From Phoenix dactylifera (taxonomy: Eukaryota; Streptophyta; Magnoliopsida; Arecales; Arecaceae), in contig NC_052399.1 in the NCBI RefSeq assembly GCF_009389715.1, positions 23,011,146 to 23,075,145 on the forward strand: DNA of 64,000 bases. The letters run 5' to 3'. Position 1 is the stretch's first letter. The number at the start of each line of letters is the position of its first letter. This document shows positions 1 through 64,000 of this stretch, piece by piece. Made by a program: the position numbers and the translations under genes. The notes under the pieces were generated by a model, which made no database searches, had not been told where the DNA came from, and saw only the letters and a program-made list of their open reading frames with translations.

Positions 1-689
1 CAATTTTGCCATACTGGTGCCTCCACTACTATGTTTTCAAACCTCCATTTTCATGTGTTCATTGAGATCAAAAAACAAGGTTACCTTCTCTTCTCATGGA
101 CATAAATTGACTAAATTGCATCTCTAATTGATCAACCATGTGTTTTTTCTCCCTCAGCATTTCAAACAGTTCAGTGGCGATCTATGTGAAGTTTCACGCC
201 ATTAAGGGAAATCGCCTCATGATTCTTCTTGTTAGTGCCATGACCAAACAACGTTCTTGTTTCTACACTTTGGCACTATTGGTGCATTTCATAATACACC
301 TAGAGCACCTTCATTGACTCCTTTCTATCTTTTTTTACTGGAGCTTTGTGCCTATGTTAGCTCTATATGGACTTGCTCTAATCCACTTTAGAAATCTAAG
401 TGAGCTTCATTGTAGTAATGCATGGAGAAATTTTTGGCTGTGCTATGCAATTTCTCTTTCTAAAATGGTATAGTGATTTTGAGGGCTTTCATGATATCTT
501 AGATAATAATGCATCTAGGTATTAGGCGAAAAGCATCACAAAAGCCTTAGCTGGTGCATGCTTTCTGCAGTAGCTATTTTATTTGTAAGCAAATTCTGAG
601 TGCATACTAAACTGCCCTTTTTTCCTTCTAGAATCATCCCTTATTTTATCTAAACAATATTTGTGCTGCTACAAATGCTTTTCAAGATC
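1..689. other. Non-coding, AT-rich flank
   Basis: No open reading frame of note and no recognisable domain. The stretch could be intron or 5' flank of the broken synthase gene that follows, since exon-like homology begins near position 700. Nothing else is seen. Confidence 0.5.
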
Positions 690-2062
690 CTAAACTTCGG
701 GTTTCAGGGGCTGGTCAAAGGGTAGAGCAGTCAAAAGGAGAACATTGCCAAATGTATATGTCCCTTGATCAGCTCAACAAGGCAGCAAATCCTGAAGCAC
801 ACTTCACAAGCACTGGTACATTTTTTAGGGAATAATTTTTTTACACCATTTCAGTTTATTACCGTCTAGGTTTCTGCACAAACAATTGTTCAATGTCCTA
901 TCGCCATTTTTGATTCACAGAAATTCTCTCTTTCTAATAGCATTCCTTCTTTTATCATCAGTTTCTTTCATTTGTTCTTTCATTTATTCCTTCAAACCTT
1001 CTTTGTAGCGTAGTAGTCTGATTTTGATGTCAAGTTGATCGGGTAACCAGTTTTTTTTGTCGCTTTCCTAACATTGGTTGCATGGCATCCACCTCTAGTT
1101 CTACATCCTTTAGGCGATATCTTTTAGTTCTCACTCCAATTTAGGAAGCACTTCTCGTAGAAATTTGATGACGGGCATTTCAAACCCATGTTTAGGAGTG
1201 TCCGTCACGGGACAAGATGTTTGCAATTTGCATTTTCTTTTTTCCCCCCTTGCATGAAATAAGCATGGGGAATCTCATGGCTGGATTAATAGGCTCTACT
1301 TAATATAGATACTTATGTTATGTAACTGTCACTAACTGGAGTATCTTGAATATATTAAGATGGAGTGGCGAAAGGCCAACTCCAAATACCATGTGAAAGC
1401 TTCTTCATTATGATTATGGTAACTTAGAAGGCTATCTTGTCTCGCAATCTTAACCTATTTGTTTGCATAGTATTCCAGAATTATGTCATGAATAATGTGA
1501 AATATATGACGGTTTCATACGTACCTGGTAGCAACTGTAGTCAAACCCACTTCCCTGCCATGAAAATTGAAAAGTTGGTCCTTTCTACTTAATTTTACAG
1601 TACTCAAATGTATTCACCTGTGAAAATTAGCTTAGTGGTAAGATGATACTAGAATTTGTAGAATGAGATAAAGATTAGTCTTTATAAGATGTTCACATTC
1701 TCACCTATTTCCTATGTCAGGCCTTCTTTATCTGTCTTGACTTTTTATACTGTTCTACTTTGGTTAAGCTATAACCTTTCTATTAGCTTAGTCTCGAATC
1801 TGCTGTTTTCTCCTATGCTCATCGGAATTGGTTTTTGCTCGCTTTGGGGCCTGAAATGTGGAAAGACACAACAGGCAAAGTGGGCATATATTTCAAGATG
1901 AAAAATCCAGCTCTGAAGATCATCTGTGTTGAACATGCAGAAAGCGCAGTTATCTCAGGTATATTTATTAATTTACAGGCTTTATTAATTTAGATTATAG
2001 GAGTATGCCAACTAATAGGGCCTGGTTTTGCTCCAAGAAACCTGGATACTCTTCAACAATGT
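690..2062 (+). pseudogene. Beta-cyanoalanine / cysteine synthase-like pseudogene remnant
   Basis: Three exon-like pieces on the + strand match the PLP-dependent cysteine synthase / L-3-cyanoalanine synthase family, whose members make cysteine or detoxify cyanide in plastids or mitochondria. Piece 1 (about 730-817) ends with ANPEAHFTSTG, the family block just before PEIW. Piece 2 (1847-1958) reads GPEMWKDTTGKVG, then jumps to YFKMKNPALKIICVE and AESAVISG, followed by a GT donor. The glycine-rich segment that should lie between these two blocks is missing. Piece 3 (2015-2062) reads IGPGFAPRNLD, the family motif downstream of the SGG block. The N-terminal half, including the PLP lysine region, was not found. 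The internal deletion, missing exons and many substitutions indicate a decayed copy. Cyanoalanine synthase is favoured over cytosolic cysteine synthase because of the KMKNP...KIICVE wording, but this subfamily call is inference. Confidence 0.6.
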
Positions 2063-3513
2063 GCGAGAGGAATGTATCAGTATGACTTTCTGAAAGACAT
2101 CATTTTTCATTTATGTCTCAAGTCAATACATTTCTCGCGGACATCGCATATCTGTAAACACGATCTTTGTAAAACCTTGTTCTATTTGAAGCTTAATAAC
2201 AGATGTTGCTAACAAAAACTAGAAAGGCCTATAAGAGTTGCTGCTGCCAAGAAACAAGAAAAAGGCTTAACAAGCGTGCCACTTTGCTCCAAATAATAGT
2301 GGAGTATTTTTGACAATCCCATGGTGACTCATTTTTCTGTTTACTTTCTTCTTCTTTTTTGTTTCTTTGAGTGAAGAATTCTCCTTTAGCATGTTGTCCA
2401 ATGTCAAGTAACTTACCTTTTGCTTGCCTTGAAACTTTTGTATAGCTTGCTAAGGAATTGCGTTAAGTATGACTTTGGCAATTCTTGGTATGTATCACCC
2501 GTTAGGATGTATAACGAACTCGTCCTCAAATCAGAAAAGCGAAGCCTCCTTGTTGTATCTAAAAAAACAGAAGAGGCGAACGCAGTCTTGTCTCCTAGAC
2601 TGGATTCCCCTCTCACCTTCCACTCGCCAATTCCGAATGAAGAAAAGAAATAAAAACGGGAGAAACAAAAAAAACGAGTGACAATTTTCAAAAAATTTTC
2701 AAAAAGAAGGCGTGTTCCTAGTTAAGTTCATTGTACTAATTGCTCCTAGTTGATTCCTTTGTCAATCAAATTAAGGAACATCCGCAACCTCCACTTTACT
2801 ATCGTGGGTGGGAAGAAGGATACCTGACCTTGTTCTCCTGAAGCCAGCAGCCCTTTCTTCCATCCGGTGCTCGTCCTCTCTACGTCGTGGTTGCGTGGCC
2901 TATTGCCTCCATCACCATTATCACCTTCCTAAGAAGAGGGGGAGACGACGGAGATAGAAAGGGATGCCTGAGGCCGCAGCAGCAGCACATGGTCCTATCC
3001 TTCCGACGGTGGTGAAAGCTTTCAATCAGCTTGGGCACGAGGCTCCCACAGAAAATAAAGAGCAAGAGGGGGCGGCGTCAGAGAAGAAGCCATCATCCTC
3101 GGGGAGAAGTGCAAGGTGCCGAACGACGACGGCGACGACTTGGAGGAGATTGGTGGTGGTGGGCAACGGCAAGGGGAACCGACAAATGATCTAGTCTACC
3201 ATCCAAGGACTCCAAGATCGGTGCCAGTGTCGCGAAACACCTCGTTTGCGAAACCCAGCGACGTGCCTTCTGGTATGGGAACGCAGGGAAGCGCTCGCTC
3301 GCTCTCTCTCTCTCTTTCTCTCGGATGCTAATCCATGCATCCGCCGGCGTAACTCTGGCATGCAGGCGTCACTCATGTAGCTGCACGCATCGGTGACAAC
3401 ATTGGTGTATATCGGAGTGGGTACACAACTGCATATCATGCGGTTGATGTATCCCATCTATTCCCCATCAATCCCTTGTTTATCTATGCGTTTCAAGAAA
3501 TTTTTAAATATAA
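2063..3513. other. Intergenic, unassigned, with a GC-richer patch at 2.8-3.35 kb
   Basis: Several overlapping short ORFs occur on both strands in the GC-richer patch (about 2,880-3,330), but none shows a family motif, and none is clearly preferred over its antisense partner. The patch includes a short CT microsatellite near 3,300-3,320. It may be an old gene fragment or transposon debris. Confidence 0.4.
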
Positions 3514-3516
3514 TTA

Positions 3517-3838
3517 GGTTGTGTTTGGTTCAACAGTCATGACTTGAAATAAATCCTAGTCAAACAACAATCAGGAAAGAGGCATAACAATTGAGCAATT
3601 ATGCCAATCAAACTTGCTTATGATAGAAATATCTATTCCAAGAAGGGTTTTGATGTATTCTTTGGCATAATGGTACTTCTTATGTATACTTTTTACCTTT
3701 TTATCATTCAAAGGTTGCTCCAAAGAAATATCTTTGCTATTCAAAAGTGCAATCAAACAAAAATTGGTATAACTCATGGATTTCATGGGCACAATTTTCG
3801 CTACTTCCATTTGTCATATTCTTGAACTGAACATAGCC
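3517..3838. mobile_element. Tourist-like (PIF/Harbinger) MITE, 322 bp
   Basis: The element starts GGTTGTGTTTGGTTCAA and ends with the near reverse complement (TTGAACTGAACATAGCC), giving an imperfect terminal inverted repeat of about 20 bp. It is flanked by a direct TTA on both sides (3514-3516 and 3839-3841), the 3-bp target duplication typical of PIF/Harbinger elements. There is no transposase reading frame, so it is non-autonomous. The GTTTGGTT core in the terminal repeat is common in grass and monocot Tourist elements. Confidence 0.75.
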
Positions 3839-3841
3839 TTA

Positions 3842-4862
3842 GATTTTTAAGAGAGCTATTCTTCAAATTATGAACACATATAAGTCCATCATCATCCAAG
3901 CCTCAAAAATTATCACATATTTGGTTTAAGTACAACTTCATGTTGAGAAGGCTTTATAAAAAGTTTGAGAGAACTTCACTACAAACTATCTTAATTTTCT
4001 ACTTCACCTATGATAAAGATCATGAAGCAGCAATCGAGGTTTGAAGCGGGGACTTTGTGTACAGATGTCTTTATTAAGTAGACAACTACACACATAGTGA
4101 TTGCAACATTGAAATTTGGACGTCTATGAGTCTAAGATTTACTTTTGAGCTCGGCATCTCAAGAAATAAACGAAAATAGCGTATTTGACAACAACAATCA
4201 TGTGAACAGTAAGACCGTGTCTGTCGTGCTTGCCCTGAATGTTGGTTAAGTTACTTAATATTCCTTGTCTGATCCAAGCATTTTTTGTTCATAGTTCTCG
4301 AAGAATAAAATTCAGTTCTATAAGTCTTCAGCCTTTTTCTGCTGATAAACAACAATTTGCAGTGAATGCCTATCATTTGAGGAAGCAAATTCATCAACAA
4401 ATCATTTGAGGAAGAAAATTTATCAACACTTGCCAGGATTGGACAAACTTGTTTTCAAATATCCATTTAACAAACAAACTACTAGAAAATTTAAAGCAAA
4501 AATAAGTGTTAACTGGAAGATAAAAGAGCCAATAAGAAGATTAATGACACAATTCTATGTTATAACAGGAATAAGTAATAAATATTTTAATTTTTAACTC
4601 AGGATGTTAGTTGATAAGCATTACTTGGAAAAGGAAAGATGCAAAACCTGATTTACAAGATATCCTCCCATGATCCATCATGATGAAAAGTTGTGAGAAT
4701 CTAGCTGCTGTAAACTGTGATTTGGAATTTATGATCTACCACGTTCTTGGAAGATCAGGCAAATTTTGCTTGGGAATCATGATAAGCAGACATGCAGGTT
4801 AGCCGGTACTATTCTGAGTGTGATTGTACAAACTAGTCAGTCTCTTCAGATCTGCCACTAGA
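3842..4862. other. Intergenic region downstream of ALG10
   Basis: AT-rich sequence with no supported gene. The part nearest 4,862 should contain the 3' UTR and polyadenylation region of the minus-strand ALG10 gene. No other feature was recognised. Confidence 0.5.
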
Positions 4863-7800
4863 CTACCATATAAACCTCTGAGTTCCAGGCTCGTGATCCC
4901 AATGGAAAGGACGGAACAGAAACATAGTCATTGTGAAGATATTTACAGCCACATATAGAGTACCAACGGTCAGCCACTGGTCATAATCAGTAACCTGAGA
5001 ATGAAGAATCAAGAAGTAGAACGGTATAGTATAATATCTGAACTCAATAAGTGGTGCAGGTATGAGAACCAGTGCGCAAGATATGAAGAAAGAGAACACC
5101 CAAATCCTATTCTGAGCTTTCCCTGTAAAGTGAACAAAAGACGCGTCTCAGTCGAAAGTTTGCAACACAGAAATGAGTTCACTGAATAAGCTTCGCTGCA
5201 GACCTAGTATGCTGATGATGGAAAACCATGAATATACATAAAGTGGGACTAAAAGGTATTTCATCATCCAGTGAACTTGGATCACTTTTCGCCAAATATA
5301 GAAGGTGTAGTGCCGGTTGTCTGCCAGCAGATACGGATGGGCTATGCTGCATTGACAAATTGAAATGTTAAAGACAACCACAAACAAATTGGATTACCCT
5401 GAAGAAAAACGTATAACAAGAGATTTATAAGTTTGGCTCATGGCTATGTCTTACCACTGGAAATACCAGATTTGATAAGGAGATAATAAGAATCAAAGAT
5501 AGCACGAGATCTCATGGGCTCATGCTTTTACATGAGAGCTATATGTTTGACTCAGATCATCAAGGAGCGTTTGCACATTTTTCAGGGGATAGGAGTCATC
5601 ATGTGCGTGATGTGATCAGCATCAACACTAATATATGATCATAAAACTAATTTTTGTATAAATAGTATTATTGGTGCTCTTGTTCCTCTTCTTTATTATT
5701 TGTGCAAATTCCTGTACTACTTCAGTCTTTTTCAATATATAATAGTGAATCCTCGCCGCGGCTAGAAAAAAAAGTTCATGTCATGGATTTCAAGAATGAA
5801 TCAATTCCATTGGTTTCTAACAGTTTGTTCAAGAGAAGCAACTTAAATAATCTCAGCGATCAAAAACTGGATGTAGCCACTATTATAACACACAACAAGT
5901 TCCATTTCTTTAAGATGCTTAAATCGGTCTCACCTGAAAAAGTGTATTGAAGTAAAGCCTACAGTAAGAGCCACCAATATGAGTAAAGAACCAAGAACTT
6001 TATTCCTCCTAAATGAATGGTACAGAGCTGCAGCTTGGCCTAAATTAAAGTACAAGGGAGCAAAGGCAGCTCCAGAAACCAGACCAAAATACATCAACTG
6101 GGCAAGGTGGGGAGAAACTACATGAGCTTCTTTTGCACCTGCGGTATTATGAGAGGTACATTTTTAGTTCTTTAAACCATTATACACTGCTTTCAGATTT
6201 CAAAATGGATAAGCTCATCAATTCACAAGTAAAGAGAGATAAGATGTGGTACCAAGAACTATACTCCCATTCCAGATGACAAAAGCTAAAAAAGCCAATG
6301 CTACCATGATAAATGGTGCAAAAGAAATCAAGACTTTCCACTTCGAACACCATAACTTTAAAGTGGTATCCAGGATTTCGTCAATAAAACCTGCCACATG
6401 TCTATTAGCTGATAAAAACCCTTCAATTAGCAAGATCCATAATATCAAACAAAGATTATAATTACACTTTTATGAGTTGCATGAATAAATTGGATATACT
6501 TTTTATCTGGCTAAAGAGTTAACGTAAAAAAGACTATGCCCAGTAGTAAGTGGAGGGTTTTGATTAAATTCAATAAGAAAGCTGGTGAAGGATTAAAGGT
6601 GACAGGTGAAGGTCTTAACAGTTTTTTTTTTTCAAAATAACAAATAAACTTCAGCACTAACCTTATAGCAACACTAACAATACAAACAATACAAACAGCT
6701 GTCGTGTGTGCTGTAATGCACCACCTATTAAAGATCTAAAACAAGGAGTGTTAAAACACAGGGGACTGAATAAACTGAAAAAGACTGTTATCAATTGATA
6801 CAGCCCAATAGGAAAGCTCCTTTACTTATAATCAGAAGGCTTGCCTGGGAATTATCATGTAATCTATACAGGTCCCTTTTGAAGGGTAATATTGTACAAT
6901 TTTAATGATGAGATGAAAAATATCATGGAAAATAATAAATAGCACATATAAGGAAAAAATAAGTTTGAGGAAAAAATCATGTCTTGGGTACAATCACAAA
7001 GAAAATTACAAGGGAAATTTTTTTTCATGTTTCCTTGTTCATCACACATAATTCCCAAATCAGATATGACAACAGATACAGCAACTCAAACTCAAATTTG
7101 AGGCAGCTGAATAGGAAATCAAGGCCAATCTTAAATAGTTATATTCGCACAGAAATGAGGACCATAATGTCACAGCGATATTAACTTCATACATTGCTCG
7201 ATTGAAGAGTTTGATGATAACATACATGCTCCGATGAAACTGAGGAAATTGAAGAATTTTAATAATTTTATTCATTGGTCTAACAATGGAAAGGCTCCTT
7301 ACAGATGCACCTCTACATGTGGGAAACTTTTTTGTAGGTGGTAGCATCCCCAACTCATTTACTAAGTGATGCCAACAAAATGATAAAAAATATTGCTAGA
7401 CAAGGTACTGGATGGAAAGAAATATATATGCTGTAATCTACTTTCTCTCGTTATATAGTGTTAAACAAAATTTTGCAACTAAACAAACAGAAGTGCAAGA
7501 ATGAAAAGAAATAAATATTCTAATATTCTTTTCCATCATCTAAAATAACAAGTCCAGATGGGCATTTCTGTTGCAAAAGGATGCTGATGTTCTAATAAGA
7601 TTGAGACTGCTTAATATTGAAAAATTCGGCACTTTAACTCATAAAATGGCATGGGATGCTATGAACTATCATATCCTTTTGCCTGAAGTTAGAAAGAATG
7701 ATCTATAACTGTTCATGCAAGACAAACTACACCCAAATGTATAGATCAAACATAAGTTCTCGAAGATTGATATAAAACCTGGAGCATGGCACAAGGAATG

Positions 7801-10800
7801 TCCACTAGTCTCGAATTTAGATAGGTCAGTGGTATTAACGGAGCTACTCATCTTTCGCTTCCTCAATCCTTGATCTGTTGGAATGTCTTTTCTGTCTAAT
7901 AGCAAATTATTGCCCTCAAACACTATTCCCTTAGGGTTCCTTGGAACAAAAACCTTTTCATATGAGTTCTCGGCATATGTGATAGCACCATTAGCAGCAA
8001 CAAAAACCATCCACACTGCATTTGTTTGCCGAATAAGTATGGCAAATGCCCCAAGCTGCACAAAAAGAGGATGTATGTAAGACGACTGTTTGTAGAACAA
8101 AAGCACTTAGAAAACCCTTTTCCAGTTTTGCTATATTTCATATAACAAGAAGATACACAGACCATAGAAATAACTTGTGCAAGAATATGTTTCAAATTGA
8201 ACATGCAAAAACTTCACAGAGGCAGATGCTCACCTAATATGCATTCATCGTAGTTGCCTTGTATCAAAGTCATAGCATTTAGGGTTTTCCTTTGGTAGTT
8301 TAGAAATTGGTGGAGGTGGCACATTAGGATGGACATAGAAATCCAGGGTCAACAAGTCAAAGCTGGAAAAACTTTAACAAGTATCTCTGCTAATAAAACT
8401 GCATATAGGTGCCCTTCTTTTGATAACAGCAGGAATTAAGTGTCTGACCGAAAAAAGAAGTAAGAATGCTACAGATAATTGGCAGGGCCCTATTAATAGA
8501 TCAAAGTGAGATAAAGAAGTGAGATCAACCACGTGCATGAGACACAAGGTGCAAAAGATAATATATGGAGCAATTATATGAAGGTTTGAACATTGAACTA
8601 TTTAATCTGGCCATCTTTGGGGTTTGAACTTTTATTTGCTAATGCAATTACTGGTAAGAAAGTGATCTCAAATAAGTGAATGCTGTAAGATTAATTATCC
8701 GCTGGTATGGCAACAGGGCAGCAAAATTGGATGGATTCAGCCACCAGCTTCCTGTCTTCACTAATTAAAGATGCATCATAGTGGCTATGTGTAGATTCCA
8801 GAGATAAAGTGAGCGAAGCAAAGGGGTTATCTCCCTTTTCACCTGATCATGGTAGGCATAAAAGACATTACATGAAAAATATTTTCACTTGGCACAATCA
8901 CATTGAATGTAACCTCAATATTCATAGAGTGATTATTTGGTTAGAGAAGTTGTTGTGAAAAATAAATATGCCTAAGATTGTATTATTAGGGGAATCCAAG
9001 GGTGGTTATAAACTGGATCAAGGAGGTCTTACTCACAAGGATTAGAATTTGGAGAGGCCAAAGAATCTTTAAGGTGCCATGGAGCTCCAAAGATAACATG
9101 AGATTTAATTATGTATATTTGAGATTTTCATAGCAAAGTTATTGATATCTCTCTTCCTTCTCTTCATACAATTTTGCAATCATCAGATAACAGGAATATG
9201 AAAACAATCAGAGTTCTAATTTGTCACATGAAATCTGTGTTCCTTTCTTGGATCTGGATATGGAAATTCCCTCTCTTTCTCCCTTTGGTATGACTTTTCC
9301 AATTTAAATTACATCAACTGTCCAGCCTAAACATGTATGAAATTCTTCTACAGTTGCTGGTATTTGTGAGAAGTTCAAAATCTACTACTATTTTTTGAAT
9401 CACATAGCTTAAGGATGTCAGTTCCTGATCATTTAGTGGAAATGCCAACTGCTTATTGATTTTTTGACCAAATTTATATAGCCAAACGGTGAACAGGTTC
9501 GTATACAAAGCATGCAAAGCATTGATATTAATATACTCTACACAGCTGATACAGTACACTGGCAAGATACCAGTCCTGGCAAAAATAAAAAGTAATATTT
9601 TTACGAAATCCATGAGAATGTCAGATGAAATGCGTACCATTGCACTGATCCAATACTCCTCCTTCAAACTGGCCATGTACATTGCAAGAACTGCAGTTAG
9701 TGAAGCAACATCTGTATAGTACAGAAATGTGAAGAACCAGTGAACTGGATAGAGTGTTAACACAATTGCATATAACGTTGCCTTCCTTTCGCTCATAGTA
9801 GGTCTCAAGAGGATAAGCAAGTCATAAACAAGAATGCTACAAATAATGGCAAAAACAGCATTGGTAGATCGAAGAATTGTGGTCGAACAGAGTAAAGGGA
9901 AAGATTGGACTGCCTTAGCAAACCACATGCCCGGAAACAAAGAAGCAACATAGGCAAGTGAAAGATAATACCTGCACAACAGCAAAATGTTAAAATAATG
10001 TTTCAAAAAAAAATGATGGTCATTGGCCATAATTGTTGGAGATAAATAAGAAAGCAAAAGCACTGCCAATTTAGAATGCAGGATAATACGGACTACTGAA
10101 GGATATAACTATATTACTATTGATATGATGCTACTAACTGGAACACTGCAACATGCATAGGAGAAAAAGAAACTCAAACACAATCTCACAAAAATGATAT
10201 GTGGATTCTGATATGCCCTTGCAAGCTGTTTTTTGCTCTGTTAAGTTTATGGCAAACACCTTCATTGATGGATGCAATCATGAGGCCATAAACACAATCT
10301 TTGATGAACACCCTGTTGTTCCTATGAGTTACAATTTCACCATCAACCTAAACTGAAGGGGATTTTCATGCATAAATCCCTTAAATTTATTAAAGGGCCC
10401 TCAGTTACCTAATCTTGATCTGTGCTATCACATGAATATTTACTTATATACTTATTGAAGCTTAAATTTTGTCAAACAATGCATCATATCGGAATGTTCT
10501 TTTGTTTCAACGTTAAAAACCTCAGAGTTTGCACTAGAGATCTGTACATTCTTTACTAATGTAATAAAAAGGGGGAAGTTGCTCACCTCCTCCGATTCAC
10601 ATCAAAAAGAATACACTAGAGATCTATATTTTTTACGGATATGCCCATATATAGTTTTAATTACTTAACAACTCTCCATAGTTTTCCACTGGGTTCATGC
10701 ATTCCACTATTAGAACATGGCACAAGCCATCAAAACCGATTTGCTTAACATACTTCTCTTTAGATCATCAAGTTCATCCCATTGTTACCAATGCCAAAAA

Positions 10801-11175
10801 ATGGCTGATGTTTCTGTCTTCTCCCATGCACGGAGGGTATTTAAGATGAACAAGAAACAAGAAATCAATAGAGAAAAGGTTTAGGTTTGGAGCGTGGAAA
10901 CTCACAGGCCAGGAGGAGTGGTGATCATTGGATCCCAAGATGTGAAATCTCCTCTGCAGTACCGCTGCGCCTGAGGGACGTGGAATATCTCATCCTGCCA
11001 ACCATTACATCACGGATTAACAGTGATGCCAGAAACCAATACAGCAGCCAAGAGGAAGACAAGATCAAGAAAGCCACGGCTGTACCATGTAGGGATCGGG
11101 AACGATTCTATTGACCAAGATCGAGATGGGAATGGCCCACAAGCTCACCACCGCTGCAACGGCTATTCGTCCCAT
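4863..11175 (-). CDS. ALG10: ALG10, dolichyl-P-Glc alpha-1,2-glucosyltransferase (8 exons)
   Basis: ALG10 adds the third and last glucose, alpha-1,2-linked, to the dolichol-linked oligosaccharide in the ER membrane, completing the N-glycan precursor. Exons on the complement, with in-frame GT-AG junctions throughout: 11086-11175, 10906-10994, 9638-9971, 7779-8055, 6253-6390, 5934-6138, 5204-5346, 4863-5122. They total 1,536 nt, or 511 residues plus stop, close to the usual family length. The start is the ATG opening [10 protein letters not shown], a hydrophobic N-terminus. Family blocks appear in order: [77 protein letters not shown] and, near the end, [10 protein letters not shown]. Many hydrophobic segments fit a multi-pass ER protein. 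Intron 3 (1.58 kb) and intron 4 (1.39 kb) are the longest; introns 1 and 7 are under 100 bp. Exon 6 was found by translating the sequence between acceptor and donor. No frameshift or stop was seen, so the gene looks functional. Confidence 0.93.
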
Positions 11176-11737
11176 CTCCAGAAGAGACAGGCGTGGTAGG
11201 GCAGAGAGGAGAATAGCCTTGGCGGCGGCGGCGGGGAACTTCGCGGCCGTGGCGCGACGGCGGCGGAGCAGCGGACCAACGCCGGAGATATCGGAACCGG
11301 GGGAGGAGGGGACGGCGCTCGCAAGGGGAAGGGAGTTGGATCGACTGGGAGTCTGGGACAGAACGGAAGAAGGCCAGTAGTGCACGTTAAATATTTATCT
11401 CTGTGAGGGGTTTTGTGTAAACATGTTATTGAAACTCGAGACGCCCGATGCCTCATGCCGCAGAGGTTAACGACGCCAACCTTTTTCACCGAAGTCGGAA
11501 CCCATAAAAATATTACGGTCAAGCTGCGCGTACTGACTTTAACCTCGTTTCGGCAATGCGGTTGCCGGGACTAGTTCAGACGTAAACCAGAAGTAACCGC
11601 GCTGATATGAACGCCTGCAATAGCAATTCACGAGCAATGAATTAAGCACTAAAGCACCTCCTACAAACCCTGGCTCCTAGACCCGGGTAGATGCCAAGAT
11701 GGTGAATAAAGGATGCAATCAAAAAGCAAGAAATGCA
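11176..11737 (-). promoter_or_regulatory. ALG10 5' leader and promoter region
   Basis: GC-rich up to about 11,350, with (CGG)-type triplets, then mixed composition. No convincing TATA box was found at a fixed distance from the ATG, so a TATA-less housekeeping promoter is likely. The upstream boundary is unknown. Long ORFs on both strands here are by-products of GC richness. Confidence 0.4.
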
Positions 11738-12034
11738 GGGCATGCTTGGTTGGAAGGGATTGAACTCTGAAATAAAAATAAAAATAAATGATTTCTATTT
11801 CAACCATTTAGTTGATGGGAGTTTCATATCTATTCTGATTCTAGAGGGAATGAAAATATCGCAATCTTCCATAACTCAATTCTTACTATTCTTTAATATT
11901 CATATTCCATTCTGATTCTGATTCTGATTCCAGTCACAAATCAAACATGTCTGAAATACAATCATCTGATTTCTATTCCAATCCATTCCGATTCTAATCC
12001 TAATTCCAATTTTGATCACGAATCAAACGTGCCC
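11738..12034. mobile_element. Degenerate Tourist-like MITE
   Basis: The left end GGGCATGCTTGGTT pairs imperfectly with the right end AATCAAACGTGCCC, forming an inverted repeat around 297 bp of AT-rich sequence rich in GATTCTGATTC-type runs. No clean target duplication is visible, so the element is old or its ends are slightly misplaced. No coding capacity. Confidence 0.5.
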
Positions 12035-13078
12035 ATAAATATAATCATCAACATGCATAATATATATAGCACAAATCTAGTGCTAAGATTCTTCACATTT
12101 TTTATATCTAATAATGCAAGATGTGCCACTCAAGGGAGATGATAAACATATGAATACTTAGAATTTTTATTTATCTTATTATCTGATCAATCTAGTTAAA
12201 GTATTCATTGCTTAGTAGGTCGTCTAGCTCGTTATTTGATATATTTTTTATAGACCTTGAGAACTAAGTTAGCATGGAGTTTTATTTTAAAAGAGTGAGT
12301 AGAAGCAGAGTTTGATTTTTTTCATTCTAGATTAGAATTTTTTAAAATATAATGTAAGATTTGAGATATTATTGAAATTTTACCGTACATTAAATTTCAA
12401 TTTTAATTTTTTAAATATTAAATTTATTTAATTAATAATCTTTTTGAGAAAAGTTTTGCCGCAGTTTTTAGCCCGCAATTTTAGGTAATCAAAAATTACC
12501 TTAAGAGAGTCAAGACTCAAGACAGCCAAAAGAAAAAGTAAAATAAAATAAATAAAAATTAGGAAGGTACACCAGTGACGCATTTCATAATCCGTATTTC
12601 TTCCTTTCATTCATACTCTGCCCACCTTCACTGGGGCTCAAATTAAGGGGAAATAAAAGACACAGAAATTACTGACTCCAGCCTCTTCTCGCTTAAACTT
12701 CCCTCTCGTTGCTCTTGTGGGAAAAAAAAAAAAACATAAATACTTTCTAAATATCGAATTTTACATACATATTCTTTCAAATTAATATTTATATATATAT
12801 TCTCGTAAATTCTTATTTTACTAGTGTATTTTTTTTATTCTTATTTTTGTATATATATACCATTGTTAAAAAATTAATAATTTTAAATTCAAATAATTAA
12901 AAATTTTTTCATAAGTAGACGTGTAAGAAAATATTTATAAAACGATCAGGATAAAAAAAATTAATTTAATTGTTTTTAATTAAAATAAATATAATTTTTA
13001 TTAATGATGTTAGAAGGATCATTGTATTAGGTATATTTATGAAAAATAGTGTTTTATAAGAAAATAAAAATAAATAAA
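12035..13078. other. AT-rich intergenic DNA
   Basis: Very AT-rich, with poly-A, poly-T and TATA-like runs (for example 12,720-12,900). No gene or clear repeat structure. The right part may belong to the outer edge of the fold-back element that begins near 13,079. Confidence 0.45.
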
Positions 13079-13744
13079 AATTTGGGGTAATTAATCACCG
13101 GTACATTTATTGACTAGTCTCTAACGTTTAATCCCTGTTGACTGGTTGTTTACAATCAGTCCAGCCATATTTCAATACTTTATTATGAGACGAAAACGCC
13201 CCCTAAGGATATTTTAGTTTCTATTGCTTTATCTCCAATCCCATCGGAGAAGAGAAAGAAAAAAGGGGGTCGGCCACGGCCCGACCTCTCCCGAATCTCT
13301 TACTGCGGCCGCGCCGCCAGAAATACCCCCGCCCCAGCCCCCTCCCGAGCCTTCTCCCGCGGCCGCGCTGCCGAGAATGCTCCCGCCCCAGCCCCACGGT
13401 GGGGAGACGCCGAAGAAGAGAAAGAAGGGCGGCCGTGGTGTCCTGCGGCCGTTGCCAGCCACAACCCGCCCTCCTCTCGCATCCGCCGCGGCCCGAACCC
13501 TTTCCGGCGCCGACGACCTTGCAGGAGGAGAAGAATTCTCTGCAAATGCTGTGGCCACGGCCACTGCCGATGGCGGCCTGGCCCTCTCCCATGGCTCCCT
13601 CTTACGTCCGCCACGGCTCGAGCCCCTTCCGACGCCGGCGATATTGCATGGGGGAGAAGAAAGAAGAAAAAAAAAGAAGGAAAGAAGAGAAGAAAAAAAA
13701 AAAGAAAAAGAAAGAAAAAAAAGAAAAAGAAAGAAAAAAAAGAA

Positions 13745-13852
13745 AAAGAAGAAAAAAAATACATACATACATATATACATACATATATATATATATATAC
13801 ACACACATATATATACATATACATATATACATATACATATACATATATACAT

Positions 13853-13922
<70 letters not shown>
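13745..13922. repeat. TA/TACA microsatellite
   Basis: A run of TACA and TATA steps grades into an uninterrupted (AT)n tract from about 13,857 to 13,922. It sits between two A/G-rich tracts inside the fold-back element. Such tracts are highly mutable and prone to assembly error. Confidence 0.9.
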
Positions 13923-13925
<3 letters not shown>

Positions 13926-14595
13926 TGAATGAAAAGAAGAAAAAAAGAAAAGAAAAAACGAAAGAAAAAAAAGAAGAAAAAGGAAAGAAAAAGAAGAAAA
14001 AGGAAAGGAAAGGGAAGAAAAGGAAAGAAAAAGAAGAAAAAGAAGGGAGGGAAAGAAAAAGAAGAAAAGAAAAGAAAGAAAAAAAAAAGAGTGTGTAGTA
14101 GTTAGGTTAGTAAACTTGGTATATAGGTAATATAGTATGGCACACATTTAAATAAGTGTGGCACACAATTAATCAATATTTTAATTTTTTTTTTCTTTTC
14201 TTCTTTTTCTTTATTTTTTTTCTTTTTCTTTTCTTCTCTTCTCTTTCTTTCCTTTTTTTTCTTTTCATTTCTTTCTTTTTTTTTTCTTTCCTTTTTCTTC
14301 TTCTTTTTTTTCAATTCTTTCCTTTTTCTTCTTTTCCTTTCCTTTTTTTTCTTTTTCTTTCCTTCTCTTCTTTTTCTTTCTTTTTCTTTTTCTTTCCTTT
14401 TTCTTCTTTTTTTCTTTTCCTTTTCTTCCTTCGCTTCTTTTTCTTTCTTTTTCTTTTTCTTTCCTTTTTCTTCTTCTTTTTTTTTTCTTTTTCCTTTTCT
14501 TCTTTTTCTTTCCTTTTCTTCTCTGCACACACTTAAATCTTCTTTTTCCTTCTTTTCTTCTATTTTTTTCTTTTTTTCTTTTTTTTTATTTTCTT
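13923..14595. repeat. Purine-rich tract facing a pyrimidine-rich tract
   Basis: Positions 13,930-14,090 are almost purely A and G (GAAAA/GAAGA steps). After a short normal spacer (14,092-14,180), positions 14,180-14,595 are almost purely C and T. The two are complementary in composition and mark the middle of the fold-back element. Reading frames through them are low-complexity Lys/Glu/Arg or Phe/Ser/Leu strings and are not genes. Confidence 0.85.
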
Positions 14596-14739
14596 CTCTC
14601 GTGAGGCCGACGGCGCCAAAAGAGGGCCATGCCATGGTGGCAGCGGAAGGGGGCCCGATCATGGCCACTTTATTTATTTATTTATTATTTTATTACAATA
14701 TATTATATATTTATTTATTTCTTTATTTGTTCGTTCATT

Positions 14740-14816
<77 letters not shown>
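14740..14816. repeat. CA and AT compound microsatellite
   Basis: An (AC)n run of about ten units is followed by an (AT)n run of more than 25 units. A shorter AT run occurs near 15,070-15,090 in the matching position of the next GC unit, so the microsatellite is part of the repeated cassette. Confidence 0.9.
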
Positions 14817-14820
<4 letters not shown>

Positions 14821-15665
14821 GGATATATTTATTTATTTATTTATTTTTCTTTCTTTTTTTCTTTTTTTTTCTTTTTTTCTTTTTATTTCCTTTTCTTTTT
14901 TCTTTTTCTTCTTTTTTTTCTTCTATTTTCTCCTCCCGTGAGGCCGGTGGCGCCAGAAGGGGACCAAGCCGTGGCGGCCGCACGAGGGGGTCCAGCCGCG
15001 GCAGCTTTATTTATTTATAATTATTTTATTTTATTAAAATATATTATATATTTATTTATTCGTTCATTCATATATATATATATATATATTGATGCATTTA
15101 TTTATTTATTTATTTTTCTTTTCTTTCTTTTCTTTTTTTTCTCCTTTTCTTTTTTTCTTCTCTTCTTCCCTTCTTCTTCTTTCTTCTCCTCCCGCGAGCC
15201 GGCAGCGCCGGAAGGGAGTCGGGTCGCGGCGGCCGCAGGAGGGCGCTGCGGGAGGGGGCAGGGCCGCCGCCAGCGGCCGCCGCGGCTGCAGCGGAGAACA
15301 TCTCCCCTCTCGCGAGGCCGACGGCTCTGGAAAGAGGCCGGGCCGTGGCGGACGCAGGAGGAAGGCAGGCTGCGGCCAGCGACGGTCGCAGGAGAGGGCT
15401 CTTGGGGGGGCAGGGGCGGAGGCAATCCTGGCGGCGCGGCCGCGAGAGAGAGCTTGAAAGGGGGCGGGGCCGTAGGAGGGAGTTCGAGAGGAGGCGAGCT
15501 GGGGCCGTCGGCGGCTGCAGGAGGGAGCTCGGGCAAGAGCTCAAGGACCGAGAATTAAACTTGATAAAGATATTGGACGGAAGATTTTAAGACTGGTCAA
15601 CCGGGACTTTTTGTTATGGCGCGGTCTTTTGGAAGATGGGGAATTAATTACCCCAAAAAATTTGA

Positions 15666-15939
15666 AGGGATGGTCATGCAAATTTAATTTTTTTAAAAAA
15701 TATTCATAAAAAAAACCAAAAAAAAAAAAAAAAGCTCACTCCCTTCACCTTCACGGTGGGACCATCGAGAGAGCTCATAAAAGGACGGTAAAATTAAAAG
15801 CCGAACCCCACCGTGAGCTGTTCGCAATCGAGCAAAAAACAGGAGCCGAGCCCCACCTGCCTCCCTTCCCCCTGCTCTCTTTCTCAATCTCCACCCACAG
15901 AACGAGAGAGAGGGGGGGAAGATATCACCTTTGGCTTCC
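15666..15939 (+). promoter_or_regulatory. Promoter and 5' leader of the DUF3511 gene
   Basis: This is the short interval between the fold-back element and the start codon. A TATA-like CATAAAAGG sits near 15,775, about 165 bp before the ATG. It is followed by a CT-rich leader with AGAGAGAG just upstream of the start. The transposon edge lies so close that it probably supplies part of the upstream promoter. Confidence 0.45.
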
Positions 15940-16302
15940 ATGGAGGAATTCAGATCGAGGTCGTGCGGGGACGGGAGGATGGAGCTGGAGGTCTACGGGA
16001 GCCGGGCGGTCCCTCCGGCCTCGGGCCTCCACGAGCTGCGGTGCTACAGCGCCTCTTATGCGTCGTCGCAGCAGAACAGCTACGAGGTCCCCAAGGAGAT
16101 CAAGTTCAAGAAGGGGAAGAGCACCGTGGGTTCGTCTTCCTCCAAGAGTGGGTGGAGCCTCAGTGACCCGGAACTGCAGAGAAAGAAGAGGGTGGTAGGC
16201 TACAAGGCCTACGCTGTGGAGGGGAAGATGAAGGGGTCTCTGAGGAAGAGCTTCAGGTGGCTCAAGGAGAGATACACCCAGGCGGTCTACGGCTGGTCGT
16301 GA
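15940..16302 (+). CDS. DUF3511 domain protein (120 aa)
   Basis: A single-exon plant protein with the DUF3511 signature in its C-terminal half: SGWSLSDPELQRKKRV, then GYKAYAVEGKMKGS, LRKSFRWLKERY and YGWS at the very end. Family members are about 100-140 residues, so the length is normal. The first in-frame ATG (15,940) opens MEEFRSRS and is taken as the start. The N-terminal half is rich in Ser, Tyr and Gly. The C-terminal half is strongly basic and probably helical. There is no signal peptide or membrane segment. The family is found only in plants, and its biochemical role is not established. Whether a UTR intron lies downstream cannot be judged. The reading frame is intact with no oddities. 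Confidence 0.88.
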   Translation: MEEFRSRSCGDGRMELEVYGSRAVPPASGLHELRCYSASYASSQQNSYEVPKEIKFKKGKSTVGSSSSKSGWSLSDPELQRKKRVVGYKAYAVEGKMKGSLRKSFRWLKERYTQAVYGWS

Positions 16303-19300
16303 TTCCTCTTCTCTCGGTATATATCACGCTCTCTCTCTCTTTCCCCCACTCCATCTATTGAATTCTGCTCTCAGAAAGCTCCTCTTTTCCGCTCTATCGA
16401 TACGACCTCATTAAAAAAATGAAAAGAAAACTCTTTCTCAGCTGCCTTGTTTTGAACGCAACCATTTTCCAGGGTCATGAATCTGACCTCATAAAAAAAA
16501 AAGGAATTCTTTCGTCTCTCCTGCTATCATGTGCTGGATGTGGCCTTGATCCAGGTCCCCGAATCTGATCTCATCACAAAAGTTGCTTCTTCTGAAAAAA
16601 AAAATTCTGCCTTTTTGTTTATTACGATCATCGGATCATTTGCTCTCTTTTTTCCTCCTTTTTTATTAAGTCCTCATGATTTAATAAGCTTCCGCATGAA
16701 GTAATAAATTCTCGTAGCTACAATTTCTTGGAACGATGAGTTCCATTATTTTAACTGGAGTCTATGTTTCGTAAATAATCATGGTTTGCGTGAATACTTT
16801 GTTCTGGAGTTGAGGATAATTGGTTACGTTATGTGTGTATTCTGTGCTTTCTGTTGCAGCAAGACCCAAACAAACACTGTGGTTTGTTTCTCTTATTAAG
16901 ATGATTATCGTGTGTATCTTTTCATCTGCAGTTCATTACTTGTGGGCCTGATTTGAAGCCCCAGATTCGACTGGAAATTTGGAAAAAGAATTGGTAACTT
17001 TTGGCATTTAAGGTTTTAGTACTGTTTGATGCCGTTGAAATATGCTGGTCATCGGCCACATTCACTAAACATATATTATTTAGTTGATTTTTTGACTTCG
17101 CAAATTGCCACATTTTTCTTAGCGGCCTATCAGCTACTTCCAGCTTCAGATTTTTCAAAAAAATAAAAGAAAAGAGGATTGATTTCAGAGATCCCTTGTT
17201 TTTATGTGTTTTCATGGTTTCTATTGTATACTGTTTGGTCAAGATATATGTGATACATCACATGACCAGAAGTAAATAAAAGAGTCAAAGAAAAGAAATG
17301 AATATTTATGCATTTCTTGAATATTAGACATAATGTCTTCCTTATGGGTTTCTGCAACTCGAGGTATACGTTGTTGTTTGCTATCTGTTTGGTTCCATAA
17401 TTCGATAAATGGACAGTACAAGTTATGAGATTCATATTGGGTGCATGATTTGTTCCCCTATATGAAACTGTGAGTTGATATCATCATTGCTATTCATTTT
17501 GGACTTTGACACAATGATTTTTTTGAAAAGAATGCTAAAACTAAGAAATTGAACTTAAAACGTTTTATCAATTCTTCAGTTTGTTGCTGTTCTTGTTGCT
17601 CCTGCTGCTAGTTTGTGTTATACAGTCAGCTTGGAAAGACCAGCTAATACATCCTAATTGATCTAAAAATAGCAATCTATATTTTCTGAACAAAGATATC
17701 CCTAGAATTAGCGTTATATATCTTTCAGGAAAGGTTTCCCTCCCCCCCAACCAAAAAAAAATGATTGGAGTGTGATTAGTCTGACATTGTGTTTGGGTTG
17801 ATTAAGCCTTATCATGGCTGGTCGAATGTGAAACATGGCAAAAAAATACTGTAGTTCATTGGCATTTATTAGGTATTATAATAGAGTAATGGGAAACCAG
17901 CAACTATCTAATCGGTCTTGCTTTCATATGTTTTGTATTTCTAGGGAGCTTATGTCATCATAAGTTTTGGATTGTAGTTTCTTTATCCTACTATTTGAGA
18001 AGCCAATATCTTGCAAAACCATTTGCTTATGCGGAACTATTTCTGCACATATATGGAATGCAATCTTGTGCAGCCAGTTTCCATTCTCCTCCTTTTTTGG
18101 AGGTCCAATGTTCTTAAAACAAAACTCCAGGTGAGCTTTGGGCATGGTCTTCCTTTAGGTTCTTTATGATGGTGAAAGCCTCTTGGCTGTACTCTACTGT
18201 TCGCCTCTGGCTTTGGCTCGGCGGAGCTGAGTTGGGTTCCATTACACTCTGTAGGAAGTCCATGCAGCGCTTTTTATATTACTTCTTCCCATACTCAATG
18301 TACTTGTTTCTCACTGAACAAAAATCCTGAAGTACATGATATAAATTTATGTAAGATACTTGTTGGGATTATCTATTTCTATGTGATTTGAATAGTTGTT
18401 GACATGTGTTATAGGAATGCTTTCTGAAAGACTCTAGAAGATTTCGTCTTGGGGGGGTTCTCTTGTTTTGGTTTCTGGGATGTATCTGTATTGATGAGTG
18501 TCAAAAGTCTTGTTCTTTTAAGATGATGACTGGAAGTCTATGCTTGAGATATCTTGTTGTTTGCCTCTCTGCTTTTATTGACTAGGTCTCTTTTGTCTCA
18601 TTCCTTTTCACATTTACTTCTTACTTTCATATGACCTTTGACCTTTTATTTGTTGATCTGGTTCTTGCTGTAAGGCAATCGACATCTCGTTTTATTGACT
18701 AATAAATAATAGGGTTCTTGGAGATTTTAGAAATGACTCAATGAGCAACAAGGGATTTTCTTAGGAAGTCTATCTACAACCTTCTGTGGGTTTATAAAGC
18801 CAAACTTGTTAAGAAAAAATTTTGGGCATGTTGGTATCTCTGGCAAATATTTGTGATATGAAGATTGTATTGCAAGAAGTTAGGTGCATCATTTGATCTT
18901 TATTTTGTCGTTCTCATGTATCGATTAGATAAGGCAGTTAAGTCATGATGTATGTTTTTGCGCTGCTTGTTCATTAGATATATTCAACATAGTGATTTCA
19001 GGAACATAACTTCTATTACCAAGGTAAATTAAGCTGCTGGGTTAGGGGTTGGGGGGTGGGGGGTTCGGGATGATTACTTCTTAATTGCATACATTCGTAC
19101 TCTTCTGCTTTTTAGTATTCAAGGGTTTTGCCTTCTATTTCCCATAAATAAGGTCTCATGGGTTTTGGTGAAAGGATGATGAAGCTGACCCCAAATGGTT
19201 AGGACAAGGCATGGCGGTCATGGTTATGTTTTCTGTCGACAAGTTCTTTTCCAGCTTATAGTTTAATACTGCACAGAGCATATATGTTGCTTAAAAAGAA

Positions 19301-20870
19301 CACACAACTATCAGGGAGTATTCAAGTAACCTAAGTTATGGAGTTGTTTTTGTTTCGTTTGTGTTGGCAGTCTTTAATAATTGGGTCCTGGTTAGTTTAT
19401 GATACTAGAAATCAGAGAGAAACTTTGCACCATGGCTTCCTACATCACCATTACCTCTCTTACGTGCAAATGCATCGAGGGAACTCTGATTATCTCAAGA
19501 TTGTTATTTATATTTTTTTTTCTTTTCATTAGCAATTGTATCAGTTTTGTAATACTATAGGAATGGGCTTGGCCATCACGAAAGGCCAACTAGCCCCAGA
19601 AGCAAATCAGATCTGGTATATTCTAGTCATATCAAGTCTATCCATCGTATAAATTGGTCTGGACATTTTTGGTGAAACTTGCTGGTTTGTTTTGGCTATC
19701 TAGGATTGAACTGTGTAACCTGTATATGATCATTCTACGAGTTGCTTTTATTCATATCTGCATTTGGCATCAATATGTTTTATGTCCTTTCTTTTCATTT
19801 TTTGCTCTTTTTTTAATGGTTATTTTATCGATAAAAAGTGACAGCTTGATTCGTTGAACTAGTAACAATGCTCACTGATCGGTTTCATTTAAAACGGTGT
19901 GTCATGCTCCAATGATGTTGTTCTGCAGTAACAGCATTAATTTTCCATAAATGTGTTCTTGTATGTTTATAGGATGCTGATGATCATGCATAGAAATTGC
20001 AACAATGTTATAACATGAAATTTTGGGGGATTGATATGTAAAGAAAAATGTGGGCATTGTATTCAAAATGTTAGCTTTTGAATGTGCTGGTTGTGGGCCC
20101 TTTTTCAGCTTAATGCTACTTGCAACAAGAAGATTTTAGCTTCATCGAACATAACTAGGACATTAGAAATGCTAGGTTTGAGAAATCCTTTTCGCAATCT
20201 GCATTTGCTCTTACTAGGTTCTTATGACTTCCAGGCGAAGAACCAGAATTCATGACTTTGAATTTTCAATTGATTGCATTCCAAAGCATGTTTGGAATTT
20301 TGAATCAATTATTATGATACATTACAGGTGATGAGTTTGGATCACCTGGCTGCGGGTCAAGTCTTCTTGTCAGGGAGTCGAGGAGATTTTGCATCACATT
20401 TCCAGCTCATTACTTGCGACAGCGGGAAAGGATGTAAAAAATCCCTTCCCAGCCCTATATTATGCGTTTTTCTTTTATTTAATTAAAATTGGAGCTTTTA
20501 TTACGAGATTTATCTGCCAGATATATCAGTGTATCCGCCAATTTGAACATTGCGTTCAACACCGAGTTTAGCAGGCTAATGAACTATATAACTATGTTCT
20601 TTGTTTGTCAATATCTTCCAGGAATATGATGTGGTATCCATGACTTTAAGTTCTGGTTTTCGGCTCGCCATCATTTCAAGATTGTGTGGCAGGCCTCTAT
20701 ATAAAAAGTCATAATAATATAGCTTGCTAATGCGAATATACAACATATATAGTCTGTGAAACTTCAATACCGATTAGACGCAGGAATGGACAAAAATTTA
20801 TGGTTTCTAGGTTTAACTTCAAAGAAAGTGGTCTAATAGTTGGTTATATTTTTGTCAGAGCATGGTGGGG
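16303..20870. other. Non-coding stretch downstream of the DUF3511 gene
   Basis: About 4.5 kb of moderately AT-rich DNA without a recognisable protein. The first few hundred bases probably contain the 3' UTR. The rest could be intergenic DNA or a long UTR intron. ORFs of 60-100 codons occur at the rate expected by chance on both strands. One short G-rich run at 19,039-19,069 is listed separately. Confidence 0.5.
19039..19069 (+). other. Possible G-quadruplex motif
   Basis: At least four G-runs of three or more are separated by loops of one to three bases, beginning GGGTTAGGGGTTGGGG. This fits the standard G3+N1-7 pattern. It sits in AT-rich non-coding DNA with no adjacent promoter identified. 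Confidence 0.55.
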
Positions 20871-22988
20871 AGACATAGGAGACCGTGAAGTCTAAAATTC
20901 TACTGAAACTTGCTGATCCTAAATAACAAGTTCTACATTTTCTGAAATAGTCTACACAAAGCAACTATATAGATCAAACAAAGATTACCGCAAAAAAAAA
21001 AAGAGGGACAAGAAAGAAAGAAAAGAAAAGAAATAAACTCAGAAAACATTCCAAAGATCCATAAGAAGAAAAATAAGGAGTCATTGAATGACCTACTGAC
21101 TTTGGTAGGTCCAGCTGTACTTGCATGCAAGTCAACAATGAGCCAATAGTATCAACTTTTATTAGACCAACGTGGAATACATTATCATACAACATGCATA
21201 CACCATATATATGCATAAATGTATGTGCACAGACACACATATATGATATATCAATGATTTCCGCTCTGGCATAAGGATTTACAAGAAATGGGTTGTGGTA
21301 TTTTACAAGTCCTCTAACTTCTAATTTCTCTTAGCATTAAATTCAATTAGAAGCATATAAATTATCAGGGAACCAGTCATAAACCTTCAACATTTACGTT
21401 AGTACTTAGCAGATTGTAATATTTACTTCGTTCTTTAAAAGTTCTAAGCAAGAGGTTTTTCTAGTATAAGGTTGATAAAACTTCATATGTTTAGATTCCT
21501 AGTTGCTCAAGGACAAAAAATTAAAAAGAGAACCGCTCAAATCTAGAAATTTGAAGTCTTTCAGGAAAATAATACAAGTGGCTTAAGAGTCTAGTCTACA
21601 ATCAGTTTTTCCACCATTTTTCTTTTATGTTGAATGGTAAAATTTCCACTAAAAAAATCAGCAATCATATTCAAGGAGAAAAAAGAAGTATGGTTCTAGA
21701 GCTCTCCTTATCGGGAGATAAAAGGTGAAAGACTGTCATAAAGAAGAAAAAAGATGATTATGAAAATAAAAATAATAGACTCAAATAAGCCAGCATAATT
21801 ATGGTACAGTTGCAATAACAAAACCAATTTGCCATGATTAAGTAATAACATCCAACTGTCTATATAAACCCTAGATTGCAGGGCTGTAATTTCAATCCCC
21901 ATCCACAATTATTCAAAGAATACTACTGCAACAATTGTTTATTGTGCACAAACCATTATCTATGGGAAACGGAGATCATATGTAAAACCATAAATTTCAC
22001 ACAAATGAATGTACATGAAGGTGGTGAATGGTAGCATCCTATACCCCAATAAATAAAGCAAATAATCAATCTCGACCACCTCCTACCCACACGCATACAT
22101 GATTATCATCAAACATATCTATCAAATTTTCAGGTAAATGATCATATTTCTTTCATGCAAATGATTATAATTTCAAGTAGAACAGCCAAATTCAAAATTT
22201 ACTTTCCCTAAATACGCAAGTCACTCTATTGATATCCAGGCTAACACCGACTAAGAAGATTGCAACTCCAAATAAATGCATGTCCTATTCCCTTTTAACC
22301 ATATATATTGTCTACATGATAGAAAGATAGAGCTTGTGTTAATAGTGAATAGAACATTGTGATTTAACAGTATGATTTTCATGTTAACAGTATGAATGGA
22401 CTATGAATCATTAGCTATGATTTTCATTAGATGTTATTAAATAGTGGATGTCAATGCTGCTTAAGAAGATTACAATATAAGGAGAAATGCCCAAATTTAA
22501 TACATGAACATAAAAACATCATGAATGTACAAATGATTTTGACAAAAGGATGCAAATTAATCTCTAAAATATTGGCACAAATATCAAGTCTTAATATCAG
22601 AGAACTCCCAACACTATTTGAGTTTATGCAAATATCATTATAACTTACAAGAAAACTGTCAAATCAGATAATATTTTCTACAATTCCTTTCTGTATATAC
22701 ATTTGGTTAGGGACATCAGCATATAACAAGACAACTAGTTAAGGAAGACACGGAAAGCAATATCAGTTATTTAGTCCACGTTTTAGAATATGAATGATTT
22801 CTTCTTTTAAAGATTATGTAGGAGATCAGCAGCTTTTAGAACAATCCCAGATTAAAATAAGTGCCTCTGCAGCTAACAGCAATGTTATATAGTATAGTGG
22901 AAAAGTTACATCTTAAGCAACTAATCCATTAGCATACTGACTCTTGATGCTTTCAGTAAGTTTTCATTGATATACGTAATTCAGTCCA
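20871..22988. other. AT-rich non-coding DNA
   Basis: No supported gene. If the minus-strand exon-like block at 24.4-24.8 kb is real, this stretch may be intron of that gene, but no downstream exon could be recognised. Confidence 0.4.
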
Positions 22989-23122
22989 CCATTTATTGTG
23001 CTGTATTTCATTAAGAAATCTTGAACGTTGAACTACTGTCAACTTTTCTAAGCCTCCATTTATTGTGCTGTATTTCATTAAGAAATCTTGAACGTTGAAC
23101 TACTGTCAACTTTTCTAAGCCT
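22989..23122. repeat. Perfect 67-bp tandem duplication
   Basis: Two copies of a 67-bp unit starting CCATTTATTGTGCTG (22989-23055 and 23056-23122) are identical by eye. The identity suggests a recent event, or possibly an assembly artefact. It does not overlap a coding feature. Confidence 0.92.
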
Positions 23123-23759
23123 CACCGTTCTTTTAATGAATATAGTTTCCCCCGTTTGTAAAGTTTTCATATAGAAAATATGATGCCCGTGGCCTATCAG
23201 CATTTTAATTTCTATAAATAAAGCAAGAAAAAGCCCATTTGATTCCATCCATTATGGATTGTGCTTTATAAATTGCACGGGCATAAAGTAAGGAACAGTC
23301 TCTCCAACAAATAAATAGTTGGTTCATGTCTTAATGATCTAAGAAATTATTCTTGCTGATTTCTTTATGATCAATAAGTAAACTTATTGCATAGATTTCA
23401 TAGTGACCACTAAGTAACAATTTACTGCAGAATTCTAAGGATGTCAATTAAATAATATTATATATATGAACTATCAAATTTACTGAAAAATAAAGTTTCA
23501 TAAGAAATTAGACATATTGAGCAATGACTTTGCAGACATAATAATCAGTACTGAAACTAGGATATTGAATGGACATGCAAGGTCACCCAAGAAAAAAATA
23601 TTATAGAAATCCTAAGTTACATTAAATGAGCAGAAATAATTTTATAATACTTTAAATCAAAGATATAGCTTGAAGCTGATCTAAGAAACTGTAGATAACT
23701 TTCCATCCTCCAGCACTCCAAAATTACTAATATGCAAAGGTTTTTGAATGGAGCTTATG
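23123..23759. other. AT-rich non-coding DNA
   Basis: No reading frame, repeat or regulatory motif stands out. Confidence 0.45.
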
Positions 23760-24375
23760 TCTTTGATCATAGAAAAATTCAGAAAACCCAAGCAAGAACT
23801 ACAATTAGGAGAGAACAATCAGGAGGAATCGCTTAATAAGTAATAGCTTAATAAGTAATGTCTTTTATCATAAAAAAATCACAAATACCGATCAAGAAAT
23901 AGCTTAATAAGCGTCTCAGTAATAGGAAAAACTTTTTTTTACAAAATCAAGAACAATCCAGAGGAAACAGAGATCATATTTCGATCACGGAAAAATTCAC
24001 AAAAACTGACCAAGAACTAGCTCAAAAGGAAATGGAGCTCAAGTTTTCAATCATATGCAAACTAGCAAAAACCAATCAAGAATTACGATCAGGAAAAAAA
24101 ACAGAGATCATGTTTTTTTTGTGCTTAAACAGAGATCATGTTTTCGATCATAGAAAATTCACAAAAACCTATCAAGAACTAGCTCAAAACGAAAACGAAC
24201 TCATAGTAAAATTAGCAAGAACGGATCAAGAACGACGATCAGGGAAACAGGGGATCGTGTTTTCAATCATAGCAAACTTCAGAAAATATTATCAAGAACT
24301 GGCTCGGCAAGAAACTGAGCACATGTTTGCAATCATATTAAGATGCACAAGAACCCATGAAGAATCACGATGAGA
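23760..24375. repeat. Degenerate minisatellite, about 55-65 bp half-units
   Basis: Variants of GATCATAGAAAAATTCACAA, then ACCAATCAAGAACTAGCTCA, recur at least six times from about 23,760 to 24,370. Pairs of half-units form roughly 110-120-bp super-units. Copies become more regular toward 24.0-24.37 kb, where the + frame stays open for 113 codons with a recurring T-x-QE-R/L pattern. That reading frame is judged to be a product of the repeat, not a gene. The array abuts the splice-donor side of the exon-like block on the minus strand, so it would lie in its first intron. Confidence 0.75.
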
Positions 24376-24390
24376 AAGAACCGCATATAC

Positions 24391-24840
24391 CTGTTTGAAA
24401 ATAGCATCAGAACTGAGTGGGCTCTCTTTCACCATCCGGTGAGCGGAAGCAGACGCCCGGTACAAGGACTTCGCTGGAACCGCAACCCAGGCTCCTTGTC
24501 CCTCGGCCCACCGGCCACCCCACACCATCATCGACCGAGCCCGCCTTCTTCTCCTCCTCCCGATCAAACCCATCCGCCACGCGATCCCTCGTATCAGTAC
24601 CTGAGCTCGTATCCACGCCGGAGTCCTCCATGGAATCAGTGGTCAAGTCCTCGGCGCTCGGCAAGCTCGTCTTGGACGAGGAATCCGGCACCACTACGGC
24701 CGTGGCGGCGGAGTGGAGCCTCCGCCGGAGAGATTATTGGAGGTCCGACGCCGGAGATGGCTCTGGGGCTCCCTCTAGGGTTTCTTGATCGCTCGGAATC
24801 GCCATCAGAGCCCTCTCGCGATGTTTCGCTTCCGTTCCCG
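24391..24840 (-). pseudogene. Exon-like GC-rich block of an unrecognised minus-strand gene
   Basis: A sharp GC-rich island sits behind a TATA box on the minus strand. The first ATG (24,805) opens MAIPSDQETLEG but meets a stop after 23 codons. Another frame runs VVPDSSSKTSLPSAEDL and on for about 95 residues. A third frame carries AWVAVPAKSLYRASASAHRM and SPLSSDAIFKQ up to a good donor (ACAG|GTATATG at 24,391/24,390). Joining these would need frame changes, so this is either a 5' UTR exon with upstream ORFs or a broken first coding exon. No family was recognised, and no downstream exon was found. Several overlapping ORFs on the opposite strand appear to be shadows. Confidence 0.4.
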
Positions 24841-24861
24841 CCCGGGCGCACAGCGCGGTGG

Positions 24862-24870
24862 TATTTATAG
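24862..24870 (-). promoter_or_regulatory. TATA box (minus strand)
   Basis: CTATAAATA on the complement matches the plant TATA consensus well. It lies about 57 bp before the first ATG (24,805) of the exon-like block, in otherwise GC-rich sequence. It supports transcription toward lower coordinates. Confidence 0.6.
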
Positions 24871-27800
24871 AGCCGGGAGGAGGGCCGGGGGATTATTCGA
24901 ACGGGAAATCTTCTTGAATTGACAGGCTGAGCGAACTTACATTTATATCCCCAGAAACGATCGATATTTACCTGAAAAAAGCCACTAAAATTATTTTTTA
25001 GTATAATTATAAAGTTTGTTTTACTAGTTATATTTTTTTACTTTCAATTGATATTTAAAAAATAATAATATAACTTTTATGCTAGATAAACCTTTACTAT
25101 GATCTCAGTCAAGAGTACCAACTAGGAGAAATGACTGATGTAGCAATGAGCAAGGAACCCTGCAATCAACTCCACAAAGCAAAGAAAGTTCTGAAGTAAT
25201 AATTAATTAGGGTGAAGGGCCATTCACTGCTCGTGTACAGATTTGAGTATGTTGGAAGGCGTTGAATGTGAAACTTGTTGCTATAGAATGCTAGCAGACT
25301 TTTTTTTCTCATTCTTAGACAAAAATCTTGATTCTTAGCAGCACTTGGCATGTGAGATGGATCATGAATGTGACATCTACGCATGATAACTAGATTCACA
25401 TTAACCATATCCTTTTTCTCCTAGATTGGATACACATGCTCGCATGCATGCACACACGTGCACGGCACATATAGATAAATGATCCACTCATAACCTTAAG
25501 GTTTATGGCTTAAAATGTTGAATGTTGTAGCTTATACTATACCTAAGGAGGAAAAAAAGGCTTCAAAATTATTATAATTATAATTCTACAATCTCTTTGT
25601 GATCTATAATCCAAGATGATCACTAGAGTCAATTTAAACCATTTTAGTCATTAGAAAAGAGTATCAAAGTTCAAAAGCGAGATCTGTCATATCGGAAAGC
25701 CGAATCATGCACTAAACTTTTAAAAGCTATAACTTGGCTATACAAAGTCCGACCAAGATACTCTTTTATTTTTAAAATCATGTAACTTTTCAAGTAAAAG
25801 TGTGGCATGCCGAACGATTAGAGCTAAATTTTATCATTTGGATCTTGAACAGGTCGATAAAAGTAAAAAAAAAAAATCTTTTCGAGAAAGTTTGATTGAG
25901 CATATCTTCCAATCTGAAAAAATTTAGTCACAATGTAGAAGTTGAGATCTACCTTCTATAAGATTTTAACTTTTCATGTTTATTTCCACAAGTCATGTCT
26001 GTATTTGGAAAACTATGCTCTCTTTCAACTAGAAGAGGAATCCACACTAAATTGTGCAAAGGTCAATGTCACTAGTATAAATAAGACAGTGTAATTTAGT
26101 TAATTATTCATTAATAAAAGAAAATAGGATATAGACTCTACTTTTATCAAAATTTTTATTTGTTTAGATTTTTAAGAGATTTGAGTTGAGCGGGTTGAGG
26201 AAATTACTTCCTTCTTCATATCGTATCAATCTTGAGGCCATGATCGAATGTTACGAAATAATACATATTCTCAGAAAATAAAAAAAGTGCATAAGAGAGT
26301 GTTTAGACATGTATTCCTCAGAATTTTCCCGCTATTCCTCCTTGGCGAATCAAGGAAGCTTGTCCTAACATAAAAATGCAACATGTAAGATGAGCTCTGA
26401 AGGAGTTTCTGAAACTAATTTACAATTGATGGTAAGCATGAGATGAGTCGTTTCAAAATATTATACAGGATCCAATAAAATTTGATAGCCAGTGGATCAT
26501 GAGAACACGACTGATAAAAGGAATCCGAAACGGGGCATAGCAAGAGCTGTATTTGAGTAGAAGGTTAGGAACGTCAAGAAATAGTATATATCCTACTTGT
26601 TCTGTGAGCAAACTGTCATTACAAAACATGTCATCATCATTAATGGTGGCCGATTCTCCATGAAGCCCGTCATCTCTGCCTCTGTTAATAATAAGACGAA
26701 CCTATTGATACAGTTGATGTTAATAATAATATGATCATAACAGCTAATAGAATGCAATTTTTAGAATGAAGCATTTATAGCCCTACGTTATATAACAGGA
26801 GATTTCTAAGCATTGTGCATTTGTGCCTAAAGTGTATGACAAAACCCAACATGATTATGGCGATACATTAGGGATCATGCTATTGTTTGATACATTATGG
26901 CAAAACCCTAAGGTATGGCAATCTTAATCATTAAAGTTCCATACATTGGCATCTTTACTGCTGTACAACATCTTCTTTGGTGCATCAAAATCATAATATG
27001 TACTAATATATACAAATGTTAGATCAGTAAATAACAAAAAGGGAGCATGACTGTATCTCATGATCTAAAACGGTTCCACCCATGCTTATGAAATTGTTAT
27101 GATGATGGCTTTAAATTTTGCATTAAACTGTTAGTTGAACTGCATAATAATGATTGACTACGTAGTAACATTTCAAGTTCAAAAATCTCATTGCGTGCTA
27201 ACTAAACTTTTTTTTTTTTGTTTGTTTTAGCTGCCGATATGTAAATTCTAACAATAAGCTTATAGCTAGCTATTTTGCAAGACGCAATAGACAAAGTTGC
27301 TTCACAAAGACATGGAAGGTGCCCACATAAATGTTCATTTTGTAAGCTAATTAAATCGATACTTTTCTAATCAAAAATAAATGACAGGGCAATTGACAAA
27401 TGACTCCAATGTATTTTCAAACAATTTTGCATCAATTTAAAGTTCCATCTAACTCCAAAATGGTTGATTGATTACATATGCAGCATAAATATCTAATTTA
27501 ACTAAGATCCAAGACTTGCATATACAAGAATTTAAGTTGATATAGCTTAGCATAAGCTAATGTTAACACTTTCAATAATTTGATATAGTATAATACTCAA
27601 ACAGGTCTAGTTCCTTGCTTTAGAATCGATGCTATCACCATGCAAACCAAGACTTCGCCATTTTTTTTAGAAGATGAGCACTGCTGCAGCCTAATAATAG
27701 GAGACACTGAATTTTTGAAACATTATTTGTTTTCTGGATCGTTGAGAAGCATGTCATTGTCTAAGTAGTTTGATAAGTCTGACTTTGGCTGACGTGGAGT

Positions 27801-27959
27801 TACCAAGCCTTCCATGCTAAGGCAGCACCATGAGCTAAAGTTCGGTCAACTTTCTATGGTCGAAACTCAATCGGATGACCAAAAGGAAGGGAGAAGGAAG
27901 AGACCGAACGGGCGAAGGCGTGAAGCAAAGCTGCCAGCCTAGTGCCGGCTTCGTGTGGA
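24871..27959. other. AT-rich intergenic DNA with probable retroelement debris
   Basis: No coding gene. The section at about 25,520-26,230 (with words such as AAAGCTATAACTTGGCTA and TTTGATTGAGCATATCTTCC) resembles plant LTR sequence in composition and style, but ends and target duplications were not found. The rest is unassigned. Confidence 0.35.
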
Positions 27960-28175
27960 TTACTCAAGATATTTGTACGGCATCGGATTCAATCTTTCGC
28001 GCAGGAATGATTGTGTCCTCTCTCGCAACGTCGACCGTTGGATTGCGCCATGTACTGATCTCAAAGCAATGCGAGCCAATTGACTTATCCTCTGCACAAC
28101 TCTTGAAGCGAGTGTTGCGAGATCCAACGGTGGATTGGCGTGAAGGAAGGTGAATCCTACTTTCGTGCGAAAGAT
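27960..28175. repeat. Dispersed repeat copy A (GATCCAACGGTGGATT type)
   Basis: Contains GCGAGATCCAACGGTGGATT, then GCGTGAAGGAAGG, then TTTCGTGCGAAAGATAC. The same three blocks in the same order recur at 32,400-32,480. An inverted version of the core (GACCGTTGGATT) lies about 80 bp upstream at 28,031, so this copy has internal dyad symmetry. The function is unknown. The core word is common in plant promoters and transposons. Confidence 0.55.
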
Positions 28176-28754
28176 ACAACCCCTTGTACCGCCACGTAGT
28201 CGCTCCAATCCTGAGCCAACTTCTCTCAGTTTCACATAACCGCGTGTCGCACGCGTAGTTCCTACAAGATCGATAAAATATAATTTTTAAAGAATTTAAT
28301 TTCTATCGAGAGATTCTGGATTCGAGTTCTTCATCGTGCATTTTCAAATATTTAAGCTTGGTTTGAATTTGATCCCTGTAATCTAGACATTTAACATGAT
28401 GAGCAAATCTCCTGATCTAAAATAGTTTTGCCTATGCTTGTGAAATAAAATATGACTCTGGCTTTAAGTTGGCAACTTATGCAGTTGATTTTGCATTAAA
28501 TTGTTAGTGTGAATTGCATGCTAATGATTGACCACGAAGTTGTGCTGCTTACAAACATCATCCTCAAGTACAAAAAAGCTCATTGAGTGATAACTAAACA
28601 TTTTTTATTTTTATTTTAGTTGCCACCATGTAAAATCTAACAATGAGTTTATAACTAGGTCTTTCGGGACAACAAGCAAAGTTGCTTTGCAAAGATATGG
28701 AAGGTGCGTATAGGGTAATGAACAAATGACTCCTGCAAAGACCCAAGCGGGCAT
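28176..28754. other. Intergenic DNA
   Basis: No gene was recognised. Part of the sequence (about 28,400-28,720) loosely resembles 27,060-27,330: shared words include GTGCCCACATAA/GTGCGTATA contexts, TTGCTTTGCAAAG and GGAAGGTGC. This suggests an old local duplication. Confidence 0.35.
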
Positions 28755-29185
28755 TTGTTTAGTCTCACATCAGCTATGCAATACGTAGATTTTGAATAAT
28801 TATACAAGACCATAGAATCCAAAATAATATCTTCTAGTTAGCTTTTTGGATGAGATCGTGTATAGTTGTAAATAATATTAGAGTGAACCCAATCTATAGC
28901 CTATTTAGACTAAGGAATACTGCAATATGGGCTAATTTGGGCTAACCACAAACTAATCGAGATATTTGTAATTGAATTTTTTATGGTACTTGTGATTTGA
29001 TTTGAATAGATTTGGATCCTTAACTTAATAAGGATGTTGTGGCCTAAAATGAGGAGAGTATGTGAAGACTCATGCGAGCATGTGTTTAGTCCCATATCAG
29101 CTATACATTAGGTAGATCTTAGGTATTTATACAGACCAGAAAATACAAATGATGTCTTATGGCTAGTTTTTTAGCTGAGATCCTG
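28755..29185. repeat. Two diverged copies of an LTR-like segment
   Basis: A segment at about 28,757-28,870 (TTTAGTCTCACATCAGCTAT ... TAGCTTTTTGGATGAGATC) recurs at about 29,065-29,185 (TTTAGTCCCATATCAGCTAT ... TAGTTTTTTAGCTGAGATC). The AGTCCCACATCGG-like word and the following short 'TTATACA' context are frequent in plant LTRs. The two copies point to a degraded LTR element or a tandem duplication of one. No polyprotein is left between them. Confidence 0.5.
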
Positions 29186-29336
29186 AGTTGTTACTAAGGC
29201 TGGCAAATAACAATGCATGTCCCATTTTCGACCTTCCATAAGTATGCTTAGATTTGGGCTAAACAAGTTTGGGTCATAAATAAAACAACTTATCTTGACC
29301 TATTTATTAAATGAATCATATTCGAGTTGCAGGATC

Positions 29337-29945
29337 TGTGATGCAGGACAACTGCAGGAAGGAGAGGGAAGGGGGAAGAAGAGGAGGAAAAGAAAAGAGG
29401 GAAGAAGAAGACAAGGAGGCTAATTTTCATTCATCATTCATCAAAATCCTAAACATGAGGATGGACCCATATATATAGGGTCACAAAATAACAAATAAAC
29501 CCCTATAAATAAAATAATTTCAAAAAGGCCCTAAAATGACAATACGCAAATAAACCCAAATGACAATATGCAAACAAACCCAATCAACATAAAATAAATC
29601 CAACTAAAATAAATCAATCTAAAATAAAATCAGGCTGGCTGAATCGGCTGGGACCCGCTGAGCTGGTTGGATCCTATGGCGACAGGCTGACCTGGCACTG
29701 GTGTCCGCACCAACTCTCCCCGGGTGGAAAGAAGTCGACCTCGATGAAAGCGGCTCGATAAGGCCCCGATAATACTTCAACAAATTTGGATCAATCGGTG
29801 GTCCCTCCTCATACTGGATCCAAGTGTAACCGGACTTTGGTCGTCCACGCCAACGAACCAGAAAATGCTGGATGCCTTCATCACTGTCAAAAACTATTTG
29901 CTCGACTAAAATAGAATCAATATACTCTTTTTGTGCTTGATGGAG
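29337..29945 (-). mobile_element. 3' end of a Ty3/gypsy chromovirus (integrase tail plus LTR part)
   Basis: The minus strand holds the C-terminal end of a gypsy polyprotein followed by AT-rich 3' sequence with a TATATATGG box near 29,470-29,480. It ends ...GCATCACA at 29,337, consistent with an LTR finishing in CA. The upstream polyprotein is missing, so the insertion is truncated near 29,945. It may interrupt an older element, because the sequences on both sides (GGCTGGCAAATAAC near 29,186 and its partner GTTTGCCACC near 30,740) look like an imperfect inverted repeat pair. Confidence 0.65.
29619..29939 (-). pseudogene. Ty3/gypsy polyprotein fragment, chromodomain
   Basis: The open frame translates to 106 residues and a stop. 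It begins QAQKEYIDSILVEQIVFDSD, then GIQHFLVRWRGRP, GYTWIQYEEG, IDPNLLKYYRGL and SSFHPG-like STSFHPGRVGADT. This is the chromodomain module at the C-terminus of chromovirus integrases, which in intact elements steers insertion to heterochromatin. The aromatic and RW positions of the chromodomain fold are kept. The frame is closed by a normal stop but has no upstream integrase, reverse transcriptase or protease, so the element is dead. Confidence 0.75.
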
Positions 29946-30337
29946 GAGAAAAGGAAACGAAGATGGGTTAGGGACTTAGGGTTTTCCCGTGCGGCGTAGG
30001 GCAATGACTGTCCCTATTAGCCGCCCATGGCAATGGCAGATTGGGATCTCTCCATCTTTTGGTTAGTGGCCCTTCTCCCGCTATCTCAATGTCCATTGCT
30101 TCTTCCTCTTATAGGTTTCTTGTTTCCTTAAGGCTTCGGCGATGACGACAAAGTGCTTTAGCACAAGAGAAGAAGTGATTCGTGGATGGCATCCAAATCT
30201 AGTAAGGGCTTCAATCATGATGATGAGGAGGTGGAGGAGTTCGGGAGAAAGGAGGTCTCCACAAATAAATGTTGTCTTTTTCCACTTCGTTGTTTTAATT
30301 ATTTTTTTTTATTCTTTCATTTTTTCCTCTGAACTCA
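29946..30337. other. Unassigned transcript-like DNA
   Basis: Mixed composition, with short ORFs on the + strand (for example from 30,142, opening MTTKCFSTREEVIRGWHP). No family was recognised. Probably part of the degraded element surrounding the gypsy fragment. Confidence 0.3.
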
Positions 30338-30450
30338 CCCTCTCCATCGTCTTCAATCTCAGCCCCCTCTCCATCGTCGATCTTGGCTTCACCCTCTCCA
30401 TCGTCGATCTCCAGTTCACCCTCTTCATCATCGATCTCCACCTCACCCAT
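30338..30450. repeat. 27-bp minisatellite (about four copies)
   Basis: The core CCCTCTCCATCGTCGATCT recurs with a 27-bp period. In the + frame it encodes an imperfect nine-residue repeat of the FTLSIVDLQ type. Copy number is low and copies differ at several positions. It lies in an ORF with no other support. Confidence 0.75.
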
Positions 30451-32329
30451 TGCCCTCAACCTCGACGTCGTTGATCTTGGTGGTGCCCTCTCAATGGATA
30501 TACCTCTCTCTCTATCTCTATCTTCCTCCCCTCCTCTCCCCCCTTGTTTATTAAGGTTAAACTAATAGGTTGTCCTGATCTGGCCTCTTTATTAAAAAGA
30601 TTAAGCAGGTCAGATTAGGGTACCTCCTTATTAAGCATAACAAGTTCAAGTTTCAAATCTTGTCTTGTTTAATAAACAGATTAGATTTAACTCTAAATTT
30701 TTTTGACCCTGCATATGACCCGATTCGACGCGTTTGCCACCTCTAATTATATCAAATCTATTGGAAGATATATAATGTGTTTGGCCAAAAAAAAAAAAAA
30801 TCAACCATAGGCAGACCATCCACTCTCATTCTCTTAGAATTTACGACTATAGCCACGATCGGCTCGTGGCAAGTCCCAAAAGAGACTAAATCCTGACTAT
30901 AACATATCGTCCATCGATTATGTTTCGGTGATTGCTCTACTAGAGGCTCAAAAGAAAACTAACTCTGAAATCACATGGAGGAACATTCTTCCATCAGTAT
31001 GTGCCAGCGATCAGCCTGACTAGCTAGATTCGAAAAAAACTAACTCCTAACTATAACATGTCATCAGTCAACATGCGTCAGCGATCGCCCCACTAGAGAC
31101 ACGGAAGAAGAATAGATTCTAAGCTTGTGTGATCATTGTCGGACTAGAGAATAGCAAAATCAGAACATATACTATATCAGCACATTTATCTGTGCAATAA
31201 AATACGATACTTGATCATATCATATTTGATCTAATATTTTACAATTCAATTTCATGCAACATACATATAATACTTAATTTAATTATAATAGAAATAGATT
31301 AATGTTCAACCAGACCATGTGTATGATTAAACACACTAGGGGTAGAGGTAACTTACATTTTTCACCCTAAAATCTCTCGAAATTCACTAGAAAAAATCGC
31401 AAAAATCTAAAATAATCCAATGTCTTATTAGACTTCTATATAAGTATTATATAACTTGAAATATCCTATGACAACATCCAGTCTATGTCCAGACCATCAA
31501 ATCTAGTCTAATATCCAGGGGTCTTGACCACCCTTTGGATCAATAATGACTTGTAACTTTAGCAAGAACACATGTATTTCACAAGGAGGTGGAGTGCATA
31601 GTTACCCAAATGCAAACAAATTAGTCTTGATCATACCTCCTCACTCTCCGGATCCAGATTTCCACATGAATAAATTAGAGTTCTTGGGTTAGATCTAATT
31701 TATTAATTGAGAGAAAATTAGACTGATTAAAAAGATTTTGGCTCAATTTAAGCCAACCAATAAAGATAGAGAGAAGAGAGAGAGAGAGATACTCGATCTA
31801 GATTAAGTCAGGTGCAGGTTTGGTCTGTCAGTGATATGGATACATTACCGTATCTGGTCCATGAGTCTAAGAAGGAAAAACAACAAGGGGAGAAAAGAGG
31901 ATTTTTTAAAGAAAATAATAAATAGGAAAAAATAGGAAGAAAAGGGAGAAATTAGAGGACGAATAAGAAAAAAAATGAAGGAGAAGAAGAAAAGAGAGAA
32001 GAAGAGGCTTGTGGGGGGGTGTCAGTCATTGTACCAGCCTGTGATCTCACCGATGGTTGTGAACAACCCCAACGGCCGAAGGCCGTTTGTACCGGCCCCT
32101 TGGGAGCCATCACCGGCAACGGCTCTACAACCCTATCTCAACAGCCAGAGGATTGGGTGGAGGAACACATTTTTTTTTCCTATTTCGATCTTCGTTTTTT
32201 TTTGTTGCAATTTTAAACTAAAATCAAGTGCATCTACTAACTTTAGTCCAAAATGCATCTAATTTGAGCCTGTTCTCACAGCCTACTAAACAGGAGATCT
32301 GAATTTTTGGAGCTGGAGCATTATTTGAG
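30451..32329. other. Repeat-rich intergenic DNA
   Basis: From about 30,830 to 31,120, a roughly 90-100-bp unit recurs imperfectly three times (AACTCTGAAAT / AACTCCTAACTATAACATG and TCGGTGATTGCTCTACTAGAG / CAGCGATCGCCCCACTAGAG). It is typical of a decayed transposon. A GA microsatellite lies near 31,775-31,790. An A/G-rich stretch runs 31,880-32,005. No gene is supported. Confidence 0.45.
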
Positions 32330-32490
32330 ATGTCGCCCGTCGGATCACGCTCCACACAGATCTCAAATCACTCTGAACGTGTCCATTCATCTAGCTGTGC
32401 AGATCCAGAAGTAACCATCGCGCGATCCAACGGTGGATTCGCGCGAAGGAGGGCGAACCATTCTTTCGCGCGAAAGATACCTGCCCCAAC
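32330..32490. repeat. Dispersed repeat copy B, upstream of the NT-C2 gene
   Basis: Shares with 28,080-28,170 the block GCGATCCAACGGTGGATTCG, then GCGAAGGAGGGCGAA, then TTTCGCGCGAAAGATACC. Two short palindromes (TCGCGCGA and TTTCGCGCGAAA) stand out. It lies about 430 bp upstream of the NT-C2 start codon, so it may act within that promoter. Confidence 0.55.
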
Positions 32491-32584
32491 CCAACCCAAG
32501 AGTTTACGCTATTCCTGCGTCCCCTCGGAGAACGGCTTCCGGCCGGCCTAAGTTATCTGGGGGTTGACCCAAAGCTGCATCCAC

Positions 32585-32780
32585 CCCCCAAACCTAGGGT
32601 TTGGGCCAAACCCCACGAGAAAGAAAGAAAAAGGGCGCTTCTGAGTTCCCACGGAAACCGCGTTCGCACGCGTATAAACCAGCCCGTGTTGACGTGGCAT
32701 CCCTGGGAGCGAAGGAATGAAAAGTCCGAGCTGGCCTAACGCTGGAACATCTTATTTAAGCAATCCCATTATATCCAGAG
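32585..32780 (+). promoter_or_regulatory. Probable promoter of the NT-C2 gene
   Basis: Contains a telobox-like CCTAGGGTTTGGG near 32,595, a TATA-like CGTATAAACC near 32,670, and a strong ACGT element TGACGTGGCA (32,690-32,699), the type of site bound by plant bZIP factors. A second AT-rich candidate, TTATTTAAG, lies near 32,752, about 145 bp before the ATG. Which TATA is used cannot be decided from sequence alone. Confidence 0.45.
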
Positions 32781-32898
32781 CATAAATTCCCAGGTACCAA
32801 AAAAAGAAACCATCAGAAAGGCGGAAGAAAGAGGATAAGGAAAGGAGAAAAGGTTAGAATAAAGCTATCCCGGAAATATCCCAACCCGCCGGAGAGAG

Positions 32899-35800
32899 AT
32901 GGTGGCGAAGAAGGTAATGAGATATTCTCCATGGGCCCCTTCGGCGCCGACGACGGCGAAGAAGAAATATAAGGTGCGGCTGGCGGTGACCAGACTTGAG
33001 GGGTTGCCGCCCTCAAGGGAAGGAGGAGGAGGAGGGAAGGTGGCCGCCGTGGAGATCAAATGGAAACGGCCGAGCAGGATGGGGAGCCTCTCGTATCTCG
33101 TGCGGCGGAGAAGGAAGCCGGTCCGGAGCGTTTCCCGCGAGAAACCGGTCGGAAACGATGGCGTCGTCGACTGGGAGGAGGGCGGCGATGCAAACATATG
33201 TTGCTTCTGGAATTCGGAGCTCGTTTCACGATCCGATTCCGATCCCAATTCTATCGGCCCTTTGGACGTCACCTTCTCCATCCTACATGTGAGTTCCTCG
33301 GTTTTTCTTTTCTGTTTCTTTTTCCTTAATTAATTATTATTACTTAGTGTCATTAGTTTCATGAAACGTAACGTTAAATGACCTATTAACTTGATTAGCG
33401 AAGGGCTTTATACGGCGTTAGTTAATTTATTTGGATTGACCAAGTGATTTGTGACTCAGTCCAGAAGAGGTGACCAGTCAATGATCGGTTCGCACTGGTC
33501 TTGACGCGTTAATTTATTCACAGTATAACCTAGTTTTTGGCCGGGTTCTTCTTCTGATGATGATTGACTCGACCCCTGATTAAAACAATTTGCCTTGGTT
33601 TTATCTCAACGTCTGAAGGTCAACCATAGAATATAAATTCCAATTTGTCAGAAGATACTGATACTGTTTTAAGTTTTCATTAGAAACAGCAAGAAAATCA
33701 TGTATAATTTAATAGTTTGTGCAGGTTAGAGGTAAAAACCCAATAAATGTTTTGTAATACATGGGTTAATGCAAATTCATACTTCAATGCAAATATAAGG
33801 TCTTCCTAGTCCACATATCCATGTCCTATTCCAATTATTAGTTACATTTTGTTTTAGTACAATTTTTTAAAATTGAAACTTATGGTGTGGCCATTATGTA
33901 TACATGAAAGTAAATTTTGTCTAATAAAAAAAGGAGTAAATTTTGGAAACGATATGTGTGGAACTGAAATACTGAATAACTTAGACACAAACATCTGTAG
34001 CTAGACTAGGCTAACACTCCCATAAGTTTGTGAAGTTTTAACAAAAAGATCGATTGGGCCTGGATGCCCCATTATTTTCTGTTTTTCTTAAAAAAACTCC
34101 AAAAGCTTAATCAAACAAATAAATGTGAATTGAAAAATTCGAACTTGAACCAAAATTAAGCCGTGTCAGTGAATCATGCAGCCAATATAATTTGTCCGCT
34201 GGGTCACAGTATCTAATTCAGAAGGCTAAATTCTCCTTGGTTTATGAGATCATATCTGGACCAAAATGTTAACCTTTTCGCTCACCGATTTTTGCTGATC
34301 TTCCAGGGATTCCATGATCAACAAGGAGGGAAGGAGAATAAACTGGAAGAGGTAGGGACAGCAATGGTAAACCTAGCAGACTGGGCCAGCTCTTACCAAT
34401 CGCAGAGACAAGGTGAAGAAGGGAAGGATTCCAAGCTGCAGGTCCAAAGGAAGCAGCTTCCCATCACCCTACGAATGGAAAGCTTGGCATGGGAGGCCAC
34501 ACTTTATGTAAGTACCTATCTCTAATGTTCTAATTTTTGTTCATGAAGGCTAGAATTTCAGTAGTGCAGGATAACAGAAGCTATTAAGAGAAATCTAAAG
34601 AAGCTGATGAAATATGTAAAAGAAAGACAATATGGTTAGTCATCAATATAATATGGTACCTAACAATTTGTCAATGTTCAAAATATTGATGAAAACGGTA
34701 TGATATGTGACCTGCTTTTGAGTGCAAAAGAAGCATCTTGGTTTCTCATGCTAACAACCTCTGCATAAGATTGTGAAAGATTAAAACCATTTTACAAGTG
34801 GTAAGAGTTGGATACATTAAGATGCTAGGCTGGTCCCAGTTGTTTGACAAGCGCTTCTTTCCCCATCTGTGAAGGAATTACCATGGGTTAATTTCAGTAT
34901 CCTTTTCTGCTCTTAAGAATTGTGAGTTATGCAAAATATAAATAGAAAATGAGGTTGACAACATTGAAAGAGAAAATATAATGGAAGTATCATTATAAAT
35001 TTATAATGTCATTTCAACCAACAACAGGTACTATATTGAAAGCCAAACTGCGATTTAGTGTTTCTAATAAAACCATTTAACTGTTTGATAATAAAAAAGT
35101 CTGTTGATGGTGTGGGTCATGCAGGTGACCATCAACTTTGATGAGCCCACAAAAGGCAAGAAGAACCAACAAGAAAAGCAAACAAGCGACGAGGCTGGAA
35201 CTGATGATTCATGTATCTTCAATGCAGAAGATCAGCTCCTATTAGCAGATGAAAAAGATAAATTGGCAGATTACAGCAAGAGGGATCATGCTGCCAGTAA
35301 CAGCAGCAGCAGCAGTGGGAGATCAAGTCCAGAGACAGGATTGACTTCAAAAGAATCATTTCTTTCCTGGAGAAAGAGAAGCAAGATTGCTAACAAAAGC
35401 AGGGAGACCCAGGATTCTTCTAGTCTTGAAAACATACCTTCCAGAAGTGGCATGGTAAGTAATCACTACAACATAAGCCTTCCATATATCTCGATGACTA
35501 CATGGATGGAATGATCTGAATTATTCATGTTTCTTCTCAGCACAAAAAAGAATCCTCAGGATCTGATCAAGATGATGATCTAGTTGGTAGCTGGAAAGTC
35601 AAAGAATTCATCAGCAGAGATAGGGAAACAAAGCTCAAAACTCAAGTCTTCTTTGCTTCCATTGACCAGCGAGATGAGAGCGCAGGTGGCGAGAGTGCTT
35701 GCACTGCCCTCGTTGCTGTAATTGCTAATGCACTCCACTCCAATGGACTGAACCCACCAACCAGATCAGAGTTTGATACTCTTATCAGAGAAGGCTCTTC

Positions 35801-36398
35801 TGAGTGGAGAAAGTTATGTGAAAATGTGTCCTATATAGGCCGTTTCCCCAACAAGCACTTTGACCTTGACACCATAATAGAAGCAAATATAAAGCCTATA
35901 TCTGTTCTGCCAGAGAAATCTTTCGTTGGGTTCTTCCAACCAGAGAGTTTTGAATCATTACATGGGGCAATGTCCTTTGATGATATATGGCAAGACATTA
36001 CTAGCAACATCAGAGAAGGTGATCCTAAGGTCTATATCGTGAGCTGGAACGATCACTTCTTTTTGCTTAAGGTGGAAGCTAATGCTTATTATGTCATTGA
36101 TACACTGGGGGAAAGATTGTTTGAAGGATGTTATAAAGCCTACATACTCCGGTTTGATGACTCCACGGAGATGTATAGGTTGCCAGAGGACAGTGGAAAT
36201 GAAGGTGGAGAAGAGCTACACTGCAGTGGGAAGGAGTGCTGCAGGGAGTTCATAAATAGATTTCTAGCTACCATACCATTAAGAGAAGAGTTGGAGATTG
36301 AAAAGAAAGGAGTGGGGACAAACACAGCACTCCATCAGAGGTTACAAATAGAGTTGCATTTGACAGAGGCAGCTAATCAAATAGCGACTCAAAGTTGA
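32899..36398 (+). CDS. NT-C2 (EEIG1/EHBP1-type) domain protein, 592 aa, 4 exons
   Basis: Exons 32899-33288, 34307-34507, 35125-35454 and 35541-36398 join in phase 0 with GT-AG borders, giving 1,779 nt. The N-terminal 210 residues form an NT-C2 domain, a membrane-associated C2 variant: YKVRLAVTRLEGLPP, VEIKWKRP, LDVTFSILH, then MVNLADWAS and LPITLRMESLAWEATLYVTI. Residues about 215-310 are a charged, Ser-rich linker (SNSSSSSGRSSPETG). The last 280 residues are a conserved plant C-terminal region (GSWKVKEFISRDRETKLK, VSYIGRFPNKHFDLD, YIVSWNDHFFLLKVEANAYY, ending in a helix). Homologues exist across plants with no settled function. Some databases mislabel them as splicing factor subunits. No signal peptide or transmembrane segment is present. 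The first ATG is used as the start, and the frame is intact. Intron 1 is 1.0 kb. Confidence 0.9.
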
Positions 36399-37753
36399 TT
36401 GGAGATGACACTCAACTATATGCGGAAGACACAGCCTGTTCCATTAAGTGTAGGTTGTTGAGTACTGTAATTGTAATGTAAACTGTCTGTATATCTGTAC
36501 AGTCTATACCAGCACTAACATGGTTCCTGAAAAGAGGCAGAGACAGAAAACATCTATCTTGAAGTAGCAATTATGATATGCTTGACAAAAATCTTGACAA
36601 CTGATAGAGAGGTTGCAATGGATATCAGAAAATCACTTCTAATTAGAATTTCCCATGTTAGAGAAATTTTATTGGAAGTATGTATGAGCAGAAAATAAAG
36701 GAAGCAAGGCAGCAAAAATGACCATCTCTGATTCTACACAAATATTCGTACAATTGTTTGACTGTAAGAAGCCATAGAAAAATAGTTCAAAGTTTTTCTA
36801 TTCTTTTCTTCTTCTTTTTTTTTGAGAAAGACGTCCTCCCACCTATTTGAAAACGGAGGACTTTATTGTTTGAAACAAATGTAGGATATTAAGCAGAACT
36901 TCTTGTATGGTTATGCCAAATCTTCAGCCATGGTTTACAGGCCCTACCTTTATTTATCTTCTGATCATTGTATATTGTTCACCAAAAAGACATTTTGCAA
37001 AGTACAGTAGTGATGGCCAAGAAGATATTTGTTTTATAGGCTTCAATTGCCAGATTATTTTCATTTTAGCCCTACTGCAAAGGGTAGCATATGTAGTATC
37101 CATTTCAGAGGTACCCTTTCTGCACCCAAATCAACACTTACACACCAAATACAGGCCTAGCTATAATCAGTTTGATAGATCCAAATAAACTCAACTACCT
37201 TGTTACAATATTTACTGATTTTTATTTTTTTTTAAAAAAAAAGCAAAATGGACTTGTCCACTATATTCCTAACAATTGGTACATGACCTGTATAAGGAGT
37301 CTTTACAATAGAGTCTGGTTCTTAATTCATAAGGCAGACCATCCAGAATCCAAGTCTTGACATGTTTTATATACATTTTGAAACTAAGGGTAGGAGTTGT
37401 ACATAAAAATTAAGAAATCAATACAGGAACCATCTTTTCCACACCAGACACCGACGGAAGCTACCAGGTATCTTATTGAGAGAACAACTCTGCCAAAATA
37501 GGGCAAAACTATCTTCCTATTTTGATTCATACAGAACATTATGCTTCTCATTAAGATTCGGGACCTTAGACCAGATATTAATTAGGGAAGCCATACTCCA
37601 CCTCTTGGTCTAGGAATCATGCACTAAACCATTTTTTCCAGGTAATACAAAGACAATTAAATCATCAACATCTATGGTCAAATGATACTAAATTCAGCTG
37701 ATTTATAACTTTATTAAATGAGTACCTACATCTTTTACTTACTTCAGATGTAA
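36399..37753. other. 3' flank of the NT-C2 gene and intergenic DNA
   Basis: The 3' UTR should lie in the first few hundred bases. The remainder is AT-rich with chance ORFs. No feature recognised. Confidence 0.45.
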
Positions 37754-37907
37754 ATTATGGACAGCTTGCTAATCTGCAAAGTCAACAATCTGACTTCAAT
37801 AAATGCACCAGACAACTACACCCAATATACATTATGGACAGCTTGCTAATCTGCAAGGCCAACAATCTGACTTCAATAAATGCACCAGACTACCACACCC
37901 AGATTGC
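37754..37907. repeat. 77-bp tandem duplication
   Basis: The unit starting ATTATGGACAGCTTGCTAAT occurs at 37,754 and again at 37,831, with a handful of differences (for example AAAGTC versus AAGGCC). The copies are older than the perfect duplication at 23.0 kb. No coding consequence. Confidence 0.85.
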
Positions 37908-40511
37908 CATTCAGTATCTGCTGTACAAAAACTAATATCAAACATTACTTCTCCATGGCCTGCTATCAATGGCCCCCACTTCCCATAGAAAACCTTTTGC
38001 CTGGTATTTCGTTTGCTATTCATCAAGACTCAAGTCCACTTCCCAGTATAAGCATCTTCACAAGCCCAGCCCCACTTACTAGTGGTTATACATCAGGTTG
38101 CAGCCAGTGCTGCATACTGTTTGCAAGCTTGACCCTTGTATTTCCATGCAACGATTCTGACCAGATACTCGATTTCCTTGAGTTATAACATTATTTTAAG
38201 GCAGCTGAATGCAAAATTATGCTGAAGCTCCATTGAGTTCCAGTCTGCCATCTTGAGGCAAGAGCTGGGACTTCTATTTTAGTTTCGAATGGGAATTTCT
38301 AACAGAAATATGCATTAATGAAGCTAACTGAGATGTGAAAAAGGCAACTCTAACCATAGCCACTGGACCGACAAGGACAGTAACTGAATGGTGATCTACA
38401 AAACAAAATCTTGAAATTACAATAGGTACATTCAAGAAAGCCAATAAGATATTCAATTCCAATATAGATTGACCACATTTTAGCATCAAATAGGAGAATA
38501 TGAACACAAATCAATATCCATCTCAGTAAGATAGTTGGGGAAAGAAGTCTCACAGTCTCAGTGACTTCTACCACAATGCTAGAGAAGCTAACTTCCAACA
38601 CTGTTGAAATGACATCATCGAAGATCAACTTGCTCAGCTTATAAGCTTGTCATTACACAATTTGCCCAGCCACGCCAAACACCTTTCTACAGATCTTGCA
38701 GAAAGCACAACATCAGCCTCATGATAGACATCTAGGCAGTGAGCTACCAACTAGTCTCGAATACTAAAATCTTGGGGGAAAAGATCATTACGTGTCATTT
38801 ATATGTACTAGGGGATCGACGATGGCAAGAAGATCATCATCTTAATACCTCTAGGATGTGCAGCATTTTCCTTATCTCCTGTTCAAGGCTCTTTGGATAT
38901 ACGAGAAGTAACTCTCCCAGTTGCAACTGTTGGACCTGATTCTGGTAACAAACCTCTTGCTTCATCTCCACATTGAATTGCATCACCAGTATCTTTGTGT
39001 TGCTAAAGAATCAGTATGTCATATATCATTGAATAAAATCTTTTAACTTCTGTAATTTCAGTGATTCCCTTTGGAACTGTCACTTATAAAAGAATTATTA
39101 TGCATATACCTCATGATATTATCTTTTCACTCTCCCATCTCATCCCTAGAGTCTACAACTCTGTTCCTGTAGGACTTCAGGAGCTTTCTAATTGAGACAA
39201 TTAAAGGCTTATGAGCAAATGGCTTATTTCATGGTCCTCCCACAATAATGTAGAAAGTAGGAGTCCTGCATCATAAAAAAATTTAAAGCCCTATACCCTG
39301 ACATGCCTCTATCTCGTATATGTATTATATAATAACATAGTTTCAACATGTGAAGAAGAGTATAACTCCAAGAACAGTTTGGACCTAATTGAAACATCCT
39401 ATACAAACCCATCTTAAAAAACTTTAACATCCAATCATCTCAAAAAATGCAGATCCATCTTACTGCAATGCTATGAAAGATGGATGTTGATAAATGTCTG
39501 CTGTAAGCCAAATAATTTCATATCCATTTTCATGATTCAAACATAATTGCACCCACTTAATTTAACATAAGGGATATATGAAGAGAAAATACTAGTTACA
39601 GAACCATATGTACTCAAAAAAATTCTAACAAAATGAAATTTCAAAATATGATTTGATGGTATAAATTTGACTTGGTTTCTGGCAATCTCTAATTGATGCA
39701 GATTCATTTTCCTCTGTAGCCATGAAATCTGACTTGATAAGAGCCTACTGTCTCTTAAATATAAACCATTTATTTTTATAACCCAACCATCACTGAATTC
39801 TGTTAGTAAATTTACATGATGCAGGATAAGAGAATGATAGTTCTGCAATCATATGTGCTCAAATGAAACCCTTAACATAGTTAGTCATAACTGAAAAACA
39901 ATGTGACGGCAGAATGCAATTTTTAGTATGCAAAAGTATGGCTTCGAATTTAGCTGTTTCATTTGCATAAAAATGTATAGAGGGGATCAATGTTTACCAC
40001 AAATTAAGACAATGGTCATCCTGGAAGCTAATGCATCAAGTAGGATAAGAATATTACGAACAACCCCAAAAAGAACGGCCCGTGCCTGTGAAAATAAAAA
40101 ACCTTGATTATAGACCATATTTTGCAAGTTTTGAAAATATCATTTTATAACTAGCAAAGCTCAAGCAGATAATGAGAGATGAAGTTTCTTGCAGCACAGA
40201 CAAGAATCAGTGAAGCTAATCAGCAGACAAGCAGCAAAATTGAAAATCAAATGTTAAAAGGAGAAGAGTTTTAAGAATCATCATAGGCTTCAAGTCAGGA
40301 GGCGTGAATACAGAAACATCATGTACCAACTCAAATGCTATATCATTCCCTAACAAGAAAATGGAAGCTCTTGCCATACTATAAGTTCTGCAAACGTTTG
40401 TAGTGCATGAAAAAGACCAGATGTATAAAACAGCAGCAACAACACAGTAAATTGTAACAAAACATACGTCCAAAAAAAATGTTCAAACAAAATCTCCAAG
40501 CGAATAAGAAG
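37908..40511 (-). other. Non-coding or unidentified minus-strand exon-like pieces
   Basis: Mostly AT-rich. Two minus-strand pieces look exon-like: 39,998-40,086 (acceptor CAG, then ARAVLFGVVRNILILLDALA, SRMTIVLIC, then a GT donor), and about 40,216-40,400 (MARASIFLLGNDIAFELVHD). Both are open and hydrophobic, but I recognise neither. They could be exons of an unknown gene or of an alternative 3' end for the locus at 40.5-41.6 kb, or chance. Confidence 0.3.
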
Positions 40512-41599
40512 CTACAAGAGCACAAGCCGAAGTTCGGAAGGTTTCAGTTGCTTACTAATCCTATAATTGTAAAGATAGTAGTGGAGCTGCCAATCCCCCG
40601 ACCCAAACTTCAGCTCCTTGAGAAAAGTCTCGTTCTCCATCACATCCAAGGCATTGAACGCATCATAGTCCCTCTGCTTCGCCACGATCAATGCATCATT
40701 CAAGAGCTGCGGCCATGATGTTTTCATCGCCACGTTATAGAACGAGTATGCAGCCTGAAGCACCGAGTAATTCTGGTTCGAAATGATCGAAGATGGCAAC
40801 GTATAGAAGCTAAAAATGTCGGTGATCTCATGCGTCTCGGGGCTCTCCACCGGATAGCTATCCACCACGTCCTCCCTCGGAAGAAGCCAATGCTCCACAT
40901 CGTTCTCATCTTCCGGAGTCCCAGGGTGGCCGCGGACTCCGGCAGCTTGTAGAGCCGGATGGTCCGGCTCATGGCCATCCAGTCTCCGAGCCAGGGAGAA
41001 GCCGACGTCGATCAGCTTCTTGGGATTCAGCGGCCGGTGCCAGTACTGGCACGTGGCGACCGGGGTCGGGATGACCACCCCGGCGGTATACGCCGCCTGC
41101 CAGGTGTCCTCCAGATGGACCCGCAGTGTGACCTTGATCAGGACTGGCGCGAGCCGCTTCGAGCGGAGCTTCTTGTGGACGCAGAGGAAATTGACCTCGG
41201 CCATCCGGACGACGGCGTAGCGGACGTGGATCTTGGCAGGGACGGCGGTGATGAAGGCGACGAGCTTCTTGGAGGCCTTGACGCGGACGCCGATGTGCCA
41301 GGCTTTGAAGAAACCGGGGGGCGGAGGGCCCAGCGGAGGAAGGGCTGGGAGGAGTTGAAGCGTAAGAGGTTGTCGTCGTCCTCGACGTAGTTGAGGGCGA
41401 GGAGGTGGTAGACCTCGGCGCAGGCGGCGTCGTCGATGGTGGACCACCCCACGGGCTGGGTCTCCCAGAAGCGATGGCGCTTCGGGAGGGCCACGGATTC
41501 TTGGATTCTGAGACCGAAGGCCTCGACGGAGGAACCCTCGGGGTCGGGAGTCGGATTAGGGTTAAGGGTTTCGTTGTCATTGGAGTAGCTGGGCGCCAT
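40512..41599 (-). pseudogene. NMT1: Glycylpeptide N-tetradecanoyltransferase (NMT) pseudogene
   Basis: NMT transfers myristate from myristoyl-CoA to N-terminal glycines in the cytosol. Minus-strand homology runs from the N-terminal blocks FGLRIQESVALPKRHRFWET and NYVEDDDNLLRFN through WHIGVRVKASKKLVAFI, CVHKKLRSKRLAPVLIK, YTAGVVIPTP and CQYWHRPLNPKKLIDVGF. It continues to DENDVEHWLLP, LKELKFGSGDWQLHYYLYNY and the terminal LVLL, whose carboxylate is catalytic in NMTs. Lesions: (1) about 40 residues missing after ETQPVG; (2) a one-base loss in the C-run at about 41,313-41,318; (3) one residue lost in IKVTLRV; (4) a frame change near 40,980-40,995, with MAMSRTIRLYKLPE in another frame; (5) about 27 residues missing at 40,908, restoring frame. 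The unbroken parts total well below the usual length of about 430. No introns interrupt the copy, so a processed origin is possible, but a TATA box remains upstream. Confidence 0.88.
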
Positions 41600-41694
41600 G
41601 GTCGCGGAGATGGTTGGAAACCCTATATTTTCCTCGCAATTGACGACGGTAGAAGATCTCGGCGGCGCTCATTCGAGCCCTGGCTCCGATTTTC

Positions 41695-41702
41695 TTATAA
41701 AG
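41695..41702 (-). promoter_or_regulatory. TATA box upstream of the NMT pseudogene
   Basis: TTTATAAG on the complement lies about 96 bp before the ATG at 41,599, in a GC-rich leader. Its retention suggests that the locus arose by DNA-level duplication, or that the pseudogene is still transcribed. Confidence 0.5.
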
Positions 41703-41924
41703 GAGGAACAGGATTGAAGCACCGGAGGGGAGGAAGCCGGGAGCCGAGATGGGAAATTAGGGGATTGGGCCTTCTGGGCTGGGCTTAGTCTACGTTCTTG
41801 CAGTGGGATTTCCAAGCCATCCAATGAGAACAAGCTTTAGACTTAGAGGGCCCAATAATGGCCACCAAATTCATGGTCCAGGGCATTTTCGTCTCTCGTG
41901 CTGGACTACCAGCTTAATGAAATG

Positions 41925-42418
41925 ATAGCTCAAAATAGAGATAAAAGTAGATTGAATAATATTCTTTCATATCTATTTTCATATTCGAATCTATTTCGAT
42001 ATAAATAAAAATTTGAGCATCCTACTAATATCTATATCCGTATTTATGTTTGTGAAAGAAAAATGTATATAGATATGAATAGACAACTATCTGATCCGTA
42101 TCCGAATATCTAATTTTATTTGTAATCCTATTTAATTTTGTACAGTACTCATAAATTTTTAAGAAAAATAAATGATCATATTAACATATTATTAACTTGA
42201 TTTATCATCTACTTAGTAATATTTTTTGATTTTGTGGACATAAAGTTTAATTATCTCATATATATCCATATTTTATATTCATATTTTCGATATTCGATTT
42301 GTATTCATACTCCTTTAAAATATATATAAATATAAATTTTTACATTCAATTAATATTTATATTCATATTTATATTTATCAAATAAAATAAATATTTATCC
42401 GATCCATTTCAGCCCTAC
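41925..42418. mobile_element. AT-rich MITE-like element
   Basis: Dense TATCCGTAT / GATATTCGAT / ATATTTATATTCATAT words, self-complementary overall, end at CGGATAAATATTT-type sequence (reverse complement) and ATCCATTTCAGCCC. This resembles a widespread class of short hAT-like plant MITEs. The left end is unclear, and no target duplication was confirmed. Confidence 0.45.
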
Positions 42419-42849
42419 CTCGGGTGGACTTTTAGCTCTGACTTTTCTTTTTCTTTGCGGGCAAGTTCAACATAAACTAGTGATAATCATACGGACGCAA
42501 CCACTGACCCCAGTGACCTGACATCTAGTTCGATATCTGATTTGAATTTAACTTTATTTTATCGATTTCTTAAGAAATGATTAGTCAGCAACTAAATGCA
42601 GGTCCTTTTTTAATTGAAATTTTTTATACAGCCTCATGATGGTAAGTGAAAAATTATTTATAGGTTACATATTAGTTCTTTATTTCCTTCAAGATGGATC
42701 CCTCAGGACAATTTACGTATACAGCTTTTTTAGTTCTTCATTTATCAACCTATTGAGACGACAAGTAATTGATAGTGATGAAAAAAAAGAAGATTTATAT
42801 TACTATTATTTTAATTAAGTAAGTTTCAATATTGATGAGGATCCATCTT

Positions 42850-44121
42850 AAAATAAATTGAGACCTAATATTGGACCTATAAGTAACTTTTACTTGCTAT
42901 GGTAGAGCTTTAGAATAAGATAATTTTTTCTATGACAAATGACATGTCAACAATTCATCTATCCTAGTTGTTCTTCTCTAGAGTCAATGTACAACAATTC
43001 ATCCATCCTAGTTGTTTTTCTCTAAAGCCACTCTACAAGTTCAATTAATATCATGGGATAGACAAAAAATTTCAATGAAAACGATCTATCCTATATTGTT
43101 GCTTCGTTTGTTATACTTCTTAAACCCTTACTGCAGACTGACCATAAAAAAAGATTATATCTCTTGAGCTAGGTTATTTTAAAATATATTTAAATATAAA
43201 ATAAAAAAAATTTAATACAAGAAAAATAGACATGATCTTTATAAATCATAAAATCTACATTCTACACTACTCTTTCATTGTAGCCTAAAGAAAAAAAATA
43301 ATCATAAATTATCTTATTTTTAAAAAAATTATGTAAGAAAAATTATATATTAAAGAAAACAACAGATGATAAAGTTTCAATAGTAAGGTACTGAAACATT
43401 TTAAATATTATTCTAAAGTAGTACAATTATAGAAATAACAAATGGTAAACTGAAGCATTTTTTTTCTTTTATTTTCTTCAATCTTAAAATAAATTGAGAG
43501 CTAATATTGGGCCTATAGGTAACTTTTACTTGCTATGGTTGAGCTTTAGAATAAGATAATTTTTTCTGTGACAAAAGACATGTCAACAATTCATCTATCC
43601 TAGTTGTTCTTCTCTAGAGTCACCGTACAACAATTCATCCATCCTAGTTGTTTTTCTCTAAAATCACTTTACAAGTTCAATTAATGTCATGGCATAGACA
43701 AAAAATTTCATCTATCCTATATTGTTGCTTCATTTGTTATACTTCTTAAACCCTTATTACAGACCGACCATAGAAAAACATTAGATCACTGCTGAAATGT
43801 TAGGTCAATCTCTTGAGTTAGGTTATTTTAAAATATATTTAGATATAAAATATAAAATTTTAATACAAGAAAAATGGACATGATCTTTATAAGTCATAAA
43901 TTGTACATTCTACACTACTCTTTAATTGCAGCATAAAGAAAAAATAATCATAAATGATCTTATTTTAAAAAAAGTAAGAAATATTATATGTTAAAGAAAA
44001 CAACAGTTCATAAAGTTTCAATAGTAAGGTACTGAAACATTTTAAATATTATTCTAAATTAGTACGGTTATGGAAATAACAAATGAAAAAATGAAGTATA
44101 TTTCCTTTTCTTTAATTTTCT
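42850..44121. repeat. 636-bp tandem repeat inside unit 1
   Basis: AAAATAAATTGAGACCTAAT at 42,850 and AAAATAAATTGAGAGCTAAT at 43,486 start two direct copies about 636 bp apart. Both contain TCATCTATCCTAGTTGTTCT and TACTGAAACATTTTAAATAT. Unit 2 has one copy only (from about 47,500). The second copy of unit 1 (GAGAGCTAA) is the closer match to unit 2. Confidence 0.85.
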
Positions 44122-44817
44122 TCAAAAACTTTTCAAAGAAATGCCATAACTTGCATAAAATAGCTGCATATATAATATAATATATTTATTTAATTCAATG
44201 AATTTTGGTGGTTGAATCTCTTGAGTTATATCTGCGGTTCAAGCATTCGGAACCATTTTAGAGGCATTAACCCATTATATCTTTCTTCCAAGATTGTTAA
44301 TCTAAATAAGCCTTGTGTCACCTATGGAGTTATTTAATGTATAAGAGTATAACTTTGATCCTTGTTGCAAGAAGTGCAAATCTCCCGGACTAGCGTAATC
44401 ACCAAAGTGTAACAAACCTAGACAGCTTTCTTTCTCGTTAACGAAAAAATTATTATAACTAGGGACTTCAGGCTTCAGATGCTTCTTTCTCATATTCCAA
44501 GTCTCCCAATTATGTCTGGAACTCAAATATGGCTTCCACTTGCAGAGCGAGCAAAAATCTCAGAAACCATGTTCAGGATTTAGGACTCAACATCTGGAGA
44601 ACTTGTATACAAGTTCCCACGGCTAAAAGATGGATAAAATGGATCGTTAGGAACAGAAAAAAGAAAAGAACAAATTGTAAAAAAATCAATGCAGCTTTCT
44701 TTATTCATATGATTGAATCCATGCTGAATGCAAGGAACCAAGAATCTCTGTCTCTCTATCCCCTTCAATCTCTCTCCGCCGCCGCCACCCCATCGGAAGC
44801 CTTTGGTGCTTGCGATG

Positions 44818-45108
44818 CTAGCGGACATAATCGGGGAAACTCAGGGCTATCATGTGGGAGAGCAAGCGAGGGCAGAAGCACCACATGAGGAGAATAGGGG
44901 GACATGAGAAGAAGATAAGAAACGTCACGGTGATCACCAGCTTCATTAGCAAGGTCCAGAAGTCGTCGGTCGAGAAGACGCAGTCGCACAGGAAGATCGA
45001 CAGACAAAGTATCACGCTCATGGTGATCGTCGTGCCAATGGCCATGATCAGTTCTTCACGTGGTGACAGCCCCGATGGCATCCTCTCTTCTTGTAAGCGT
45101 CTCGGCAT
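44818..45108 (-). CDS. Small two-helix membrane protein, copy 1 (96 aa)
   Basis: Not a family I recognise. The ATG at 45,108 opens MPRRLQEERMPSGLSPREEL. Predicted membrane segments lie at residues 20-41 (TMSVILCLSIFLCDC) and 53-77 (LVITVTFLIFFSC, then PPILLMWCFC). The short loop between holds STDDFW, and the C-terminus ends DYVR. It is Cys-rich for its size. A splice acceptor (TTTTGCAG) precedes the ATG by about 15 bp, implying an upstream leader exon. The GAA/CTT-rich leader and a TATA near 46,300 fit a minus-strand transcript of about 2 kb. A solo LTR (45,159-45,782) lies in the inferred intron. Copy 2 differs at residues 22, 35, 65 and 82 only. Conservation of an open frame in both copies supports a gene, but it could still be a chance ORF in a non-coding RNA. 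Confidence 0.5.
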   Translation of the reverse strand: MPRRLQEERMPSGLSPREELIMAIGTTITMSVILCLSIFLCDCVFSTDDFWTLLMKLVITVTFLIFFSCPPILLMWCFCPRLLSHMIALSFPDYVR

Positions 45109-45158
45109 CTCTTCTCTCACGCTGCAAAACAAGCATCGAGGGCTATGAACAGCATAAT

Positions 45159-45782
45159 TGATGGCGGACCATTGTAGGGAGAAGAGAGAAAGAGGAAGAA
45201 GAAGGGAAGGAGGAGGAAGAAGAGGTTATAGAGATGTAGGAAGAAAAGGTTATAAAGACGCAGGAAGAAGAGAAGAAGAGAACAAGAAGAAGAAAAAGAA
45301 AAGAGACTAGGGTTTTTGTTCAATCATTCAATTCCCTAATTCATTAGTGAGATGACCCTTATATAGGCCTTATAGCATCAATAAATTGGCCAAGTCAAAT
45401 AATTAACAACTAACCAAACTTGGACCCTTACAGCATGAATTGATTGAGCCAATTAATTGATTACATACTAAATTAAACCTTACTATCATTAGACCATTAA
45501 ACCAATTGATCACACCTAAAATTGGACTTTTATAATTAGGTTTTACATTGATCAATTGATCCAATCACTTGACTCACCAACCAAATCGACTCAAACAAAA
45601 GCAACTAATAAAGCAATAAAAGAAACATGACGCAGACTCGAATGGACCCAATTCCAGGCCTGACTCAATCCGGTAGCTCAAAATCATCTTCTAGCCATAA
45701 TGATGTCAATTCCTGGCATGAGCGTAAGCGAGCGGCTCTGATGGCTCGATCGTCTAAACGAATGGCTCTAATGTCTCCATCA
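45159..45782 (-). mobile_element. Solo LTR (624 bp) in unit 1
   Basis: Starts TGATGGCGG and ends CTCCATCA, so both termini obey the TG...CA rule with short inverted ends. A perfect 5-bp target duplication (ATAAT) flanks it at 45154-45158 and 45783-45787. The matching place in unit 2 (49,660-49,664) has a single ATAAT with no insertion, proving the boundaries. The minus-strand reading has a TATATAAGG box near 45,360 followed by a short leader and a CT-rich end, so transcription orientation is minus. There is no internal polyprotein, primer-binding site or second LTR. Confidence 0.88.
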
Positions 45783-45889
45783 ATAATCTTCAAGATATGT
45801 AGGCAAGGACTCAAATAAGGATAAGTAGAAGAAGAAGAACTGCTGGCTAAGGAAAGAAATGCAGAATTTAGTAAACATTAAGGACTCGG

Positions 45890-46130
45890 ACAAGACTCAA
45901 CCACGAAGAAGAAGAACCCATAGTAGAGGATGGTGAAGAAAAAGAAGAAGAAATAGTAAAAGAAGATGAGTATGAGAACAAGAACAAGAAGGAGAAGGTG
46001 TGGAAGAAGAAGAATAACAAGCAGGGAAGGGGAGAAGAATATACTTCCGCTCTCTCGACTCCCATTCGGGTCTCTTCCTCCTCGGTGGGCGTGGATGGGA
46101 CGCAAGAAGCAAATGGGCTTTGATTGACGT
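45890..46130 (-). other. GAA/CTT-rich leader of copy 1
   Basis: A GAA-triplet-rich stretch (45,905-46,020) is followed by CCACGCCCACCGAGGAGG (minus), shared with 49,790-50,010 of unit 2. Frames here are low-complexity Ser/Leu/Phe strings whose reading differs between copies because triplet tracts vary, so it is read as untranslated leader. Confidence 0.5.
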
Positions 46131-46298
46131 TATGGGGAGCTCAGCCACATACGTCTCAATTTACAGAAGAGAGAGGTGATGTACGGACCCAATAGCATGC
46201 AAAGGTTTCTTTCACCGGTGGCTGCTTCGGCAATCATATCCGTCCATCAACGGAAAACGAAGCAAGTCTTAGTTAATTGATTCGAGCACACGGGAATC

Positions 46299-46308
46299 AT
46301 ATTTATAG
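46299..46308 (-). promoter_or_regulatory. TATA box of copy 1
   Basis: GCTATAAATATG on the complement is a good plant TATA, 1.2 kb upstream of the small ORF and just before the shared leader. The matching position in unit 2 (about 50,196-50,205) is GCATATATATG, a weaker form. Confidence 0.45.
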
Positions 46309-48284
46309 CCATCTTTTTTTTCTCTCTCTCACCCTCTCTCCTTTTTCTTCTTCGTCCCTATGCTGAGACGCATATCGCATACATCACGAGCACAAATACA
46401 TCCAATAAAATCAACAAATAACAAGTTTCAAAGTGCTTCGAGCAACTCTTCCTCCTAATCCATAGGGTGCTTTCTGAATGGCTCACTACATATGCAGTCA
46501 CTCAGTCTGCTGCCCCATTGATCTCATAAAATACATGCATAGTCTGAAATATCACTCCTTTCTTACCATCACCTGAATATATGGCCGGCTTTGATGTATG
46601 AGTATTGGTGCGGGAGTACTGTATACAATTTGGGGTTCACTTGCTAGCGGGACTGGGTGCTTATACTCTAAAAAAAATTCTATCCTCATGCAAGTACTAG
46701 TTTTATCTTAAAATTGTTCTTTTTTGATAGCGAAAGAAGGATAATAAATGAATGCTAAGTATTTTATTAGCTAAAGATATGGTGCTTTGTTATAAGGATT
46801 CATGCGGTTCAACACCAATGTTCAACACGACACGAATTTGCATTATACATAACAGAAATGATAAGAACAAATCTATTTCTATAATGTAGTTTGCTATCTA
46901 TAATTTACACAGTTCACTGGCGACCTAGTATAGTAGAAATCAAAGGTGATTCAATAATTTAATGTACCCCTTAAATATCAAAAGTAAAAGAGTGCCTAAC
47001 TTGTCTAATGAATACCAATTGTTCATCACCATGTCTTTTTTTTCTTTGGGTGGACTGGACTCTGATTCTTTTTTATTTCTTTGCGGACAAGATCGACATA
47101 AACTAGTGATAATTATATGGATGCACCAATGACCCCAGTGACCTGACATGTAGGTCGATATCTGATTTGAATTTAACTTTATTTTATCGATTTCTTAAAA
47201 AATAATTAGTCAGCAACTAAATGCAGGTCCTTTTTTAATCGAAATTTTTATACAGCTTTATTATGGTAAGTGAAAAATTATTTATAAGTTACATATTAGT
47301 TCTTTATTTCCTTCAAGATGGATCCCTCAGGACAATTTACGTATGCAGCTTTTTCAGTTCTTCATTTATCAACCTATTGAGACGACAAGTAATTGATAGT
47401 GATGAAAAAAAAAAGATTTATATTACTATTATTTTAATTAAGTTTTAATATTGATGAGGATCCATCTTTAAAAAAAAAATATTTTGGTGCAAAATCTTAA
47501 AATAAATTGAGAGCTAACATTGGACCTATAAGTAACTTTTACTTGCTATGGTTGAGCTTTAGAATAAGATAATTTTTTCTATGACAAAAGACATGTCAAT
47601 AATTCATCTATCCTAGTTGTTCTTCTCTAGAGTCACGGCACAACAATTCATCCATCCTAGTTGTTTTTCTCTAAAGTCACTTTACAAGTTCAATTAATAT
47701 CATGGCATAGACAAAAATTTCATCTATCCTATATTGTTGCTTCATTTGTTATACTTCTTAAACCCTTATTGCAGACCGTCCATAGAAAAAGATTAGATCA
47801 TTGTTGCAAATGTTAGGTCCATCTCTTAAGCTAGGTTATTTTAAAATATATTTAAATATAAAATATAAAATTTTTAATGCAAGAAAAATAGACATGATCC
47901 TTATAAGTCATAAATTGTACATTCTACACTACTCTTTAATTGCAGCATAAAGAAAAAATAATCATAAATTATCTTATTTTAAAAAAATGTAAGAAAAATT
48001 ATATGTTAAAGAAAACAACAGATGATAAAGTTTCAATAGTAAGGTACCGAAACATTTTAAATATTATTCTAAATTAGTATGGTTATAGAAATTACAAATG
48101 AAAAAATGAAGTATATTTCCTTTTCTTTCATTTTCTTCAAAAAAATTTCAAAGAAACGCCATAACTTGCATAAAATAGCTGCATTTATAATATAATATAT
48201 TTATTTAATTCAATGAATTTTGGTGGTTGAATCTCTTGAGTTATATCTATGGTTTAAGCATTCAGAACCATTTTAGAGGCATTA

Positions 48285-48794
48285 TGATGGCGGACCACTA
48301 CAGGGAGAAGAGAGAAAGAGGTAGAAGAAGGGAAGGAGGAGGAAGAAGAGGTTATAAAGACGCAGGAAGAAGAGAAAAGGAGGGGGAAGAAGAGAAGAAG
48401 AAAAAGAAGAAAGAAGGCTAGAGTTTTTATTTAATCATTCCATTTCCTAATTCATGAGCGGGGTGGCACTTATATAGGCCTTGCATCATGAATTGATCAA
48501 GTCAAACAATTAATAACTAAATAAATTTGGACCCTTCAATTAATTGACTAAGTCAATTAATTGATTATATACAAAATTAAACCTTACTAACATTAGACCA
48601 CTAAACCAATTGATCACACATAAAATTGGACCTTTATAATTAGATCTTACATTGATCAATTGATCCAATCAGTTGACTCAACAGCTAACCCAATTAACTT
48701 GACTAAAACAAAAACTAACCAAACTGACTCGACCAATAACAAAAGCAACTAATTGACTCCATCATCTAAATGAGAGGCTCTGATGTCGCCATCA
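48285..48794 (-). mobile_element. Solo LTR (510 bp) in unit 2
   Basis: Same family as the 45.2-kb LTR: starts TGATGGCGGACC and ends GTCGCCATCA, with an 8-bp inverted terminal match (TGATGGCG). It is flanked by a perfect 5-bp duplication, CATTA (48280-48284 and 48795-48799). The corresponding site in unit 1 (44,265-44,269) has CATTA once and no insertion. It is shorter than its relative by internal deletions. It lies downstream of the minus-strand small gene, copy 2. Confidence 0.88.
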
Positions 48795-49323
48795 CATTAA
48801 CTCATTATGTCCTTCTTCTAAGTTTGTTAGTCTAAATAAGCCTTGTGTCACCTATGGAGTTATTTAATGTATAAGAATATAACTTTGATCCTTGTTGCAA
48901 GAAGTGCAAATATCCCGGCCTAGGGTAATCGCCAAAGTGTAACAAACCTAGACAGCTTTCTTTCTCGTTAACGAAAAAAATATTATAACGAGGAACTTAA
49001 GGCTTCAGATGCTTCCTTCTCGCATTCAAATCTCTCAAATATGTCAGGAACTCAAATATGGCTTCCAGCTGCAGAGCGAGCAAAAATCTCAGAAACCATG
49101 GTCAAGATTTAGGACTTGACATCTGGAGAACTTGTATACAAGTTCCCACGGCTAAAAGATGGATAAAGTGGATCGTTAGGAACACAAAAAAGAAAAGAAC
49201 AAATTGTAAAAAAATCAATGCAGCTTTCTTTATTCATACGATTGAATCCATGAATGCAAGAAACCAAGAATCTCTCTCTCTCCGCCGCCACCCCCCCATC
49301 GGAAGCCTTTGGTGTTTGCGATG

Positions 49324-49614
49324 CTAGCGGACATAATCGGGGAAGCTCAGGGCTATCATGTGGGAGAGAAAGCGAGGGCAGAAGCACCACATGAGGAGAA
49401 TAGGGGGACATGAGAAGAAGACAAGAAACGTCACGGTGATCACCAGCTTCATTAGCAAGGTCCAGAAGTCGTCGGTCGAGAAGACGCAGTCGCACAGGAA
49501 GATCGACAGACTAAGTATCACGCTCATGGTGATCGTCGTGCCAATGGCCAAGATCAGTTCTTCACGTGGTGACAGCCCCGATGGCATCCTCTCTTCTTGT
49601 AAGCGTCTCGGCAT
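49324..49614 (-). CDS. Small two-helix membrane protein, copy 2 (96 aa)
   Basis: Same length and layout as copy 1, with residues M22L, C35S, I65V and L82F changed. Five base differences separate the two ORFs over 291 bp: four change the protein and one is silent. The acceptor AG (CTCTGCAG equivalent: TTTGCAG) and ATG context are preserved. Here the interval upstream of the ORF lacks the solo LTR, so the leader-to-ORF distance is about 0.6 kb shorter. The changes stay within hydrophobic classes apart from Cys to Ser. Function unknown. The small excess of replacement changes may mean relaxed constraint, or that the ORF is not translated. Confidence 0.5.
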   Translation of the reverse strand: MPRRLQEERMPSGLSPREELILAIGTTITMSVILSLSIFLCDCVFSTDDFWTLLMKLVITVTFLVFFSCPPILLMWCFCPRFLSHMIALSFPDYVR

Positions 49615-49666
49615 CTCTTCTCTCACTCTGCAAAACAAATATCGAGGGCTATGAACAGCATAATCT

Positions 49667-50098
49667 TCAAGCTACGTAGGCAATTGACTCAAACAAGGCG
49701 AAGAAGAAGAAGAAGAACTGCTGGCTAAGGAACGAAATGCAGAATTCAGTAAGAATTAAGGACTCGGACAAGAACTCAGGAAGAAGAAGAACCCATTGTA
49801 GAAGATGGTGAAGAAAAAGAAGAAGAAATAGTAGAAGATGAGAACAAGCTAGAACAAGAACAAGAAGAAGAAGGTGAAGAAGAAGAAGAAGAAGAAGAAG
49901 AAGAAGAATAACCAGCAGGGAAGGAAAGAAGAACATACTTCCGCTCTCTCTGGACTCCTCTTTGGGTCTCTTCCTTCTCGGTGGGCGTGGATGGGACGCA
50001 AGAAGCAAATGGGCTTTGATTGATGTTATGGGGAGCTCAGCCCCATACGTCCCAATATATAGGAGAGAGAGGTGATGTACGGACCCAATAGCAGGCAA
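49667..50098 (-). other. GAA/CTT-rich leader of copy 2
   Basis: Counterpart of 45,890-46,130. The long (GAA)n tract at about 49,860-49,910 is expanded relative to copy 1. The 143-codon frame here depends on the triplet expansion, is not kept in copy 1, and is therefore treated as non-coding leader. Confidence 0.5.
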
Positions 50099-50874
50099 AA
50101 GTTTCTTTCACCAGTGACTGCTTCGGCAAATCATATCCGTCCGTCAACGGGAAACTAAGCAAGTCTTATTTGATTGATTCGAGCACACGCGAATCATATA
50201 TATGCCGGCTCTCTCTCTCTCTCTCTCCATCCATTTTCTCTTCCTTCTTCCTGCTGAAACGAGTATTTCATACATCAAGAGTTCGAATATACCCAATAGA
50301 ATTGGCAAATAACAGGTCCTAAAGTATTCCGAGCAACTTTCTCTTTACCATTAGCCTCATGGAATACATGCATAGCCTGAAATATCACTTCCTTTTTACC
50401 ATCATCCAAATATATGGCCGGCTTTGATGTATGAGTATTGGTATGAGAGTATTGTATACAATTTGGGCTTCACTTGCTAGCAGGACTAGGTTCTTATACT
50501 CTAAAAAAAATTCTATCCTCATGCAAGTGCTAGTTTTATCTTAAAATTGTTCTGTTTTGATACTGAAAGAAAGATAATAAATGAATGCTAAGTATTTTAT
50601 TAGCTAAAGATATAGTGCTTTGTTATAACGATTCATGTGGTTCAACACCAATGTTCAACACAACACGAATTTGCATTATACATAACAGAAATGATGATAA
50701 CAAATCTATTTCTATAATGTAGTTTGCTATCTATAATTTACACAGTTCACCAACGACCTAGTATTGTAGAAATCAAAGGTGATTCAATATTTTAATGTAC
50801 CCCTTAAATAGCAAAAGTAAGAGAGTGCCTAACTTGTCTAATGAATACCAATTGTTCATTACCATGACTTTTCC

Positions 50875-52189
50875 ATGTGGATGATGTTCTATGAAGATGG
50901 ACATTAACATGATATGTTTTGGTGACTTACACGAAATATCCTATTGCTCAAGAAAAACTGCAGGTACTGTGTACTCTTTTTAAGATTAGAAGGAGAAAAT
51001 ATTGCCTAATGCCCTTTTAAAACCCACTAGTACTACATGCAAGCATGTGTCCTCCTGAGTGGTGGATTTGCATGCCTAAGATAAAACTTAAAACGCCAAT
51101 TTGCATGCCTGTTTGATGCAAATATGCCTCTATATATAAGAATTTAGGTGCATAATACGCCTTCATATCTTTAAGCGTTTGCATGCACAATATGTGGTAA
51201 ATGCTACAAACGATTTCATGAGCATTCGATGATTTATTATTCTGTCTATAAATAAGCAAACCATGACGACTTCTATACTTGATGGTATTGTTATTTGCTG
51301 TGTATTAGAAAAATATATTCACAGATGCTTCCAACTAGATTATGGTGTGTGTTGCCAAGAGAAATGAAAATGATAATTAACACTGCCAAAATGTGAAGCG
51401 TGAAGTGAAAACACGATACCATGCCAAAGAATGAAAATCTCGTTGAAAGAGGTGGGGAAAGGGGCCGGGGAAAAAACAAGAACCGGTTTCTCTAATATAT
51501 TTCTCTAGCATGTATAGTTATTCTTTTTTTTTTTTTTTTTTGCATTTTGAGACAATCAGATAATACTTCCAATTCCTTTTCTAGACTGATAAATTGTATC
51601 CATCTAACTAACTAGATCAATGACCCGTTGTCCACAACCTTTATATTCCAAGTTTAGCTCTTCCATATATCCTACAGCACTAGGAGCTTCTAAACTTTTC
51701 TAACAAGGTGTTGTGTATAAAGCTGTCTACAGGTGAGACATCCAATTTGATGTACTAAAGCCATTCTACGAGCAAATTTTGGTACTTGTTATTAAAGGTC
51801 AAGGTAGTAAAGAAAATCCTCCATTGTGCGCATCAAAGATGATTGTATTAAGGGTAAGCGGTATTTCGCAATAGCAGCTCCGAGAAGCTGGGCTTAGGGT
51901 GCGCCTCCTGCGGTCGTTTCAGTGACTCATAGGGCTTCCCTCAGCTCAGACTGGTGTCGCCACCTCTCCCAGGACCGGAATGATTATCCCTGCCCGATGG
52001 GTCTACATTCATCCCTGAATGCCGAACTTGCTTGCCCGTTGGATAAGAAAGCTGACTTCGTTAGAAGGGAAATCGAAGGGTCTTGTATCCTTCTATTCTT
52101 CCTCTAAATCCATCCGTAAGACTTTCCTTCTCCTCCCTGTTAAAATCTGAAGTCTCTTCCTCCCATGACCATGGACTGCATTCACCAGA
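50875..52189. other. Intergenic DNA, nothing recognised
   Basis: AT-rich with a T-run at 51,522-51,541. A short GC-richer patch at 51,860-52,080 has no family match. No gene, repeat or RNA was identified. Confidence 0.45.
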
Positions 52190-52350
52190 ATACCGTACAT
52201 GACCAAGTGATACATACTTAAGTCATCCAATAACCTAAATACATATTTAGACAAATTGATTTAAAGTTACTAGAACATCATGTTGACTAGTAAACAGTAC
52301 ATATTCAGGTGATGCATACTTAATTGACGAATTTTTGATATATATTTTAA

Positions 52351-52988
52351 GGACTCGTTTGGTTTGCGAGAAGAGGGGAGAAAGTGTGGTTAGTAGAAAA
52401 ATAAGAAAATGTCTCAAGTTTGATTGGAGGTTTCAAAGAAAAAAAGATGTGAAAGTAGCTTTTCTATGAAAATAAATTTTACATAATTTATGAAAAAAAT
52501 TATGTGGGACATGGGAAGCTACTGAAAATTATGCTAACTTTTTTCCTTAAGCCATCATAATTTTCTTGATAACTATTTTTAATAGTCAATCTTAAACTAT
52601 TAAAAAATTGCTATTGAAAATTACTACATTATAAAGGAGTTGTGGTAATTCTAATATATAAATATATTAATAACTATTAAAAATTACCATAATATAAAGA
52701 AGTGGTCTAATTATTAAAAATTGTTAGAACTCTAAAAACTCAACCTAATAAATATTTTTAATATTATTTCTAAATATTGAAGAATAGTTTTAAATATTTT
52801 AGATTTGAAGTATTTGAAGTATTTAAATATTTTTCTTGTAGATAAAAAGTGTATTTTCTATACCACTTTTTTATAGTCAACCAAATATGCAAAAGCCACT
52901 TTTTTGTGTATCATATATACAGATATCAGTTTTCTAGAAAAAAAACATTATACTAAACTAAATTTCTTCCCACAAACCAAACAAATCC
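52351..52988. mobile_element. Tourist-like (PIF/Harbinger) MITE, 638 bp
   Basis: Left end GGACTCGTTTGGTTTGCGAG and right end CCACAAACCAAACAAATCC form an imperfect inverted repeat of about 25 bp. Direct TAA flanks both sides (52348-52350 and 52989-52991). The interior is AT-rich and non-coding. It has inserted into the degenerate repeat described above. Confidence 0.75.
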
Positions 52989-53322
52989 TAATCTTGTTTT
53001 TATACATACCCAGCATTGACCCAATACACTTCTCCAAGCAAATCGGTGCATATTCGGGCAAATTAATACAATTTCCAAAACATGGTGTTCACTAGTACAT
53101 GATGCATATCTAGGTGATACACATTTGAGGAGTTTCTGGTATATATTGTAAGCTCATTTGATGCATGCCCAACAACGATCTATCTTTAGGAAAATCAATA
53201 CACATCTAGACAAATTGATACATAGTTTTCAGGATATCGCGTCTACCATTACATAGCATATATTTAGATGATACATACTCGAGAGTTTCTCATACATACT
53301 TCAAGTTTCTTTGATATGTACC

Positions 53323-54039
53323 TGTTGTCATTGTTCAGCTCGACCAAGGTGCTGAGCTAGCTGAGCAACTGGAGTGCTCGGATATTTGGCTACTTAGACC
53401 GTAAGGGTCAGCTGAAGATCATGATGTGTCTTCAAGGTGGTGATGGTTCTCATGCTAGTCACTCTCGAGGTGATGTTGGGCGGAGGAGATTGTGCTTGAA
53501 CATTCGCTATGACATTGGATTTGACCTAAAACAGGAAAGTTAGAGAAATCCTCTTATCAGAGTGTGTCCAAATGGAGACCTGCAAATTCTTAAGTCAGAC
53601 AGATTCTTAGGGAACAATGGAGGTATTATGAGAGCAACATGGTGGTAGTACAATAACATAAGAAAGCTTAAGTGCACTTACCTATAAGATCCTTTGGGAA
53701 CTATTTATATAGGTGAGGGTTGGCGCATGTCACCGAGAAATCCAAGAGCACAGATCGGCCATTTTTGGTAACTGATAGCACGTCCCAAAAATTATGTGCA
53801 AGTGTTTCACTCAAGCATCATGCTCCGTGCATCTCGATCTTTCGTCACATAGTTATGGAAACTATTTGTGATTGTGGCCGAGGTGTCGCCATCTAGGGGA
53901 GATTTTGAAATTTAAAGGATTCTCCATGTGCCTTCGAGGTCGACGATGTGGCAAGTTTTGGCTAGTTGATCGGAGGGTTTGTGGCGAGCTTTGATTGGTT
54001 GATCTGTCACATCGGCTATGGTCGATTCTGAGTGCATCA
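53323..54039 (-). mobile_element. Probable solo LTR (717 bp)
   Basis: Starts TGTTGTCATTG and ends GTGCATCA, with near-perfect 5-bp flanks (GTACC at 53318-53322, ATACC at 54040-54044, one mismatch). A TATATAAATAG box on the complement near 53,700-53,715 supports a minus-strand LTR. The flanking sequence on both sides belongs to one copy of the surrounding repeat, consistent with an insertion. No internal region is present. Confidence 0.6.
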
Positions 54040-54131
54040 ATACCCAACAACAACGCAATATATACCTCAAAGCAAGTCGATATATACAATTTTTAGAACA
54101 TTGTGCTCACCAGTATATAGTCCGTAACCAT

Positions 54132-55464
54132 CACTACAATAAAATCAAGTATTGTCAGTGCTTTAAAAAGCATTGCAAAAGCTTCAGCGATGTGAGAGTG
54201 GCAACAAAATCTGTCAATGCTGCTAGAAAGCGTCGTTAATTAGCGATAAAATGCCAATGTTTATAAGTATCGACAGTTAATTTTGAGGCTTTCAAGTCCA
54301 TCACTATTACTCAAAAATTAATTTTCTTGAGAAATATTACTCACAAATTAATCACACCATTAAAAATCACACTTGAAGGATTGTTTGATGTTGTTACTCA
54401 TCAAAAAAGTTAGCTATGAGCAACAGTAACAACTATGATATGCCGGTTCTCTAGTTAAATAAGCAACAAAGTATCACAATAATGTCTTGAATGCATAAAG
54501 CAGCCAGCCTTATGCTAACTTTTTCCATTTACAATTTACAAATTATATACCATCCCCTAATCCCAACCCAAACCTCAACTCCGACCTCCGCCTTCGATTC
54601 CATTTTCTCTTCTCATTCTCGCGTCGGCAGTGGCCACTTCTGCACCATCGTGGAACCGCCATGAGGTTCCGAGGCCCCACAATCGAGCGGCGATCTGCCT
54701 CCTTCTATGGCCTGGCATAGGGGGCCTCCGACCGAGCAACGCCGATTTAGCTACCGGAGAACCACTTGAAGCTCCCTCAGTGGCCGGAGATCAATGGAGC
54801 ATAGGGCCGGTGCTCGTGGTGATGTCGCCGGAGAACACAGTTGCAGATCTGGTTCGGGTGGTGGTGGAGACATATGCCAAGCAAGGTAGCTGACCGTTGC
54901 TCCCCCACACCGATCTGCTCCGGGCAGCTAGGGTTTCCGTTGCCTTAGTTCGGGTGGCGGAGTACATGCACTCCCTCCTCTCCTCTCTCTCTCTCTCTCT
55001 CTCTCTTTGACAGCAGCTCGGGTTTCCATCGCCTTGGGGCATTGGCGTTTTATAAGGAGACTTGGCAGTTGAGCATTGCGGTTGGACCATAGGATTCCGA
55101 TAACACTTTTAAGCGTCGTCTGGCCCAAGTCTTCTCCGATGATACTTATAAGCATTGTCTTAGGTTAGTGTTTAAGGGGTTTAAAGAAAAAGTTAGTGTT
55201 AAGTGGGGGACGGGGAGTTTAGTGAGTAGGATTCCGACGATGTTTTTAAGCACCGTCTGCTTCTTTCCCTATTTGGCTTCTGACGATGCTTAGAAGCATC
55301 ATCTTACAAATTTGCTTTCGACAACGCTAATTAGCATCGTTTTAGTTTTATCCCTACCAACGCTACTTAAAGGCGTCAGCAATTTTGCACTGGAGCCAAA
55401 ATTACCGACACTTTTACCTAGCGTCGGCATGTATACGTTGGCATCATCCCTTTTTCCTGTAGTG
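54132..55464. mobile_element. Non-autonomous CACTA (En/Spm) element with captured gene piece, 1,333 bp
   Basis: Begins CACTACAATAAAATCAAG and ends TTTTTCCTGTAGTG, the CACTA terminal signature, flanked by a perfect 3-bp target duplication CAT (54129-54131 and 55465-55467). Subterminal regions carry many short direct and inverted copies of GACGCT/AGCATCGT-type words (for example around 55,215-55,400), as expected of transposase-binding subterminal repeats. There is no transposase. The GC-rich interior (54,590-55,080) is foreign to the ends and includes a fragment of a DUF7054 gene. Confidence 0.88.
54630..54935 (+). pseudogene. DUF7054 gene fragment captured in the CACTA element
   Basis: The + frame reads SIGPVLVVMSPENTVADL, then VRVVVETYAKQG. 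This matches the ubiquitin-like DUF7054 domain of plant proteins such as At4g22758 relatives (family pattern GPVxVVMSPENTVxDLI...YxKEGRRPLL). After S a stop intervenes, followed in frame by PLLPHTD, the expected continuation, so the fragment is broken by a nonsense change and then runs into unrelated sequence with a TC microsatellite (54,985-55,006). The N-terminal 50 residues from 54,630 do not match the family. It may be expressed as a short ORF of 87 residues, but no function is inferred. Confidence 0.65.
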
Positions 55465-55814
55465 CATATGATACATACGTGGGATGGGTAGGAAGAAGAT
55501 TCAGAGGAGAAGAAAGAGACATAGGAGGAGGAGAAAGAGACATAGGAAGGAGGAGAAAGATCTCATGGATAGATGAAAAGTAAAAAATTGCTTGATAAGA
55601 AAGAAGAAAGAAATACAGACGAATAACACTTTATGTATTTTTTTTATTCTTTGAATTATTGATGGATGAACTTTGGGGGAGAAATTTCACCAACTCTTTA
55701 ATTTTTACTTTAAAATGCAAACAATAGAACACATGGTAAAATAAAAATGATCATTTTATATTATCTTCCCTCGTGCATGCATCACAGGATTTTTTTTCTT
55801 CAAGATAGCCGTTC

Positions 55815-56600
55815 GTGGGATTTGCCACATTTTTGTTATCAAGCAAATTCAGGTGCACTCAAGATGATGAGCCACGCAATGCCAGTATGCCCATGGGCTA
55901 CATAGATTTGGAGTCGTTGAGCATTGCCGGGTGGGGCATCGCCTGTGCCTATTTGGCCTATCATATCTGGCTGGATAGAAATAAGAGGATCTTCGAGGAC
56001 AGAATGTCACCCCTAAGGACTATTGTGGACAGGGCACGCTATCAGGCTGCTGAGGTCACCGAGGCTTTTATGGTTGCTTCATCTGGGATGGCTAAGGAAA
56101 TTTGGGACTCCCTTTCTGCTACTATAGCACCCAAGTTTGTCTTGTTTCTTGAGAGCTCCCACCCCCTGGCCATCTCAAGAAGAATTTTGATAGGAGTCTG
56201 TCAAGCGGAGGCGACAGAGCTGGAGCTGTTTTTGTGATTAGGGACCATGACTCTAGGTTGATTGCTGCGGGAGGGGGGAGAGGCATGCCTTTGAGGCATC
56301 ATCCATTGAGGGCTGAACTCTGAGCTGCATAAGAGGGTATTTTCTACGCGAGACAGGTGTTAGGGGCTACGAGCATCATCTTTGAGGAGAACTCAGTCGT
56401 GCTGCTTGGGTGGATACTGGATGAGGAAAGGAGAGATCAGATCACCCGCTCCTAAGTGACATACGGTGGCTGGTGAGGAAGTGTGATGCCTTTCAGACCA
56501 TGTATGTTTACCGAAAAGCGAACATGACTGCTGACTGAGTCACTTCCTATACTGCTTATCACTCCATTGAATTTTTTTGGACTCAGAGTTCTATTGTTTT
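55815..56600 (+). pseudogene. LINE (non-LTR retrotransposon) RNase H-type remnant
   Basis: The frame from 55,815 contains AYLAYHIWLDRNKRIFEDR, then RARYQAAEVTEAF, the region before RNase H in plant LINE ORF2-like proteins. Further pieces in shifted frames read AVFVIRDHDSRLIAAGGG, PLRAEL and RKANMTAD, which are RNase H-type (RVT_3) motifs. Frameshifts and stops break the domain. T-rich runs follow (56,598-56,640). The upstream reverse transcriptase is absent, as usual for 5'-truncated LINEs. Confidence 0.75.
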
Positions 56601-56659
56601 TTTTTTCTACTGAGTTATTTTCTTTTTTTTTTTTTTTGATACTGCCGGCTGTGTTCCTG

Positions 56660-58396
56660 GGAGATTAGCATGAGCAGCCCACGTAAAAAAAACGTTAAGT
56701 TTTAGTATACACGAGTCAGACGTGGTGGGTTAAATACGGGACTGTGATTTAGGGAGGAATTCAAACGAGCGATCTAAACTTTTTTTTTTTTTCCTTTTCT
56801 TTTTGCCGTTGGCAACTAAACTTTTTTTTTTTTTTTTTCCGTTTAAAATAAAAGTAGTCAGATCCTCACCGCTGCACGTGCGAATGTGGCTAAAAGTAGC
56901 ACTATGGTTTCGCCAACCGGGCGCCAGCTGTCACAGCTGGCAGCGGGGCCTGCAATGCCCTGCGCTTTTCCCGTTGCTTTCCCTGGACGAACGAGGGGCA
57001 AGCCCAAGGGAGAAGTGAAAACCCCACCCCACCATATCTCTCTCCCGGCCCCCTCCTCCCTTCTCTCGATTTTTCCTCTTCTTTTCTACGCTCTTTCCTT
57101 CCGCGATCTCGCCCCGCCTCGCTCTTGGTATCTTTCCATCCAGGAAGAAGATTTCATTCCTCGTGCTATTATTGTTGGTTGCTTCCTCTCTGGACGATTG
57201 GATTTTGTCCCCTGGATTTCGCCCTTGAAGTCTCGTAGCGATTTCGACAGGAGAGCTGGGTATCTATCTGGATTTTTGTGGGAAAGAATCTTGGAGTTCC
57301 TGGTAGCAAGTGTTCTCGTGTCTCTTCGAAGGTTCTTGCCTCAACGTTTGGGACTTTTGCTCTTGGTTGGAAAAAAAGACTTCTTTTTCTGGGTTCTTGG
57401 AGCGATTTCGCTCTCATGCCGTCGTGAAACCATCTTTCCTCTCGGGTTTCGATGCTAATGTTGTTCTCTGGCTGAAAGATCGGAATTTTCGCGAGATTTC
57501 GCTGCGGGAGGTTCAGTCCTTGAGGTCTCGCATAAGAGGTTTGGATATCTATCTAGTTGCTCTTTACTTCTGGTAAGAATTTTGGAGTTCATTATTAGCT
57601 GCGATTCCCACTGATAGTAAGTTATCCTTTTCGTCTGCTTTAGGATTCTTGCCCCAAGGGTTTGGGATTTCTGCTCTCGGTTGGGAAGAAGAGTTCTTGT
57701 TCTGGGTTCTTGGAGCGATTTGGATCTTCTCCCTTCGTCAAACCATCTATCATCATGGGTTTCGATGCTACTATTTTTTCCTGGCCGAAATATTGGATTT
57801 TCCACAGAATTTCGTCGCGGGAGTTTAGGTCCTTGAGGTCTCGCTGTGATTTCAAAGGAAAGGATCATAGATTGATCTCGGTTTTGTCGCAAGTATTTGT
57901 AGTTCAGCATTAGCTGCAATTCCGGCTGGTAATAAGTTTTCCTGTGCCTCTGTTTTAAAGTTCCTGCCGCAGTTTTGAGATTTTTACGTTCGTTTGGAGA
58001 GCGATCCTTTTTCTGGGGTCTTTACTACGAGAGAACTGGTTCTTGGCATCCCTCAGCGGTTGCTGTAAAAAAATTGGATTTTTATCTGGATTACGTAATA
58101 AGATTTTTGGGTTTTAATCAATATAAGCTTCTGTTCCGGTTTAAAAAAAAGTTTTCTTGTGCCTCTAAATTCCTTCGGTGAGGTTCCCCAGGGTAGCAAG
58201 TTTTGGATTTTTCACTCTCGCCTGGACTCTGCGGAGAAGAATTCCCCTGGGCTCTACTTCAAGAAATCAATTTCTCTGGTCTTTCCTTGAATTGGACTAA
58301 AGAATTGCTTTCTTGGAGTCTGGGATTGGTTGTTTAGATATTGGAAATCTAGGGATCTTGTTTCGAGTGTCATTAAGTGATTGCCTTTCCTGATAG
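56660..58396 (+). promoter_or_regulatory. ELF3 promoter, 5' UTR and leader intron
   Basis: The region 56,860-57,120 is CT-rich and GC-richer (CTCTCTCCCGGCCCCCTCC), typical of a plant 5' UTR. Immediately before the coding exon, TTTCCTGATAG|GGATTTG is a plausible acceptor at 58,395-58,396, implying a 5' UTR intron of about 1.2 kb. No TATA was fixed with confidence. ORFs in this leader are open by composition only. The internal repeat is listed separately. Confidence 0.5.
57180..58200 (+). repeat. About 310-bp tandem repeat in the ELF3 leader
   Basis: Three or more diverged copies share an ordered set of blocks: TTGGGA.TT..TGCTCTCGGTTGG, TTCTGGGTTCTTGGAGCGATT (57,391 and 57,704; weaker near 58,010), GGGTTTCGATGCTA (57,441 and 57,755), CGGGAGGTTCAGTCCTTGAG / CGGGAGTTTAGGTCCTTGAG and TCTCGC, then GGAGTTC and AGCTGC.ATTCC. 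A partial earlier copy lies at 57,180-57,330. The period is about 305-313 bp. Because it sits in the inferred 5' UTR intron, it could affect splicing or expression of ELF3. Confidence 0.8.
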
Positions 58397-58411
58397 GGAT
58401 TTGTGTTGAGC

Positions 58412-61400
58412 ATGCCAGACTGGGAGATGGTGAAAGGAGGAAAGGAAGATGAAAAGATCATGAGACCCATGTTTCCAAGGCTTCATGTGAATGATACAGA
58501 TAAAGGGGGTCCAAGAGCACCGCCTAGGAACAAGATGGCCCTGTATGAACAGCTCAGCATCCCTTCACATAGATTCAATTCTACAGCTGCTTCTGTATTT
58601 CCTCTTCCACCACATAATGCCAGCACCCCAGTTTCCTCTGCATCAAACCAGGTCAATTTTCTAATGAACCCTTCTTTCCATCCATTTGTGGCATGACCTT
58701 AGTTTGGCATGCTTTCTTGCTTCTTATGATGGCACGCTTTTACTCATATTTATTTTGACCACATTTAATCTTAGACGTCTAGGTTCATGTAACAGTATTG
58801 CATATGCTAGTTGTCTTTTACTGTCAATTAACAAATACGATCAAGCGTTCTCCCATTTCTTACTTTTAGATTTCCAAACACTACCAACAGAGGTTGGGGC
58901 CTTGATATACAACCAGACAATTTGTTTTTTAAGCTTGATAAACACCAGTAGTTTTGGTCTTCTGTAGAAGTACAAATACATGTCATATAAGACAAATGCA
59001 TGGACTTCTATATAAGCTCATGGAAACAATTTAATATAATCAATAAAGATTGCGATAACTCTTGGATTCAGATGTATTTTTTCACATAGATGCCTAGATT
59101 AAAAGAGAAAAAAAAAGAGGTTTCCATGTATTCTTTTTTTCTTTAGTTCTGGGTTGTCCAATATTTCTTTGGAAGAAGTGAGGGGCTAGGACAAGAAGAC
59201 CTATCTCTTCCCTACTTTTTTTTTTACATAAGTTAAAGAAGCGATTAATAAAATGTACATGAATGTATTAATAGGAATTGCTTTCAAAGTGTCAAGGTTT
59301 GTTAAGATATGGTGCAACCACTTTTTTGCTTTCTATGAGAATGAATTATTGAATGGTGTAAAGTCTTTCTTTCTTTCTTTCTTTCTTCTCAGAACAAATG
59401 AGAGGTGCTGTGGCAAATGTCATAAATTTGTGGAAGAGATTAGGTGGAAAATAAAAGATCAAGGACAAGGACTGGTTTGCTGGGTTACAACGCAAACTTG
59501 CTCCCGACTATATTTACTACAATGCTGCTGATGGAGTGATATGTAATAATGAGCACAACTGAAAGTTAAATGCGGAAGGCATGCTAGGGAAGAAAGGAAT
59601 ATGGGGGATTGACTTCAAGAATTTCTTATATGTACATTTCGTTGTATATTAAAATGTGCTTAATCTATTATTTCTATGTTATAGGATGGCTGCTACATGG
59701 TTAAGCTTCTTAGAGTTTTGTAGTGGTCATGTCATTTAAATTAGAAGCAAATTGGTTTTAGCTATACATTGAAGGGACAAAACTTGCAAAGTATTTTAGA
59801 GCGGAAAATAGTCAGCAAGCAGGGCAGGGTACTGCCATTTTTTAGGCATTCTGTTTTGTTGTTTGGTAAAGTCCTCTTTTAGTGTCCTAAACCCAAGCCA
59901 TACGCCCAAGAGCCTAAGAGACTTCGTTTTTCTATCCTTTTTTTTTTGTTCCGTAATAGGTGATTACTTCTGATTCCTACAAGCCTTCCTTTTATTTGTG
60001 CAGGGGGATAGGGGGTGGAGGAGAAAACTGGTTATGAATGTTTTCATCACAAAGACAGAAGTTAGCTCATTTTTGGTCAGTAAAAGAGGGAGAACTGCTA
60101 TAAATTATGAATTATTGGTCGAAGTATATAATTTTCATCTTTAACTTAGTCTTTGGTTCAAGAATTTGATCCTCTGATTGAATTGTGCCGAAATGTTAGG
60201 AGGTCATATATCCTTTAGGTATGTCCATTTTTAAGGATGCACATCCCTCGGGGCATTGTTTGGTTTGCAAAGGCTATTGTCAGTACTTCCATGCTTTTAA
60301 GAGATTTCAGTGGGACTGAGATGAATAGCAAGACCTGGTAGTAGGGGTATTGGAAGGATGTTCAGTTGAAAAGTGTTAGCTTTACTTGATTACTACTTAG
60401 AATCAAAATAAATCCTAGTTTTAAGGTGAGTTAGCATGGGCTGCTTGTCGGAGGGTGGACATACCTTTCAAAAGATCCTTAAGTCCCATAGAATATGGAA
60501 TAAGAGAGTAAACCTTTTGTTATTTGCAATAAAAAGGAGAAACATGAATATCAGTAGCAAGGACAAAGGCATTAGACAGAGCCAGATGGCACAATCTATG
60601 CAATGTTCCTTTATGGCCTTGTGAATGAAGGACTAAAACAAAAATGTATTGGACTTCAAGGAACCTCACAAGTTACAATTTTCCTTGTGACAGCCGCATT
60701 AGTTACAATATTAACCAAATACAAGTTTCCTAAATGGGCTTTTAGTGGAGCAAGGAAATGATTTTTTGACATTAATATGGAGACAATTTCACAACTTCTT
60801 CCTTTATAACCCTCTGGAGGTTTCATACCAGCAGGTAAGCGAAAGTGAACTCTGCAGGTAAGGAATGGGAAAATAATTGTCGGCATTCAGTGATTGATGA
60901 TAATAATAATTTTGTAATCTCTTTTTAGGGTTAAAAAATCCAACTAGTCATAGCAACACTTGTTACATGAATTGTCTGCTGAAACCAAGGAGATAAATAT
61001 TAAATGAGAGTATGGTATCATAACAAGCAATTGAATGTAATAAGCTAAGGGCATTTCATCACATAAATAACTAGATTAAAAATAAAAGCAAGTATTGCTT
61101 TGACTTCTAAATGCTTCAATGAAAGATGCAAGATGGGAAAAAGAAGCTTAAAATGGTCAGAGAGAAATCTCAAAAAGGAACTTCTATAAGAGGAGTCAGT
61201 TATGTGGCCATGCTCATGCTCTCTCTCTTTCGAGATGCCTTATAAGTTACGGAAGAGTTGAGATATGTTTGTACCCTCTCATTGTTCTCTTCGGACAGCT
61301 TGAGCTTGTTTTTTCCATCCTGGGACCTCCATAACTGCCTGTTCTTTTGTTTTTCTTTCTTCATTCATACATGAAGGAAGTCCTGATCTCGTTCTCCATT

Positions 61401-64000
61401 CTAAGTTTGGATGTGCTTCCATGAAAGACTTTCTATATTTCACCTCTTCTTTGAATTGGAAATGACAATAACTTTTAAGTGTGGGGTCCATATAAATATG
61501 CCGCCACCTCTCATTTTTCCTTTTGTCTTTCAAGACTCCAGGAAGAATCCTTCTATAAAGGAAGAGGGGAGATGGCTGGTCACCTAATGATATTCATGTA
61601 ATTATTGGATGGCCCTATACAGTATGATTTTCCTTTCTACATTGTTCCAATGTCTGCTGACACAAAAGAGAAATTTTAGTTGCTCGATTTTTGTTTTTGT
61701 TTTTACTTATAGAACATATAATTGTCTTAAAGTAAGAAGGTTTTTACATGTTCATGAAATCATAATTACCAGATCTCTTGAATAACATCTTTTGTTTTCT
61801 AATCTGTTAAAAGTTAGTTTCTAATTATGGAAGTAGACATATAGAGTCTTGAGGAGTCCTAAACTTAGGATTGGCTATAAAATCCTTTATGCTGTTGTAG
61901 TATTGACTAGAGAGGTCTTAGTCGTGTGTCTCAGTTTTCTGATCCTTATATGGAGCTTTATATGGAGCTTTATAAAATACTTAGTTCTTTAATGTCATAT
62001 TTTCTAACTTTGAAATACTTGAGAAGTGTTCATCCCTGATCTTCACTCTCCCTATCCTATCATCTCTATTTCTTTTTACTCTTATATTTCCTTCATTCTT
62101 GTTTTCTTCTGTAAAACAAAAATGTGCATTTATTTTTCCTTTTCTCTTTAAAACAGAAACTTTCATTTTTATTTGCTTCCTTGATCCGTGTTGATATGAA
62201 ATCAAAGATACTCAAAAGGCATTGGTGTGCCAACAAGGTGCTTTTTCTTCATCACGTTCCTATATGCACTTACCTTCTTCTTTATCTGGTGAATCGTCAA
62301 CTGAATACATATTATTCAAGAAAAGTTGCCTTACAATATGATTTTTGTCATTCTATTCAAACTTTAGGCTATTTTTTCTTTTAATTAGCAGATATAGGGC
62401 TTTATTATGGTTATATACACTCATTTTCTTTTCACCTTTACTTAAACCTTACTTCGGGTCATTTGCCTTGTTACTTAAAATAGATGATGCTCTTGAAGGT
62501 CTTAGATAGTTGTATACAGTTCTCATGCTAACATCTCATCGTTGTCTACCCTTTGCTTCTTTCTTGTCTTCATCATTCTAACATTTTGTATTACTTAAAA
62601 TCATCTTTCTGTTAAATTCAAAAGCAATCATTGGCGGATCTTTCCGTCCATCTCAGAAGCCCCTACTACCTAGTTTATTGGGCTGATGATTCAGTGCACA
62701 TAAGCATTAAATGAGTAATTATGGTTAGCTTTGCTCCGAATTATCCTCACTTATTACATGATGTCATACCCTGACTTGATTGTCTGTGGCTATAAATAGA
62801 TGATGCATTGTTGTGGGAAATAGCCTTAAATCCTCTTGCATTATATCTTGCATCCCATTTGTTCCCTATATTTGTTAATTTTCTTTTATCTGACGAGGCC
62901 ATTTTGGCTTCAATACTTTTGCTGGAAGAGGGCATGCTATCAAAACATTGAAATATCAGCTTATAATGTTCAGGCATGAGCTGAAGAGTGATTGAAACAG
63001 TTAAGATTTCAGGATTTCATATGACTCCCAAATTCCAATCCTATTGTTTCTCTTAACAAGCTTTGCTCTTTCAGTTAAAATTATTCTTTGACCATTGTTC
63101 AGTATGGCTACACTCCTTACTCGAGAAAACTTTACATATGACTTTCCACTTCTTCTTGACACAATAGTTTGATTTACATTAGACTTTCCACTTATTCCTG
63201 ACACAGCAGTTTGACTGTTGCATTTTTCCATCTTGTTTGTATACAAAGTTTCTTGTATTGCATATTGTGCACCTTTTCGCTTGTTGATAGTCTTTATCTC
63301 TCTCCTTCTCTCTCTGAGTTTTACTAACTGGTCTCCATCCTAGCCTGATGCACATTCATTGCTAATACTAAATTTTACCTTTTGTCTTCTCATAAACACC
63401 CACCCCTCCCACTCCCCCTGTGTTGGATGAAGTTAAGCCAGTTTATTGAGGACATACCTGATCACAGAAAGTTTGTTGCTTCATCTATTATTAATTCCTT
63501 GCCTCTGCTGCTCCAATGCTGACAAAATATGTTGGCTATAGGGAGGTGGTCACGAGAGGAGTGTCTTATCTCCATATTATATACCTCCTGATGCACCTGC
63601 GCATAAGTTTAGGAAGGTTCATTCACACTCGTCAAATGGAAAGATTCCTCGTTCTACAATCAGGAAATTCAAAAGACCTGTGAGGCATGGGAATCAAAGA
63701 TCTTCACATGCTGCATGTTCAATTGCTGGCTACAATTTGCTCGATTCTCACGACGTCTATGATAGGAAGAATTCTAGCGAGGAAGACGATGATTTCAGGG
63801 TTCCTACATTCGTTCACTCTGAGTCTGCTAAATGCTCAAGTAAGAATATGCCTGTGAAGGAGACACAAAAATCATCTGCCTCTGGTGTAAATGAGTTAGC
63901 AGAAAGTTACTCTTGTACCATGAATTCATCTGCCCTGCTGTCAAATTCTTACGACAAGCCCTTGGAGCAAAAAAGTGCTTGTGCTGTAAATTCAAGAAAA
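58412..64000 (+). CDS. ELF3: EARLY FLOWERING 3 (ELF3), 5' part, window ends in exon 2
   Basis: ELF3 is the scaffold of the circadian evening complex with ELF4 and LUX. It represses growth and flowering genes in the nucleus. Exon 1 is 58412-58651 and exon 2 runs from 63542 past the window end, joining in phase 0 (233 residues seen). Exon 1 carries the conserved N-terminal block: GKEDEKIM, MFPRLHVNDTDKGGPRAPPR and NKMALYEQLSIPSHRF. Exon 2 opens GGGHERSVLSPYYIPPDAPA, followed by KFRKVHSHSSNG and EEDDDFRVPTF, another ELF3 landmark. The rest (Ser-rich, disordered) agrees with the family. The central ELF4-binding region and the prion-like C-terminus lie beyond 64,000. An ATG at 58,427 (MVKGGKED) is an alternative and perhaps likelier start, as many homologues begin M-x-GGKE. 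Intron 1 is 4.89 kb with a TTTC microsatellite near 59,365-59,390. Confidence 0.93.

Follow-up and report, generated by a model that had tools for sequence, protein, structure and literature searches.

The window, meaning the whole 64-kb stretch of DNA that was analysed, contains no N and has a G+C content of 37.7%. Pfam matches above cut-off mark several gene pieces, and a tandem duplication follows the last of these. Gene content such as DUF3511 and ALG10, along with the type of repeats, suggests that the DNA is probably that of a flowering plant. The features of this part of the argument are listed below.

9,314-10,108, minus strand: gene piece, ALG10
16,162-16,293, plus strand: gene piece, DUF3511, placed via residues 116-159 of the ORF at 15,817-16,302
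40,512-41,555, minus strand: gene piece, N-myristoyltransferase
42,422-47,039, plus strand: copy A of the tandem duplication, with BLAST blocks against copy B at 83.1-94.7% identity
42,842-43,481, plus strand: A1, an additional ~640-bp unit of copy A, tandem to A2 and absent from copy B
43,478-44,125: A2, the unit tandem to A1 in copy A
47,048-50,872, plus strand: copy B of the tandem duplication, starting 8 bp past copy A

A tRNA scan and an Rfam scan of the window each returned 0 matches. A long low-complexity stretch at 13,200-15,500 is made of TA-rich and GA/CT-rich simple repeats, both direct and inverted. Short tandem duplications occur at 22,986-23,123 (71 bp, 98.6%) and at 37,748-37,901 (77 bp, 92.2%). 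A direct repeat of ~200 bp with 80% identity spans 57,330-57,844 within a long minus-strand ORF, which matched no Pfam family above cut-off.

BLAST within the window arranges copies A and B head to tail, and the 8-bp junction between them lacks evident long homology. Divergence between the copies varies along their length. The K2P distance is 0.050 and 0.052 over 43,480-45,158. The left flank has 0.077, the right end 0.089 and the GA-rich part at 45,788-46,451 has 0.174. The duplication is thus less uniform than the sequence-only reading, made before this analysis, had implied. Apart from A1 and the two insertions described below, gaps of at least 8 bp between the copies number four (34, 20, 19 and 58 bp). 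Copy B carries a 34-bp additional stretch at 47,458. Among the ~640-bp units, A2 and copy B form the closest pair (K2P 0.049), and the distances of A1 are larger, at 0.082 from A2 and 0.075 from B. A2 is grouped with B by 30 sites, A1 with B by 15 and A1 with A2 by 10. Since A1 is further from A2 and B than these are from each other, the doubling of A1 and A2 probably preceded the segmental duplication, and copy B would then have lost one unit. Gene conversion could alternatively be the source of this distance pattern.

Reciprocal filled and empty sites

Each copy of the duplication contains one insertion that the other copy lacks. The insertions, named E1 and E2, and their target sites are as follows.

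45,159-45,782, minus strand (sense taken from the TATA box): E1, 624 bp, in copy A and absent from copy B, with TGATGG...CCATCA ends; best read as a solo LTR
45,365-45,359, minus strand: TATA box of E1
45,154-45,158: left target-site duplication of E1, ATAAT
45,783-45,787: right target-site duplication of E1, ATAAT
49,660-49,664: empty site of E1, a single ATAAT in copy B
48,285-48,794, minus strand: E2, 510 bp, in copy B and absent from copy A, with a TATA box in common with E1; best read as a solo LTR
48,476-48,470, minus strand: TATA box of E2
48,280-48,284: left target-site duplication of E2, CATTA
48,795-48,799: right target-site duplication of E2, CATTA
44,265-44,269: empty site of E2, a single CATTA in copy A

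The sequence-only reading had given the same coordinates and lengths, the same TG...CA ends, the same perfect ATAAT and CATTA duplications and the same single empty sites. The boundaries of the BLAST blocks locate the insertions precisely. Positions 43,480-44,269 of copy A pair with 47,493-48,284 of copy B, 44,265-45,158 with 48,795-49,664, and 45,783-46,451 with 49,660-50,341. The first two blocks overlap on the A side by exactly CATTA, and the last two overlap on the B side by exactly ATAAT. Random stretches of 400-700 bp were drawn inside 42,421-50,872. A perfect 5-bp flanking repeat accompanied 0.214% of 200,000 draws, and 0.001% of the same draws had both such a repeat and TG...CA ends, a figure to which hits on E1 or E2 themselves would contribute. 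The ends alone occurred in 0.359% of a separate 200,000 draws.

E1 and E2 are related to each other, with both ends in common (TGATGG...CCATCA) and different targets. The BLAST blocks, the termini and the alignment of the elements all support the reciprocal filled and empty sites of two solo LTRs that had been proposed. The alignment of copies A and B, suggested earlier as a check, revealed no insertion common to both copies. A single ancestral insertion shared by the copies was rejected, since E1 and E2 occupy different positions and each has its empty site in the opposite copy. Divergence leads to the same conclusion. Over the core of the elements the K2P distance is 0.136 (bootstrap 0.092-0.187), and two duplicated stretches of the copies gave 0.050 (0.035-0.067) and 0.074 (0.048-0.103). 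Differing sites amount to 32/262 in the element core against 38/784 in the duplicated copies (p 9.4e-5). The greater distance between the elements means that they do not represent a single insertion carried along by the duplication. The source elements of E1 and E2 probably parted before the duplication, judging by these distances, although repeat DNA may accumulate changes more quickly than the sequence around it. The distance over the whole element pair depends on the alignment (K2P 0.228 in one, 0.130 in another); restricted to the CT-rich part, it is 0.077.

Relative order of duplication and insertion

We infer both the order of the insertions relative to the duplication and the recombination within each element. 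A segment of plant DNA would first have been duplicated head to tail. Two members of one LTR-retrotransposon family would then have inserted, one into each copy and at different places, each generating a 5-bp target duplication. Recombination between the LTRs of each element would finally have removed the interior and one LTR, leaving a solo LTR between intact 5-bp repeats. We regard this account as a whole as likely. Loss of the interior must, by necessity, be later than insertion. Placing the insertions after the duplication gives the simplest history, but the observations do not force it. Orthologous regions of Oryza have been compared in the same manner. That comparison describes unshared LTR elements that are flanked by 5-bp duplications and matched by a single site in the opposite region, and it reads them as insertions after divergence (PMC3060143). 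It concerns orthologous regions of different genomes, whereas the two regions here are tandem copies within one sequence.

That both insertions post-date the duplication had been presented as a consequence of the pattern. The claim holds as the simplest reading but not as a strict consequence, because heterozygous insertions or a false join of haplotypes would give the same pattern. The former case assumes that E1 and E2 sat on different haplotypes of a single-copy locus, from which unequal exchange later made the tandem copy. Insertions preceding the duplication in this way would leave identical filled and empty sites, yet the scenario requires that both insertions were heterozygous and that the exchange involved exactly those haplotypes. 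The short junction between the copies does not point to homologous unequal exchange at their ends, and we consider this history unlikely. A false duplication appears very unlikely. Had the assembly placed two allelic haplotypes one after the other, with E1 and E2 as allelic insertion differences, adjacent head-to-tail copies with reciprocal insertions would be expected. Against such an error, no N interrupts the window, and the copies differ by K2P 0.05 to 0.17 plus the 640-bp unit, which is more than would be expected between alleles. We retain duplication followed by separate insertions as the simplest history. The earlier description of a dated order of events was too strong in one respect. 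Only a relative order is obtained: a solo LTR lacks the second LTR against which it could be dated, and the locus yields no absolute date.

Identity and possible family of the elements

On the minus strand, the elements share a directional layout in which TGATGG... is followed by an AT-rich part and then a TATATAAG box, and a CT-rich part leads to the end ...GTCCGCCATCA. The TATATAAG box is common to E1 (45,365) and E2 (48,476), and the CT-rich stretch runs from there to the end. E2 is without more than 100 bp present near the 5' end of E1, where the placement of the gaps is uncertain. A 29-base inverted self-match lies inside E2. Both elements contain fewer CpG than expected (12 observed against 22.5 in E1, 5 against 16.0 in E2), a deficit consistent with the decay of methylated repeat DNA. 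A sensitive search of the window for a third copy recovered E1 and E2 only, so that the small LTR family proposed earlier is represented there by two members. No internal region was seen beside or between the elements, and neither a primer-binding site nor a full-length relative was seen in the window. A 12-base tRNA-Met primer motif has only two matches in the window, each with 2 mismatches (50,439 and 61,013), and neither adjoins the elements. A pattern derived from the common LTR end had 0 matches in viral_contigs.

LTR identity of E1 and E2 is strongly indicated by their anatomy. Having the layout of an LTR and no internal region alongside, the elements are best read as solo LTRs. In maize, identical repeats around a solo LTR are described as the mark of intra-element recombination (PMC2686159). 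E1 and E2 resemble plant solo LTRs with target-site duplications in consisting of one LTR, identical 5-bp repeats and no interior, and the maize diagnosis described in that source is alike (PMC2686159). The present case does not differ in kind, apart from a neighbouring tandem copy that provides reciprocal empty sites. It is extremely unlikely that E1 and E2 are instead non-autonomous TIR elements making 5-bp duplications: the missing retrotransposon interior and an imperfect terminal inverted match (TGATGGCG, 8 bp, in E2; 6 bp in E1) would suit such elements, but the inverted repeats of TIR elements and MITEs extend beyond a few bases and the match here stops after 6-8 bp, in the manner of LTRs, the TG...CA ends and the directional layout with a TATA box speak for LTRs, and LTR ends and 5-bp duplications published for CRM elements agree with E1 and E2 (PMC3059260).

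The termini of these putative solo LTRs offer a lead on the family. LTRs of CRM-clade chromoviruses (Ty3/gypsy) are described as 299-1,225 bp long and as having TGATG/CATCA ends that are highly conserved, whereas their 5-bp target duplications vary in sequence (PMC3059260). E1 and E2, read on the minus strand, have TGATG/CATCA termini as in that description (PMC3059260). Their lengths (624 and 510 bp) fall within the published range, and the 5-bp duplication is the same (PMC3059260). They differ from CRM elements in keeping no coding region, primer site or polypurine tract. Such LTR lengths and 5-bp duplications are also reported for other chromovirus clades (PMC3605345); neither feature is therefore clade-specific, and only the termini point to CRM. 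An open frame from the second base extends for 38 codons in E1 and for 14 in the same frame of E2. It would suit the coding frame that enters the start of the 3' LTR in group A CRM elements, but such short lengths are not decisive. CRM-clade membership would be a lead suggested by the termini, and we do not claim it. Elsewhere in the window, a minus-strand ORF at 29,619-29,975 weakly matches a chromodomain (E 0.00097; 19.5 bits, where the Pfam cut-off is 25.1) and is perhaps a chromovirus remnant. Short direct repeats surround this ORF.

A reading frame beside E1 and the significance of the locus

A 96-codon ORF is present in both copies of the duplication and is placed differently relative to the two elements.

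44,821-45,108, minus strand: 96-codon ORF of copy A, stop codon at 44,818-44,820
49,327-49,614, minus strand: 96-codon ORF of copy B, stop codon at 49,324-49,326

E1 ends 50 bp upstream of the copy-A start codon and has the same sense, with its TATA box ~250 bp upstream of that codon. In copy B, E2 is located past the stop codon of the ORF, at a distance of 529 bp. Evidence for the ORF as a gene is mixed and weak. The ORF differs between the copies at 5/291 bases, a lower proportion than in non-coding DNA close by (30/430, p 0.0012, in one comparison and 38/784, p 0.022, in the other). Four of the five changes alter an amino acid. Purifying selection on the protein was considered as proof of a gene and gave no such signal, with dN 0.018 against dS 0.015 (NG86; 0.017 and 0.014 by LWL85). 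The opposite strand is open too in both copies, for 105 codons. An NCBIfam scan of the ORF copies matched 0/2. The only family match of the ORF was to SecE, and this identification was rejected, as the scores of 16.0 and 15.8 bits do not reach the cut-off of 22.7.

Given its position and sense, E1 might be a putative promoter of the copy-A ORF. It is quite unlikely that E1 took over from or supplemented the promoter of a copy-A gene, creating an expression difference between tandem paralogues soon after the duplication. If E1 drives the ORF, the locus would represent promoter divergence between fresh duplicates. Aside from this reading, the locus offers nothing new on LTR elements. The same empty-site logic is already in print for rice, in the comparison of Oryza regions (PMC3060143). 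The observation itself is confirmed as correct, and the case is tidy but ordinary plant genome evolution. Its value is as a compact teaching example, in which each tandem copy is the empty-site control for the other and two insertions are precisely shown from one sequence.
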